DNA of 64,000 nucleotides from Ulva prolifera (taxonomy: Eukaryota; Chlorophyta; Ulvophyceae; Ulvales; Ulvaceae), in the NCBI GenBank assembly GCA_023078555.1, contig CM041196.1:1426001-1490000 (forward strand), written 5' to 3'. A program made the position numbers and the translations under genes. Below, one piece after another: positions 1-64,000 of the stretch; the stretch's first letter is position 1; every line of letters begins with the position of its first letter. The notes under the pieces are model-generated. The model saw only the letters and a list, made by a program, of their open reading frames with translations. It searched no databases and was not told the DNA's origin.

Positions 1-87
1 CACTGTGAAAGCCATGTGGGGCCGACAGAGCGGCAGCAACAGTGCGGCGTGTTGCCAGCAGCGGCCGCAGAGGTACTGACGGCACAC

Positions 88-3000
88 CTGCACGGCGTCG
101 TTGGTGGTGGGGTCGCTCCAGAGGAGGTCCATGAGGACGACGCCGCCCTGCTCCATCGTCAGCGGCCGGTAAAGCACCTCGATCTGCTTGATGCGGTTGA
201 TGCTGCGGCCGATGCCGCCGTGCATGCAGAGGATCTTGTTCTCAACGTGCGCAGCGAGCGGCAGCCAGTTGAACACCTGCACCGCGGCCCGACGAATCGC
301 ACACGTTTTTCTCATTATTGTTGCAGGCCGACACAGCGCTGACAACGTCCCGCGGCACGCCTGGCCGCACGGCCCCGCAGACGGGGCAGACACGAGCAGG
401 GGCGGTGAGTGGGCCAGAGCGGTGACTGCCTCATTCCAGAATTGTGCTGCGACATGCATCCGGCCGCAACAACACGGCGCTGTGATTGAATCACGGCATG
501 CCAAGGATCCAGCCGCAAAGCGCAGACACCTGGCCTACGCGACACACCGGTGGTACCTCCGCACGAGCGACTGCTGGTAGCACCATCGGCGGAAAAAAGT
601 GAGGACGCGATATCACCACCCCGCACAAGGACCCAGGCCGCCCGTCCAGGCTGCTAGACACCTGGCAACTGCGGGTGACAACGCCAGCGCGCACGAGGGG
701 CACACCTGGTTGATGCGCTGCCAGATGAACAGGCCGTACTCGCCCATGCGCTCGACGCACTCCATGCGGAAGCCGAAAAGCGCGTTGATGTCCGCGGCCT
801 CGTGGTTGCCGCGCAGCAGGTGGATCGACCGCGGGTACTCGATCTTGAGGGCGAGCAGCAGGCAGATCGTCTCGAGGGAGTGCGCGCCGCGGTCGACGTA
901 GTCCCCAAGGAAGAGGTAGTCGATGTACGTGATGTCCCCAGCTGTGCTCGGCATGCCGTACTCCTGCACGCCGCAGCTGCGTCGGCAGCCACCCCGGAGC
1001 ACGCAGCGCTGGTGGGAGCCCCCGCTGTCTGCTGGCTGTTCAAACCACCTAGCCTGCTGGTACGATGGAGGTGCGGGGTGGTGATGCGTGGTGTGCGGGG
1101 GCCGCGGCGGCGGCGGCGGGTTACGTGTTACATGGGCATATTCGGGAGGCAGGTGGCACTGGACGGACAGCGCACAACGCCATTGGCGTCAGCGGATGCA
1201 GCATGGGGCTGCGAGTGGAGGATGCGTGGGTGGTCGCATGGGCATAGCTGAGGTGGAGCTGTGTCAGGTTGGCAGCACTGGGGCATGATCGGGCAGGGCC
1301 AGCGGACCTGGAACAGGCGCATGAGGTCCCCAAACTGCCCGTGCAGGTCCCCGAAGATCTTGATCGGCGCCTTGAGCTTCAGAACCGTTGGCTCCTGCTG
1401 CAGCACGGCCTCGGCCATGCCACACAGCTCGTTCAGCTCCTTGCCGTGCAGGAAGAAGTTGGATCGATCCTCCGGAGGATACCTGCAGCAGCACAGTAAC
1501 GGTGTCAGAGAGACGGTATCCGACACACATCTGTGCGACTCTCCTTCTTCTCTTAACTGCTGGAGGGTGAGAGAGAGCGACATCTCTTGAGCTAGACAAC
1601 CTGTCGCAATCGATATGCAGCACGGCCTGCAGATGGCAGGTTCATCGGCGCGCTGAAAAGCACACGGCACAGCTCCCAGCTGCACCGACGCCTTAACACC
1701 GAATGCCATGCACCGGCACCAGCAGGACAAGGCTGGCTGCCGCACACATTTCCCAATGAGCAACCTTGGACATCGCATGCGCATATCCATTTGGACAACA
1801 GCTGCACGGGGCGGGCACAGCAGGGCGCACCACTCGTGCGGCCGCAGCAGGTCCTGGATCACCCGACGGTGGATCGACGTTTCGTTGCCCGGCATGTTGA
1901 ACACCGAGCCGCGCTGCGGGTCCTGCACCGCGAACTTTGACGGGGTGTTGGTCATCGGCACGCCGGTCATCGTGACCCCCGCCGCGACGCGCCGCCCCTC
2001 GTTCTCGAACTGGTCGATACCGAGCTGCAGCACGATCCCCCGCATGCTGCCGCTCTGGTTGTTCGCGACGACGACCGCGCGGTGGAACAGCCGGACCTGC
2101 TGCTCCCCCTCCTCGCCGTCCGCCGGCGGCGTTGGCATCGGCCGCGTCGCGCCCTCCTTGTCGTCGGCGCCCGTCAGCGAGTCATCCGTGCCCTCCGTGC
2201 CCTCCATGTTCGTGCGGTGCACGATGAGCGAGCTCGCGGCCGCGGCCTCCTCGGCCGCGTTGTGCGCGAGCATGCTCGCCGCCTGGTTCGTCGACTCAGA
2301 CCACTTCATCCAGGGCGGCGAGCGGGGGTCGTACATCGCGGTGTCCTTCATGCCACCGTCGTCCGCGAGCAGGAGGTCGCTATGGAGGGTGCTGCCGACG
2401 AGGCCGCCATAGATGAAGATGTAAGGCCCAACCGCCGCCACGGCGTGCCTGCACCGCAGCCACATTACAGAACAGTGATGCATGAAGGGCAGAGAATGGC
2501 TTTTATGCATGGCTGCTTGCACCGTATACCTTAGTGTTGACACCGATGTGGCTGTGACTGCGACGGGGTCAGGGACAGGAATGATGGCGATGCAACTGAC
2601 ATGACCCTTCGCGGCCGCGTGGCTGCAGGGCTGCTGGCTGCTCCGATCAGACTCCTGCACCGCCATCTCCAGGGAGGCTGGTGTACGACACGACAATGCG
2701 AATGCGGATAGCATGCCAACAGCTGCGTCCGGATGCATGGCCACCGATGAACGAGCGGCGCCGCCGAGACGCTGCTGGCGAACGAAGCTCCTTGCGCAAT
2801 CACAGTTTTGAAGCTCTCTACTTCATCAGGACAGATCTAGTACACACCACCGCGACGAAGGACACGTGTGCAGGAGGAAGCTCACCGGCAACGCCTGCTG
2901 AGGTCGTCCGAGCCTTCCCGGACAGCTGGGGAGGCCCACATCCCCGCTGTACTGTCGAGAATGAGAATGCTATCCTTCTTGTCGACCATCTTGCCTCCGC

Positions 3001-4538
3001 CGAGAGATCCCCCAGACACATGCAGGCGAGCACCGACAAACACGGCAGCGTGCTGATACCGCCCTACCGGCATGTTGTTCGGAGCAGCAGCCCATTCCCA
3101 ACGCCCGTCACGGTGCCGGGCTAGGCCGTATGCATCATTCAGCGGGTGGCCCTTCTCCGATCGTCCGCCACATAGCAGCAGCAAGCCGTCCTGCCTGGCG
3201 GCTGCAGTCGCGTACATGCTGCAGGCAAACAGAGCTGTGAATTTGTGCCTCTGCGGTGGTGTTGACATGCAAACATGTCTGCAGTTCAACGCCCCTGGGC
3301 TGCAGCGATGCTGTCCTGGGGTGGCCTGCGGACACGGTATCTGTTACACCAGCTTGCACCACTGGAAGATCTTCCTCAACGACAACTGTGGAACAGTGAC
3401 ACAATAATCTGGGTCAATGGGAGCACTTGTTCCGTGAGTGGCAGGGCTTGTGTCGCTGGTCAGCCCTGATCGGTCAAGCAGCATCACGACCAGTGGTATG
3501 CACAAAGCAGTCCTATGGGTCTGAGCTGTTGACATATGAATGAGGCTCACCGTGCAGGCGGGTTGATCCCATGGGCAGACACTTTCCGCCACTGATATGG
3601 CTTCTCAGATGTATCCAAGGACCATGCATCTGACAGTGTGTTGCGGCCGTCATTGCCACCCATGGCAACGATGAATCTGTTTGCCACCAGCGCAAGAGTA
3701 TGTGCGTATCTTGCACTGGGTCCTTGTCCATTCACAAATACCCTGCTCGGCCAGATAAGAGTAAGCACACAACGATAAGTCACTGCACCACAAATGTTGG
3801 CTACCCCGCACCAGACCTCCGACAACAAATTCTACGACCTTCAGAGTGGACTCATACCTGTGCCAACGAGGTTGTTCTGGGTTTGAGAAGTCAAGAACAT
3901 GCAAGTCCTCTGAAGCCAGTCCAGCTGGACCAATACCTCCCTGGACGCCAATGCACACCAAGATTAGCACTTACAAAGCTGAAATTACAGTTCAGATAAC
4001 CTGAGTGAGTTTGTCCGTAACGTACTTGCACAACCATCATACTCCCAACAGCAACAGCTGCATGGGCTGCCCTCGGAGCCGGCAGATCACCCAGAGGTTC
4101 GATCTTTGACCATTTCCCGGTCTCAAAGTCCATTATGTGAACATCATTTGTTGCCCCCGCAAGGCGGATGCCTGCAAAACACAAGGCGGTGTCGCAGCAA
4201 CATGCGTTGGGAGTGATAGATCGGAGCGCATGTCAGAGATCGCACCAGCCGCAGTTGCAGCTGGCTGTGTTCCTCCATCTGGACCTTCAAGAGCGGTCGC
4301 GCCACCTGTACGCGCACAGTACCGGTTCGAGGGCTTGCTCTGCAGCAGAAACGACCACAGCGTAACGATCTTCTTTAGCACACTCACCGAACATAACTAG
4401 CTTTGACGATGAGAGCTTTTGATCGGCTCCAATTACTACAGTCAGCGTGTGACCACATCTTGGACCTGGATTGGCGCCTTCGACGGGAAAGGGGATGGGG
4501 ACGGGAGCAGGTTCAACGTGGGTGGCCTCCATGGCCAT
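88..4538 (-). CDS. BSL: BSU1-like (BSL) Kelch-repeat Ser/Thr phosphatase, 3' part outside window
   Basis: This gene encodes a PPKL/BSL protein: an N-terminal Kelch propeller followed by a PP1-type metallophosphatase. In plants this family dephosphorylates GSK3-like kinases in brassinosteroid signalling; the algal role is not known to me. Ten exons fit with consistent phase: 4538-4388, 4305-4246, 4171-4026, 3940-3858, 3742-3551, 3218-2886, 2448-1831, 1482-1308, 963-706 and 276-88 (735 codons). The donor at 88 leads off the left edge. Kelch motifs include [34 protein letters not shown] and RYQHAAVFV. The link carries the family signature LHIRRAVVV-like FHRAVVVA and [10 protein letters not shown]. 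Phosphatase metal-binding motifs are all present: GDLHGQ, GDYVDRG, GNHEA and HGGIGRS. The ATG at 4538 is preceded by an in-frame TAG three codons upstream. Family identity is very sure; exon borders are inferred by hand. Confidence 0.93.
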
Positions 4539-5382
4539 TAGAAGCTACTCTAGCCTTCAGAAATTTGCAACCATGCGCTTACATGCGAAAAACTTTGCTC
4601 CGGGCACCTAGGCATCGACTTGTAGGAACTAGTCTGTCTTGATGCTCAGTCAACCAGATGACACATGTCGGTGTTCTAAACAATCGACATGAAGATCGCG
4701 AGGCGCTAATCATTCATCAATTGTTCCTCGATGCCCTTTACCTTCGCTCTCACGGCTCCCTGAACAGAAACAGTGCGTCTCCGTGCCTGCCGCGCTCAAC
4801 GCGGCACGTCGATCGTCAGGACTTTGAAGACGCATAGAAACACAGCATATAATTCTTGAAATGCTGCATCCATCTCGTGTGGAAGCCTTTGTGTAGCGTC
4901 TCATGTGATGCGACCTGCTGAAATGCGCATCCCTTGACCGTGAATGATCGTGATGCCGAAGCATGCTGTCGCCAGGTGCGACTTCGTGACGTTCTCAAAG
5001 TTCACATATATTTACGTCTGTGAACAGATGCTATTTTATTCAGCGCGTGACGTAGTCCTGGCTGCTTTCCGGTAACTTACAGTCCAACAGGGGACGGGTG
5101 ATTGAATCTCTTCTTGACAGTCGCAGCTGTTGCAGCGGTGCAGTATTGCATACAATACGCAGGGACAGTACCACCTGTGCTGCTTGCACCTGTGCGTCAG
5201 TATATCTCTAAGTGAAGATCAATAATCTGGGAAACATAAAGTGTATCCATCTATCCGCGACGGGCAGCAGCTCCATCACCACATCATAGGCCTGCGAGCA
5301 GCGTATTGCTTGCATTGGCCCTATACTTGACCCCTCAAGCACATCTCATATGTTCATATAGCTTTATCTGACTGATACTGTC
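4539..5382. other. Intergenic region between divergent BSL and Mpv17-family genes
   Basis: About 840 bases between the presumed start codons of two divergent genes, so it should hold both promoters. AT content is higher than in exons. I saw no clear TATA box, repeat or extra reading frame worth calling; short ORFs on the minus strand (4710-4998) look like chance. Confidence 0.5.
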
Positions 5383-7036
5383 ATGGTTGCGACTCCTGTC
5401 CGACCTACCTCCCGCGGTTGGGTCGAGTCCATATGGAGCTCGTACTTGGCGCAGTTGAAGCAAAGACCGCTGCAGTCGAAGGTGCTACACATGACTCCAT
5501 TGAACTGGCCTAAACAACCCTTGATGAACTGACAAACGCAACGTGGCCTTCCTTGCAGGCTTTAACATCCGCTGTAATTTTGTCAATGTCTGACATTATT
5601 TCTCAGCTGATTGGGGGCCGACCATTCTCCATCAAGCGCAATATTTTTGTTGCAGTACGCTTTTCACTGGCAAGAATTGTCGTCACAGATAGGGACTTCT
5701 GCTGTCGTGCAGTCCACGGTGCAAATGTTGAGCTTGCTTTGATTCTGTGGAATCTTGAGTACAGACGGAGTTGCAGTACGTATCGTGATATGCCCTGCGA
5801 CTTGAACAAGAATATTTGGCACGGACGGCGTTGCATTGGACCAGATATGTTCTATATTCTGTTTCAACTGCCCAGATCCGGTGGCATGTTGCTATATACA
5901 CGTGAGCATGCATGTTGCTGTGCCACAGTGCGTAAGGCCAAGCTGCTGTGAAACGAAACACCTAGAAATGGGTATTGGCTTCATCACAGGTGTTTTGCAG
6001 TCTCAAGCTGCGTGTGTGCATGTAGATCTGGGGATATGTTTGGGCAGGACCCAGTGCACACTACTGGCAAGGCTTCATGCACAAACTGTCCTCAAAAACA
6101 GACATCAAGACCGTACTCATGAAGGCACGTTCCGGAATCGAGCTTCTGTCATGTTGTCGCGGCATCAGTGGTCGTGCTCCACAGCAGGTTCACATGAACA
6201 CACTCAGCTTGTGTACCTTGGGCTGTACATCTGGGGTGTACATCCATGGGGAATGCAGAACGAGCATTCCACTGGGCCAGATCTGCAGCAGTCGGAGACG
6301 GTAGCTTTCATGTGGGAACAGCGTTACAGGAGTCTTGGAGTCGAGGTTGTGCATGTGCAGCATAGATCAGGTGACGGTGGCATGCATGTTCAGGTCATTA
6401 TCGACCAGGTGACATATGGTCCAGTCAACAACATCGCCAACATGACTTTCTTTGCACTGATGGTCGAAAGTGCGCCCTATATGTCCCAGAACACATGGAA
6501 GCTATGCAGCGCATTGCAGTCTCATGAGTATGTATGTTTGCACTCTGCCCAGTTGGGGTTGTGCTGGAGAAATTCTGGCTATGCCACAGCACCTCGCCTC
6601 TGTGTCTGTGACCTTAATCTTGTGGTGAAAATTTTGTCGACAGAGACTGAGAAGTCCAGTACTCATCTCGACCATGTGCATATGAACTTGTGCAGCGTAC
6701 TACCAACTGTTGACTTCAGAGACAACCAGTCATGGCTTCCTTGCTCATGCAGGCAAAGGGTGGAAGCATTTGATTGCAAAGATCATGCAGGACTATCCCG
6801 CAGTGCAGCTGAATGGATGGAAACTATGGCCAGCAGCTGCGATGCTCAACTACCGCTACGTCCCATTGAACCTGCGGGTCCTGTTCTTGAACGTCGTCGC
6901 ATTGGGATGGTGCGATGGCCTCTTCTGGATTGCATTCACTTCGTTGTGGAAGCCGGCCCCTGCGACCACACACATTTGGCTTATATGGTTTGATGTCAGA
7001 CTTCTGACTCCTAGGAGGAAAAACAACGCTCTTTGA
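5383..7036 (+). CDS. Mpv17/PMP22 (PXMP2) family membrane protein
   Basis: This gene encodes a small four-helix membrane protein of the Mpv17/PMP22 family, found in peroxisomal, mitochondrial and plastid membranes, where members are thought to form channels. Exons: 5383-5481 (ATG; YLAQLKQRPLQSK, the usual N-terminal signature), 5559 to about 5690 (ALTSAVILSMSDIISQ), 5966-5989 (MGIGFIT), 6048-6124 (GPSAHYWQGFMHKL), 6394-6469 (VIIDQVTYGPVNNI), 6753 to the stop at 7036 (NGWKLWPAAAMLNYRYVPL, then NVVALGWCDGLFW). These blocks fall in family order and most phases agree. The junction between exons 2 and 3 is unresolved. The intron after 6124 appears to begin GC (AAG|GCACGT). The tail after about 6960 runs past the usual family end and may instead be spliced. 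The subcellular site cannot be told from the sequence. Confidence 0.85.
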
Positions 7037-8096
7037 CGAAAGATGGTGTCATGGGCCAATGGCCAAGGATGACCCGTGCATGCCTTAGATTCTCCAGAGA
7101 CCCTCCTTTGCATTCCTGAAACTCCTGAAACTTGCTGATGTGCTGGATAGAGCATGAGATCTCCATCCTGTTTCACCCTGTGGGAACAAGCGGGAGGGGT
7201 TTGACTACTAATACACATGTTGACCGCAGGAGGTGCATGTAGATGGTCATGGTGCTGCTGTTTGCCTCGTGTTTCTTGCTGTGGTGCTGTCTTTCTGTTA
7301 CACCAGTTGAATCCCCTGCTGTGTTTCTGTTACACAAGTTGGATCCCCTGCCGCATACTGCTATCGTGCGACACCAGTTTGCCATGGCATGCAGGTCGAC
7401 CTTCTTAAACGCATCTGCTACATACAAGCCCAAGGTTGAGTGAGCTCAAGCCCACTGCAAAACGTGCCTGCGTCTGCAGTGGTCAGATTAATGGGCGATG
7501 CAGCTGATTGCAGCTGATTGGTCGCTGAAAGGGCCCGCCATGCCATCTTTCGTACCACTACTAATGACACCTGAATTCACAGGGCAGGAATTTTGCGGCT
7601 AACATTTGTGTGTGGAGCCTGCAATGTGTCCAGCCTCTAGAAAATAAATAAAGGCTTTGTGACAGGTTGTGGCAAAGATGAGAGCCCCGCCTGGGTTCCC
7701 TAAACGTTCTGTTCAGTCACCCGTAGATTTGAAATCGTTTCAATCACGCGACAGCAATACTCGTCAGCCTGCCGTCGGGTGCACTGTACTCTGTACAGTA
7801 GCGATGCTTTGTTGGCACACCAGGAAGTGAGAGCGGATATAGAATGAAGTATGCACACAAAGGGTCAGCACACAACGATGAACGTGGAATTTGAGGCTAT
7901 TCCAGGATTATGTGAAAGGATATGCTTCGCCAGCTGACTCCTCCAGCCCACGGCAGTACAGAGAATAACGACTTGCCAAGTGTAGCACACGAAACTGCAT
8001 GACGACAGGAGCAATGCATAACATGATTTGGAGGCACGAAATTGCATTCGCGATGGTATCGATCGCCCAAGATATGGCTCGTGCTGTCAAATGACT
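7037..8096. other. Intergenic stretch with a short direct repeat
   Basis: About 1 kb with no recognisable gene. Positions 7292-7355 hold two copies of a 32-bp unit beginning tttctgttacac. The 66-codon ORF spanning it (from 7243) is hydrophobic at its start, but nothing else supports it as a gene. Confidence 0.45.
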
Positions 8097-8103
8097 GCAA
8101 GAG
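8097..8103. repeat. Left target-site duplication of the TIR element
   Basis: The heptamer GCAAGAG directly precedes the left terminal inverted repeat, and the same seven bases follow the right one at 10947-10953. This is what a staggered-cut DNA-transposon insertion leaves. Confidence 0.8.
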
Positions 8104-8276
8104 CAGTTATGTTTCGCGTCGAAAGGGGCCCAGCAGCCTGCCAGCAGCCCCCAATCGCACCCAAACCACCAGGCTGCCAGCCTGCCAACTCCGGTGGCCA
8201 AACTCCAGCCTCAAACTCGCATGTGCCATCATGCACCACACAGCCTCAAACTTGACACAAGTACCACTCTATATCT
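8104..8276 (+). repeat. Left terminal inverted repeat
   Basis: 173 bp matching the reverse complement of 10774-10946. The inner half (atgtgccatcatgcaccaca and onward to the accactctat block) is the best conserved. Confidence 0.85.
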
Positions 8277-9249
8277 GCAGATTATGTCTACTCATTTTCA
8301 GCTGCATCGAACACCTCTGCGTGACCTCGGCTCTGGTAGCTGTCGGCCCAGCGTGATTGTGTCCGTGCCACCGTTCTCTCGCAAATTCTGTGCCTGTGAT
8401 GACACAGTATGGCTTCATTTGACTAGCTGCTGTGCCATACGAATTATATTATAGCAACGTGCTGTGTCTGACGTACAGCATCTGTATCCTCGTGTCGAAT
8501 ACGGCTTCTTCAGAGCGCAAGCAACGCGCAAGAAACCGTACCGTCGCATTGCCGGCTACATGAAAGCTTCCAACAGGTGCCTTACAGCGGTGCTCATGGA
8601 TGCCATGTCAATGCCGCGCTGCGTGCGCACACAGGTCCTACAAAAACGTGCATGTCGTGTGGGTGAAGGATCGCAGCCCGTCTTTGAACACACATGCGAA
8701 GGAGGCTGCAGCCGATGTCTGTCCGAAACTGTAGCTGTAAGCGTGGATCAGGAACACGGGATATCTTGTTGCCAAACGGAACACCACCACAGTTGCCGTA
8801 CAGGCGGTGTGTGCCTTACAGCCCAACTGCTGCAGCAGCATTGGTCCCCACGCTTGATTGCACTTGTTTCAATGGATTCATCGCTGCCTCGTTGCGGGAA
8901 TTAATGTACTGGTCGCGAAAGACCGTGCCAGCACGCTGTCTTAACATAACTGCTCCACATCAAGGGCTGCAGATCTGCAGAAACATTGCAAACATAGCTG
9001 CCTATCCACCTCGCTGCATACAGCTGCACCTCGCTACACATAGCTCGACACAACCACCAAAACAAGAGGTCCAATTCGATCATCGCTCAGACATCGTTGC
9101 AGAGCAAGAACATGCCTCTGCAACAAACTGGCAGTCATCAGCAGAGCAAGTGCAACACGCCCACCATTGATACTTGAGCTGGGTCTTAATGTACATGCAA
9201 AGGTACCGGAGTATGTAACCTCTGCAATGGAATGAGTACATGCCAACAC

Positions 9250-9890
9250 GGGTGTGCTGTGCGAGAGTCTGGTGCGCACAGCACAAGCACGGCTCATCAA
9301 CATGCACGCAATGTGCAGCAGCTGCAGCTGAATATTGGCAGCCATACTCCTTGATACAGGTGCATCTACATATTCAAATGTCAGAGATGTGTGATCTCCA
9401 GTTCCAGAGCAGTGAGCTGGGGTGTGCTGTGCGAGTGCCGTAAATTTGCCGTATTGTGTGCCAGCACAAGCGCAGACCATCTCCATGCACGCGATGTGCA
9501 GCAGCTGCAGCTGAATATTGGCAGCCATACTCCTTGAGACAGGTGCATCAACGTATTCAAATGTCAGAGCTGTGCGACCTCCATTTCCACAGTGGTGAGC
9601 TGGGGTGTGCTGTGCGAGTGCCGTAAATTTGCCGTATTGTGTGCCAGCACAAGCGCAGACCATCTCCATGCACGCAATGTGCAGCAGCTGCAGCTGAATA
9701 TTGGCAGCCATACTCCTTGAGACAGGTGCATCAACATATTCAAATTTCAGAGCTGTGCGACCTCCAGTTCCACAGTGGTGAGCTGGGGTGTGCTGTATGA
9801 GTGCCGCAGATGTGCCGATCTGCGTGCCGGCACAGGCATATACCAACATACTGCACTCAATGTGCAGCTGAAGCTGCAGGTTAGTCGTCG
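9250..9890. repeat. 183-bp tandem repeat (about 3.5 copies) inside the TIR element
   Basis: Units start at 9416, 9599 and 9782 with an exact period of 183 bp; a diverged earlier unit starts near 9250, and the array fades out after about 9880. Each unit opens gctggggtgtgctgtg. Because 183 is 61 codons, the minus-strand frame stays open through all copies and yields a 337-codon ORF (9034-10047) with repeated SMAANIQLQLLHIACM blocks. I regard the ORF as a by-product of the period rather than proof of a protein. Confidence 0.85.
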
Positions 9891-10773
9891 CAGTCCTTGT
9901 CATGTGCAGAAAAGCTTGGGCCTCTATTGATGGAAGCAAGAATGGACAGGCGGTACATGATTCTGGGCTCTCTAGAGCTGAACTGCATTGCTCAGCACCA
10001 GTGCCTCCTGATCCGGCTGAAGGACAGCAGCTGCACTCTTTGTCCATTCGAAATTATACAACAGCTGCTCCTGTAGCTTTGTAGACGGTGCATGTCAGCT
10101 GGTGTGTGCAAGCGGGTTGCTGAGTTCTGCTGAGTTCTTCTTGAAACAGTCGTCGCAGCACATCCATTGCATCAAGCCAAAGAAGTCTACGCAAATGTAA
10201 GTATATTCTGTAAACTAATATACAAACTGCAGCCCGCAATGATAGGCTGGACACCGATCAGGCAGAAACAGTTCTGGATGGACCTCCACCACTGGAGGAT
10301 ATCATGAATTTCTATTGCATGATAGGATAAGCTGGAGATTTTCTCACCGAATGCAGATCGGAGGCAACTGCATTGCTTTTGCTCTGCACTCAGCTGGAAC
10401 TGCATACTCCAAATATGAACGATGGAATCTACGTGCTGAAGTACAGATGCAGCGATGCCACTTGCAGGACCAGATTAGCCATACACAGGAAGTTTTGTAC
10501 ATACTGGCGTCCTTGGGACGTTCAGTGAGCGGCAGCGGTGCAGCAACGGTGTTGCCTGGCGATCACCACACCATCGACCATTTACGTCGCGTACAAAAAG
10601 CATCAGGTGTAGCAGCGAATCAAACTAATCTATGCTGTGTCATCACCAGCACAAGCTTGTGGAGAGACAGGTTGCACGGGCACCCCCACGCTGGCGAGCG
10701 GGGCCTACAGCTACCAGTGGCGAGATCACTCATAGACGCTCGATGCGGCTGAAACTATGCAGTAACAATATTG

Positions 10774-10946
10774 AGACATAGAGTGGTACTTGTGTCAAGT
10801 TTGAGGCTGTGTGGTGCATGATGGCACATGCGAGTTTCAGGCCTGAGTTTGGCCACCGGACTTGGCAGGCTGGCAGCGTGGTGGTCTGGGTGCGATAGGG
10901 GGCTGCGGGCATGCTGCTGGGTCCGTTTTAACGCGAAACATAACTG
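10774..10946 (-). repeat. Right terminal inverted repeat
   Basis: Inverted partner of 8104-8276, followed directly by the duplicated GCAAGAG at 10947-10953. Confidence 0.85.
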
Positions 10947-11155
10947 GCAAGAGGGCGTGCATTCTCCACAGTTGACCCGATCCATGAATGCATGGCGTTA
11001 CGGCTTGCAGCCGGACGTGATCAGACTGGTGCCGTCACCGGTTTCCATCTTCACAGACGACAGCCAGTTGTTAGTGCTTGTAATATAAACGTCCATTTCT
11101 GTGCTGAAAGGTGCATCTGGGACGTTCCGGAACCGTTTGACTGGGTGAAGACAAC

Positions 11156-12846
11156 ATGTTTACCTTCGCTTCATCTTCACGCCGCGCGGCTGCTATGCCG
11201 AAGAGCATTTCAGCTCGGCCACTTGCTCCTCGCAGTCAATCAAGCGTCACCGTTCGCTCTTGCGGAGAGGGCAGGCTAGTCGGCCTCCCAGCCCCCGAAT
11301 TTGAGGCTGAGGCTGTGTTTGACCAGGAATTCGTCAACGTCAAGCTGTCAGACTACAAGTACGTCACTGTGGCCCAATTTCTGTTTTTATGATCTTCCAC
11401 TGGCAGCGTCGTGACGAGCCGACCCGGCATCAAGGTCCCGTACCCTGGCCGCTTTGCACGAAAACATCAACATATCTCGGAGATAGTCGGAGACAGTCGG
11501 AGAGTCGAGCAGTTGTAGTCCCGGCAGCTTATTGTCGTTCGTGGTGCAGTCCTATGCTATTCCGGCTCCATGCAGTGCTTCCAGCTACTGGTAATGCACA
11601 ACAACCGTTCTGGCGATGCTCTGTCAGAAAACTAATTCTTCTGACTGTTTCGTAGCGTCTTTCATTTGTTAAGCCACATTTCCGATTTCTGAACTTCCAA
11701 GATTTCACCGTCTGGACAGGCTGCAGAATGAACCAGCAATGCGCTCCCATCGCCAAGATCCGATCGGGTCTCGACTGATGGAAGTTGCCGTGCCCGAAAT
11801 AAATATCCCTTTGTTTTGCTTTTAACATCCTTGAAACACCTCTGGATACATGTGCCAAGCCGTGCCTCAAATACAAAAAGATCCGAAGAGGCAGAGCTCC
11901 CGTCGTCTAAGCATTGCCTTGGTGCTTGCAGCACATCGTGGCAAAACTGCACAGGGTTTCTGCGTGTTTCGCAGTGATGTCTCTTGAGTTTGCTCAACAT
12001 CCACACAGTGCATCATCCCTGTCAAAAGTGTCCACATGAACTTCGCCACAGAACATTATTACTGTCGTCGACCTCACAAATCGGTGTACCTGCGCTTTTC
12101 TTAAAGTGGCTCACTGCTGCCCATCCTGTGGTCCCAGGTAGTGCACATCCTTGATCCCCCACCCAGCTCGCGTGCAAACCTGGGGCCATGCTGCATTTCA
12201 TTTGGGGCTCTCCCTCACCATTTCGCTCCTGCCGTGACCTGCTGCATTTCCGCAGGTGTGCCATAAACTCAACCGCACTCCTTGACCGCAAAGACGACCC
12301 ACTGTCACCTCAGCTCCCTCCGGGCCACTCTTCACATGTGCTGTGTACAGGGACGACAAGTACGTGGTGCTCTTCTTCTACCCCCTCGACTTCACCTTCG
12401 TCTGCCCCACTGAAATCACCGCCTTCTCCGACCGCTATGAGGAGTTCTCCGCGCTCAACTGTGAGGTCCTCGGCGTGTCTGTGGACAGCAAGTTCTCGCA
12501 CCTTGCGTGGATCCAGACAGAGCGCAGCGACGGGGGCGTCGGCGACCTGAAGTACCCCCTTGTGTCGGACCTCAAGCATGAGATCGTCAAGGCGTACCAC
12601 GTCGAGAATGAGGAGGGCGTTGCGCTGCGCGGCCTCTTCATCATCGACCCTGATGGCGTCATCCAGCACGCGACGATCAACAACGCTCCGATCGGCCGCA
12701 ATGTCGATGAGACCGTGCGCCTCCTGCAGGCGGTGAAGTATGTGCGTGAGAACCCAGACGAGGTGTGCCCGGCTGGCTGGACGCCCGGGGAGAAAACGAT
12801 GAAGCCGACGCCCAAGGACTCCAAGGAATTCTTTGCAGCGATCTAG
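11156..12846 (+). CDS. 2-Cys peroxiredoxin, probably plastid-targeted
   Basis: This thiol peroxidase reduces H2O2 and organic peroxides, with thioredoxin or NTRC as usual reductants. Two exons, 11156-11358 and 12351-12846 (phase 2), give 232 residues. The N-terminus (about residues 1-45; [15 protein letters not shown], rich in Ser/Arg/Ala and poor in acids) looks like a plastid transit peptide, and the mature part begins at [17 protein letters not shown]. The peroxidatic Cys lies in DFTFVCPTE and the resolving Cys in [10 protein letters not shown]. The GG(V/L)G and C-terminal FF motifs typical of sensitive eukaryotic 2-Cys enzymes are recognisable (GGVGDL, EFFAAI). The intron is about 990 bp. 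A second copy follows 0.4 kb downstream in the same direction, so this is a tandem duplicate. Confidence 0.95.
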
Positions 12847-13260
12847 GTCGGCGTGGGGCGGGACCGGCGATTGGATGTGCAGCTGGCCTGATGGGGGGTT
12901 TTGGTGTAGATAATAGTTGTGCAGCGCCTGGGCATATGGTTCCACTTGTGGTGCTGTGATCGCGAGGATGTAAGTCGCAGCCTTGTGAGGTGTTGGGGTG
13001 CTCTGGAGGTTTTGTGTCGTGTTGCCATGCATTGCTGTGTTCATGTGTGCGTCAGCTCGCCGTCTCGCGTGGGAGCATTGCCAGATGCACTGACCACGAG
13101 AAACACCGGCTCTCATCGCCTGAGCTCTGGCTGCATCGATGAATGCCATGGCCGAACTGTGAAAACCTTTGAGGCCAACGTTCGTCATCCGAGCATCGTG
13201 TGAACGAGCACTTCGAACGACTTTGTGCAGTTCGGGCTTCTGTGGGGACTAGAGCGCAAC
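12847..13260. other. Spacer between the two peroxiredoxin genes
   Basis: About 410 bp holding the 3' end of the first gene and the promoter of the second. A TGTAA, the usual green-algal polyadenylation word, occurs near 12968. No further gene is visible. Confidence 0.4.
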
Positions 13261-14504
13261 ATGTTCCGACTATCTGCATTATTCCTGGCAGCATGTAGCC
13301 TCTGCTTCTGCTCGTTGGGTAATGGCCGACTGGTTGGCCTCCCCGCGCCCGATTTCGAGGCGGAGGCAGTGTTCGAGAAGAAGTTCATCGATGTAAAGCT
13401 ATCCGACTACAGGTTGGCTGCTGCAGTTTCCTATATATGCCACCTTGTTCTTGTGTTCTATACGAAGGACGGGGCGAACATCATTATCCCCAGTGCCGGA
13501 ACTGCCGGAATCGCCCGTGCAATATCTTGACCATGAACGTGGCGCTGATGCGGCACCTGATTCTTAGACTCACCCACCAGAGTTTTCAAATGCGCTTTTG
13601 TCTCGCGCCAATTACATCGGCATTTGGGGTGTGGGCTTTCGTGCAGAAGCTCGTAGTCACTGCGCATCCCCAGCATCGAGAAGTCTTGCGTCAGCTGGAC
13701 CGGGCGGCCATTGAGACCGCAGGAAGTGTCGCGCAATGTTGTTCATTGCAGGTACACTTATATGAAGCACGGCACTCCCGGGCCGTGCATGCTTGTGACC
13801 TCCTGAGAGGGATCTGGTCCCCCATCTCCATGTCACTGCAGAGAAGTGCCAGCATACATGCCATCAAAAGCCGCAATTTCCACAGCTGTACAATCTCACA
13901 TCATAATGTTTGTGAATAATCCTCCATGTATCCACCTCGCACGCTCCACTGTTCGGCCGTGCCAGGCATCCTTCCTGTCGCACGCGTTGACCCATTATGC
14001 AGGGACAGCAAGTACGTGGTGCTCTTCTTCTACCCCCTCGACTTCACCTTCGTCTGCCCCACTGAAATCACCGCCTTCTCCGACCGCTACGCCGAGTTCC
14101 AGGCGCTCAACGCGCAGATCCTGGGCGTGTCCGTGGACAGCAAGTTCTCGCACCTCGCGTGGATCCAAACCGCGCGCTGCGACGGTGGCGTCGGTGACCT
14201 GGCCTACCCCCTCATCTCCGACCTCCGCCGCGAACTCGTGAAGAAGTACCACGTCGAGAACGAGGAGGGCGTCGCGCTGCGGGGCCTCTACATCATCGAC
14301 CCGGACGGAGTCGTACAGCACGCCACCGTCAACAACGCGCCGATCGGCCGCAGCGTGGACGAGACACTGCGCGTGCTGCAGGCCGTGCGGCACGTGCGGG
14401 AGCACCCCGGCGAGGTGTGCCCGGCGGGGTGGACGCCGGGGAGCAAGACGATGAAGCCCGACCCCGTCGCCTCGAAGGAGTACTTCTCCGCGCTCGAGCT
14501 GTAG
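13261..14504 (+). CDS. 2-Cys peroxiredoxin paralogue with signal-peptide-like N-terminus
   Basis: This is a tandem paralogue of the gene at 11156. Exons 13261-13412 and 14003-14504 (again phase 2, same intron site) give 217 residues. From [17 protein letters not shown] onward it follows its neighbour closely; the peroxidatic Cys (FVCPTE) and resolving Cys ([10 protein letters not shown]) are both kept. The N-terminus differs entirely: about 20 residues ([20 protein letters not shown]) form one basic residue plus a hydrophobic core and a small-residue end, which reads as an ER signal peptide rather than a transit peptide. The copies may therefore serve different compartments (plastid versus secretory pathway), an inference from the N-termini only. 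The C-terminal ORF is followed at once by a (ctgtag)n stretch. Confidence 0.93.
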
Positions 14505-15950
14505 CTGTAGCTGTAGCTGTAGCGGCGGCTGCGGCAAGAGCACATTGGGGGCCGCTCGGCGGCCAGGGGCAGGTTGTGCTGAAGCAGGACGCACAGCATC
14601 GGGTTTTGTGCGTCTGGGGTGGGGTGTCAGTGTAGTTGCAGCAGCGTCGGGTTGCTTTGCGGTGCGGCTGGTAGCGGCCGGGGGAGGGGCTGTCCGGAGG
14701 GGCTCTTCACCTGGCTGAATATGAGAGACACGTGGAAAATTACTCGTGGTGTCTGGCGTCGGCATAGCGACGAGAGGGGGGGAGAAAGGGGCAGCATAGG
14801 TGCGCAGTGCTGGGCAGTTGGGCACGGGGGGGGTGTGTTTGCTGCTGTTGGCGGTGCATGAGCCGCAGCACTCAGAGCCGGCAGCGCCGCTCACGCACGG
14901 CTGCCTCACCCCGCGTGAGCTAGCACTAGTGTTGGCACTGTCAACGTGGACTTTCGCACAGGCCAATCAGTGCCAAGACAACAGCAGCTGCGCATGCACA
15001 CACACCATGCACGCCGCCGCATCATGCATGTTGCAAGTCCTGCTGCGCCACGTCCCGCTGCTCTGTTGCAGCGTGTAGAGTTATGGCCGTGCGTGGGACT
15101 GGGCTGGCTGGTGCTGTGGCTGCTGGGGTGGCGCGAGCATATGGGGCGTCTGAGCAAGTTTTGGGTGTATTTGGTGGTAGCCACCTGCTCGCAGGTATGG
15201 GCATGGGTAGTCCATAGCTGCGTCCACTCAACTTTCACAAGATTTTTTGTAAACGCACAAGCCTTTGCCTCGAGACACCGGGGTGAAGGTATCTTGATGC
15301 AAGCTGAAAAGTGTCATCACCCCCATTGTCGTTGCCGCTGCGAAATGGCTGCCAGCCTGTGTGAGCTAGAAGTCAGGCCTGCGCACGGGTGTAAGATATG
15401 TTTACAAGGACACTGTCACACAGGCACTAACGTGATTGCGAACATCAGCACCAGCTGAAATTGGTACTCACTCCAACTGGAATGAACGTGCCTTTGTGAT
15501 GGGTTTACTAAGAGTGATCGCTGTTACAATTAGCATTGTAATGCTGTATGATGGAGACCATGGTGCCGCAGTCACCTTTCAGTACACCAATGCTGCTAAT
15601 GCGTTTTTTCACGACAACAACTGAATCTACAGCCATTCTTGGAGCGTCTAGGTATGTTACAAATGTATCATGCCTCTTGCCGGTCACTACACATGACAGT
15701 TCCAGAGGCACAGTGGTTTGTTGCGAAAACATCATACACCGCACAGCCAGTCTGGCGGAACCACTGTGAAACTTATCCTCGGGGCCAGAGAACTAGCTAC
15801 TCTAGGCGCAGCGCATGCAGGCCGCTGTCCAGGGGTCGGCCCAGCTACAGACAACTTGATTCTCAGGTTGTAGCTCGGCAGCGGTGACGATGCCAGATGC
15901 TGTCAGCGGCGACTCAACGACACATCTGCCGCTGCCAAGGGCCGCAGGAG
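14505..15950. other. Intergenic stretch between convergent genes
   Basis: About 1.4 kb after the stop of the second peroxiredoxin gene. It starts with (ctgtag) repeats (14502-14524), then a G-rich tract (14680-14850). I found no convincing gene. A minus-strand segment near 15540-15660 (frame reading APRMAVDSVVVVKKR) looks codon-like but could not be joined to anything. Confidence 0.4.
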
Positions 15951-18900
15951 CTAGCCAGATCCACTATCAAAGAGGCCGGTCTGCAGACACACGACCGCGC
16001 TCAGTGCGCTCTCATCATCACTGCTGCAAGCCTGATGCACCAACAGCAGCAAGTTCTCAAACAGCATAATGGCCGACTGCACAACCTTCCCGATGAGATC
16101 AGGCTCAACCTCACGTGATGTCCCAACCATAGTGATTCGGAGACACAAGTCAACGCCCGGAGGTCAGCAGAGAAGACAGATGGCTCGGAAGGGGGCAGCG
16201 AGCAGCACGCACCACCGCATTGGAGGCATCAGAGTAGAGGCTCGTCAGTGACAGCGACTGGATGCGCTGCAGCTGCACTCCCGTGTTGAGCACCGACGAG
16301 TCGTCGTCCGTGCCACTCATTCCCACTTGGAAGCTTGTGAAGCACCTGCAGCCCCGCTAAATCACATCGCCCATCACATGGCATCACAAATTGTACGGTG
16401 CACCTTCAGGATATCAGTGTCTGTGAGGAGCAGGCGCGTGACTAGCCTGGCATCTGTTACATGTAGCCAAAACATCAGCGTAACAAGCAAGGGAAGTAGC
16501 TGCTGTTGTACAAGCCACAAAGTAAGGGAACGAGTGTGCCAATTGCAAGGAGCCGGCCTGATGCTCATGGTGGCAGCAGTTGCACTTGCGCCTGAAAGGC
16601 CTGCCCATGCACCTTCACCTGCGCTGCTCAACAATGGTGTCACTAGCTCGACCACTGCATGCCGCTGCCACGACAATGCCGATGCAGCAGGGCGTGTGAG
16701 AACACGGAGGTGCGGCGCGCGTGAGGGCACAGACATGCAGGGCACTGTGGCCACCCGCCCCTGTCGTTGTGATTGCAGCGGAGTGCATGAGGGCACGGAC
16801 ATGCAGGGCGCCGTGCGTAACATGCGGGCACTCGCCCCCATGAGTTGTCACTGCAGAGGCTGGATGTTCTGCAAGTGGTGACCTAGCGGTGTCCGGAGCG
16901 CACTCAAAGTTGTCAACGTCGTTGGCGCCACTGGTGCAGTCTTCTGTGGAGGCGGGGGTGCAGGAGAAGGTGGGCTTCTCATCGTAGACGATGCCCGTCT
17001 GCACACAGCGGTTGTCGCTGCAGCCCAGGCAGCCGGGGTCCTGCCACCTCAGGAACTTCAGCTCACCATCGTCTGCATGCCGGGCCTCGTTCACACTCTG
17101 CGCATTGGTGTTGTCACGGCCCCCATGTGAGTGGCTGCGCTGTGATGCATGCATGCCTATGGCAGGGATGTGGTACGCGCTCGTGCCCAGCCTAGTGCCA
17201 TGAATGCGTGAGTCGGGTTGCGAGTGGCTTCCGAGAACCGGTTGCATGCCCGGCCTCTGTCCATTGTAAATACATGCATACGTCCACATCGGATGTGCAC
17301 AGTGCATCGATCGAGTGGACTGCACAAGAGGACTGTGGGGGCTTCAGCGAGGCACCTAGGTGCAGCGAGCCCAGGGGCTAGCATCCAGCATGCATCGCTG
17401 TGTGTGAGTTGAGCTGATAGCTTGTGTATACAGCAGCATACTGCAACATGAGTGTGCCAGCCGCACATGGACGCCTGGGTGTTTTCCTTTTCAGGGGGAC
17501 GCAACGAAGAAGATCCTATCGTTAGCAGCATGTGGGAAATTACAGCCTCAAGCATGGGACACAGGCGTAGAGACTGTGAGATGAGTGTCCTTGAAGGCAG
17601 GTGGCATGCAGAGCATACGCCCCCAGTGCTGTGGCAACATAAATAACCGCTTCTCGGTATCGGGTCGTGTCATGGTCGGCTGTATTGCAGGTGAATGAAA
17701 TTGTTGTATTGCAGAACAATGCAATTGTTGTAGAGAACATGTCACGCTATTGCACCTTCTCTGGCATCAGCTTGCGGAGGCCCTCATGTTTGGATTGTGA
17801 TGCAGGTCAGCGTGTGATCAAGAGCACAGGATCCACTCTGCAAAGCTGGTCACAGCTGATCTGTGTGTTGCAGCATTGTGCTGGTGGACCCAGAGGAAAA
17901 CGAAGGCGACAGTCTGCTTGGTCAGTGAATCAAGCAGTCAACACCAACTGGCGCAACCAAGCAAAGCGCCAGTGCGAACAGCAGGCAGAGCTCTGTGCTG
18001 TTCATTTCGATTTGCAAGGGGGGCGTACCGAAGTCGGCAATCAGCACCAGGCTGCGCAGCACCCCAGTGCCTGTGCCCCCAGTGACCTCTACATCATTTG
18101 CCCAGATGTAGCGCGCCTCAGATCTGATGTCCTTCCTGCAGCAGACGTCAATACTGCATCAGAGCTCTTCGTCTAAATGTTTCGCGAGACACGGGTGCAG
18201 GATAGCAGGGGCGGTGTTACATGTTGCCGAGGAGATCTCCCTAGAGGTGGACTGGACTCCCCAAAGGAGGTGGACTGGACTCCCCAAAGGAGGTGGACTG
18301 GACTCCCCAAAGGAGGTGGACTGGACTCCCCAAAGGAGGTGGACTGGACTCGAGCAACAGCCGATACACGTGGGCCACTGCAGCTCGGAGCTGCATGAGA
18401 TTCGTGGCTAGCATAGCTGCGATGCGACTCTGATGCACTGCAGCTCGGAGCTGCATTGGCGTTCGGGTAGCAAAACAGAAAGAAGAGATGCGACCTGTTG
18501 GGTCTACTTCGGATCCGGTACGCCTGTGCGAGATGCTGGACGAGCAAGGTTTTGAGAGCACTCCCGAATGCGTATCGCGTGCGACTTGAATACAGGAACA
18601 TTATGTGTCAAAGGATATACTGGCTGCTGGCATCTGGCTGGGGAAAGCTGGCCAATGCGGCTATTAATCAAATTCCTACGTTTGTTGCTGTGAGGCAAAT
18701 GTCAGAGAGAACACTGACAGCAAGTAGGTGGACAAGGAAGTGATCAATGTTGTCGTTCTCGATGTCAAGAGCTACCACTCATAGCACAGGCCGACCAGCT
18801 CTGATGCAATGCCTGCTGCTCGACACACATATCGAGTGCCTTGTACCATGAGGAGCATATGCAGCTGACGCGGACTCTGCAAGGCTGTATCTGGATCATA

Positions 18901-19536
18901 TAATGATGCTCGAGCACAGAGGGCCACGGCGTGGGGCGGGATTCGTACGTGAAAGCAACGACCGACAGGACATCAGGATTAGCCCGTTCAAAGAGGCCGC
19001 TCTCGGTCTCTGCATCAGTCTGAAGCAGTCCTATAGTGTCCACTTTCAACTCAAACGAGGCAACGGATATGTCTCCCTGTACTCAAAACGGAACTGCTGA
19101 GGAAAAGAAACCAGACCAGGTATGCCAGAGCATTGCTGTTGCATGCTGTTGGGCAAAGTATCAGCTTCCGGTATACAATCCTAGCAGTCACAGCGCACCA
19201 GGTCCCCCGCATCTGCGGAGCACGGATTCAGACCCTTCGAAGAATTGCCCCAGTCAGCTACAGTGCCACCAGGCCAGTATGCCAGGCCAATGACGAAGCC
19301 TTCATCCTGCAGTCCTCAAGAGCAAACTAACTCGACACGCCTTCGGAAAATTAGCATGTGTCGTGCTCTTTCAACGTCCAGGGGTGGGCCTGGCGCACCT
19401 TTGTTGCTGTTTGCTCTTGGCATGGATTCTTGGACGATGGCGATGCCCGATCTGCGTCCGCAGACACCAGAAATAGAGAGAGAAAAAGGCATGTGAAGAT
19501 AACACATATATCACGAAGCATGTCGCACGCGCCCAT
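15951..19536 (-). CDS. Secreted Cys-containing protein, unknown family
   Basis: I do not recognise this gene, but its structure is well supported. Six exons join without phase conflict: 19536-19399, 19076-18949, 18135-18029, 17072-16883, 16345-16213 and 16109-15951 (284 residues). Exon 1 carries a signal peptide (ATG at 19536; core CVIFTCLFLSLFLVSADA). The middle exon holds the Cys-rich part (FLRWQDPGCLGCSDNRC, FSCTPASTEDC), followed by FQVGMSGTDDDSSVLNTG. Exon 6 is the weakest: its acceptor (cacgtgag) has a poor pyrimidine tract. The protein seems to enter the secretory pathway and may be wall or surface bound. Introns contain a 23-bp tandem repeat and a LINE 3' end. It is divergent from the gene starting at 20402. 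Confidence 0.7.
17161..17269 (+). mobile_element. LINE 3'-end fragment inside an intron
   Basis: About 110 bp closely matches the 3' end of the LINE remnant at 26300-26873: both read tggtacg(c/t)gctcgtgcc, gcctagtgccatga and later cggcctctgtcc(a/t)ttgtaa. It lies in intron 3 of the minus-strand secreted-protein gene, in opposite orientation. It is a heavily 5'-truncated copy of the same non-LTR family. Confidence 0.7.
18245..18350. repeat. 23-bp tandem repeat, about 4.6 copies
   Basis: The unit is aggtggactggactccccaa plus agg, with an exact 23-bp period, starting at 18245, 18268, 18291, 18314 and 18337. The copies are essentially identical, suggesting recent expansion. It lies within intron 2 of the secreted-protein gene. 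Confidence 0.95.
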
Positions 19537-20401
19537 GAGCTTTATTCTCCTTCGATGCCAGATCTAATAATTCGTAGGACTGTCTACAGTTGCGCTTTAT
19601 GCAGGACTTGACGCAGAACAGATGGCCGTCGGCCTGATATCAGAAAAGCGTAGGTGATTTTCCAGGAATCAAACGTCCGTGTACAACTTGTACCCGATTA
19701 CCTATGCTCCTACTCATCGAGCTCTACGATAGATTAAGCACTGCTCTCCCCCAGCAAATGCGTGACCGTCTCGATGCGCTGAGCCTCGTGTGTCATTGTC
19801 TGATGCAAGCGCTTCACCTGCCTTCAGAACATTTGTGATCGTGACGCGCGACAGCCCGTGAATCGCACCCATGCCACAGTGGCCGGGCAAAAGCTGGGTG
19901 CGGTCAAGGTGATGGGACTGTATGGACGTATACGGGAGCGCCAACGATCAAGACGGTGCTCACCATTTCCCGTTCACGCTGTAGAGCTTCCGCGTTGACT
20001 GCACGTGGCATTCATGGTTCGCTGTAGCACACCGCTGTTGATTGTATTCAAGCGAACGGGCGGCCGTCAGTGGTTGAAGCCGTGGGGACATACAGGCTTA
20101 ACGAAGCATCAGAAGACAAGGAAACGGCGGCGTGATCGTCGATCAGCTGAAAACCGTGCAGTGCTGACTGCTGCAGCGAGCTCTCATTGGCAGCGTCTGC
20201 GTGAGACTGACCAGACGCCTCATTGGGGAGAATCATCTGAAATTGTCCGGCAAAGGAAGCTCCAGGCTGATCACCGCTGGCGATTGTGGAGAGCCACACG
20301 TGAGCTGTACATGCCATCCCTGTCAGTGTTGCAGTCGGCCATCAAGCAAGAAAGCCAGCGAGTTTAAGCACAAGCATCAGTCCCATCTTCAAGTGTTCCA
20401 C
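19537..20401. other. Divergent intergenic region
   Basis: About 860 bp between the start codons of two divergent genes, presumably holding both promoters. A minus-strand ATG ORF of 89 codons (20317-20048) has a protein-like composition (QFQMILPNEASGQSHADAA) but no splice partner or homology that I know of, so I do not call it. Confidence 0.4.
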
Positions 20402-21744
20402 ATGGGCTCAGGCGCGTCCAGAGTGGCCAGCAGAGCTGTGAGCAGGGTACCCAAAGCGTCCCCACAGCCCAGCTCGGGCAGCCCTGATTCGCTTGCATCG
20501 CTCCCAGCCAACTCAGCCGTCCGCCGAGACGCCGTAGACGGAGCGGCTCTACAGGAGCAACGAATTGCCCAAGAAGCCGAAGGACTGAAATTAGAGGATT
20601 TGAACCGCAAGGATGAGGACCTGGTTGCCCTTATGCAGACAACCATGACAACAACGGAGGGAAACATCCACTTCCGAGAGCACGTTCTGCCGCTGAACGA
20701 CGACCAGTTCACGACCGAGCTCGTGTCGAAGGTGTGCATGGCTCAACTGCAGCTGCTGCGGACCTGCCACATCACGGCTTGCTATACCAGTGCTATACCC
20801 AGGCTATAATACCAGTGCTATACCAATGCCATAATCCCACGCTTACGTCCTGGGCTGCATGACATCGTCACTCTTGGTGACGTCAGTCCCGAATACTTGC
20901 CCTCGAGCGTTTGCTAGAGGATTGTATCAAGCTGGGATTTGTAGGGCAAAGATGCGTCGGCTGCTGCTCCACATCGTACCCGCTGCCACAAGCAGCCACA
21001 GGCAGCCACAGGCAGCCACAGGAGTTCCGCCCGTGCCCACACGGAGCGTTGCGTGCAGGTGAAAGCCGAGCAGAGTCACACCGACACAATCTACGCCGCA
21101 CGTGAAGCGGCAGAGGTAGCAGGAGCAGGCCGCATCCCGATGGAGGCCTTCAAGGTCATCATCAGCACTCTGCAGGTGCGTCTCACACACGAGCAGCCAC
21201 TTGCAGGCACCTGCCTCGAGCAGCCACTTGCTGGCAACTGCCTCGAGGCCGTGCAAACGTCACAATTCCAGCCGACCGCCTCTGGCCAGCATGCTGGGAG
21301 TGCTGGCTCCGTGGCTGCGGCTGCAGCGCAATCTCACCCAGTTCACGGCATTCGTCTACATGTGCTCGCATTGTTCGCTGTCGACCCTGTATTCTGCTGC
21401 GGCTGTGCAGCCACCGGCGAATGCAAAGTGTGGCGAGTTCCAGTGCGTTGACCGCCTGGCCAGGCACACCGACCCTCCGGCATGTGGTCCCGGTAATTCG
21501 GAGTTGTCAACGTCCTCTTCAGGATACGGCTCAGGAAATCTAGATTTACTTTACAGCAGAGGTAGTCACGATGTTGGTGCTTGTTCAGGAACAAGGGCGC
21601 TCAGCTGAGGCTCTGGCGGCCGTGGCAGCGAAGCATGGCTGCAGTGTGGAGCAGCTGGCTGCCGTCGTGCAATATACTAGCGTGCCAGCCATACATACAG
21701 GCTTGGTTGAGGGGAAACATGCGCTCAGGGCTGTGTGGCAGTAG
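20402..21744 (+). CDS. Putatively N-myristoylated protein, unknown family
   Basis: I do not recognise this protein. Three exons join in phase 0: 20402-20731, 21059-21175 and 21562-21744, giving 209 residues. It opens MGSGASR, a strong N-myristoylation context (Gly2, Ser6), followed by about 40 residues rich in Ser/Pro/Ala that look disordered. Then comes a charged, probably helical stretch (about residues 50-110; AQEAEGLKLEDLNRKDEDLV, EHVLPLNDDQFTTELVSK) and a conserved-looking core (YAAREAAEVAGAGRIPMEAF). The last exon (EALAAVAAKHGCSVEQLAAV, then QYTSVPAIHT) resembles a small helical domain. The third acceptor is the least certain. Tandem agccacaggc repeats near 21000 lie in intron 1. A membrane-anchored cytosolic role is inferred from the N-terminus only. 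Confidence 0.6.
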
Positions 21745-22768
21745 CCAGGCGTCCGGCTTGTCTCTGAGGTGTCCAGCTGCATCCCACTGAGCTTCCAGAC
21801 GTGGCACTCTTATGCGAGGCGGCACTAGTGTGCAGTAGCGTGCATGTGGCTGAGTTGCTGCTGCTTCGAGGGTGGTATGTACTGCCTGAGTCGCAGCATC
21901 ATTCGTTGTACGATTATGAGCGCGGTGCTGTTTGTTATGGAACCTTGCTGCTGGTATTTGTATCTGCGCCTGATGCCCAAGAAATGCTCAGCTGTTTTCG
22001 CATCCTTGTGCTAGCATGTCACAAGCATGAATGCGATGTGTTGCTTGGCATACGCAATGGCGACGAGTGGGCCTTTAATTGCCGTGGATGATTGCATGCA
22101 TAGTTGTTGCAATGATGATCTGTGTCAGTGTGTTGTTCACATCGTGGGCGTCTAGTGCTCTACTTTGATCGAAGCTTAGATAAAAACAGCTACTGCGTAC
22201 AGCGCGTGGCCCGACTCACGTGTGTGATGGTACATGTCGTCAGTCATGTTTTGAGTCTCATCGTCAAATGCCGTTCTAAGATCACATCTGGGCATAGCGC
22301 AAATAGCGGTGCCTTTTGCCTTGCATGCCATGGATTCTCGTGCTAAGAAAATGCCCCCGCGTGGCCACGTCGCAAGTGCAATCGCCTGTACATCGAAACG
22401 CCTGATCTCCACCTTGGGACACGTGTGAGCTCGGAGTGGCCCGCATGCAATTCACGAGCAGCAACCCACTGCGTCAACAGAATTCCTGTGCGGTGATCAT
22501 GCGCCTGGCCGGCCTGTTGTGTGGTCCGCTCGACGACCACCACAGGCAGGTGGTCAACTCAACGCTCCACAATTCGCAGAACATGCTGCAATCGCCACGT
22601 GAACGTCTTCATGGATTGGGCTCGACTATCGTATAAGGGACGGAGACCGCGATAACGCCCGAGTACTGATGAGCCGGGTCCTGGATATTTTCATTCATTA
22701 AGCCGAGACATCACAAGATTGTCAATAACGTGTCTGTTTCATTTTGATATTCTGGTACATCTTGTGGA
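21745..22768. other. Intergenic stretch
   Basis: About 1 kb upstream of ferritin. A 96-codon frame lacking an ATG start (21801-22091) lies just past the preceding stop codon and is probably 3'-untranslated sequence. I could not recognise an iron-responsive element. Confidence 0.4.
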
Positions 22769-23765
22769 ATGGCATTTGCTGGCACGATGCAGAAAATGAC
22801 CAGATTGTTGACAACGCCCGTGGTGCCGTGCACACGTATGCCTGCCAGAGCTCGCCTTCATGTCTGCCCTGCACAAGCAAGCGCTACGTTGAATGGGTTC
22901 AAGGCGATGGAAGAAGTGGGTGAAGAACTCTCGGTTGTTCGGCAGGCCAAAAATTCATCTGAACTCGCGTCAGTGGATCTCCATGACGAGATAGTGGAAA
23001 CAATCAACACTCAGATCAATATAGAATATAACATCTCGTATGTGTACCACGCCATTCACTGCTACTTCGACAGAGATGGTATCTCTCTACCTGGCCTTGC
23101 AGCCCACTTCCTGCAAGAGTCCGTAGCAGAGCGTGAACACGCCCAGAAACTGATCAAGTACCTGAACAAGCGTGGGGGAAAAGTCGTCTTGAAGGTAAGA
23201 TTCTGCGTGCATGAAACCGTGTCTACCACAGTGCTGTCGTTTCTTATTGCTAGATGAGCTTCAGCGAAGTGCAGTGCGCTGGCACATAGCGAATACACAC
23301 TGATACAGTGCTGTACTCGCTCCAGAGTCTTTGCGTGAAGAACGTCGCCGTCATCTATCCGAATTGACCCCGAAACAATTCTAAGTGATAGTCATTGGTC
23401 ATCCTGCTGCATGACTCCTCGGCTTTCAGCACTGGGTCCATCGTATGTTGACGATTCGCTGTCCATGAGTTCAGGCGCTCACTCCACCAGAGACCGAATA
23501 TGATGACGCCGAGAAGGGAGACGCTCTCAACGCCATAGAGCTTGCTCTCAGCCTGGAGAAGCTCAACTACTCGAAGTGTGTGGAGATGGCGGAAGCTGCT
23601 GAGAAACACAATGATGCAAACTTTTCGTGTTTCGTTGACGATTTCCTGAACATCCAGGTGGAAGAAATCAGGGAATACTCAACAATGGTAGCTCAGCTGA
23701 GGAGGGTTGGCAGGGGTCTTGGAGAATATCAATGGGACCAGGGACTGTTGCAGAAGTACGAGTAG
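22769..23765 (+). CDS. FER: Ferritin, plastid type
   Basis: This iron-storage protein forms a 24-subunit shell that oxidises and stores Fe. Exons 22769-23194 and 23475-23765 (phase 0) give 238 residues, the usual size of plant and algal ferritin precursors. The N-terminal 40-50 residues (MTRLLTTPVVPCTRMPARAR) resemble a transit peptide, so a plastid location is likely. The four-helix core is clear, and the ferroxidase residues are in place: Glu in QINIEYNISYVY, Glu and His in ESVAEREHAQKL, Glu in NAIELALSLEKL, and Gln in FLNIQVEEIREY. The YFDRD motif between helices is kept. It ends RRVGRGLGEYQWDQGLL, as in plant ferritins. The intron uses gtaaga and ttcag. Confidence 0.96.
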
Positions 23766-25028
23766 AAACAATCTCACATGTGGAAACGCACTGAGTGCGT
23801 GCATCAGAAACACCTTCGTCATCGTGGGTGCTCTGCTATGCGCTGAGCGGCATGTACATACTGATGGCAATCGATCATTGCGCTGCGTGCCGCTTTGTAC
23901 ATATTTTTAGTTGGTGTGAAGCAATTCCGTGTTTTCCACATTTGTGGCCTGTAATTCTGTTGCACCATTGCTCGTCTCCAATTCTCGCTTGGTGACCTTG
24001 AACATCTCATGTTCGCTGCAGCACAGTGTATCTGTCCTGTGCACAGTAACGATATATCGCCCTCTTGCAGATGCTCACACTCCATTTCATGTCATGTCAA
24101 TCACAGCGTTGCAGCCATCACTGTCAGCAAATTTGTTGAGTGCCAAAATGGAATTCTTGGGCAGCACTGACGTATTATCAGTGGCGCTACGTACTACACT
24201 CTGGGTGTCAAGCGTGTTCACGCCGATAGCAGTCATTAATCAACCAAACACACAACCTGACATCACATGACTGGCGTAACCACCAATTGAAAACATCAGA
24301 ACCGTTCTCGCTCCCAATGTATGGACACAGCTGCACACCATATGTGGCACAGTGTGCCTGCACACTGGAAACATATTCACATAAGCATCAAGGCATGTCT
24401 AGTGCATGGAGTTTACAGCAAAGAGTGGCTAGTTGCATTTTCGAAGTTGGGAAGTGGCCTGGAACAAGCGGGCTCCCAGCCTCGTCTGCTGCGACAAGTG
24501 CTGCCGCTCCTGCGCAGATGTCATTCATGCTGCCCTCATGCGGTAGATGATAGAGCATGGGTTGGAAGAGACGTTCACAAGAATTGCGGCACATTTTCCC
24601 ACTGCCTCGCCTGGCAACACATCACCTGCCAACTGCAAAGTGCGGGCTTCCTGGACACATCCCGCCTCGCCGTCCATGCCTGCCAAATCAGACAGGTGTG
24701 ACCTTGCATGACCACAAAACTCACACAATAAGGTCTTCTTGGCGGAACATAGAAGCGTTACACTTTGTAGCACGGCGCGAGGGCTGTACAGGTCTGGCCA
24801 CACGCCACAGCTGAGGCCTCGGGAGGCCAGTAGCTAGGGGTCCCCTCGAAAGAGCGCACATGTAGCCATGAGCATCACAGAGCGCGCTGCTGCAACAGCA
24901 TCTATCCTGTCCGCATCTGATCAACATCGCGAAGCAACGCACACGATGCTACGAAAGAGACAAATGAGATACTTGCTGGTCTGACACAGAAGTCGTCCCG
25001 CCGTGCCTCGCATATACGCAGTGTCGAA
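23766..25028. other. Intergenic stretch
   Basis: About 1.26 kb between ferritin and the FN3-CS gene. Several 60-126 codon frames overlap on both strands, but none shows domains, transit peptides or a consistent splice structure. No repeat stands out. Confidence 0.4.
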
Positions 25029-25982
25029 ATGTTGACCACCCGTCAACTGCAGAAGCAGTGTACGTCCGCATGGACGAAAGCGCGCAAAATTCCCATTATC
25101 AACGCTTTGAGTCGAGTCATTTCCGTTATATGGCAACTTCTGCTTCCTCTGCTGAAGAAACTTCTGGGCACAACTCTGGCCAGGGCTCCCGCAGTTCCGT
25201 CACTACAAGTCATTGATGCAAGGTGCAATCGGGTGAAAGTGGAGATCATAGGCCCCTCAACGTCCTTCTTCAATGATGATGAATATGAAGTTGCGTATGG
25301 CTGCCAGCCTGAGGATCCTGGGGCTGCAGTGACTTGGTCATCGTTACCTCCGAAGCCATACTCTCATCGTGTGATCCCGCAGCTGTCCGGCAGCACAAAA
25401 TATATTGTGCGCGCACGGACTCATAACGTCAAAGGAAGTAGTGCTTGGGGACAGCCAGTGGTCGCGTCGACCTTGATCGAGCCCATCTCTGGCGGGGCAA
25501 AATGTGATGGGTACACCTGGACTCAGACCGGGATTGAAGCCTCAGTACGGTTGCATGTTCCTTCAGATGTGAAGGCAAAGAATGTTTGTGTATCATTGAG
25601 GCCGGAGCACTTAGCTGTATCATATACGCTTCATGGCGAGACTGTGAAGTTGGTTGAAGGTGTATTGCCGCAACGAGTCAGGCTGTTGTCGCCAGATGGT
25701 GGATCATACTGGGAAATTGATCGAGAGGGAGAGGAAGTGGCGGTCATTGTTGTTCTAGAGAAGGAGAAACCTGCTCAAACAATCAAATGGGGGTTTTGGC
25801 GCAGTGTGTTTGTTGATCAGCCAGAGATTGACACCCACGCGATTCTGTCAGATCCTCACGTCAAACCCATACAACCAAGCCCAGAAACGCCTGGAGCCCC
25901 TGGGTTGGATGTGAAATCAGTTTCAAGGAGGGAATATTCAGAATTGAGACGGCGATTGGGCCACAGTACCCCGGAGATCTAG
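25029..25982 (+). CDS. FN3 domain + CS (p23/NudC-like) domain protein
   Basis: Single-exon gene of 317 residues, unusual among the intron-rich genes here. Residues 1-50 include a hydrophobic stretch (VISVIWQLLLPLLKKLLG) that could be a membrane anchor or targeting helix. Residues about 58-150 form a fibronectin type III fold (YEVAYGCQPEDPG, TKYIVRARTHNVKGSSAWG). Residues about 160-255 form a CS domain: it starts YTWTQTGIEASVRLHVP, continues DVKAKNVCVSLRPEHLAV and ends with IKWGFWRSVF, as in NudC and p23. CS domains usually dock to HSP90 or act as small chaperones. The C-terminal 50 residues are Pro-rich and then basic (REYSELRRRLGH). The domain calls are my own recognition; the substrate is unknown. 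Confidence 0.85.
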   Translation: MLTTRQLQKQCTSAWTKARKIPIINALSRVISVIWQLLLPLLKKLLGTTLARAPAVPSLQVIDARCNRVKVEIIGPSTSFFNDDEYEVAYGCQPEDPGAAVTWSSLPPKPYSHRVIPQLSGSTKYIVRARTHNVKGSSAWGQPVVASTLIEPISGGAKCDGYTWTQTGIEASVRLHVPSDVKAKNVCVSLRPEHLAVSYTLHGETVKLVEGVLPQRVRLLSPDGGSYWEIDREGEEVAVIVVLEKEKPAQTIKWGFWRSVFVDQPEIDTHAILSDPHVKPIQPSPETPGAPGLDVKSVSRREYSELRRRLGHSTPEI

Positions 25983-26292
25983 TTTCTTCCAAAGCGTGTA
26001 CCAACACCAAATAATCTGCAGCTTGTTGCAGCATGTCGCTTGACAGAAGCTGTATGGCTGCTGGGTAGAGTATGCATAGCTAGAATGGGCAGGATGGGGC
26101 TAAGCTCATCTGGTCTACATGCAGTCAGATAGCTAGCACAGACTGTGCCAAATCATCACACCAGTTGATGCCGCCAAAATTTGTTATTGTATGTGGAATG
26201 GTAATGGCAATTTCCTTGTAAACCGCATTCTGACCCCCACCGCAACACTGTGATGCTCGGATGCATGTATAACCGTGCTCCATGCACACACA
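25983..26292. other. Short intergenic stretch upstream of a LINE remnant
   Basis: About 310 bp after the FN3-CS stop codon, with nothing recognisable. It ends at the presumed left target duplication (TACAGTC, 26293-26299). Confidence 0.35.
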
Positions 26293-26299
26293 TACAGTC

Positions 26300-26873
26300 A
26301 GGATCCGGCGGGGCCTGGGGAGCAGGCCGCTGCCGCGCAGGCAACGGCGCTGGATCAGGTGTTCAGGGCAGTGGCCCACGAGAAACTGGGGGACATCATG
26401 TTTATGCCGCCGGGTGACCCTTTGTGCATAGGAGATGTGTCGGTTGTGAACCCCTGTGCCGGTTCCTATTGCGGCCCGCGAGGACGGGGGTGCTGCGGAG
26501 ACGCGGGACGTGCAGAAACGCACTGCTTATCGTTTGTACGACCCTGATGCGTATAGTTTTGTGCCGTTGTCGCATGAGACGCATGGTCGATTGGGACGGC
26601 CTGCCATGAATCACTTGAATCGGCTGGCGGAGGTTGCGTCTCGGTGTGGCAAGGTGAACCGTGCTTTGTTTGTGACGAATGCTCTGCGCCGGTTGAGTGT
26701 GGCGTTGTGCAAGGGGAATGCTCTTGTGCTCCGTGCGGGGCTTCAATCTTTGGCTGGCATCACCGGCCGAGCTGTGGTACGTGCTCGTGCCCGGCCTAGT
26801 GCCATGACTGCGTGAGTGGATTTGCGTGTGTATTCCTGGCAACGGCTCGCTTCCCGGCCTCTGTCCTTTGTAA
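26300..26873 (+). mobile_element. 5'-truncated LINE (non-LTR retrotransposon), ORF2 C-terminal remnant
   Basis: The translated remnant resembles the C-terminal tail of algal LINE reverse-transcriptase polyproteins as I recall them: KLGDIMFMPPGD, IGDVSVVNPCAGSY, then DVQKRTAYRLYDPDAYSFVP, LGRPAMNHLNRLAEVAS and LRRLSVALCKGNALV. The frame shifts between about 26455 and 26480, so this copy is dead. The 3' end reads ctgtcctttgtaa, and TACAGTC occurs on both sides (26293-26299 and 26875-26881), consistent with a short target duplication and 5' truncation during target-primed reverse transcription. A second 3' end of the family lies at 17161-17269. Confidence 0.8.
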
Positions 26874-26881
26874 CTACAGTC

Positions 26882-27525
26882 GACTACACATTACATTGCT
26901 GCCTAGACTGGTGTCATGTTGACAATACGGACAGAACAACCCGTTTTATTGCCGCCTTGCTTTCGGCTGTGAGTTGCCTTGTTTCAGCAATGTGTTGCAC
27001 TGCATCTGCCGCCTCCTCCTCTATGCGATCCCACGCGGTAGGCCAGAATTCCTGGAAACAGACCACACGCTTTCAGCAGTGAGCAATGTGGTTCATGCTG
27101 CAGAATCCCGTCACCAATCCTCGCTGCACTTCACCGAATATCACACAGCACTGCACATACATAGCAATGGGCTTCCCATGGACAAGGGTTCGAATTCATG
27201 GATCAAGCCCCCAGCCTGCATCTTCTCTGACCTTCGGCAACCATCCAGTAAACATCACGGAAGCCCCGCACACTGAAAGCTCACTGGACTAAGCGACCCG
27301 CACACGTCAAGCGGCGCCACTGCACCAGCGCCACAGCAATGATAGCAGCACGCATGCAATGCATGGCAATCACCCAGTGGCGGGCGGCCCCTGCCGTGGC
27401 TCACATGACCAGCAGCCCATGGCGGCCGAAGGCAGTTGTGATGATAAGCACAAGGAAAAAAAAGATGACAGACCTGACTCCAGTGCAGTTCACGGTGCCA
27501 AATGAAAGAGCCAAGCGGAACTCGA
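26882..27525. other. Intergenic stretch
   Basis: About 640 bp between the LINE remnant and the 3' end of the F1-alpha-like gene. The short plus-strand frames (for example 26974-27276) look random. No repeat or RNA gene was seen. Confidence 0.35.
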
Positions 27526-30500
27526 CTAAACAATCGCTACAGAGCAGCGAATAGACTGGGAAACAAGCAGGCGGTGTTGGAGAGCAGGCCGCACCCAGAG
27601 AGCCTCGGGCTGGATCGCGTCCAGCTTGCCGCTGAGCAGCAGCCACAGCAGCGCGGCGGCCTCCGGCAGGCTGCAGCGGCCAGAGGGGGCCTCGGCGAGG
27701 GCGGCCTCCAGCAGCCGCGTGCGCCGCGCTGCGCCGCCGGCCGCGCCGCCGGCGCCACCGTCGGCCGCGTAGCGCTGCGCGTCGACCGCCTGCGTCAGCT
27801 CAAATCTTACCTGCACCCCGGCACCCCCCGAAGTCAGTATCTCCGCACGTCACTACTCGTAAGTGGCAGTTCCCCTTCTCCATCTCCCACATGCGCTCGG
27901 GGGAAATGGGCAGCGAGCCTGCGTCCCCTGCATGAGACTGGCAGAGCGGACAAAAAAAGCCAGGGGAGACGTCGTAGGCTATTGATCGCCATACAATTAC
28001 AAGTGTTTGTGAAAGTTTGAGTGTGGCGCTGCGACGACAGACGCCAGGGTTCAATTGGTTCAACAGAGAAGGTAAAGTCACGAGCGAGCGACGACACAGC
28101 ATCGGTGACCGGCCGCGCCGGGAGTCTTGCGCACCTTGGGGGCGAGGTCCTTGAGGGCGGGCGGGTACGCGCGGGCGCCGAGGCGGGAGAGGCTGGTCGT
28201 GCAGTCCATCGTCAGCGGCCGCGCGCCGCCGCCGGCGCGCTGCAGCACCGCCTGCCCGTCCGCGATCGACATGAACTCCTCCACCAGCATCGTCGCCTGG
28301 TGCTCCGGTGAGCCTGCATATGGCCGGCCCGAGTCACCCACTGTATCCCATGCACACTTCGCATCGCGCACAGCTCCAAAGTCTTGTGTACGGCCCCCTT
28401 CGCGGGTGCTCACGTGGGGGCTATTGGCGGGATGTGTGATGCATACACAAAGGGATATTCGCTGGACATGCAGTTCTGGAGTGGCTGGGACCTGCCAAAG
28501 AACAAGTGCCGCAAGCCACAAGCCGCAAGCCACAAGCCGCAAGCCACAAGTGCCGCAAGCCACAAGCCACAAGTGCCGCAAGCCGCAAGCCACATGCGCT
28601 ATGGAGTGCCGCAGCAAGGAGGTAGTCTTGTTTGAGTCGCTTGGATCGTGGCGAGACCGCGCAGTGCCATGTACAGGTAGCGCACCAGCCTGCGGCACGT
28701 GCGCCGCGGCCGCAGCCTCCGCCTTCGCGGCGAGGGCCACGGCCATCTTCTCCTTGAGCTCGGGGGAGAGGTGCTTGTACGCGTCGAGCGCCTTGGGCGC
28801 CCGGCTGCCGGCGGCGGTCGCCGCCGTCTTGTCACCCGATGCCGGGACGCCCAGCATGCCCAGCACAAGCGACAGCGTGCCGCCGCCCTGGTCGCGGCGC
28901 CGCTTGGCTGCACGCTGCAGCAGCGCGGAGAAGAACTTGCGGCGCTCCGCGGCCGCCGCCGACACGAGCATGCCGTCGAGCTCGACCATCTCTGCACAGC
29001 ACGCAGCAGTTGCAGCACATGGTAGTGGCATCTGAGAGATCGGATTGCCATCGGCAGGTGCTGGGGTCCTGATGGCTCTCTCTGAGCTGCATGTGGAGCC
29101 GTGCCACGTGAGTTGATCTGTGTTCGTACTGAGCACCAGCAGCATGGCTTGACTGCCAACTTTCCCACCCCAGCGACACGTGGTGTCTTACGAGCATTCT
29201 ACATCGTGTGTGTGCCAGACAACGGCATGTGTTGCTAGTGTGGCGGTATGTGGCTATGTATATGGCTGCCGATACAAACCAGCAGAAACTCAAATCGTCC
29301 GCAAACTGCAGACATCGACAGGTACCAGCAGCTTATGTTTCTTCAAGCCGGCTGTCTCGCAGTACATCAGGTGGCGACCTGACACGTGAGGCAGCGAGTG
29401 GGGTGTGGAGCGCACCGCCCGCCTCGTCTGCGGCGGCGCCGCCGCGCGCCATCCGCGCCGCGGTCTCCCACAGCGCCACCATGCACTCTGCCGAGTCCCC
29501 GAGCACGACCGCGTGGCCGCCGCTGTCCCGCACCGCCTCCCCGACCGCCATCGCAGCGCACAGCGCGGCGTACTGCTGCGCGCGGGGCGCCCCGGGCTCG
29601 GCGGCGACGACGGTCACGTGCGGCAGCCCGCCCGCCGCGCGCAGCGTCCCGATGCGGGCCTCCAGCTCCGCGGGGGCGCAGCAGGCGGTGTAGATGACAT
29701 GGACGTCGGGGGCGGCGAGGTTGGCGGCGAGGCGGAGCACGAGGTCGGAGACGGCGGCGCGCTCGGGGCCGGTGGCGAGCATGGCGCAGCCTCGCGCGAT
29801 CGGCGTCAGCACGTCCATCGCCTGCAGCACGCACACACAAACGTTTCTGCTGTTTTGAACTGCCTTTACGTTCAATATTCCGTGGCGTTCAACGCGTCAA
29901 AGCTACTGTGAAGTTCGGTGTGCAGAGTGACAGCGGCGCCCTGTGCCCTGTGCGCAGGTATGCGCGGCAGTGGGGGGCGGGAGCACTTTCATGCAGCGAG
30001 GGCGGCGCGAAGGCCAGCCTCGGCTGATGCATAAAAGAATGTGCACCGCACGAGGGGAGGGCCAGCCAGCAGCGGAACCGAACAGTGATCGCACCATGCA
30101 TTGACACACACGCACCGCGGAGACGGAGACGCCAGCACTACGACCGGCCACACAAACACGCATTGCCTGCTGTGCTGGTTCGCCATGGACACATGATTCG
30201 GAACGAGGAACACATGCTCCAGCTAGCTCATGCAATATGCTGGCACGTGCATGTGTGGATGGTCTGCAACTGACGTCGTCGTGTGGACTCCACAACGCAG
30301 AAGTTCTCAGAATATGAATGCGCGTTGGGACAATAGGATTGCATTCTGGGAGGAGCGCCGGATGAGACGCTGCATTCGGTCCCTCGGCAGCCTTTCAGCT
30401 CTGTGACTGGGCATGCATGCCGCATCACTGCATGCGCTTGACCGCAGCACTCGTTACCCAACAGCAGGTGTCTGCTGTACTCTTCTGCCTGATGGCCACA

Positions 30501-32279
30501 GTCTAGATCAACAGAGCGCATACAAACTACAGCTGGACGGTATAGGCACTTCCCCATTGCATTGGCCACAGTGGTGACTGCATTGTAAGCCCAGCAGCGG
30601 GTGGATGACACCAACATCACCCGAGATGCGCAGCTGGACGATGAGGATCTCCCCCTCGAGGCTGCAGTCTACGTGGCGCTAGATGCACGTCAGATGCTGC
30701 ACAGCTGCCAGACCAGCGACTCTGTGGCTATGCCGTGAGGACGTTCACATACAATACTGCCATGGTGTTCTGACACAGGACAGGTTACTACTGCTGTGTT
30801 CACATTCCGCTGCCCTGAACACAGGCGAATCCCAGTGGGAGCTCTTTCAAGAGAGAGAGAGAGAGAGGAAAAAAAAATCACATATGACGTTTCAGCAGAT
30901 CGGCTGGAGGTTCGCAACTGGCTGATAACACTGCGATGCAACAGACCAGTTCGGCCGATCGTAGAATCGTTTCACTGAGCGTGAAACAGCGAAGCGAAAC
31001 AGATATGATACGCTCACATCACGTCAATACACCGAGTTGGCTGCTGTGAAGCATAGCAAGCAATGCTTGTGTTCAGGGGCCATGTGCCAGCTGGAGGGGG
31101 TACCGCAAACGTGCAGCAGGCGCCACACACAAGCAAGGGTGGTACGAGGTGCGGAAGCACGAGACTCTATCACAGTGAGTTCGCCGTCACGTGCCATCGA
31201 CCTGTCACTTTGACTGATGATGGAACGGCTTGCCATCCACGAAGCGATCTGTGTGCTGGATGCATCACAGCAGATATCGTTCGGTGCACGAGGCAAGTGT
31301 GTTCTCTCACGAATGCGATTGACGACAAGCAGCAGCAGCACACCAGAACACCTGTGAAGAGAGGTTCGCTGATGACCTCGCGATCTCCTAGGGCCACCTG
31401 CTCATTCATGAGTGGCACAGGTGGGGCGTCTGCCACCGAACCGACAGCATCGGCTTCAGCATCCAGTGGCCGGCAAAGATGGTCCAGCACTTGACCACGG
31501 AGCTTGCTACCTGCTGGGACCGTGAACTTCTCGAATTCCAGGGCGAATTTCTTTTCAGTGCCGTCTTCATTCGTGGGCGCAGGGGCTGCGACAGGCTTCG
31601 AAGCCAATGCACATACTGCACTTGTCCCGGGCAAGCTCTCTGCGTCAGCGTCGCCGTAAGAAGTGACCAGGACGCTACAAACATCTATGCTGTGCCACCA
31701 GAGGAGCACCCTGCGATGTGGGGCGATGTAAGACACGTTCGCGAATCAGTTGCTGGCACACAGGCGAATGTGGGCGCATGGAATCGTACCCCTGCGCACG
31801 GTTGGAGAGGTTGACCGTCGTGCCCATGTGTGCGCTATCGTTGAGTCCTTGCACTAGAATGACGCCGTCCTCGTCATGGCAGAGGACCTGCAGCAACGCC
31901 AGCGTCATCAGCTTTTCACAGTGTTCGGCGCCTGCACTGATTGGGCATCCACAAGAATCTAAGATGCGTGTGTATACATGCTTGAAAGCCCCACTTCGCA
32001 CGACTGCTACGTCGGGCGTTGATTGGAGCGGCAGTGTGGCGTGAACAGCACCTTGCCAGTTTGCAGCTCCATCGCGCCATCTGGAGCTTCAGATGGACTC
32101 GGAGGAGCCACATCGCCTACCAAAGCATTACATTGCGTGAATCCAGCGCCACTTTGCGTTCCTTGTCCACTGGGAGGGGATAGGAAGTGCACGTGTTGAA
32201 AACGTTGCAGACTGCGGCCGAGCGCGGGAAACCGAACTAAGCTGAGCCGTTTACAGGACACACTATGGATTCTGCTCAT
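27526..32279 (-). CDS. Mitochondrial F1-ATPase alpha-subunit-like protein lacking the P-loop
   Basis: Seven exons with consistent phase: 32279-32052, 31887-31790, 31689-31344, 29821-29416, 28991-28686, 28313-28135 and 27810-27526 (615 residues). Exon 1 gives an Arg-rich presequence (MSRIHSVSCKRLSLVRFPAL) typical of mitochondrial import. The rest aligns end to end with F1 alpha: N-terminal barrel (DGVILVQGLNDSAHMG), VPAGSKLRGQVLDHLCRPLD, PLFTGVLAMDVLTPIARG, HAVVLGD, FFSALLQRAAKRRRDQGGG, IADGQAVLQ and SLSRLGARAY. The Walker A site is gone: the GDRQTGKT region reads ATGPERAAV. The Walker B region is weakened (VVLGDS). The arginine in SLSRLG, equivalent to the alpha Arg that reaches the beta catalytic site, is kept. 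This is a diverged paralogue, not the housekeeping subunit. The C-terminus is shorter than usual and could have one more exon. Confidence 0.85.
28506..28594. repeat. Degenerate gccgcaa/gccacaa tandem repeat
   Basis: Alternating gccgcaa and gccacaa units, occasionally with an inserted gt, fill about 90 bp of intron 5 of the F1-alpha-like gene (28314-28685). It is a simple low-complexity repeat with no sign of coding use. Confidence 0.85.
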
Positions 32280-32806
32280 ATCGTTTTTGTCTGCTGTGCA
32301 GTCGCTCTATCAGGCAACGCAAGACTATCAATGACTCTTCCAAAGCGTCCACACCCGCGCTTCGCAAAACATACACTGCTAACCGATGTCACGAGCTGGA
32401 GTATGTAGTGATTACAGCTAATGACGTTGCTAGCAGAGGTTATGTCCGCATAACAACTATCAGCAGGACTTCGGGCTGTCAGAGTGGAGGAGTGCCTTCC
32501 GAAGCCTCGAAGCCAAATGCATGCGTCAAGTACGCAATCGCATGTTGAATTGTTGCAGACGTTGCGTTGGCAGAAACGATTGAACTCAGCCGCATGGGTG
32601 CACGCACGAACTTCAGACACAGGTACACTACCTTATCAGCTCTCTTTAGCAATTGCGTGTGACTGAACGGTCGTATCTACACTACACCGGGCTATCGCCG
32701 TGATTCTGGGGTTCAGTGGCATTACCTCACATCGTGGCAAACGAGCACCTGTCAGAGCTAGACGTGTCTAGTACTTTTCAGTTCTGCCTGGCTTGTGTGT
32801 CGTATC
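32280..32806. promoter_or_regulatory. Shared divergent promoter region (F1-alpha-like / GIY-YIG-NFU)
   Basis: Only 527 bp separate the start codons of two divergent genes, one with a mitochondrial presequence and one probably for a plastid protein. Both promoters must lie here unless there are distant 5' exons. I see no canonical TATA element. The label rests on position, not on a recognised motif. Confidence 0.4.
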
Positions 32807-34847
32807 ATGCGAGCTTTCTCCGGGCCTCGTTGCCTGCCTCAACGCCATGTGCCGCGTTGGCTGAAACAAGCACAGCCTAAGCGTCCATCACATCTTGATC
32901 CCGGATGTCAATTTCGGCAAGTCAGCTGCAATTCAGTTGCTGTTCGTAAGGTTCGCTGCTGCTGCTGCTGCTCGGAGCGGTGTCGCGCTGCAACGTCGAA
33001 TGCCATGCCAGGCTAGATCGCGTTGTTGAGGTTGAGCGCCGTATTGCTGTGGTGGTCCAGGGCGCTGATGAAGGCGAAGACACGCTATCGATCGACGACT
33101 ATCTCAAGAACGCAACTGCAGACCCGGTCCCGGGCGTCTACGCTATCTACGACACAAAGCGCTCACTTCAGTACGTCGGAATCGGCCAAGATGTGATTAC
33201 ACAGCTCAAGGTGCGTAAATCATGGACATCATTTTCAAACACGCGTACTTTTGGACGCAGCTGTCCCGAAGCGAGAAGTAACCTCGGTCACGCACAGCGC
33301 TGCGACACAAACCTTCAGCAGGGCTGCTACTCGTAGCGTCAGTCCGCACAGAGTCGACTTGTACAGGAGCATCGAGAGACTGTTGATGAAGACTTGTGTT
33401 CCTTTGTGCGGGTGAAGCTCTTCGCAAACTCATCCATGGCCACCGAGGAGAACCTCCTCCGCGAAGCTCAGCATTGGATTGAGGATGAAGGCGGGGTCAT
33501 GCCTCCAGGAAACGCAGCAGAGTCGCACCTCTGGTCGCCGTCGGCTCTCTCCAGCTCTGATGAAGACGATCAAGGCTCATCAGATGCAGTTGTCTCGCCA
33601 TTTTCACAAGCCACGGTGGGTCCCATTGTTGCGCATGCAAGCGACCTGACACCTGAAAACGCTACATCAATCTGCATAGCGTGTCCAAGGCACGTCTGAT
33701 CGTAGTCATCCTCGGTGGATGCTGCATTTTCACAGACTCACGCAGTCAGTCCATCGCCTCTCTGCATCCACCTGGCCTCTGAGCTGCACGTACATCCTTG
33801 CAGCATGCTCAGCACCTGTCACAGCACCAGCCTGCACAAAGGACGCGCTGGACATAGGCACACAAACTACGCATTCTCCCCTGCTCCACCTCCGGCCCCT
33901 CAGATCAGTCGCTATGAAGGCGCTGTTCCCAGATCACTCCTGCATGGAAGGGACCGCCCTTCCAGCCCACCAACCCATCCCCCCCGCCCCATCATGCAAA
34001 CACATTCGAATCACATGCGGTGCACTGGCTGCGCCGTGGCGTGTGCCTGCCCTCCGCCCGTTCACCACCCCCCACCTCCGGTCCCACAGCCACAACCAAT
34101 CCGACATGATCGTCGCACTGCCCTACCCTGGCAATCACGCACCATGGTTGGGTTGCCGGGCCCGATCGTATACAGCAACCCCACATACTCAGGTCAAATT
34201 CCTGGGTGACAGCCCAAAAAGTTATGCAAGGCGGCGCAACACGCGCGCGCGTGTCCTCGTCTTGTCTTCCATGTCGTGCCCCGTGCCTCCCCAATGCCGT
34301 CCTGCCAACAGCACATGCGCGCACGCAGGTCCACCGCGCCGTCGGCGCGCCCGACAGCGGCGCCCCCGTGAAGGAGCTCACCGTCGCCGCCGTCGACAAG
34401 GCCCTCGACGACATCCGCGGCTACCTCTTCGCCGACGGCGGCGACATCACCGTCGTCGACGTCACCCCGGACGGCGAAGTCCTCGTCCGCTTCGAGGGCG
34501 CCTGCTCCACGTGCTCCTCCCAGGAAACCACAATGACGATGGGCGTGGAGCGCGCGCTCAAGGGCGCCTTTGGGCCCGCGCTCAAGGCCGTCACGCCCGT
34601 GGAGGAGCCGCCCGCGGCGGCAGGGAGCCCGGCGGCGCCGCCGGTCGCGGACGAGGCGGCGATCGAGGGCCTGCTCGCGCTGCTGCGCCCCGCGGTGGAG
34701 AACTACGGGGGGAGCATGTCGGTGGCGGAGATCAGCGGGGGGGTGTGCCGGGTGCAGTATGACGGTCCGGACGCGATCTGGACGGGCGTACGGATGGCGA
34801 TTTCGGATAAGTTTGGAGAGACGATCACGACGATCGAGCGCGTGTGA
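32807..34847 (+). CDS. GIY-YIG-like domain fused to a two-domain NFU iron-sulfur scaffold
   Basis: Probable exons: 32807-32950 (basic, acid-poor transit-like start, MRAFSGPRCLPQRHVPRW), 33061-33210, 33352 to 33617 or 33694, and 34329-34847, all in phase 0. Exons 2-3 encode a GIY-YIG-type fold (VPGVYAIYDTKRSLQYVGIG, then FVRVKLFANSS and GGVMPPGN), like the N-terminal domain of plant glutaredoxin GRXS16. The last exon encodes a complete NFU domain with the cluster-binding CSTC motif (LFADGGDITVVDVTPDGEV, FEGACSTCSSQETTM), then a second NFU domain without CxxC (ALLRPAVENYGGSMSVAEI), as in plastid NFU1-3. NFU domains carry and hand over Fe-S clusters. Plastid targeting is inferred. The end of exon 3 is uncertain: the donors ACG|gtgggt and CAC|gtctga both keep the frame. 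Confidence 0.82.
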
Positions 34848-35676
34848 GGGCGTGCGCGATCTCTGTGGGACACTGGTGCACGCAACTTCCATGTTTCGAG
34901 CCTGCTGCGGTGGCAATGGACGTTCCAATGTTTCATTGGTATGTGATGGGGAGTGGTAGCAGATGATGCTCCGAGTCTCTGGTTCGATGCAGCAATTGCC
35001 GAGTGACGAAGTCTCACGAGTGAGCAGCGGCAGGGTATGTGAGGGGCGTGGTCGCCACGGCTCAGGCTGCAGGAATGTAGAGTATTGCCGAGGAAACGCC
35101 GTCCAGGAACACACTGCGCCAGTGGCATTGACGCGTTGCCATGTTTGCCGTGCACTGTGCGTCGGTGACCTTGTAGTAAAACGCCAGAGAGGACGCCTTG
35201 CTTCCACAGCGGAGACCCGTGGTCCATCAACGTAGCGCATGGTGCAATAATATGTGCATTTCTGGCGCATGCCTCTGGTAAGCAAAACCCCGCGCTGATG
35301 TCAGGAGATGGATGTTACACACATGCAAGAACGTGCATGGTTCGAAGATTGCTGCGTGGTCGCAGACGTGCCTGATGACTCATAGCCACATGGAGTTACA
35401 AATTCCGAGACAGGGCTGCTGATCCATCCACAGCATTGTTTGAACCTCATGCCATAGGTCCAGGGTGTCAGTTCCGTACTGGACACCCTCAGAAGGTTCA
35501 TGTCCACTGCACAGAGTTGGCTAAAAAACCACGCATGTACGTCGTCGCTCCCGCCATTTGCAACCGCATCATCACCGCACTTTACCAACATTCCTGCGAT
35601 CCGCCAACCCTACAGCGCCAGCAGAATCGAGCCCATGACCACGCATGCACTCACCCGGCCGCCTACACCCCCACGC
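34848..35676. other. Intergenic stretch between convergent genes
   Basis: About 830 bp between the 3' ends of the NFU gene (plus) and the CRY-DASH gene (minus). It presumably holds both polyadenylation sites. No repeat or reading frame worth calling was seen. Confidence 0.4.
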
Positions 35677-38253
35677 TCAGTAAAAGTTCACCGGCCTCCT
35701 CCCATTTGAACCCTGCCCACGCTGCCGCGGCCCCCGCCCCCGCCCCGGCGCCCCCCGCCCCTTCCCACCGCCCTGCCCCCCTTCAGGATACCGCGCACCC
35801 CCCCACGGCCGCGCCATCCGCGCCACCGGCACCGGATGCGGGTAGTCCCGCCCCACCACCACCCCACATTCCTCCTGCACCTTCGCCGGCATCGTCCACG
35901 GCTCATGCACGTACGCCGGCGGCACCCCCCGCAGCTCCGGCAACCAATGCTTCACATACTTCCCATCCGCATCGTAGTCCTTGCTCTGTTTCACGATGTT
36001 AAACTTGTTGATGCGGCCGCCGGTGAGGCCGGCTGCGGAGAGCCAGTTGCCCCAGTTGCTGGCCACGTCGTGGTCCAGGAGGTGGTGCTCGAACCAGGAG
36101 GCCCCCCGGCGCCAGTCGACGCCGAGGTCGAGGATGAGGAACGACGCGACGTTCTGGCGGCCGCGGTTGCTCATGAAGCCCGTCGCCGCGAGCTCGCGCA
36201 TGTTGGCGTCCACGAGGGGCATGCCCGTGCGGCCCGCCTTCCACAGCTCAAACAGCTGCACGCAGCGGCCACTTGATGTGTCGGCGGGGCACTGACGGCG
36301 CGGCGAGTGCGTGCTGTGTGTGCTGTGGCGTGCTGGGATGTGCTGGGGTGCGCGCGGACCAGCGTAGCGAGGTGATGTCGTGCGTGTGTGCGCATATGCG
36401 CAGATGAAACGACGGCGCTGATGAGCATGCAAACAGATTCACATGCCTTCATGCATGCAAGCAGACAAGTCCATGGCGCAGAGCGCCTGTGCGGCCGCCG
36501 CTGCTCGCACGTACGCAGCAACGGCACCAGAGGCAGCCCTTCAGCGAGTGTTGTTGATGTTTCACAACGCACCTCCTCGTCCGACGTCCACGGCAGCTGC
36601 TTCCCGATCGTCCCACCCTCGAGAAAGATCTTCGCGCCGTGCTTCACACAGAAGAACTTGAAGTAGTCGCGCCACAGCAGCTCAAACACGACCCAGTACG
36701 TGCTCTTGTTCTCCTTGCGCCGCGCCTCGTAGCGCTTGAGCTCGTGGTACACCGTCCGTGGCGACAGGCAGCCGTGCGCGAGCCAGGGCGAGAACTTGGT
36801 GGAGTAGTCCCCTCCGAGCATGCCGTTGCGGGTGTCAAAGTACGCGGCCACGCAGTCGGAGTCCCAGAGGTAGTACTTGAGTCGCGCCAGCGCCGCCTCC
36901 TCGCCACCCTGCACCGCGGCCCTCATGCATTGGCGCGACCGCGTGGCAGCGTCATCAATTGCGGTGTGTATGTGTGTTTGCATGTGCACAGAGCGATATC
37001 CATAGGGACTGTGACAACTATGACACCTGAGATCAGCAGTGGGGGGGTCTGTTCTTGTGATGTAGGCGCAGTGCCGCGGGTATGTGTCGTGCGGGGCTAG
37101 CGCATGCCCCGTTTGAGCCACGACCGCTCACCAAGGTAAAGGTGAAGGCTCATTGGAGCTCGGCCTCTTGAGCAAAGTTGCCTGCGTGCCCCCGATCCTG
37201 AGATCTGGACCGCAATTGCTGTCCATGTGCACTAGAGACCAATGCGCACACCCCGGCCACACATCATGATCAATTCCCTAGAAAGCGTACCTCGAACCAC
37301 AGCGCGGCATCAGGGTGCGGCGCCGGCGGCCCGGCCGCGCGCACCGCCTCGGCCAATGGCAGCCGCTCCCACACCGCCGCGCCCTCCCCCCGCCCGCGCA
37401 CCTCCTCCGGCACCGCCAGCTCCCCCTCCCGCGGCATGCGCGCCTCCTCGCGGATGCTGCACTTCGCCTCGATCGTCTTCCGCGCCGGGGTGAACGTGTC
37501 GGGCATGTCGGCGAGGTCGGCCGCGTAGGGGAGGTCTTCGATGTGGTACAGGGTGTGGTTCCACACTGTGCGGAGGCGGCCGCGGCCGCGGATGGCGGAG
37601 CGGAGGCGGTTCTCCACCACGGTCTCCTCATACGTGCCCTCCTCCGTTGCGATGACCGTGTCTTTGCCGCTATCGCTCAGGAGCCCTGCAGCGGGGCAGG
37701 TGGTGGTGGGTGGGTTGAGCTGGGTGTATCGATTCTCGAAGAGCTTGGGGCTTAGTCTGGTGCAGAACGGTCGTGGAAGCGAGGTCCGAGGCATGGATGC
37801 ACACAGCTACAGGGATCTACAAGTTCCAGAAGGAGCGCAGTGTAATGAGAAGAGCTGGCGTGGAGAACGTAAGAGCACGTCAGCCATGGAGAGCCGTCAT
37901 GCAATGGCTTGAGGTGGTGCTACGTGCTGGCTGCAGCTGTGGTTGCACTCACCTGGAATGACGTTCTCAGGGCGATCATAGAAGACCAGCAGGTCGGATC
38001 CGATCTTCTGCAGCGCCTTCTGCAGCACATTGACGCTCTCGAGCTGGAAGTGTGCTCGGAAGGCTCCCATCTTGGTGTCCCCGAGCATCCTGGCATGTGG
38101 ACGCCTGTCAAGCACGTTCTGGGCTGACATGAAGCGGTCGTCGAAGCAGAAGACTGGCACGACATCACCCTCCGCTGCAGCAGCCTCTGCAACTGCCACG
38201 TTGTCACGCAGGCGAAGGTCGTTGCGGAACCAAAGGATGGTGCGAGGAGGCAT
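35677..38253 (-). CDS. CRY-DASH: Cryptochrome DASH (CRY-DASH)
   Basis: This is a photolyase/cryptochrome-family flavoprotein; DASH members bind FAD and an antenna folate and repair pyrimidine dimers in single-stranded DNA, often in plastids or mitochondria. Exons 38253-37953, 37685-37291, 36908-36573 and 36255-35677 fit in phase and give 536 residues. The N-terminal Rossmann domain starts [18 protein letters not shown]-binding motifs follow: [65 protein letters not shown] and [17 protein letters not shown]. The C-terminus is Gly/Arg-rich and ends RRPVNFY, as is common in DASH proteins. An in-frame stretch upstream of the ATG (to about 38300) follows an AG acceptor, so a 5' targeting exon may exist. 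Divergent from the first ENT gene. Confidence 0.95.
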
Positions 38254-39348
38254 CGTGGCTGAGGGGGCTTGGGTTGTTGAGAAGGCTGTGCAGGCGACAG
38301 TAGCTACCTGCACGAAGGATCAGATGCATACAAAATTTGAAAATCAATCATTGAAGGGCATAGCTGGAAGGGTGTGCGTAATTACGTGGAATCTGGCGCG
38401 ATGCCCTGGTAGCACTGCACTGTGCTTGCATACTCTGGGCTTGCAGGGTGTGCAGTGAATTAAACGCCAGTGTGAAGCAACAGAGATAAATTGAAATTGA
38501 AGGATAGTCTGAAGGCGATCAGGGGCAAGCGGCTATCGTGTCAATACAGCATAGGACGTCCAGCGACGTACACCACAAGCTCTCTCGCAGGATGCTTGCC
38601 CTCACGCCAGCATGACAGTCTACCGCCTCGGCGTGACGTTGCCACAACCAAACCTCCTCGTCATGATGACCTTGTCGGCTTTGCTGGCCGTCTTTGGAGC
38701 ATACATGCACTGACATTGCGACTGGTCGCCGCTGCGACTCGAGGCGACTACGTCGGTCTCGCGTGTAGCTGAGCCTGTCGTTGCACAAGCAACAGCGGAC
38801 CACCTCATCAGCGAGAATATTCAATGGGAGATGTGGGCATGTGTTGGTCTCACCTGTCCAAAGTTCTTTCCTCGCACTAACGATGTACGTATACCTGATC
38901 TCAACAGTACTGCCGCAACGGCGCTGAAAGCGTTGGTCAGCATGTACGAAAACGGGTATTAGAAACCACGGAGGAAAACATGTCCTGCATCTAGAGCGTA
39001 TAATTAGTTTTGTATCGGGGGCGCGTGCGGCGCTTGCTTCGCTGGAGCGCTCTGCGTGCGAACGCTGGTGGATGACGGATGATCATGGGATTTGTCGGAG
39101 AGACGTGCCCACGCCACATGTTCCCACGCCAACGAGCCGTTCCCGCCGGAAGATTTACAAGATGTCTCAAAACTGCGCGACGCTGCGAGCCTTTGCAGAT
39201 GTACAGCGTCCCGCACAAGTCTCGTGCTCTTCCAATACAATTCTGTGCTTTGCTTCTTGAACAGCGGTCTTCAACGACATCAGCACCCTTAGCCGGTGCA
39301 CCGTCCCACTGTCGCAATTCAGATACATGATTTGAACTCGTTCCGGTG
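38254..39348. other. Divergent intergenic region between CRY-DASH and the first ENT-like gene
   Basis: About 1.1 kb. Overlapping frames on both strands between 38519 and 38824 (minus-strand fragment RCCLCNDRLSYTRDRRSRLE) look somewhat protein-like, but no gene structure could be built. No repeats were seen. Confidence 0.35.
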
Positions 39349-42300
39349 ATGCTACTAAGTGAAGATGCAGTGTTCTTCACTGTCGCGGTGCGGTCTCAAC
39401 CTGATTCAAATTGTGAGCCCGGTCGAACGTGGCTCGCCTCAGCATGCGAAAAAAGTTTCCGGCATGAAAATACACACACAGAGCACCGACACACAGCTCG
39501 ATTCATGCCTGGAGTGTCTGCATCTGCAGCGGTGCGCTGAGTTGCTGCCATACGTCCCTACGATGCAGTGCGAGGCATGTCACATTGGTACTCCAAGGCA
39601 CAGAGATCCAGCAATCACTCCAAACAGCTCGCCAACCTCGTGGTATCTAATTAGATGCTGTCATTGCACCAGTTCAGAGGTGGGTGGTGCTGCTACAGGT
39701 CGGCTTCACGATGCCGTGGGTCGCCTTGTCTTCCGAGCTCGGTTACCTCAAAATGCTCCATGGCCCACACTTCCTCCTCTGGCTCAACCTGGCCTACTTC
39801 ATGCCCAGTCTGCCGACGTTGATGCTGCAGCTTGTGTACGACCAAGCTTACAACAAGTACTTCGGCACCGCGGTTGCAACACTCATCCGCCAAGGCTGCG
39901 CCCAGACCGTCTGCGCCATTAGCTGCGTCGCCCTGCCCTTTCTCGACTGGAAAAGGTGTGTCTCGGTGTATGTCGGGTCGGCTCCTGCTCGAGTGCGCGC
40001 GGTCACTGCCGCGCAAGGTCATCGCCAAAGCCACAAGTGCTTCAGATGACAGTATGGGCCGAGCCGGTGAGGCCTCCAGATGTGAACTCATCTGAACCCG
40101 CGCGCACCCGCCGGCCCCGTCCGAGCACGTCATGCCGCAGCGATCCCCCGATGCTCAACAACGTGAATATGTTGTGCATGTTGTACAGCGCTCGGCCGGG
40201 GAAAAAATGCGTGTGCAACGGAAGGGCGGATCTGTTTCGCTGTATGGATCCACTTTGGATCAAGGAACTGACCCCACTGACAGCACTACATCTACCCTAC
40301 ACTGATTGACGTACTACGGCTGCAGATCATCCGCATGGGTGTATGCATGATATGCATGCATAAGAATCTATGTGTGGATGTGTGTGCACGCATGAGGGAC
40401 ATGAGTGCAAGGGAAGACCCCGTGCGACGCTCCGGCAGGCGGAGTCTAGACTGCCCCCCCTCCTGTGTCAGCCTTGTCAAGTACCACCAAGCTGCAGCAA
40501 CGCGGTCACTTTCCGCTGCACCAATGCACGCAAACCCATGGCTCTGCCGGTGGACACCAATCAGCCTTCCACACGAGTTTTCCAAAAGAACACGCCCCCC
40601 ACCGTTTTCCATTTGATTGAGCCCCCCACAGCTTTCCACTTGTGTGGCCATCGACACACCGAGCCGCGCAGAAGCGCACAGCGAAATGCCGCCATCGGTT
40701 CAGATAAAGATGACCACACCATCGCATGACGGGGTCACCTCCATGCATACCCTGTACAGCACCCACCGCGCCACCTCTGCGTCTGCGGTCCCAGCCCCAA
40801 CACAGACACCCCCAGATATCTCATTATCGCCCCCGCCCAGCGCGGGCCCCACACACCCCACACCCACACGCTGCGCCGCGGTTGCAGTGCCCCCACCCTC
40901 CTCACCATCACCGCCGTCGTTGGCGCCGCCGGCAGCGTGGCCTTCGGCAGCGCGAGCCAGCTCGTCGCGCGCTTCTCCGCCAAGTGCGGCCAGGCCCTCG
41001 CGCTCGGCATCGTCGCCGCGGGGCCCGCGGTGCTCCTCCTGCAGGCCCTCCTCCACCTCGGCGCCCACCCCTCCGCCCTCCAGCAGCACCTCTTCTTCCT
41101 CCTCGCCGCGCTCGCGCCCATCGGCGCCCTCACCTCCGTCACCACCCTCATCCGCCAGCACTGGAGCCACCTTCAAGAAGACAAAGAGGAGACGTCGCTC
41201 GCCGAGGAGGCTTCGTCCCTCCCGCCAGACACATCCTGGGAGGAGCCGTCGATCGATACGGCCCTTCTGGACGCAGTGGTTTTGGATGCCCCCTCTCTGG
41301 AGGACCTCGGCAGCATGGACTCGCTGCCCCCGATTGGGCCCGGGGGCGGGATGTCGCTGAGTGTGGCGGCGCCGCAGGAGGGCGCGGTGGCGGCGGCACG
41401 GGGGCCAGCGGCGTGGTCGTCGCTGCTGCAGTATGTGTCTGAGCAGCGGCTGCTTCTGCCAGAGTCGACGCGTGGTGCGCTGCCCACGGCTTGGGACTCT
41501 GCAGGAACAGACACTGCTGCTGCTTCTGCTGCTGCTGCTACACTGGCATGTCTCTACGACTGCGATGATGTGGGTGAAGGCTCCTGCAGTCTACCGGCTC
41601 GACAGATACGTACTTGTACATATACACCCGGCGACGAGAGCAACGACCTGCATGCTGTTTCTCCGCCGGAGCCGCATTCATGGCATGCTTGATGTACCGA
41701 TCTCGCTCAAACCGTTTGACAACAGAGCGGACCTACCTTTAGCCCAGAGCATCGCATTCCGTAGCTTAAGCACGGAAATCTGAATTCACCCTGGTGCAGA
41801 CAACTGGGACACGTTCAGCGTGCACAGCATGCCGGCGGTCGCACAGCCCCTCCTCGTCATCACCGCCGGCGCTGGCCGCGCAACGCAGCCGCAGTGCAAC
41901 GCCAGCGCCGTCGTGCGCGCGGTCGCGCCACTCGCGCTCAGCCTCAGCAGCAGCGTCGGCGTCGCCGTGATGCTGTTCCCGCTGTTCACGGTTGTGCGCT
42001 CGTCCGGGCTGCTGGGGGCGATGCTGCCGCAGGCGCTGTTCGTGGCGCGCATGCTGCCGGATATCCTTGGACGGATGGCAGCGCGGCACTACATGCCCTC
42101 CCTCCGGCTCCTCAAGGTGCGCTTCTTTTACTTAATAATGTCTCGACAGCTGGGTGGCAGTCGCTGTTCAAGTGCTCTGCTGTTATATCAGGTGCCGGCT
42201 TGAGAGACATTGTTTGGCACGTCGGAGCTTGCACTTGTTCCCCAACACCCTGAGACTGTGTGCCATGCGTTCTCAACCCAATTGCGCAGCACCGCAGGCC

Positions 42301-42906
42301 TTCAGGTCTGGACTGCATGAACAGATATGTATAGCAGAACCCCGAAGCAGCATCCTCGAAGCTGCATACGCATATGCCATTAGTGCGATGGACTGTCAGT
42401 GCGACCACATTTATATCAAGCACATCAAAGATCAACTGTGCCGATGCTGAGCTCCACATGCTTACACATGCAGTTACAAAGGACAGAGGCCGGGCATCGA
42501 GCCATTGCTAGGAACTCAAACGCAAATCCACTCATTCACCAGGTCACTGCACGCCCACACTTACACATGCATGCATGCATGCATGCAGGTGCTCTCGGTG
42601 GTCAAGTTCGCATCCCTCCTGCCGGCGCTCGCGTACCTCTGGTTCCCCCGGGAGCTCCTCAGCGACGCCGCCGTCGTCGCCTTTGTGGCGGCGCACTGGC
42701 TGCTCTCCGGCCTGATCGGCGCGTGGTCGTACATGCTGCTGCCGCAGGCGCTGCCGGAGCCGGCAGCGGCGGCACCTGCCGGAAACATTATGAGCGCCTC
42801 CTTCCAGGTTTCCACGCTGCTGGGCCTCGTGGCCGTGTCAGCGCTGGAGTATTTCTGCCATCCACCGGCCGTCGGTCCTGGGGGCAGGCCGTCGATGGCG
42901 CTCTGA
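39349..42906 (+). CDS. ENT-like (SLC29) nucleoside transporter, tandem copy 1
   Basis: First of three tandem genes for an equilibrative-nucleoside-transporter-like membrane protein. Exons: 39349-39387, 39699-39955, 40888-41474, 41800-42116 and 42589-42906, with phases 0, 2, 1, 0 identical to the other copies. ENT hallmarks: TM1 MPWVALSSELGYL, the R/K-rich cytoplasmic edges, VMLFPLFTVV, then the D..GR motif in MLPDILGRMAA, and a C-terminal TM block (LIGAWSYMLLPQALPE). Between TM6 and TM7 lies a long, acidic, probably cytosolic loop coded by the end of exon 3. Exon 1 gives only 13 residues, shorter than in copies 2 and 3, and the start of exon 4 lacks their shared IPPSVLA.GP block, so this copy is the most diverged. 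Substrate unknown. Confidence 0.82.
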
Positions 42907-43295
42907 GCTGCGCTGCGCTGTGCGATGTGCGCCGTGAATTGCGCAGCACGGCTGTTCCGGGCGGTCGTCTGGGACGCCTGTGGGGGGGCGGGTGTTGTCG
43001 TCACCCAGCCCACAATCCGATTGCACCAGTTTGCTTGTGGTGTCTGATGCCAACTTCGAGTATACGTGCTTGCAATTGGGTTGAAAATGCATTCCGGAAA
43101 TGCTTGAGGCACAGTGGCTCAAGCACAGTGGCGCAGTGGCGCGCACTTTGGGGAGCGCGGTGTCGCGGTAGGGAGCCATCATGAAGCCGTGTACTTACTC
43201 AGTTGGGGGGGTTCATGGCTTCATGCATGGCTGCCATGCGTATGTTGAACGCATGCAGGTACCAGGTACATTGATGCGATGCGTGTGTGATCCGA

Positions 43296-43317
43296 TGTGT
43301 GTGTGTGTGTGTGTGTG
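43296..43317. repeat. (TG)11 microsatellite
   Basis: Uninterrupted TG dinucleotide run in the spacer after ENT copy 1. Confidence 0.95.
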
Positions 43318-43374
43318 GGATTTATTGATGTATTAATTGCAGGGGTGTGTGTACATATGCATGTGCAGCAGTAA

Positions 43375-43396
43375 GGGGGGGGGGGGGGGGGGGGGG
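43375..43396. repeat. 22-base poly-G run
   Basis: An unbroken run of 22 G on the plus strand, about 470 bp past the stop codon of ENT copy 1. Run length may be affected by sequencing error. Confidence 0.9.
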
Positions 43397-44091
43397 CACA
43401 TCACATTGCGTTGCCGGCAGCTGATCGGTGGGGCTGACTTTGCGAAATGCAGGGGCTGGAGCGGCAGTCACAGCAGCTCCGACGACGATCTGCTGCGGGT
43501 CGCGCGCAAGTCTCGGCGCCGCTCGCACCACACGCGCCGTGCGAGGAGCGCTGATGCAAGTGCACGACTGGGTGCAGCCGAGTCGATGTCAACATCTTCA
43601 GGCGGGTGGGCTGACGATGCAGAATGTCAGATCATCAATTGGACAGCTGTTGCGCCCGTCCGTTGTTGTCACAGTCGCCCTCTTGAAAAATGTGAGAGCA
43701 CAAATGACGGACTATGAGTGGTGACTATGAGTAGTGAGATGCTTGGTGTTCCTAGATGACTAGGCGGCAGGACCTGCTGTCACAAGCGGCGGCGTGACTG
43801 TGGAGTTGCGTTGAGGCCATTTGTGCAACGTGCCGGTGTAATTCTCAAATGACGACTTGTGTGTGAAGTTTGCCTGACTGACCCTGAAGTCCAACGCCCC
43901 CGCCTGAGCTGTTCGGAGCGCCATGGGTCGCGGTGAAGTGCACAGGGCGGCGCGCTGCATCTAATTGTCGCAGTTGAAAGCATACGTAAAATAGTACTAT
44001 TTCTTGTACAGCTGATGTAAATGATCTGGTCAGCCCTACATCAGGAGAGACATGCATGAGGACTGGACTGTACACGGGACTAGAGACCATA

Positions 44092-44159
44092 TATATCTCG
44101 GCCAGAGATAAGGCCAGAGACCGTATATATTTCGGCCAGAGATAAGGCCAGAGACCGTA
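44092..44159. repeat. 34-bp direct repeat, two copies
   Basis: The unit gccagagataaggccagaga plus ccgtatatat.tcg occurs twice with a 34-bp period (cores at 44101 and 44135). It contains TATATAT stretches, but no gene follows closely. Confidence 0.8.
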
Positions 44160-45045
44160 GCTAGACACCGTACATAAAGACATCACCTGTTATGTCCTGT
44201 TGGGATTAACACTGTAACTCTGGTCAAGTCATTTCGCCTCGCAACAACAGCACAGGCGTCGGCCTACCGGATCTCCGAGATTCCACCGTGAAGTCAGTCC
44301 TTGCGGACTGCTCACACGTACGTATTCGTTACTTGTGTGCGCGCCTGGAGGATTCGAGCCAGCCCGACTGTGGCGTGTCAAGTAACGTAAACATGAATTT
44401 ACTGAGCTGTATGCCATTGGACATATGTTGAGTGTGTGCGTGTGCGGCTGTTGATTCGGAAGAGATCCTTTTGAAGGGTGCGACATTGCCTGTCCCCTCA
44501 TCTGTAACTTACGTTGAATACAGTGGTCACTTGAGGCACATGTACATGTTCCCAGGCGGCGCCCTGTCAAACCTGTCCGACCAGATTTCCTTCCAGCCAG
44601 CGCACGTGGCTTCACTGCTCTGCAGCCCGAGCTGCTGTGGTTGATTGCAAAAGAGCCAAAGAACGGAAAAAGACAAACACCAAAACTGAGTCTCAATCGA
44701 ATCAGCAACCAAAGCAGCCCGAGCTGCTTTGGTTGTTCAGGTGCCTGCAGGAACCAACATTATCAAACATGGTGCGGCCGCGGATTAATATTTCAGCGCC
44801 ACACGCTCCTGCACCTCACCTTTGTGCCCATCCCCACGCCTGGAGTGCCTCAGCATCATGATGCATGCGTGCTACATCAGCTGTGTTGTCACTGCCGGCA
44901 GCCCCGGCGGGCCGGCATGCCATGCGCACGTGCGCCGCAATTCTGGTGGCCAACTGAGCAGCGATGTGGATGCCATCAGTGACCGGAATCATTTCAACTG
45001 ATGTGCCTGGTAGGCATGGCAATCGAGCGCACACACAGCCATGGG

Positions 45046-45363
45046 CTGGGCTTGGGGGGTTGTGCTGGGGGAGGCGGGGGCCTCCCCGGGTTGGCGGCTT
45101 TTTGTTGCGGTCTCGCTGTTTGTTTGCTGGGCGGCCTTGGCTGCTTGTGCCTCCGGGTTTCGTGCGCCTGGCTGGTGGACGGGGTTCGGCTGGGGGTGGG
45201 CGTGTGGGTGTGGGTGTGTGTGTGGCTGTGTGGCTGTGTCCGGCGAGGGTGCTGCCGTTGCGTGGGTGTTTTGGTGTGAGCTTCGTGTGGCTTGCTGCGT
45301 GGTGTGCGGTTCCCCTGGTTCTTGCTTGCGGTGCTACCTGCCTCGCTTGCTTTGTCCTTGTAA
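45046..45363 (+). mobile_element. 318-bp retrotransposed insert with 16-bp target-site duplication
   Basis: The insert is flanked by perfect 16-bp direct repeats, CACACACAGCCATGGG, at 45030-45045 and 45364-45379. Its sense strand is strikingly G+T-rich, and its 3' end reads ctttgtccttgtaa, close to the 3' ends of the LINE copies at 26873 and 17269 (cctctgtcc.ttgtaa). This fits target-primed reverse transcription of a LINE 3' end or of a SINE moved by that LINE. It has no coding potential that I trust. Confidence 0.7.
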
Positions 45364-46050
45364 CACACACAGCCATGGGTGGTGCATATCACACATGTGC
45401 ACATACTGGTGCATTGCAAGCTAGCTAGCACGGGCAGCAACCTAGTCACACTTCGGAAGCAACACACATGCACTAGGGCAGCGTACGCGATCAAATAGTC
45501 ACGAGCATGCAGAGCGTATGCAGAGGAGCATGCCGGGGTTGTCCTGCTTGACCAAGGCCCTGATATATGCGCAGGCGGCGCACACCCGTGATCATCCCAC
45601 TTCACCACGAACACGATGCGCGCCTTGTGGTAGCGTGAGCACGCTCGCGTTTGTCTGTCGTCTAGTCTCAGATCTGAGGTTCGTAGGGCCTGGATATACG
45701 GCGTATCTGCCCGAGATGCAGGGATTCCCGCTATGCTGTTCGGCTGGAGGTGCTGGCAACCTCAGTCTGTTCAAAGCTGGAAACAGCTGCAAGGCATGGC
45801 ACATTCGTGCGCATGCTGCAGACGTCGCCATGCCCGTTTGAGTAATCTCGCCGGCAGACAAACTTGAAATGATGAGATGATAAGCCATGGTGTGCCAGTG
45901 GTAGACCCTTTGCTTGTGTAGCTTGGCATCGTAGCGATTGCGGCCGGTCTGGGAGCGCTTGGAGCGCTGTGCGCGTCGCTGTCTCAGTGTGCATTTGACA
46001 GCTAGGACACACGCCTGTCGACAGCTCTACCTGAAGCAGGCCTGGTCAAC

Positions 46051-46774
46051 ATGACTACGCAGAACGGAGAGAAGAGCCAACATACGCACCACTATCCAAG
46101 CTTACCTTCATTAGAGGATTATGCGTTCTTCAGCGTGGCGGTGCGATGCTGGACTGATCCCCAGGCGATACGCTGTCCGGCCCTGTACATGTTCATCATC
46201 GCTGCCGTGCACTCCCGAGACCGCCTGCCAACAAGGCAAAGCTCTGCAGCCGCTGCTCCAGAGATCGTACACTCAACAATTCATACATCCACATTGCATT
46301 GTTTACCGCAGTCAAAGCTTTGCAGGCAGCCGGATGCCTTATTCACTGTTGACTGCAGCTGGGCATGACCACGAGGACTGCTGACTGATTCGATAGTAAC
46401 AGCACTGCTTGACACTCAGGCAGACAAAACAGCTGCACCCACATACGAACACACGAGATGCTCGTTGCAACCTATTTCCAGTCGGAGCTGTTGTGTACAC
46501 TCGTAATTGCGTGCAGGTCGGCTTTGGGATGCCCTGGACGGCCCTGTCATCAGAGCTGGGCTATCTCAAGACCCTTCATGGACCCACCTTCCTGCTCTAC
46601 CTCAACCTAGCCTCCTGCGCGCCCTGCCTGCCGACGCTCGTCCTGCAGCTCATCTTCGACCAGGGCCACAACCACCGCTTCGGCACGGCCAAGGCGACGA
46701 TGGTGAGGCAGTGCTGCTCGCTGCTGCTGTGCACGCTTTGCACCGCCTCCCTGCCCTTCCTGCCCTGGAACCAG

Positions 46775-46813
<39 letters not shown>

Positions 46814-49383
46814 TTCCTTCTCCGCTGCCACTTATGCAACACACGTCAGCTCTCGTCTCGGCACAACCCGGGCACTTCAGCACAAGAGGATTGCCCCCCT
46901 TGGCCAGGACCTCGTAACAGTTCTCACTTGCGGCCCACGTGGCAGTGCTTGCCATTAGGTGCCCCTGCAGGGTGCTCCTGTAGAAGGCTTCTACCATGTC
47001 GGGGCCGTCGCTCTACAATCGCAATTGTGATTCGCGAAGCCAAGTCAGACTGCCTGCTGCAGTGAAACATTCTTCTCACATGTCACTGCAGTGATGATCA
47101 AGGCGCACCACCAACACTATCGGATTTGACTTCAGACTCATGATCACAACCGTGTTGGGTCGGCATCATCAGATCTGTGCGACGGGCACAGCACTGTGTT
47201 CTCGCGCTTAACGGTACCATGACCCCCCCTCACCCTCCACAAACGGATAGAATCGCTCAACTTGACACATGTGTGATGTTTGGTGACGCAGCCATCCAAG
47301 CCGCTCCGGATCCGAGCGCAGCTCACGTGCAGGAAGCCGGTGCTCCTCGTTGTCGCCGCCATCATCGGCGCCGCTGGCAGCGTGGCCTTTGGCAGCGCAA
47401 GCCAGCTCGTCGCGCGCTTCTCCGCCAAGTGCGGCCAGGCCCTCGCGCTCGGCATCGTCGCCGCGGGCCCCACCGTGCTCCTCCTGCAGGCCCTCCTCCG
47501 CATCACCGCCCACCCCTCCCCCCTCCAGCAGCACCTCTTCTTCCTCCTCGCCGCGCTCGCGCCCCTCAACGCGCTCTTCGCGATCTCCACCCTCGTCCTC
47601 AAGCACTGGGAGGAGCTCCAGGAGGACGCGCACATGCACGCGCACGGCCCGCACATGTCATGGGGACAGGGGACGATCTCCGAGAGCATGCATGAGAGCG
47701 CGGACCACGACTGGGACATCTCGCCGGGGCCGAATCCCCTCGCAGGGACCTCAGGGTTCCATGGCGGCTTGAGGGTGCCCCGGCGGAGCTCCGACTTTGG
47801 CGGCCTGCCGCGGCCGTACAGCGCCGACTTTTGCGGGCTGCCACGGCCGTTCAGCTTTGACTTTGGGGGCTCGCCGATGAGCAGCGCTGCTGCGCCGCTG
47901 CTGCCGGCAACGGACGAGATTGCCGTGATGGACCTGCTGCCGGCGTCGTTTGGGAGCATGCCGGGCATGATGCCGCAGGGCGCGGACGCGATGCTGCTGC
48001 TGCCGGACGCGACCGGTTGTGCGCTCCGAGCCGTGATCTGCTGGCTGGCCGCCATCCCGTCGGCGTGTCTCGTCGGTGATGTCGATGCTGCAGGATTGAG
48101 CAGCCGTAGTCAGCATGGGCTGCACACAGCACTCTGCATGCAACTTCACTCAAGTAATACCAGTTACTCATACTGCAATGGTGCCTACTTGATAAGCGTA
48201 TGACCGATTCACTGTCGATGGTGTAAGCGCAAAACTCCCTACGCCGCAGCAGGTGTGTTTGAAGCAGGTGTGTTTGAAGCGACATATGACCACATGCATG
48301 CACCAGCTGCATTAGAGGTGGCCGTGATGCAGTTGACCACGACCACGAGACGATGACCCTCCGGAGCTGCAGGAGCTGCATGACGACCATCCGTGCCATC
48401 CCGCCCTCCGTCCTCGCGGCCGGCCCCTCCTCGGTCATCGAGTTCGCGGTGCAGCAGGGCCTCTGGTCCGCGGCAAAGGCCGTCGCGCCCCTCGCGCTCA
48501 GCCTCGGCAGCAGCATGGGCGTTACCGTGATGCTGTTCCCGCTGTTCACGGTCGTGCGCTCGTCGGGGCTGCTCGGGAGCATGCTGCCGCAGGCGCTGTT
48601 TGCGGCATGCATGCTGCCGGACATCTTGGGTCGGATGATCGCCCGCTCCGGCGTCCCCTCCCTTGCAATTGTCGAGGTATGCCCAGCTGGCATGTTGGGT
48701 GTCTTATCTAGATTCCTGCCGCGATGCGTGAACTGCATGAACTAGAGAAATTCTAGTAGAGATCGTGACTTGAATTCCCTGTGCGGCTCAAGAACTTAGA
48801 GATTCCAGTCGCCACACCGCTAGCATGATGCCCAATCCTGACGTGTTTCTGTGACGGCGGCAGCCACTCGGGATTCAAACCGTGAGTCATTCCCTCGGAG
48901 GCACTTTCTGGGTCTTACGCTTGGAGTGTACACTGTACATGCGTGGCAACGGCAAGTAATGTGACATGCGACACCGCGGCCACAGGCCCTGCGAAGCACT
49001 GTTTACACAGCCATGCACACCCCTCCAGCCACACACAGGTCAGCAGCGTACGCGATTGTCTCCGGTCAGCACAACTGCAGTGCGGGCTGCAGGTGCTTGC
49101 AGTTGTGAAGTTTGCGTCGCTGGCGCCGGCGCTCGCGTACCTGTGGTTCCCTGCGCGCCTCCTCAGCGACGTCGCCGTCGTCGCCTTCGTCATCGTCCAC
49201 TGGCTGATCAACGGCCTGATCGGCGCGTGGGCGTACATGCTGCTGCCGCAGGCGCTGCCGGACCCGCAGGCGGCCGCGCTCGGCGGCGCCGTCATGAGCA
49301 CCGCCTTCCAGGCCTTCTCCATCTGCGGCCTGATAGCCGCGGTCCTCCTCGAGCACCTCGCCCACCCCCCCATGGCCTCGTGA
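46051..49383 (+). CDS. ENT-like (SLC29) nucleoside transporter, tandem copy 2
   Basis: Second tandem ENT-like gene and the clearest model: exons 46051-46140, 46517-46773, 47333-48015, 48333-48676 and 49093-49383, giving 554 residues. Exon 1 ends LEDYAFFSVA just before gtgcg; exon 2 resumes GFGMPWTALSSELGYLKTL, so TM1 is split by intron 1. Exon 3 carries TM3-TM6 and a loop of about 120 residues rich in Gly/Pro/Ser with a repeated pattern (SSDFGGLPRPY, SADFCGLPRPF, SFDFGGSP). Exon 4 has VMLFPLFTVVRSSGLLGS and MLPDILGRMIA, matching the ENT D..GR motif; exon 5 has the last helices. ENT proteins move nucleosides or nucleobases by facilitated diffusion or proton coupling. Intron 2 starts with a 35-base C run directly after the splice donor. 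Confidence 0.87.
46779..46813. repeat. 35-base poly-C run beside a splice donor
   Basis: An unbroken run of 35 C begins six bases into intron 2 of ENT copy 2 (donor CA|gtgtg). The other two copies have no such run at this place, so it arose after the duplications. Confidence 0.92.
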
Positions 49384-51857
49384 CTCGGAGCGCCCCCATG
49401 GCCACAGTGGCCATCGGTGGCTGCGCCGTAGCGTCCCTGAGAAATAAGTTCGTACGCGCGTTGCATGGCCGTACGGGAAGCATATGCATGGAGGCACGAT
49501 CACCGTAGGTACGCCGGATGAAGACTCTCGGAGCTGCCATCATGGCGCCGTGGCTGCTGTTTGCCTCGCCGCACCTCAATACGCGTTTTCTCTGCGTTTT
49601 GCAAGAGCTGCCACAGCTGCCGGCGGACCTGATGTGAGGGTCCTGTCCTGTTATGGGAACAATTGGAGCTTGAGCTTACGTCAATATGACATTTGCAAGA
49701 CAAACCGGTCAGGACGAATATATCCAGACATCCAGGTATTTTCACCTTGGGTGACCTTTGACCCGAGGGTGCGGGCGTGTGTCTGTGGGTCGTGGGTGAT
49801 AGCGGGGGACTGAGCTCGCCTGCACATGCATGCGGGCCCCGGGCCCAAGTGCGCCCGGTCTGTGCCCGCATGTGAGACGCTCGGAGGGCTGCCGTGGCCG
49901 CGTCTGAGGGGGGCGCCAGTGGCCGCGCTCGCCGTGAGAGGGCCGCAGCAGCCGCGTCTGGGAGGCTGCAGTGGCGACATGTGATCGGCCTGCAGGTGCC
50001 ACGGCCAGTAGCTGTAGTGGCTGCGTGTGAGCCGTAGCGGCTCGCAGTGGCCTCGTGTGTGGCCACGCCGAGGGCAAATTATGATGATTTGCTTCACGCA
50101 GCTAGCTCGGGCTAGCTCCAGCTGCAGCTAAGGTGTATTTATAGCTGGCTTGGTCACGAGCGGGCCCCGGGGTGCCAAGCCTCTACAGCCTGGCAGCTGC
50201 CAGTGGAGCTATGGTATACATAGACGTCTCGACACTGTTCATGGCATGAACTTGGGAGGTTGCTTTGGGGTGTTGTGGTGGCTGCGCCAGAGCGCTGCGC
50301 GTGCAGGCCCGGGGCCATCTCCACAGCACACTTAAGCTTCATGTGTATAGACCAGTAGCATGGGGTCAGTGCTAGTTGAGAGTATTTGATTCCGAGTCGC
50401 TCAGGGGCTGTGTAGGTTTCGGTCAGCAGGGCAAGTGGTGCCGGCTGTGGTGCGACAGCTCGACACACAGAGAAGTTTTGAATTTGTTAGGGAAGCTGCA
50501 GCGGGCTAGCGGCGGTTCTAGGGAGACAACTTTCGTAGCATCTTTCTTTCTGCTTTGCATACTATACACTAGCTACTAGTAGGTGCACCTGTGCCGGTGC
50601 CTCGCTCCATGATTCATGTACTGAATCGTAGAATCGTCCGCTCGAGGGTTCCCAGCTGTGAATCAGTGATAGTACTATGACACTGGTCAATACCCTACCT
50701 CTGAAATCTTGCGCTGCAGCTGCCCCACTGGATCAACGTCGGGGAAAGGCCATTCGAGCTGATCAATTATGCCACTCATGCACATTGCAATGCCAATGTC
50801 GGAAGCTGATCTGCGATGTGCGATCGAACGCACATTGCAGCCGCTTTGAAATGTGTGCATGTCGCAATGCCCACCTAGAGTTGATATACGCCCCGACGGC
50901 CTATGGGCATTGAGAATGAGGGGCATCTGCTCCGAGCCGTGAACAGCCGTTTGTGGCCTCAGTGCCGTGACCGCCAGCCTACACAACATGCATGCATGGT
51001 CCGATGTGGTCCCACCTAGGCCTGCTACTAGCAGCACACCCCACCTGATTGGTGTGGTGGCCTCTGAAGTGACCCAACCTGCCCACATCTGTCGCTATGT
51101 GTACAAAACCTGTTGGCCGCTGCGTGCTGTGGCAGCGATGTTGTGCCTGCTGCGTCGCTGTAGCGGATCCGTGGACGCGCGTTGCCTGTCGGTGAGTGCC
51201 TCTGCAGTGCATGTGCTGACGATGGCATGGTCCCAGGAATCCACACGTTGCAACATGTTCCAAGTGATTTGTGTGCTGCTAGGAAATGATGGAGAGGCGG
51301 GCTGCACCGCAGCAACTGAAGCGCAGTGTCAAGGCACACGACGTTTACCGGTGGCCACCCTTCGCAGAACCAGGCAAGCCACCCGGCCGGTGATCCGGAT
51401 CACCGTAAGCCACTGGCACCCGGTCGGTAGGGCTAGCCACGCAAAACCGCCGTGTGGGTGGCTGCTTGCGTGTGGGTGCTTTACCAGTTGAAGGTCAAAG
51501 AAAGGATGCACGTGTGTGGAGGTGCTGGATCCAGAGTTTGCGGGTTCAGGCCGGTAGTCTTGATGCGGATCGATGAATCACATGTGCATGCATGTGGCAC
51601 CCAATCCCTATGACCTTGTAACTACACCGCACCCAGAGGTCGCTGTAGCTTCGGCGTGCACGCTGCATCTGCACACGGGCACCGCAACCAGGTGGCGTTG
51701 GTGCTTGGACGTGCATGCGTCGTTCGTTGATGGAATGTGCCACATGCGACTTTAGGCTGCAGCTTCCTTCAGGCACCTGTCCCGGCGGCTGTGCTCCTTG
51801 TAGCCACTGATCTGTTGCCACGCGCTGCACGCGCGGCATAAGCATGACACGCGCTTG

Positions 51858-51877
51858 CGAATCGCGATCGCGATTCG
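51858..51877. repeat. 20-bp perfect palindrome
   Basis: cgaatcgcgatcgcgattcg reads the same on both strands. It lies about 35 bp before the TATA-bearing duplication. Confidence 0.9.
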
Positions 51878-51911
51878 AATCGCCGCGCGCGCCAGTTCGA
51901 AGATGTGTGCC

Positions 51912-52088
51912 TACCCTACGTGGCTATGAAAAGCATCTTGTTTGAATCCATGGCCTGGAGTCAGGCTGGGGCATATATAAGAAGGCGGAACCGTGCCTAC
52001 GTAGGGGTACCCTACGTGGCTATGAAAAGCATCTTGTTTGAATCCATGGCCTGGAGTCAGGCTGGGGCATATATAAGAAGGCGGAACC
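51912..52088 (+). repeat. 96-bp tandem duplication carrying a TATA-like box
   Basis: Two copies spaced 96 bp apart (starting 51912 and 52008) are identical over their first 81 bp. Each contains gcatatataagaaggcgg, a good match to a TATA box (tatataa at 51974 and 52070). If functional, this is a duplicated core promoter for a plus-strand transcript starting near 52100, but I see no clear gene or structural RNA there. Confidence 0.75.
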
Positions 52089-53172
52089 TCCCCCCAACCG
52101 TGAACTACCGGTGCATGGGCCGCCACCCTGGCCTTGCAATTGCATGTATAGGAGTTGTGCGGTACAACTTGTACCGCATGTGCACGTGCACAAACGCTTA
52201 TCCTCACCGATGTATCGCTGTTCGAGCTCTGCTACCGCGAATTCGAAGTCACCGGCCGGTACCAATTGTCTGCGCATGCAGCGACGTCGCTGACCGACCT
52301 GACGGTGACACCGGCAAAAGCGTGTGCAGACTTGCTGTCGCGGGATGTCGGCTGGGTGACTCGCGCAGGAAGTTGATGAATCGCGACGCATATCGTATCG
52401 AGAGGGCAGCCACACGAACTCGACGCGTGGGTGCTGCTGGCCGCAGCTTTACGCGGTAGAATATCTGGTCTGCACCCTGCAGGGTCACGTGCGCGGCAGC
52501 GTGTAGTCAGGGTACATGCTATGATATGCCGCCGCACACTTTACAGCGCCCCCGTCATGTACCCTTGACTACGTACACAGTCTCCCAGCTTGCACGTGTG
52601 GACGTGACCAACTGCATCCAGTCACCCCCAATTGCGCTTGCGCCAGGCGTTCGCCTGCTCGAGAATTGATCAATTCGCGTACACCGCCGAGCCGCGGCGA
52701 AATCGGCGACTTCTGAGACGGAATTTCAGCGTACACCTCCATGGATGCCAGCGCATCTGCCGCAATGGCTACAGAACGTGAGCCGATAGCTTGAATCTCT
52801 CTACACTCAGACCTCAGTTGCAATTGCACAGGTGCAGTCGCCGATATCGCTACAGTCGGAGCTCGGCGCGCCGCGGCGAGCCGACGTCTGCACGGCTTGC
52901 TATGGCCCATATGCATGCCACACGGCCAAGTTTATACGTGGCCCAATTGCCCTGGGGCGCTCCGCCTGGCCGCGGCGAGTTGTAGCCGTGCCGCACGCGT
53001 ACGTATAGCAGCGTGCTCGTGCACCGCACTCACCACATCGTCAGCACTCCCTCCCCCGGCATACACTGATCCATTCTCTGTAGCGGGTAAGGCTGTCGTG
53101 CAGCGCTGGTCACAGGTGGAGGACGTGTATGCCGGACAGTAGAAGCCCCTCGACGAGCTCGTCCCATACGAC

Positions 53173-56100
53173 TTGGCTACAACTAACCCCGCGAGAACTG
53201 ATCGACGATACAGACGAGCTGCAGACGGAAGCATGGCCACGCCGAGGAGTGACACGAAGGAGCTTTCGACGTCAATATGGCAGAAGCTTGGTAGCAGGCT
53301 GCCGACGCTGGAAGACTATGCCTTTTTCAGTCTCGCAGTGCGCTCTTGCAATTGCTCATGAGCGCTTGTTGTCGGTCGCAACGTCACGGTATGTGCCGAA
53401 GCTCGGACGCAACAGCACCTGCTGCCTCGAAAATGCCACAGCAAGTGTCTCGAAGTATATACTATGCTTAGATATACGGCTGTTTGAACACGCCCATGAT
53501 TCGGACTCGCGTCCCCGGAGACGGCATGCTCATGCCAGCTCGAGTTGAGTCTTCAGACATCTGCGCGCCCTCCACCTGCGCGCCTTCCTGACGCCCCAGC
53601 GCCGTCAACAGCTTTTGAGATATTACGTCTCTTTCGTGAAAGAGCTGCGCGCGTTTTGCACGCTGATTGTGTTGCTGCTGGTGGTCTAGCTGCTGGCGCT
53701 CAACTCACATGACCTCGAGATGACACATGAGGCCGGTCCCTGATGACTGTTCCGCATCTGCGTGCGCCAACTTTGCACATCGCGATGCAAAGCATGATGT
53801 ACTGTCGTCTCCTGGGGAAGAGCTGTTCCCCAAGGTTGATACAGAGATTCCATGCCCCAGCCTTCACCTTATCGACTATGCAAACAATCCTTGTACAATC
53901 CTTGTACATGTGTTGCAGCATGTGCAGCGCACAGTCACTCTGATCAGTGTCCTCATGGGCTGCCTCACCTGCCCAGCCTGTGCACTGCTTGTATGACACA
54001 TGCTATGCAGTATGCATGTGATGCTGCCAGTACTGTTGCACAGCACTGGAGCTGTTGCCACTGTACATGTGTTACTCATGTCAGCTCGAGCAGCATCAGT
54101 AGAGCAGCATCAGTACCGCATCAATACACCGGTACTGATGCTAGGCTGTACCTACCAGCTGTATACCTTGGGTGCCACCTGTGGCGTTCCGGCCCATATG
54201 GGCCCAGGACCGGAGTGCCATCTTTTGTAGTGGTGATGCTGGCCCGGGCGTCTCATTTGTGGACTTTCCTGAGTGACTACTGTGCCTGCATGGCTATTGT
54301 GTTTGCGATACGAGCAAGTAATTATAAGCCTGACTATAGTATACTGCTGAGGGGACCGTCCCCTAGTGACTATAGCTGTGTATAAGCTTCGGGACTCTGA
54401 TGTTACATGTATACAAGGGCCCGGGCACGAGGACAGAATACTGCATATGTACATGTATGGAAGTGCCAGCATGTTGCCCTAACACGCCTTGTAACTTCGA
54501 AGCCTCAGTCTGTTCAAGCAGTCGGAAGTGTTAACGTCGGCAGCGGTCCACTGGTAGTACTGCTGTCGCGCGGGGAGCCTTCCGCCACATTCTTCGTGTA
54601 CACAACTTGCTGCCCCATGCTTGCTCACAGTCCTACTTCGATTCGCTTCTTGACGTGAAACAAGCGGTCGCGATGATTATATCGCTGCTGGCAGAGCTCA
54701 TATGAGGTCAATCATATGGGGTCGGTGATCATGCATGATCACCGACCCCGCTGCTTCCTCGGCGATCTGTCTCTAGCCCAGCCCAAATTTGAAGTTTGAG
54801 ACGAGGTGCTGTCATCAAGCATGCAGAATAGATCGCACCCCCTATATGTTGATAAATACAAAATTTCCAATCATGGAATTATTCCTTGTGATCGAGCCAC
54901 TCGAGGCGGCCCGATGACCCATCGCCGCTGAACGCCACAGCAGGCACGCATGTGCAGGTCGGCTTTGACATGCCGTGGACGGCACTGTCGTCGGAGCTCG
55001 GCTTCCTGAAGCTCCTACACGGTCCCGAGTTCCTGCTGCACCTCAACTTTGCCTCCTGCGCGCCCTGCCTGCCGACGCTCATCCTGCAGCTAATCTTCGA
55101 CCAAGGCCACAATCACCGCTTTGGCACGGCGCGCGCGACTTTGGTCCGGCAGTGCTGCTCGCTGCTGCTCTGCACGCTGTGCTGCGCCTCCCTGCCCTTC
55201 CTGCCCTGGTCCCAGTGCGCCCCGGCCATGCCACGCTGCCCATGCATGCGCAATGTAGACCCTAGGCCTGAAAAGCTGAGCTGAATTGTACATGCCAGCC
55301 AAATAGGTCCTGATGTAGATGTGGGGTATACACACATATGCGATTCCGCCACGTGCACCTGCCGTTGCACCTGCCGATCCAATCGTGGCTACTGCCACAC
55401 CCCGCCCACAATAAAGGTGTCTAGATCTGTCTAATGCTTCACCGCCACACTCATGCATGGTGAGCCAGACTCTACCGCATCAGCCCGACACGTGTTCTTG
55501 TTCGCGGGTGCAGGAAGCCGGTGCTGCTCGCGATCGGCGCGCTCATCGGCACCGCCGGCAGCGTGGCCTTCGGCAGCACTAGCCAGCTCGTCGCGCGCTT
55601 CCCGGCGCAGTGCGGCCAGGCCCTCGCGCTCGGCATCGTCGCCGGGGGGCCCACCGTGCTCCTCCTGCAGGCCCTCCTCCGCATCGGCGCCCACCCCTCC
55701 GCCCTCCAGCAGAAGGTCTTCTTCATCATCACCGCCCTCGCGCCCCTCAACGCCCTCGTCGCCGTCATCTTGCTGCTCCGCAAGCACTGGAAGGAGCTGC
55801 AGAAGGATCAGGGCGGCGGCATGAACGCGGGCCATGTGGGGTCGGCGGCGCCGTGGGAGCGGCCGTCGATGGACCACCTGTCGATAACGGATAGCCTGTT
55901 GGAGGGTGGCGAGTGGGAGAATCTAGAGGATGCGGAGGAGGAGGCGCTGCTGCCGGCGGCGACGCACGAAGAGGTGACCCTGCGTGATCTCATCCCCGCC
56001 GCGTTTGCCAACATCCCGCCGATGATGCAGCACGGCGCGGAGGCCGTGCTGATGCACCCTGACGCGATCCACCGCGACGGTGCGTTTAGATCTGATAGCT

Positions 56101-57335
56101 GCCAAATGCAGCCGCATCGCATGCGACATGCAAAGATCTTGATGCAAATGTGAACTTTGGCAAAAGCAAGCGCCAGCAAAACTCCCGAACCACCAAAATC
56201 TCATCCCAAAACTGATTGAAAAGTGGCCCAGGCAAATACCAGCGACGCGTGCGCAGGTGACTGCGACGCGATGACGGTGCGCAGCGTCGCGATGACGGTG
56301 CCGACGATCCCGCCCTCGGTGCTCGCGGGCGGCCCCGCCTCCATCATCGAGTTTGCGGTGCAGAACGGCCTGTGGGCCGCGACCAAGACGGTCGCGCCGC
56401 TCGCGCTCAGCCTCGGCAGCAGCGTCGGCGTCACCGTGATGCTGTTCCCGCTGTTCACGGTCGTGCGGTCGTCGGGGCTGCTCGGGAGCATGCTGCCGCA
56501 GGCGCTGTTCGCAGCATGCATGCTGCCGGACATCCTCGGCCGGGTGCTCGCCCGCTCCAGCCTACCCTCCCTCGCCACCGTCGAGGTACGAATCCCCTCC
56601 TCAGCGATACCGTTCTGTGTCGCCCGCCGCTGCTCTGCAAGCGCACCTGTTTCACCGAGTGCGGCTGACGTACCTGTGGTATGGTGTCGCGATTGTGACC
56701 GATTACCCACCCGCAATTTGCCTGTGCGGACGCCCTGGAGGCGCAGTACTCGGCTCGAGCATGGGAACATCAAACCTGCCTTCTATCGCCACTTAGTCTG
56801 CGAATGAGCAGACACACGAGCTGTCACTGTCCCAAGAGGATACGGGTAGGCGCATCGAGATGCACTTTGCTTTGCACAAGCACTGCATCGCTTGTTGGCC
56901 GCAGCCGTCCGCTCGGCCTACAGCTACGCCGCTCGGCGCGACTACATTAACAACAAACACACACATGCATGCAGAGATCGATGAAACATGACCCGCCTGG
57001 AAAACCCGGCGCCCCAGCGCGTGCTCGCTCGTATGCAGGTCCTCGCAGCGGTGAAGTTTGCATCCCTCCTGCCGGCGCTCGCGTACCTGTGGTTCCCGGC
57101 GCGCCTCCTCAGCGACGTCGCCGTCGTCGCCTTCGTCATCGTCCACTGGCTGCTCAACGGCCTCATCGGCGCGTGGGCGTACATGCTGCTGCCGCAGGCG
57201 CTGCCGGACCCGCAGGCGGCCGCGCTCGGCGGCGCCGTCATGAGCACCGCCTTCCAAGCCTTCTCCATCTCGGGCCTCGGCCTCGCGCTCCTCCTCGAGC
57301 ACGTCGCGCGGCCCCCGACGGAGCTCCTCCCGTGA
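53173..57335 (+). CDS. ENT-like (SLC29) nucleoside transporter, tandem copy 3
   Basis: Third tandem ENT-like gene. Exons 53173-53337 (or from the inner ATG at 53233), 54958-55214, 55514-56079, 56257-56585 and 57039-57335, with the same phases as the other copies; 537 or 517 residues. Exon 1 ends LPTLEDYAFFSLA, matching copy 2, which supports its distance of 1.6 kb from exon 2. Exon 2 (257 bp in all three copies) has MPWTALSSELGFLKLL; exon 3 ends in an acidic loop (EWENLEDAEEEALLPAA); exon 4 has IPPSVLAGGPASIIEFAVQ, VMLFPLFTVV and DILGRVLARS; exon 5 has LIGAWAYMLLPQALPDP. Copies 2 and 3 are more alike than either is to copy 1. Intron 1 holds a 32-bp perfect palindrome. Confidence 0.86.
54718..54749. 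repeat. 32-bp perfect palindrome
   Basis: The two 16-base halves (ggggtcggtgatcatg and its exact reverse complement) abut with no spacer. It lies in intron 1 of ENT copy 3, about 210 bp before exon 2. Confidence 0.92.
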
Positions 57336-57943
57336 ACACCCCTCCGAGGGGATGACAACTCAATAATCCCCAAACCTTTGCAGCTTTTGGGCACTTTTCT
57401 ATCAGCCGGCGGCGGTGATGTTTGGCTGGCATGCGCACGTGCTGTCTCGCCACATCACCGCAGCGCCAGCGCATGCATGTGCTATATTTCGATGTACGTG
57501 CCGGCCCGGAAGTGGCGTGAGCGACCACGAGGTCACATCCTGGGGTGCGGGTACGCAGGGGGGTGCGTGCGCCTGCAGCCTGCCTCGGCATGTGAGTGAC
57601 GCCGGTGTGTGAAGCCTGCCAGCGGAGCATGTCCAGATGCTTCGGGCTCTTCGGGTGGGGTGCCCGGCTGCGGCAGCTCGAGCAGCCGGCGCAGTGCCCG
57701 TGTGCCACCGCACATGCCGTCTGGCTGTGGGCCCGGGGCTGGGATCATCATGCATGCGATGGGAGTGCGGCAGCGCTCGCCGCAGCCTGCGCTGTGATGT
57801 GCGGGCGGCCACTGTGCTGTGCTGAGCATGGGTGATATATGCATGATGAGCATGCATATGGGCGCAACACAGGGGCCGGGCCGGCTAGCCTAGCTGAGGT
57901 CATGCATGCCAGGAGCAGCTGGACCTCGAATGCATGCAGCTGT

Positions 57944-57981
57944 CGTTGGGGCGCCATTCAGCGCTGAATGGCGCCCCAACG
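57944..57981. repeat. 38-bp perfect palindrome
   Basis: Arms cgttggggcgccattcagc and its exact reverse complement abut without a spacer. Only five bases separate it from a second perfect palindrome at 57987-58016. Confidence 0.92.
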
Positions 57982-57986
57982 GCGCC

Positions 57987-58016
57987 CTCAGGCGGCAGCG
58001 CGCGCTGCCGCCTGAG
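57987..58016. repeat. 30-bp perfect palindrome
   Basis: Arms ctcaggcggcagcgc and gcgctgccgcctgag abut with no loop. It could form a GC-rich cruciform next to the palindrome at 57944-57981. Confidence 0.92.
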
Positions 58017-59293
58017 TGCCAGGCTTTTGTGCCGGACTACACTCCACCACCCACTATCCGCGTGGATGTCCGCTGCAGGTAGCATCGGGGTGGCATGTGG
58101 AAAAGTGGATGCATGCACAGCGCTCCAACCAGACAACGCAAGGGGAGTCTGGCGAAAGCGTCGCGCGTGATGGTGGCATCTGTGTATATGTGCTGAAGCT
58201 CCGGCAGGGCTGCCGGTGCCGTCACGACACCTCAGGGTGTTCCTGTGATGGCACCGTGTCCTGATGCCCAGGCACCAGCGCCGCAGCCTGTGGGGGTAGC
58301 GCCACGAGGCCACTCGCAGAGGATGCCTGTGGCGTCCTGGCTGTCGCAGCCTCCCGATGAACCACACACCTCCCACAGGATGTGTGTGGCAGCTGCACTG
58401 CTTGTCCGCTCTGCATCCCATGCCTCCGTGCTGGTGGAATGCCACTGTCGGGGATCGTGTGAAACATGTTGACTTGATATTTGCACTGCATTTTTTGCAA
58501 GTTTTGCAGTCGACGTGTGACTGCTGGGGGCTATATGCCTGACCACGGTTAGATCAGTCAAGGTAGCTGAGCATAGCTGCTTTTAGTAGTGAGTGGGATG
58601 GGAGAGCTACCTGAGAGTTCAGGTGTGTAGGAACACATCAATGGTTCGTTTTGTGGGAAGACTGGCCTGATAGTATTTTGGTTCTGTGGCATCAATTTAT
58701 GGACATGCGTGGACAGGATGTTTTGTGAAAAGGTAGCTTTTATTGAACTCTGGCTGTGTGCCATAAAGTCTGTACAGACTTGACACTACTACGTAGACAT
58801 GCATTGACTGATCTTGATATGGCAAGACTAGCTCGATAGTACCTTGAGTACATGGTATGAAAGTAATCGTGCTGACACATATCGCTGATGTCACCACAGT
58901 GGGGATGGCAGTGATGTCAGAACCATACCAAGGAACACAACCCAGTTGTTTTGAAACGTCCCACCTTTCACGGAGCCAAGAGGGTCTGCCACCGGACACG
59001 TTGCCGTCCCCATGACCAGTGGTCACCAGTCCATTTTGTACGTAGGCCCTTGTAGAGTGACCTTTTGAGAGCAGCAGACCAATTCATGCATCACACATAC
59101 TCGCTTCTAATTGCGGCACAGCCTGGTGCTCAGCTTACATGATCGAGCACACGCTGCTGCTTCGTCCAGGATATGGGCTGAGTGAGTTTGTCGTGAGATT
59201 TGGCAGTGTGAGTGCTATGCATACCCATACTTGATTGCATTGTCATCATGTGTCCAGTGTCAGGACCTGTCGGCCAGTCCACTCAGCATCGAG

Positions 59294-59321
59294 GCACCCA
59301 ACGTCCACTCACGTTGGGTGC
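59294..59321. repeat. Hairpin: 11-bp stem, 6-base loop
   Basis: gcacccaacgt, loop ccactc, then acgttgggtgc. It may simply be a chance inverted repeat; no adjacent gene end gives it a role. Confidence 0.7.
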
Positions 59322-61678
59322 TCACGCGATAGCAAATATGCCTAATAGTAAAGGCCAGTAAATCTGCAGCTTGATGCAGCATGAGAAGCGGTCCTCATGC
59401 TGCCGGAGCGCTCCCTGAGCTGCCCATGTCAGAGGCATACGCTCCCTGACCAGCCGTTGTCAGCATCTACAAGGTCACTAGCTGAGTCCATGAATCATCA
59501 GAGCCTACCTGAGCATGGAAGGAGGTTGTGTGGCACAATTATTGATGGAACGGCACGGGCAGCCTGCTACCTGACCTGATCAGCCAGCTGAGATCATGGC
59601 TGCAAGTGCTGCCATGCCGATCGAAGAAAGATGCCATTTGAAGCCACGGCCATTTCAGCCAGAGCAGCTTTCTACTGGTCCTGTTGAAGGCAAGCGCATT
59701 GTCCGTCGGAGCACCAAGGACTGTTGTTCACGCTACGACGCCTTCAGACGGTGAAGTTGTTTCGGCAGTGAAATAAGACGGTGAAGCTACGTTTGAAAAT
59801 TCATTTGAGACCACTCTCAAAAGGCCCTGAGCAGAAGTTTGGCACATGTGCGTTGCGGTGCCGAGCAGCACAACGTCCAGCAAAAATGGCCTCCTCTGAA
59901 TTGCAGGACGAATCTGAGAGCATCAGGAAGATATCCTCAACTTTGAGGGGCGTCGGCATGCGTAGTCTGTACATTTCGCCGGTTGCCTTGGGTTCTGGAC
60001 GCCACGCTGCAGCGGGATCGCTTCGGCAGCATTTCACAAGTGAAGGCGATCGCTGCAAACATGTGTGCCTGGTTCACATCCGCAACACACTGACAATGTG
60101 CACACACGCACTGAACACATACACATGATACCGAGGTACTAAGCCGTGCCTGATAGTTGCTTCACACCACCTTCTTCGCAGTATACGTGTCCGCGACCCT
60201 GACATTCCGGCAACGCGTGAAAGCAGCGTGCAACGTGGCCATTTGCAGCTCATGCCCGTACACGACGCTGCGAAAGGGACGCTACGTCTTCGACACTTTG
60301 ATTATCAACTGTGATGGGCGCGAATGTTGCTGTTACGCATCCGTGTAATGTCCCTCGTCCTCGTCCACCTGCGCACTACGCTGCATTGAACGCGGCCATC
60401 GACATTGTAGACAATACACCATAAACATCCCTGTCTAGCACTCGAGTAGATTTCTAGATTCGATTGCTTGGGCTGCCTCGACGACCGGCTGGGCTATCGA
60501 CTACTTCAAAGTTCGCCAAACGGCGCCTTGCTCACACCAGCCTTTGTACAGCGGTAATCCTGCAGCTCCACACCAGGTGAAGAAATCGCAATCAGCTTCG
60601 CTAACGTACGTCAAGGGGCTGCACCTTAGCTCGCGGTCGTAGCTTCTTGCTGCACGCAAAGCACGGCGTACTCCGACAGCTGTACACACCAGCGACAGCA
60701 CAACGCTCATCGATATCGAAGAGGTCATCACAGAGACAGACGCACTTAAGAAACATCAAGGTGCCATCTCCTGTGTATTGTATCTCCTGCGCAGGGCCAC
60801 CGTTGATCTTTGTTGCGCTCTCGTGATCATTCACTGCGTAGTTGTCCCAAAGATAGAGCGCGGATTTAGAGCACGCCGTGTGACACGGAGTCGAATGCTA
60901 TGTCGCGCCCATATTTTCTGCAGCCATGACTGCGTTGTAGAAGGGGATGCCGGCGTGCACGCCATATCTCTGTAGAGATGACTGTTGAGCATCGCCGCGG
61001 TGTTTGCAGCAGTGTTGCGTCGCTCTGCAGCATTTTCAGGGCTGCCACCCAAACCTTAGACCTGAACATTCGGAATTGCTCTATATGATCGGGCCCGATG
61101 ACCCAACACTTACAGGCCTCAGCGGCGGACTGCCGGCTTCCAGGCTAACCCCCTCTGGCCTCCGCCGACCCTCTGTTCCGCTCTGCCCGGCATGCGGCGT
61201 AGTGGGAGGTTGAATGGCATGCATACATATATACGTAGCTGTGCATGTGTCTTGTTGCGCGGCATTCCGTATGTGCGCGGTGCGGTTCTGTTCGCATGGT
61301 GGTGATGTTGGCGAGCGGCTACGTCTGCGGGTCGCCGGCTGTGGCTTGGGTGTGCTACGGCACTGCTCTTTCCCCCTGCTGCACTCTATTCCTGCGCCAT
61401 CCCCACCATTGTCGACCGTGGTGGGGGTTTCCTGAATCTCCCCTTCCGGTCAGGCCACCACAGCGCCATGCATGACATCACGTGTCCAATCGCACACCAC
61501 AGCATTGTCAGCAAGATTCTATGCTCGATTCTGTGGCCAAATCCTGGCCATCGTATGTGCCGATCGTACTCGCGAGGTCGTTTGCCAATCAACCCCGTCT
61601 TCCTCCCGCGCACTCCACAGAGGCCAGCCCGCACAGCAACGCCGAAACCAAACACGCCCCACCACATGCAGGGCCACC

Positions 61679-63967
61679 ATGACTCCTCCACCCCCGTCCC
61701 GTCGCCGAGCCCCGCCCCGCCACACAGCCCCCCTCCTCCTCGCGGCGCTCCTCGCCGCCACCGCATCCGCACCCCTCGCGGCCGCCGTCACCACCGGCGA
61801 GTGCAACACCCTCGCCGACGCGTTTGTGCCTCTGCTCGCGGAGCAGAGCTCGTCCCTCGCGACCACCGCCGGCTGCTCCTCGGCGACCTCGTTCCAGGTC
61901 TGCGACGCCAAAGGCGTGCAGGGGCCGTGCTCGACCGTCTCCGAGTGCGACGCGGAGTTCACCACGGAGAGTGACTCCTGCACGTCTTCAAACCGCTACT
62001 CCTCCTGCTGCATCGTCGCGATACAGAGCTTGTGCACGGGGTCGTCGTGCAGCGCGCAGCCTGGCGGGCTGTGCTCGCAGATCTGTGACGACGATGACGG
62101 CCCGACACCGAGCCCAGACGACAGCGGCGATAGTGGGAGCAACGCCGGGGTTGCCGTCGGGGCGTCGCTCGCCGCGATTGTGGTTGTCGGGGCGCTTGTG
62201 GCCGTGGGGGTGTGGTGGTTCTGCTGCCGGAAGAAGGGCGGCGGGGAAGCGGGCGAGCCGGGGAAGGTCATGGTGCGCTCCGATCATGCATGCATGCATG
62301 CCGGCTGTGTACATACACGGCGCTTGAAGGTGAGCGTGTACCTGTGATGCGTGCCGTTCCTGCTGTTCCTGCTGCTCCTGCGGTGCTACCGGCCTCTGCG
62401 ACTTTGCCCGGTCAGTACCCAACGCCTGGCTGCATCTGTGTTACAATTACAAAGAGGGAGAGGCAGGTACCACCGCCGGGGCACAGCACAGCACAGCACA
62501 GCACAGCACAGCACAAGCACCCCCGTTGACGGATGGGGCGCTAGCCTGCCTGCCTGCACCTGTGTGACTCAGCAGCCTGCTTCCTGCTGAAAAACCCACT
62601 CTCGCCTGCCCTCGCAGATACAGAATCAGCCAGCTCCAGTCGCCCCGGCCATGCAGACGTACCAGCAGCCCGTACAAACGTACCAGCAGCCGTACACGCA
62701 GCCTCCGCAGCAGCAGTACGTCTACAGCCACACGACCCCCGGCCAGCCCCAGGCTGCCGCCCCCCCGCCACCTGCCCCGTACCACACTGCCCCGGCACAA
62801 GCCCAGTACGCGCAGCCCCCAGCACAGCACGCACAGCACGCGCAGCACGCGCAGTACGCGCAGCCGCCGCCTCCGCAGTACGCGTACTCTGCCGCCGCGC
62901 CGGGGCAGCCGAGCACGGGGCAACAGACCGCGTCGTACGCCGGGTCTCAAGTCGGCACCGTCGCCGCGCGCTCCACCGCGTCGGCGACTGAGTCCTCCAT
63001 GCCGCCTGCTGCGCACGGCACCGGCACCAGCACCGCACACACGGCGACGAACGACAGCCAGGCAGCGGTCAACCCGTACGCGCTGGTCGCGACGCAGGGG
63101 GAGACGTTCGGGCAGACGACGTTCGGGCAGACGACGGTGACGCAGCGGCGGCCGCCGCCGGCGGGCGCGAAGATCGACGAGCGGAAGGATTTCCTGCACT
63201 ACCAGCTGGACACGCTGGCCGGGAGCGAGGTGCTTGCGGGGCTCGTGATGGAAGCGGGGTTGTCGAACCGCATGCAGGGCGGTGCGCCTCCCGCCGCGCC
63301 GGCAGCTGTCACTGTCTTCACACTGCCAGGTTCATGCTCGTGCAAGGCTGCTGCCAATCACTACTGTCAGACGTTTCCCTGTGCTCTTCGCGGGCATGCA
63401 TACCGGATCGTGTCCAGTCCGTTATCTTGTGGTGGGGCAGTGATGGTGTGCTCAGACCCTTTGCCATCTGAAGCTAGATCAGTAGATCTCTGACGTACAT
63501 TTGGAATAGCCAACTCGCATCCAACGAAGGCACCGCGATGGCTAGCGTCAGGTGGCCTTGCGGCGTTTGTAGGGCTGCCATCCAGCCCTTGGACATAGTC
63601 ATTCGGAATCATTCTACGCGACTGCAGCCATGCGCCGGAAGACTTGACACGGAACTCGCACCCTGCAGGCCAAGCCGTCATCCAGTTTGCGAAGGACCGC
63701 CGCTCCGGCCTCTTCTACGCGCTCAAGTTCTTCCTCTCCAATACCGCCTTCACCGACGAGGTGGCGCTGTACACCGACCGCGGCAGCCCCCTCGGCCACT
63801 TCCTGCCGCAGCTGCGCAACATCGTCGGCGCCGTCGGCCACGGCGCGCCGATCGCCGACGCCTACGGGCAGCCGCTGCCGCCGTGCATCGTGATGGAGAA
63901 GGGCGAGAGCCTGGACGTGTGGATGAAGCGCAACCGCGACGGCATGGACATGGTCACTGGCCTGCAG
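61679..63967 (+). CDS. Receptor-like protein kinase, 3' part outside window
   Basis: Exons 61679-62272, 62618-63281 and 63669-63967 join in phase (about 519 codons), and the donor at 63967 leads off the right edge. The ATG sits in gccaccATG. Order of parts: signal peptide (about residues 1-35; HTAPLLLAALLAATASAP); a Cys-containing ectodomain of about 120 residues (YSSCCIVAIQSLC, GGLCSQICDDDD); a single TM helix (VAVGASLAAIVVVGALVAVG) with a basic stop (CCRKKG); a long Gln/Pro/Tyr-rich cytoplasmic linker (QTYQQPVQTYQQP, then AQHAQHAQ repeats); and the start of a protein kinase domain (GGQAVIQFA glycine loop, ALKFF with the Lys, PPCIVMEKGESLDVWM hinge). I recall the ALKFF type from algal kinases. 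The catalytic loop is not in the window. A further small exon in intron 1 (near 62335-62410, Ala/Pro/Val-rich) is possible. Confidence 0.87.
62481..62515. repeat. (GCACA)7 microsatellite
   Basis: Seven perfect pentamer units in intron 1 of the receptor-kinase gene. Confidence 0.92.
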
Positions 63968-64000
63968 GTGCGCAACACGTGGTCCCCATCGTCCGGAGTG

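Follow-up and report, generated by a model that had tools for sequence, protein, structure and literature searches.

Few proteins change as slowly as F1 alpha, and the role of its noncatalytic nucleotide has been approached with engineered mutants. The 64,000-nucleotide window analyzed here, from an alga of the green lineage, carries a gene for an alpha-like protein whose P-loop is gone. Is this protein really a relative of F1 alpha, has it lost nucleotide binding, and what might it do? An alpha-derived natural protein without a nucleotide site would be a natural test case for the noncatalytic nucleotide question.

Gene model and family placement

The gene lies on the minus strand, and its seven exons (32279-27526) join in phase to encode 595 residues and a stop codon (Table 1). 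The preliminary description also had seven in-phase exons, but its product was 615 residues long, the splice models being slightly different. All six introns begin with GTG and finish with GCAG. In exons 4 to 7, GC3 is 0.96, 0.93, 0.98, and 0.81, similar to the neighboring NifU and photolyase-domain genes; overall GC of the introns is 0.55 to 0.60, and exons 1 to 3 (GC3 of 0.47, 0.76, and 0.55) have no codon-position signal. The chance of 595 stop-free codons, given each exon's own base composition, is ∼3e-6, a rough guide since the exons were picked as open. The N terminus is arginine-rich and, as described before, presequence-like, with six R/K among the first 40 residues and the first acidic residue at position 56; there is no solid alpha homology before residue ∼70 to 72. 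A search of the 88.9-Mb genome found no second copy, all seven matches (E up to 1) being the gene's own exons.

Table 1. Positions of gene features in the window
Feature	Positions	Strand	Remarks
Exon 1	32052..32279	(-)	Start codon, presequence-like N terminus, beta-barrel start
Exon 2	31800..31887	(-)	Part of N-terminal beta-barrel, VLCHDEDGVILVQGL...
Exon 3	31344..31639	(-)	Barrel exit and hinge, VPAGSKLRGQVLDHL...EPLFTGVL
Exon 4	29416..29821	(-)	Core of nucleotide-binding domain; PF00006 match
Former Walker A/P-loop	29747..29770	(-)	GPERAAVS for GDRQTGKT, inside exon 4; by alignment
Exon 5	28686..28991	(-)	LLQRAAK...GGGTLSL segment, then Ala/Lys-rich insertion
∼55 extra residues relative to alpha	28686..28851, reaching into exon 6	(-)	Boundaries approximate; by spacing comparison
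Exon 6	28135..28313	(-)	SIADGQ...SLSRLG; best conserved of all exons
MSIADGQ	28252..28272	(-)	Counterpart of alpha ISITDGQ
SLSRLG	28177..28194	(-)	Arginine-finger segment
Arginine-finger equivalent codon	28183..28185	(-)	Within SLSRLG
Exon 7	27526..27810	(-)	C-terminal domain and stop codon; poor conservation

Judged by sequence, the protein is nearer to F1 alpha than to any other rotary ATPase family compared. Its 19 NCBIfam matches rank as F1 alpha (1.2e-31), FliI (2e-12), and beta (2e-3), and the V-ATPase B family is absent. The two F1 alpha families match the whole protein from residue 82 (NF009884; 1.2e-31, 109.9 bits) and residue 74 (TIGR00962; 7.1e-20, 71.2 bits), both far under their curated cutoffs of 554 and 484.45. 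Against an alpha profile the real protein scores 63.3 bits and 200 shuffled copies score ≤1.1 bits, although the same profile gives 63 and 52 bits to the genome's V-ATPase B pieces and 83 bits to its beta. Direct comparison yields 56 to 66 bits with six bacterial alphas versus 13 with the same genome's beta, 9 with its V-ATPase A, 7.3 with the larger V-ATPase B piece, and −3.9 with the smaller one. These last two scores, together with the missing B family match, rule out a V-ATPase B identity; a FliI/SctN export ATPase is ruled out by the weaker match and by the loss of the catalytic P-loop. From exon 5 onward alone, the top PDB match is again an F1 alpha, that of a chloroplast (4.9e-6). Identity is ∼25% to each of three measured alphas. 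In a tree, the branch of the protein is saturated (10.2 substitutions per site, with a support of 30 beside it), so a mitochondrial, plastid, or other bacterial alpha cannot be named as the parent gene. Scans of viral contigs, an unsuitable place for algal genes, found no relatives.

A normal alpha was recovered from the contigs only as broken, AT-rich atp1 fragments. One of these, on contig C7 and interrupted by a repeat, is nearest to mitochondrial alphas (5.6e-33 versus 5.4e-25 for a chloroplast alpha); weaker pieces lie on C5 and C7 (TIGR00962 E values of 0.01 and 0.5). Since the contigs contain these fragments and neither an intact normal alpha nor cox1 was found in them, the normal alpha is probably encoded in the mitochondrion. 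The alpha-like gene is thus unlikely to be the cell's sole alpha. Unlike the C7 fragment, the gene is neither AT-rich nor close to atp1 nor frame-broken, and so lacks the marks of a NUMT or pseudogene. The closest relative of the genome's beta gene is a mitochondrial one; two gamma loci and one match to ATP12, the alpha chaperone, are also present.

Nucleotide pocket and arginine-finger segment

The loss of Walker A reported in the preliminary description holds up. The eight residues that replace the P-loop lie within a single exon and are flanked by aligned AMDVLTPIARG and VHVIY, and a scan of all three minus frames over 33000-27400 turns up no GxxxxGK[ST]; a wrong splice model concealing the P-loop is thereby ruled out. 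Most of the noncatalytic pocket is gone as well, the reference being bovine numbering and the roles of Q208, E328, Q430, Q432, S344, and R373; the comparison at E328 is unsure because inserted residues start at that point. Pocket residues that are still there include those of GIRP, as GARP, and one YDD aspartate (GDS). We infer that the protein has lost nucleotide binding. Conversely, the arginine finger is kept, as had been claimed: SLSRLG is present, with an arginine codon at the expected place, so that the protein has both the SxSR segment and the SITDGQ strand of F1 alpha. Both residues that alpha contributes to the catalytic site (bovine S344 and R373) are retained.

Whether this contrast is selective is another matter. 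Of 216 near-invariant alpha columns, 73 are kept, so the P-loop loss (one of eight residues kept, P = 0.18) is compatible with chance, and the idea of a P-loop singled out for loss while the arginine was spared is not supported by this contrast alone. The near-invariant columns come from 65 alphas out of 80 fetched loci, kept if they had a suitable length and carried GDRQTGKT, YDDLSKQA, and RPPGREA, which makes these motifs invariant by construction; many of the loci are alphaproteobacterial, which inflates "near-invariant." Alignment A1, which comprises 26 of the 33 bacterial segments taken from the 80 loci, was chosen on PIGRG and RPPGREA(Y/F)PG and not on the P-loop.

Within these bounds, conservation is patterned. 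Near-invariant columns are kept more often than variable ones (73 of 212 aligned versus 51 of 255; P = 5e-4), and among the former Gly/Pro columns are kept more often than other residues (26 of 48 versus 47 of 164; P = 0.0017). Exon 6 keeps 15 of its 29 near-invariant columns (P = 0.03 without correction for the seven exons), while exon 7 keeps 4 of 22. The RPPGREAYPG loop, which faces the rotor in alpha, is lost, as are most conserved C-terminal positions. The kept Gly/Pro, the lost loop, and the C-terminal losses are easier to reconcile with a folded pseudo-alpha than with a functional subunit of the hexamer.

Ahead of the arginine-finger segment, the protein carries the ∼55 extra residues: the spacing from G-GSL to SITDGQ is 81 residues, versus 26 in three measured alphas. 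An AlphaFold model of exon 4, built on an alignment of normal alphas and thus biased toward the alpha fold, predicts an alternating strand-helix core at a pLDDT of 79, with 9 of 14 ten-residue blocks at 82 to 92. Its weakest inner block (residues 11 to 20; pLDDT 57) runs into the former P-loop (residues 18 to 25). Among the 50 Foldseek matches listed for this model, 48 are F1/ATP synthase entries.

Possible roles of the protein

We tentatively favor, well short of confidence, a nuclear pseudo-alpha that descends from alpha, folds like it, binds no nucleotide, and acts in mitochondria as a beta-binding partner. A nuclear relative of an F1 alpha gene would have diverged, keeping the fold and losing the nucleotide site; its product would be imported into mitochondria, where its alpha-type face may bind F1 beta, a step that leans on few kept residues. 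It would then serve in an accessory, assembly, or regulatory capacity and not be among every enzyme's three alphas. The earlier suggestion that the protein may replace alpha in hexamers is possible but less likely because the RPPGREAYPG loop and most conserved C-terminal positions are lost and 55 residues are added. Such a pseudo-alpha would join the list of lineage-added parts of mitochondrial ATP synthase.

The same losses, which extend to about two-thirds of the near-invariant columns, would also fit a fold that was kept as a scaffold for another complex and no longer met beta. There is precedent in the Drosophila ATPsyn-beta-like protein, found at centromeres according to an excerpt of PMC6045659. 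We regard such a job outside F1 as somewhat unlikely: the N terminus looks like a presequence, and the best conserved exon holds the segments that in alpha, as SITDGQ and the arginine finger, extend to the catalytic site of beta. Should the protein have moved away from F1, it would be a measure of how far the fold can drift while the gene remains intact. Extreme divergence and the missing codon-position signal in exons 1 to 3 could also mark a gene that is specific to this lineage and either weakly constrained or being lost, without important function; seven exons free of stops and frameshifts, consistent splice sites, a strong codon-position signal in exons 4 to 7, and the fact that near-invariant and structural positions are kept preferentially make this unlikely.

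Quite unlikely, too, is a subunit of some mitochondrial F1 that supplies the arginine finger while its empty noncatalytic site traps the enzyme in MgADP inhibition, acting as a hydrolysis brake. Engineered Bacillus subtilis F1 with alpha K175A/T176A (deltaNC) starts at the wild-type rate and drops to 2.7 to 13% of wild-type steady-state ATPase (excerpt of PMC4171097). The equivalents of S344 and R373 are retained here, and no IF1 match reached the family cutoff in the genome: two were found, both below it and with translations not IF1-like by eye, in a search that ignored introns and gave no positive in 14 control genomes. Against this brake stand the ∼25% identity, the added residues, and the losses at the loop and C terminus; if true, it would leave the arginine finger available for ATP synthesis with hydrolysis locked, an F-type parallel to V-ATPase B. 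It is very improbable that the protein is related to the chloroplast enzyme and resides in the plastid. The 8- to 10-residue alphaproteobacterial insertion ahead of the YCIYVAIGQK strand is absent, and the C-terminal half has the chloroplast alpha as its best PDB match, as noted above. Conversely, the segment GEAVRDSGGHAVV resembles GEYFRDNGxHALI of the aligned bacterial alphas, at which the chloroplast form differs, and the arginine-rich N terminus does not, by eye, look like the N termini encoded by the RbcS gene and the longer gamma gene of the alga. As signs of parentage, the missing insertion and the RDxGxHA segment are opposed. That a normal alpha is concealed by an error in the gene model or the assembly is hardly credible, given the in-exon P-loop site with its aligned flanks and the empty minus frames.

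Likeness to known systems

With F1 alpha (TIGR00962, NF009884; mitochondrial atp1), the favored pseudo-alpha shares the hinge, the core of the nucleotide-binding domain, the SITDGQ and SVSRVG segments, and the domain order; it differs in lacking the P-loop, QKRS, RPPGREAYPG, and KQPQ, besides its insertion and low identity. Among the matches listed from the open-licence literature (titles and starts of abstracts), none describes a mitochondrial paralogue of alpha that lacks the P-loop. The chlorophycean ASA stalk subunits are likewise additional components of an algal mitochondrial ATP synthase. They are peripheral-stalk proteins, several with predicted coiled coils, and neither the excerpt of PMC6131620 that describes them nor the best 60 of 99 PDB matches of our protein ties them to alpha. 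Drosophila ATPsyn-beta-like and Knon are lineage-specific F-ATPase paralogues with accessory or noncanonical roles (excerpts of PMC6045659 and PMC5364652), but the former, given as 70% homologous to beta (PMC6045659), is a paralogue of beta and the latter of d, neither of alpha.

The Mycoplasma F1-like or G1-ATPase alpha is also an alpha paralogue that has diverged, and it belongs to an F1-like complex. Unlike our protein, it retains a P-loop, GDRGTGKT (excerpt of PMC11864180), and Walker consensus sequences are reported for proteins 6 and 7 (excerpt of PMC3369863). The deltaNC F1 has an alpha fold without noncatalytic nucleotide binding (excerpt of PMC4171097), as we predict here; it differs from the wild type by two point changes, whereas our protein has diverged wholesale.

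The V-ATPase/A-ATPase B subunit lacks the P-loop and retains the arginine finger, as our protein does, and the B of the same genome (TIGR01040) reads SIARGQKIPLFSAAGLPHN with SLSRL. V-ATPase B is the noncatalytic subunit. In eubacterial V-type ATPases, the noncatalytic B binds no nucleotide, according to the excerpt of PMC4171097. An equivalent in kind, which the preliminary description did not know of, has therefore been described and is even encoded in the same genome; the difference is that the sequence affinity of our protein goes to alpha instead.

Gene model and relationships of pseudo-alpha

The seven exons of pseudo-alpha, a divergent F1 alpha relative lacking a P-loop, join in phase into 595 codons plus a stop, and all six introns (164, 160, 1,522, 424, 372, and 324 bases) are of the form GTG...GCAG, in agreement with the phase consistency claimed in the preliminary description. 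GC3 is 0.96, 0.93, 0.98, and 0.81 in exons 4 to 7 (intron GC, 0.55 to 0.60) and 0.47, 0.76, and 0.55 in exons 1 to 3, for which homology and splice sites are the only support. This shift falls at the 1.5-kb intron. Exons of the adjacent NifU and photolyase-domain genes have GC3 of 0.91 to 0.92, and pooled beta and V-ATPase A pieces have 0.57; thus, both GC3 styles are present in the genome.

Among NCBIfam models, pseudo-alpha matched alpha (NF009884, 1.2e-31; TIGR00962, 7.1e-20; alternate alpha, 1.3e-18), FliI (2.1e-12), and beta (0.002), all under the curated cutoffs; the Pfam match, PF00006 (1.4e-10), exceeds its cutoff. A PDB search returned 99 distinct sequences at E values up to 1, and the 60 listed are all F1 subunits, alpha wherever the subunit is named; exon 5 onward alone also finds F1 alpha (4.9e-6). 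Pairwise scores are 56 to 66 bits against six bacterial alphas and, within its own genome, 13 against beta, 9 against V-ATPase A, and 7 and -4 against two V-ATPase B pieces. This closeness is tempered by alpha profile scores of 63 bits for pseudo-alpha, 83 for beta, and 63 and 52 for the V-ATPase B pieces. Judged by sequence, pseudo-alpha descends from alpha but lies as far from it as other subunits do.

An AlphaFold model of exon 4 (135 residues, submitted with 26 bacterial segments) shows alternating strands and helices at pLDDT 79 and pTM 0.73, with a bias toward the alpha fold from the supplied alignment of normal alphas. Its weakest inner block, residues 11 to 20 (pLDDT 57), runs into the former P-loop (residues 18 to 25); the following block reaches 82. 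Foldseek gave 1,262 matches at E values up to 10, of which 50 were listed (best E value among these, 3.1e-4; TM, ∼0.6); 48 of them belong to F1 ATPase or ATP synthase, one to an engineered V1, and one to an export ATPase.

Residues lost and kept

Identity to the three alphas measured is 24 to 25% over 465 to 467 positions, and 73/216 near-invariant columns, counted against 65 bacterial alphas, are kept. The preliminary description held that the P-loop was lost and the arginine finger retained, and both observations stand: GDRQTGKT is replaced by GPERAAVS, and TSLSRLG occupies the place of LSVSRVG. The contrast between them is descriptive and not a statistical signal: given that 34% of near-invariant columns survive overall, one or no retained residue among the eight of the P-loop would arise with a chance of 0.18. 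Elsewhere, GQKRS reads CAPAE, LLKQPQ reads ALAEAP, NVISITDGQ reads EFMSIADGQ, GIRP reads GARP, and YDD retains one aspartate. The rotor-facing RPPGREAYPG loop is absent, and the spacing from G-GSL to SITDGQ is 81 residues, versus 26 in alpha.

Retention favors near-invariant over variable columns (73/212 versus 51/255; P = 5e-4) and glycine and proline over other residues (26/48 versus 47/164; P = 0.0017), a bias that would not be expected from free drift. In exon 6, where the arginine-finger segment lies, 15 of 29 near-invariant columns are retained (P = 0.03, uncorrected, one of seven exons); for exon 7 the figure is 4 of 22 (P = 0.07).

Normal alpha and neighboring genes

A TIGR00962 search of the genome contigs found no intact alpha; there is, however, a mitochondrial-type atp1 fragment on contig C7 (nearest mitochondrial alphas, 5.6e-33; chloroplast alpha, 5.4e-25), whose first 81 residues are 64 to 75% identical to 80 bacterial loci and whose GC content is 44% (window 2-kb blocks, 50 to 66%). 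It is split by an element of 294 bases, both ends of which carry TTAAGT; the element occurs in at least 40 genomic places, this copy included, and many copies are paired, 561 to 562 bases apart. By eye, the element carries candidate tRNA-like A and B boxes. Two more weak alpha fragments lie on C5 and C7.

The assembly comprises 88.9 Mb in 44 contigs, and the window is C1:1426001-1490000. A search of the contigs for cox1 gave no match, and position and reading assign the nine PF00006 hits to V-ATPase A, V-ATPase B, mitochondrial-type beta, the atp1 fragment, and the window exon; thus, both the mitochondrial and plastid genomes appear to be absent. Two nuclear RbcS loci, two gamma loci, and one ATP12 match were found; the second gamma locus runs into a long N stretch. 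The top PDB match of a beta gene piece is 6rd4_X, from the green alga Polytomella (2e-74; bovine, 3.6e-64); together with the RbcS loci, it suggests that the genome belongs to the green lineage.

Published work places atp1 in the mitochondrial DNA of Trebouxia (PMC6547736) and likewise of Ulva (PMC4388391), the latter paper adding that Chlorophyceae transferred the majority of mitochondrial genes to the nucleus. Together with the broken fragment and the lack of an intact alpha in the contigs, the Ulva and Trebouxia reports make a normal atp1 in mitochondrial DNA, alongside the divergent nuclear gene, the simplest prediction. Within the window, three related ORFs, none with a Pfam match at E values up to 0.01, possibly form a local gene array.

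Features of the window and of contigs C5 and C7
Feature	Position	Strand	Evidence
Pseudo-alpha	32279-27526	-	seven exons
Related ORF 1	40730-41692	+	shared GSVAFGS.SQLVARF..CGQALALGIVA.GP.VLLLQALL
Related ORF 2	47277-48203	+	same family
Related ORF 3	55464-56153	+	same family
NifU-like domain gene	34374-34847	+	PF01106, 1.5e-23
Photolyase FAD-binding domain	35677-36438	-	PF03441, 1e-58; more exons upstream by eye
CS-domain ORF	24921-25982	+	PF04969, 2.9e-4; fibronectin-like sequence by eye
atp1 fragment	C7:4780406-4781032		
294-base element	C7:4780493-4780786		
Second gamma locus	C5, near 5646903-5647231		

Possible roles and known counterparts

The N terminus is arginine-rich, the first 55 residues include no acidic residue, and residues 10 to 27 have a modest helical moment (0.40); a putative mitochondrial location would be based on these features alone. 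Mutant F1 unable to bind noncatalytic nucleotide starts normally and then stalls, according to PMC4171097, which makes it conceivable that pseudo-alpha slows F1 through its missing noncatalytic site. Loss of the RPPGREAYPG loop and of conserved C-terminal positions, together with the extra residues, argues against stoichiometric use in the hexamer, and we consider a brake quite unlikely. The same three features lead us to favor, tentatively as a whole statement, a putative beta-binding accessory or assembly factor. A role outside F1 is a less probable reading, a dispensable gene is unlikely, a plastid role is improbable, and an artefact is highly improbable.

The preliminary description knew of no equivalent. 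Among the papers listed in searches of open-licence literature, we found no description of an F-type alpha that lacks the P-loop and has the arginine finger, but V-ATPase B, another rotary-ATPase subunit, is the same in kind: like pseudo-alpha, it is without a P-loop and keeps the arginine finger, as seen in the B subunit of this very genome.
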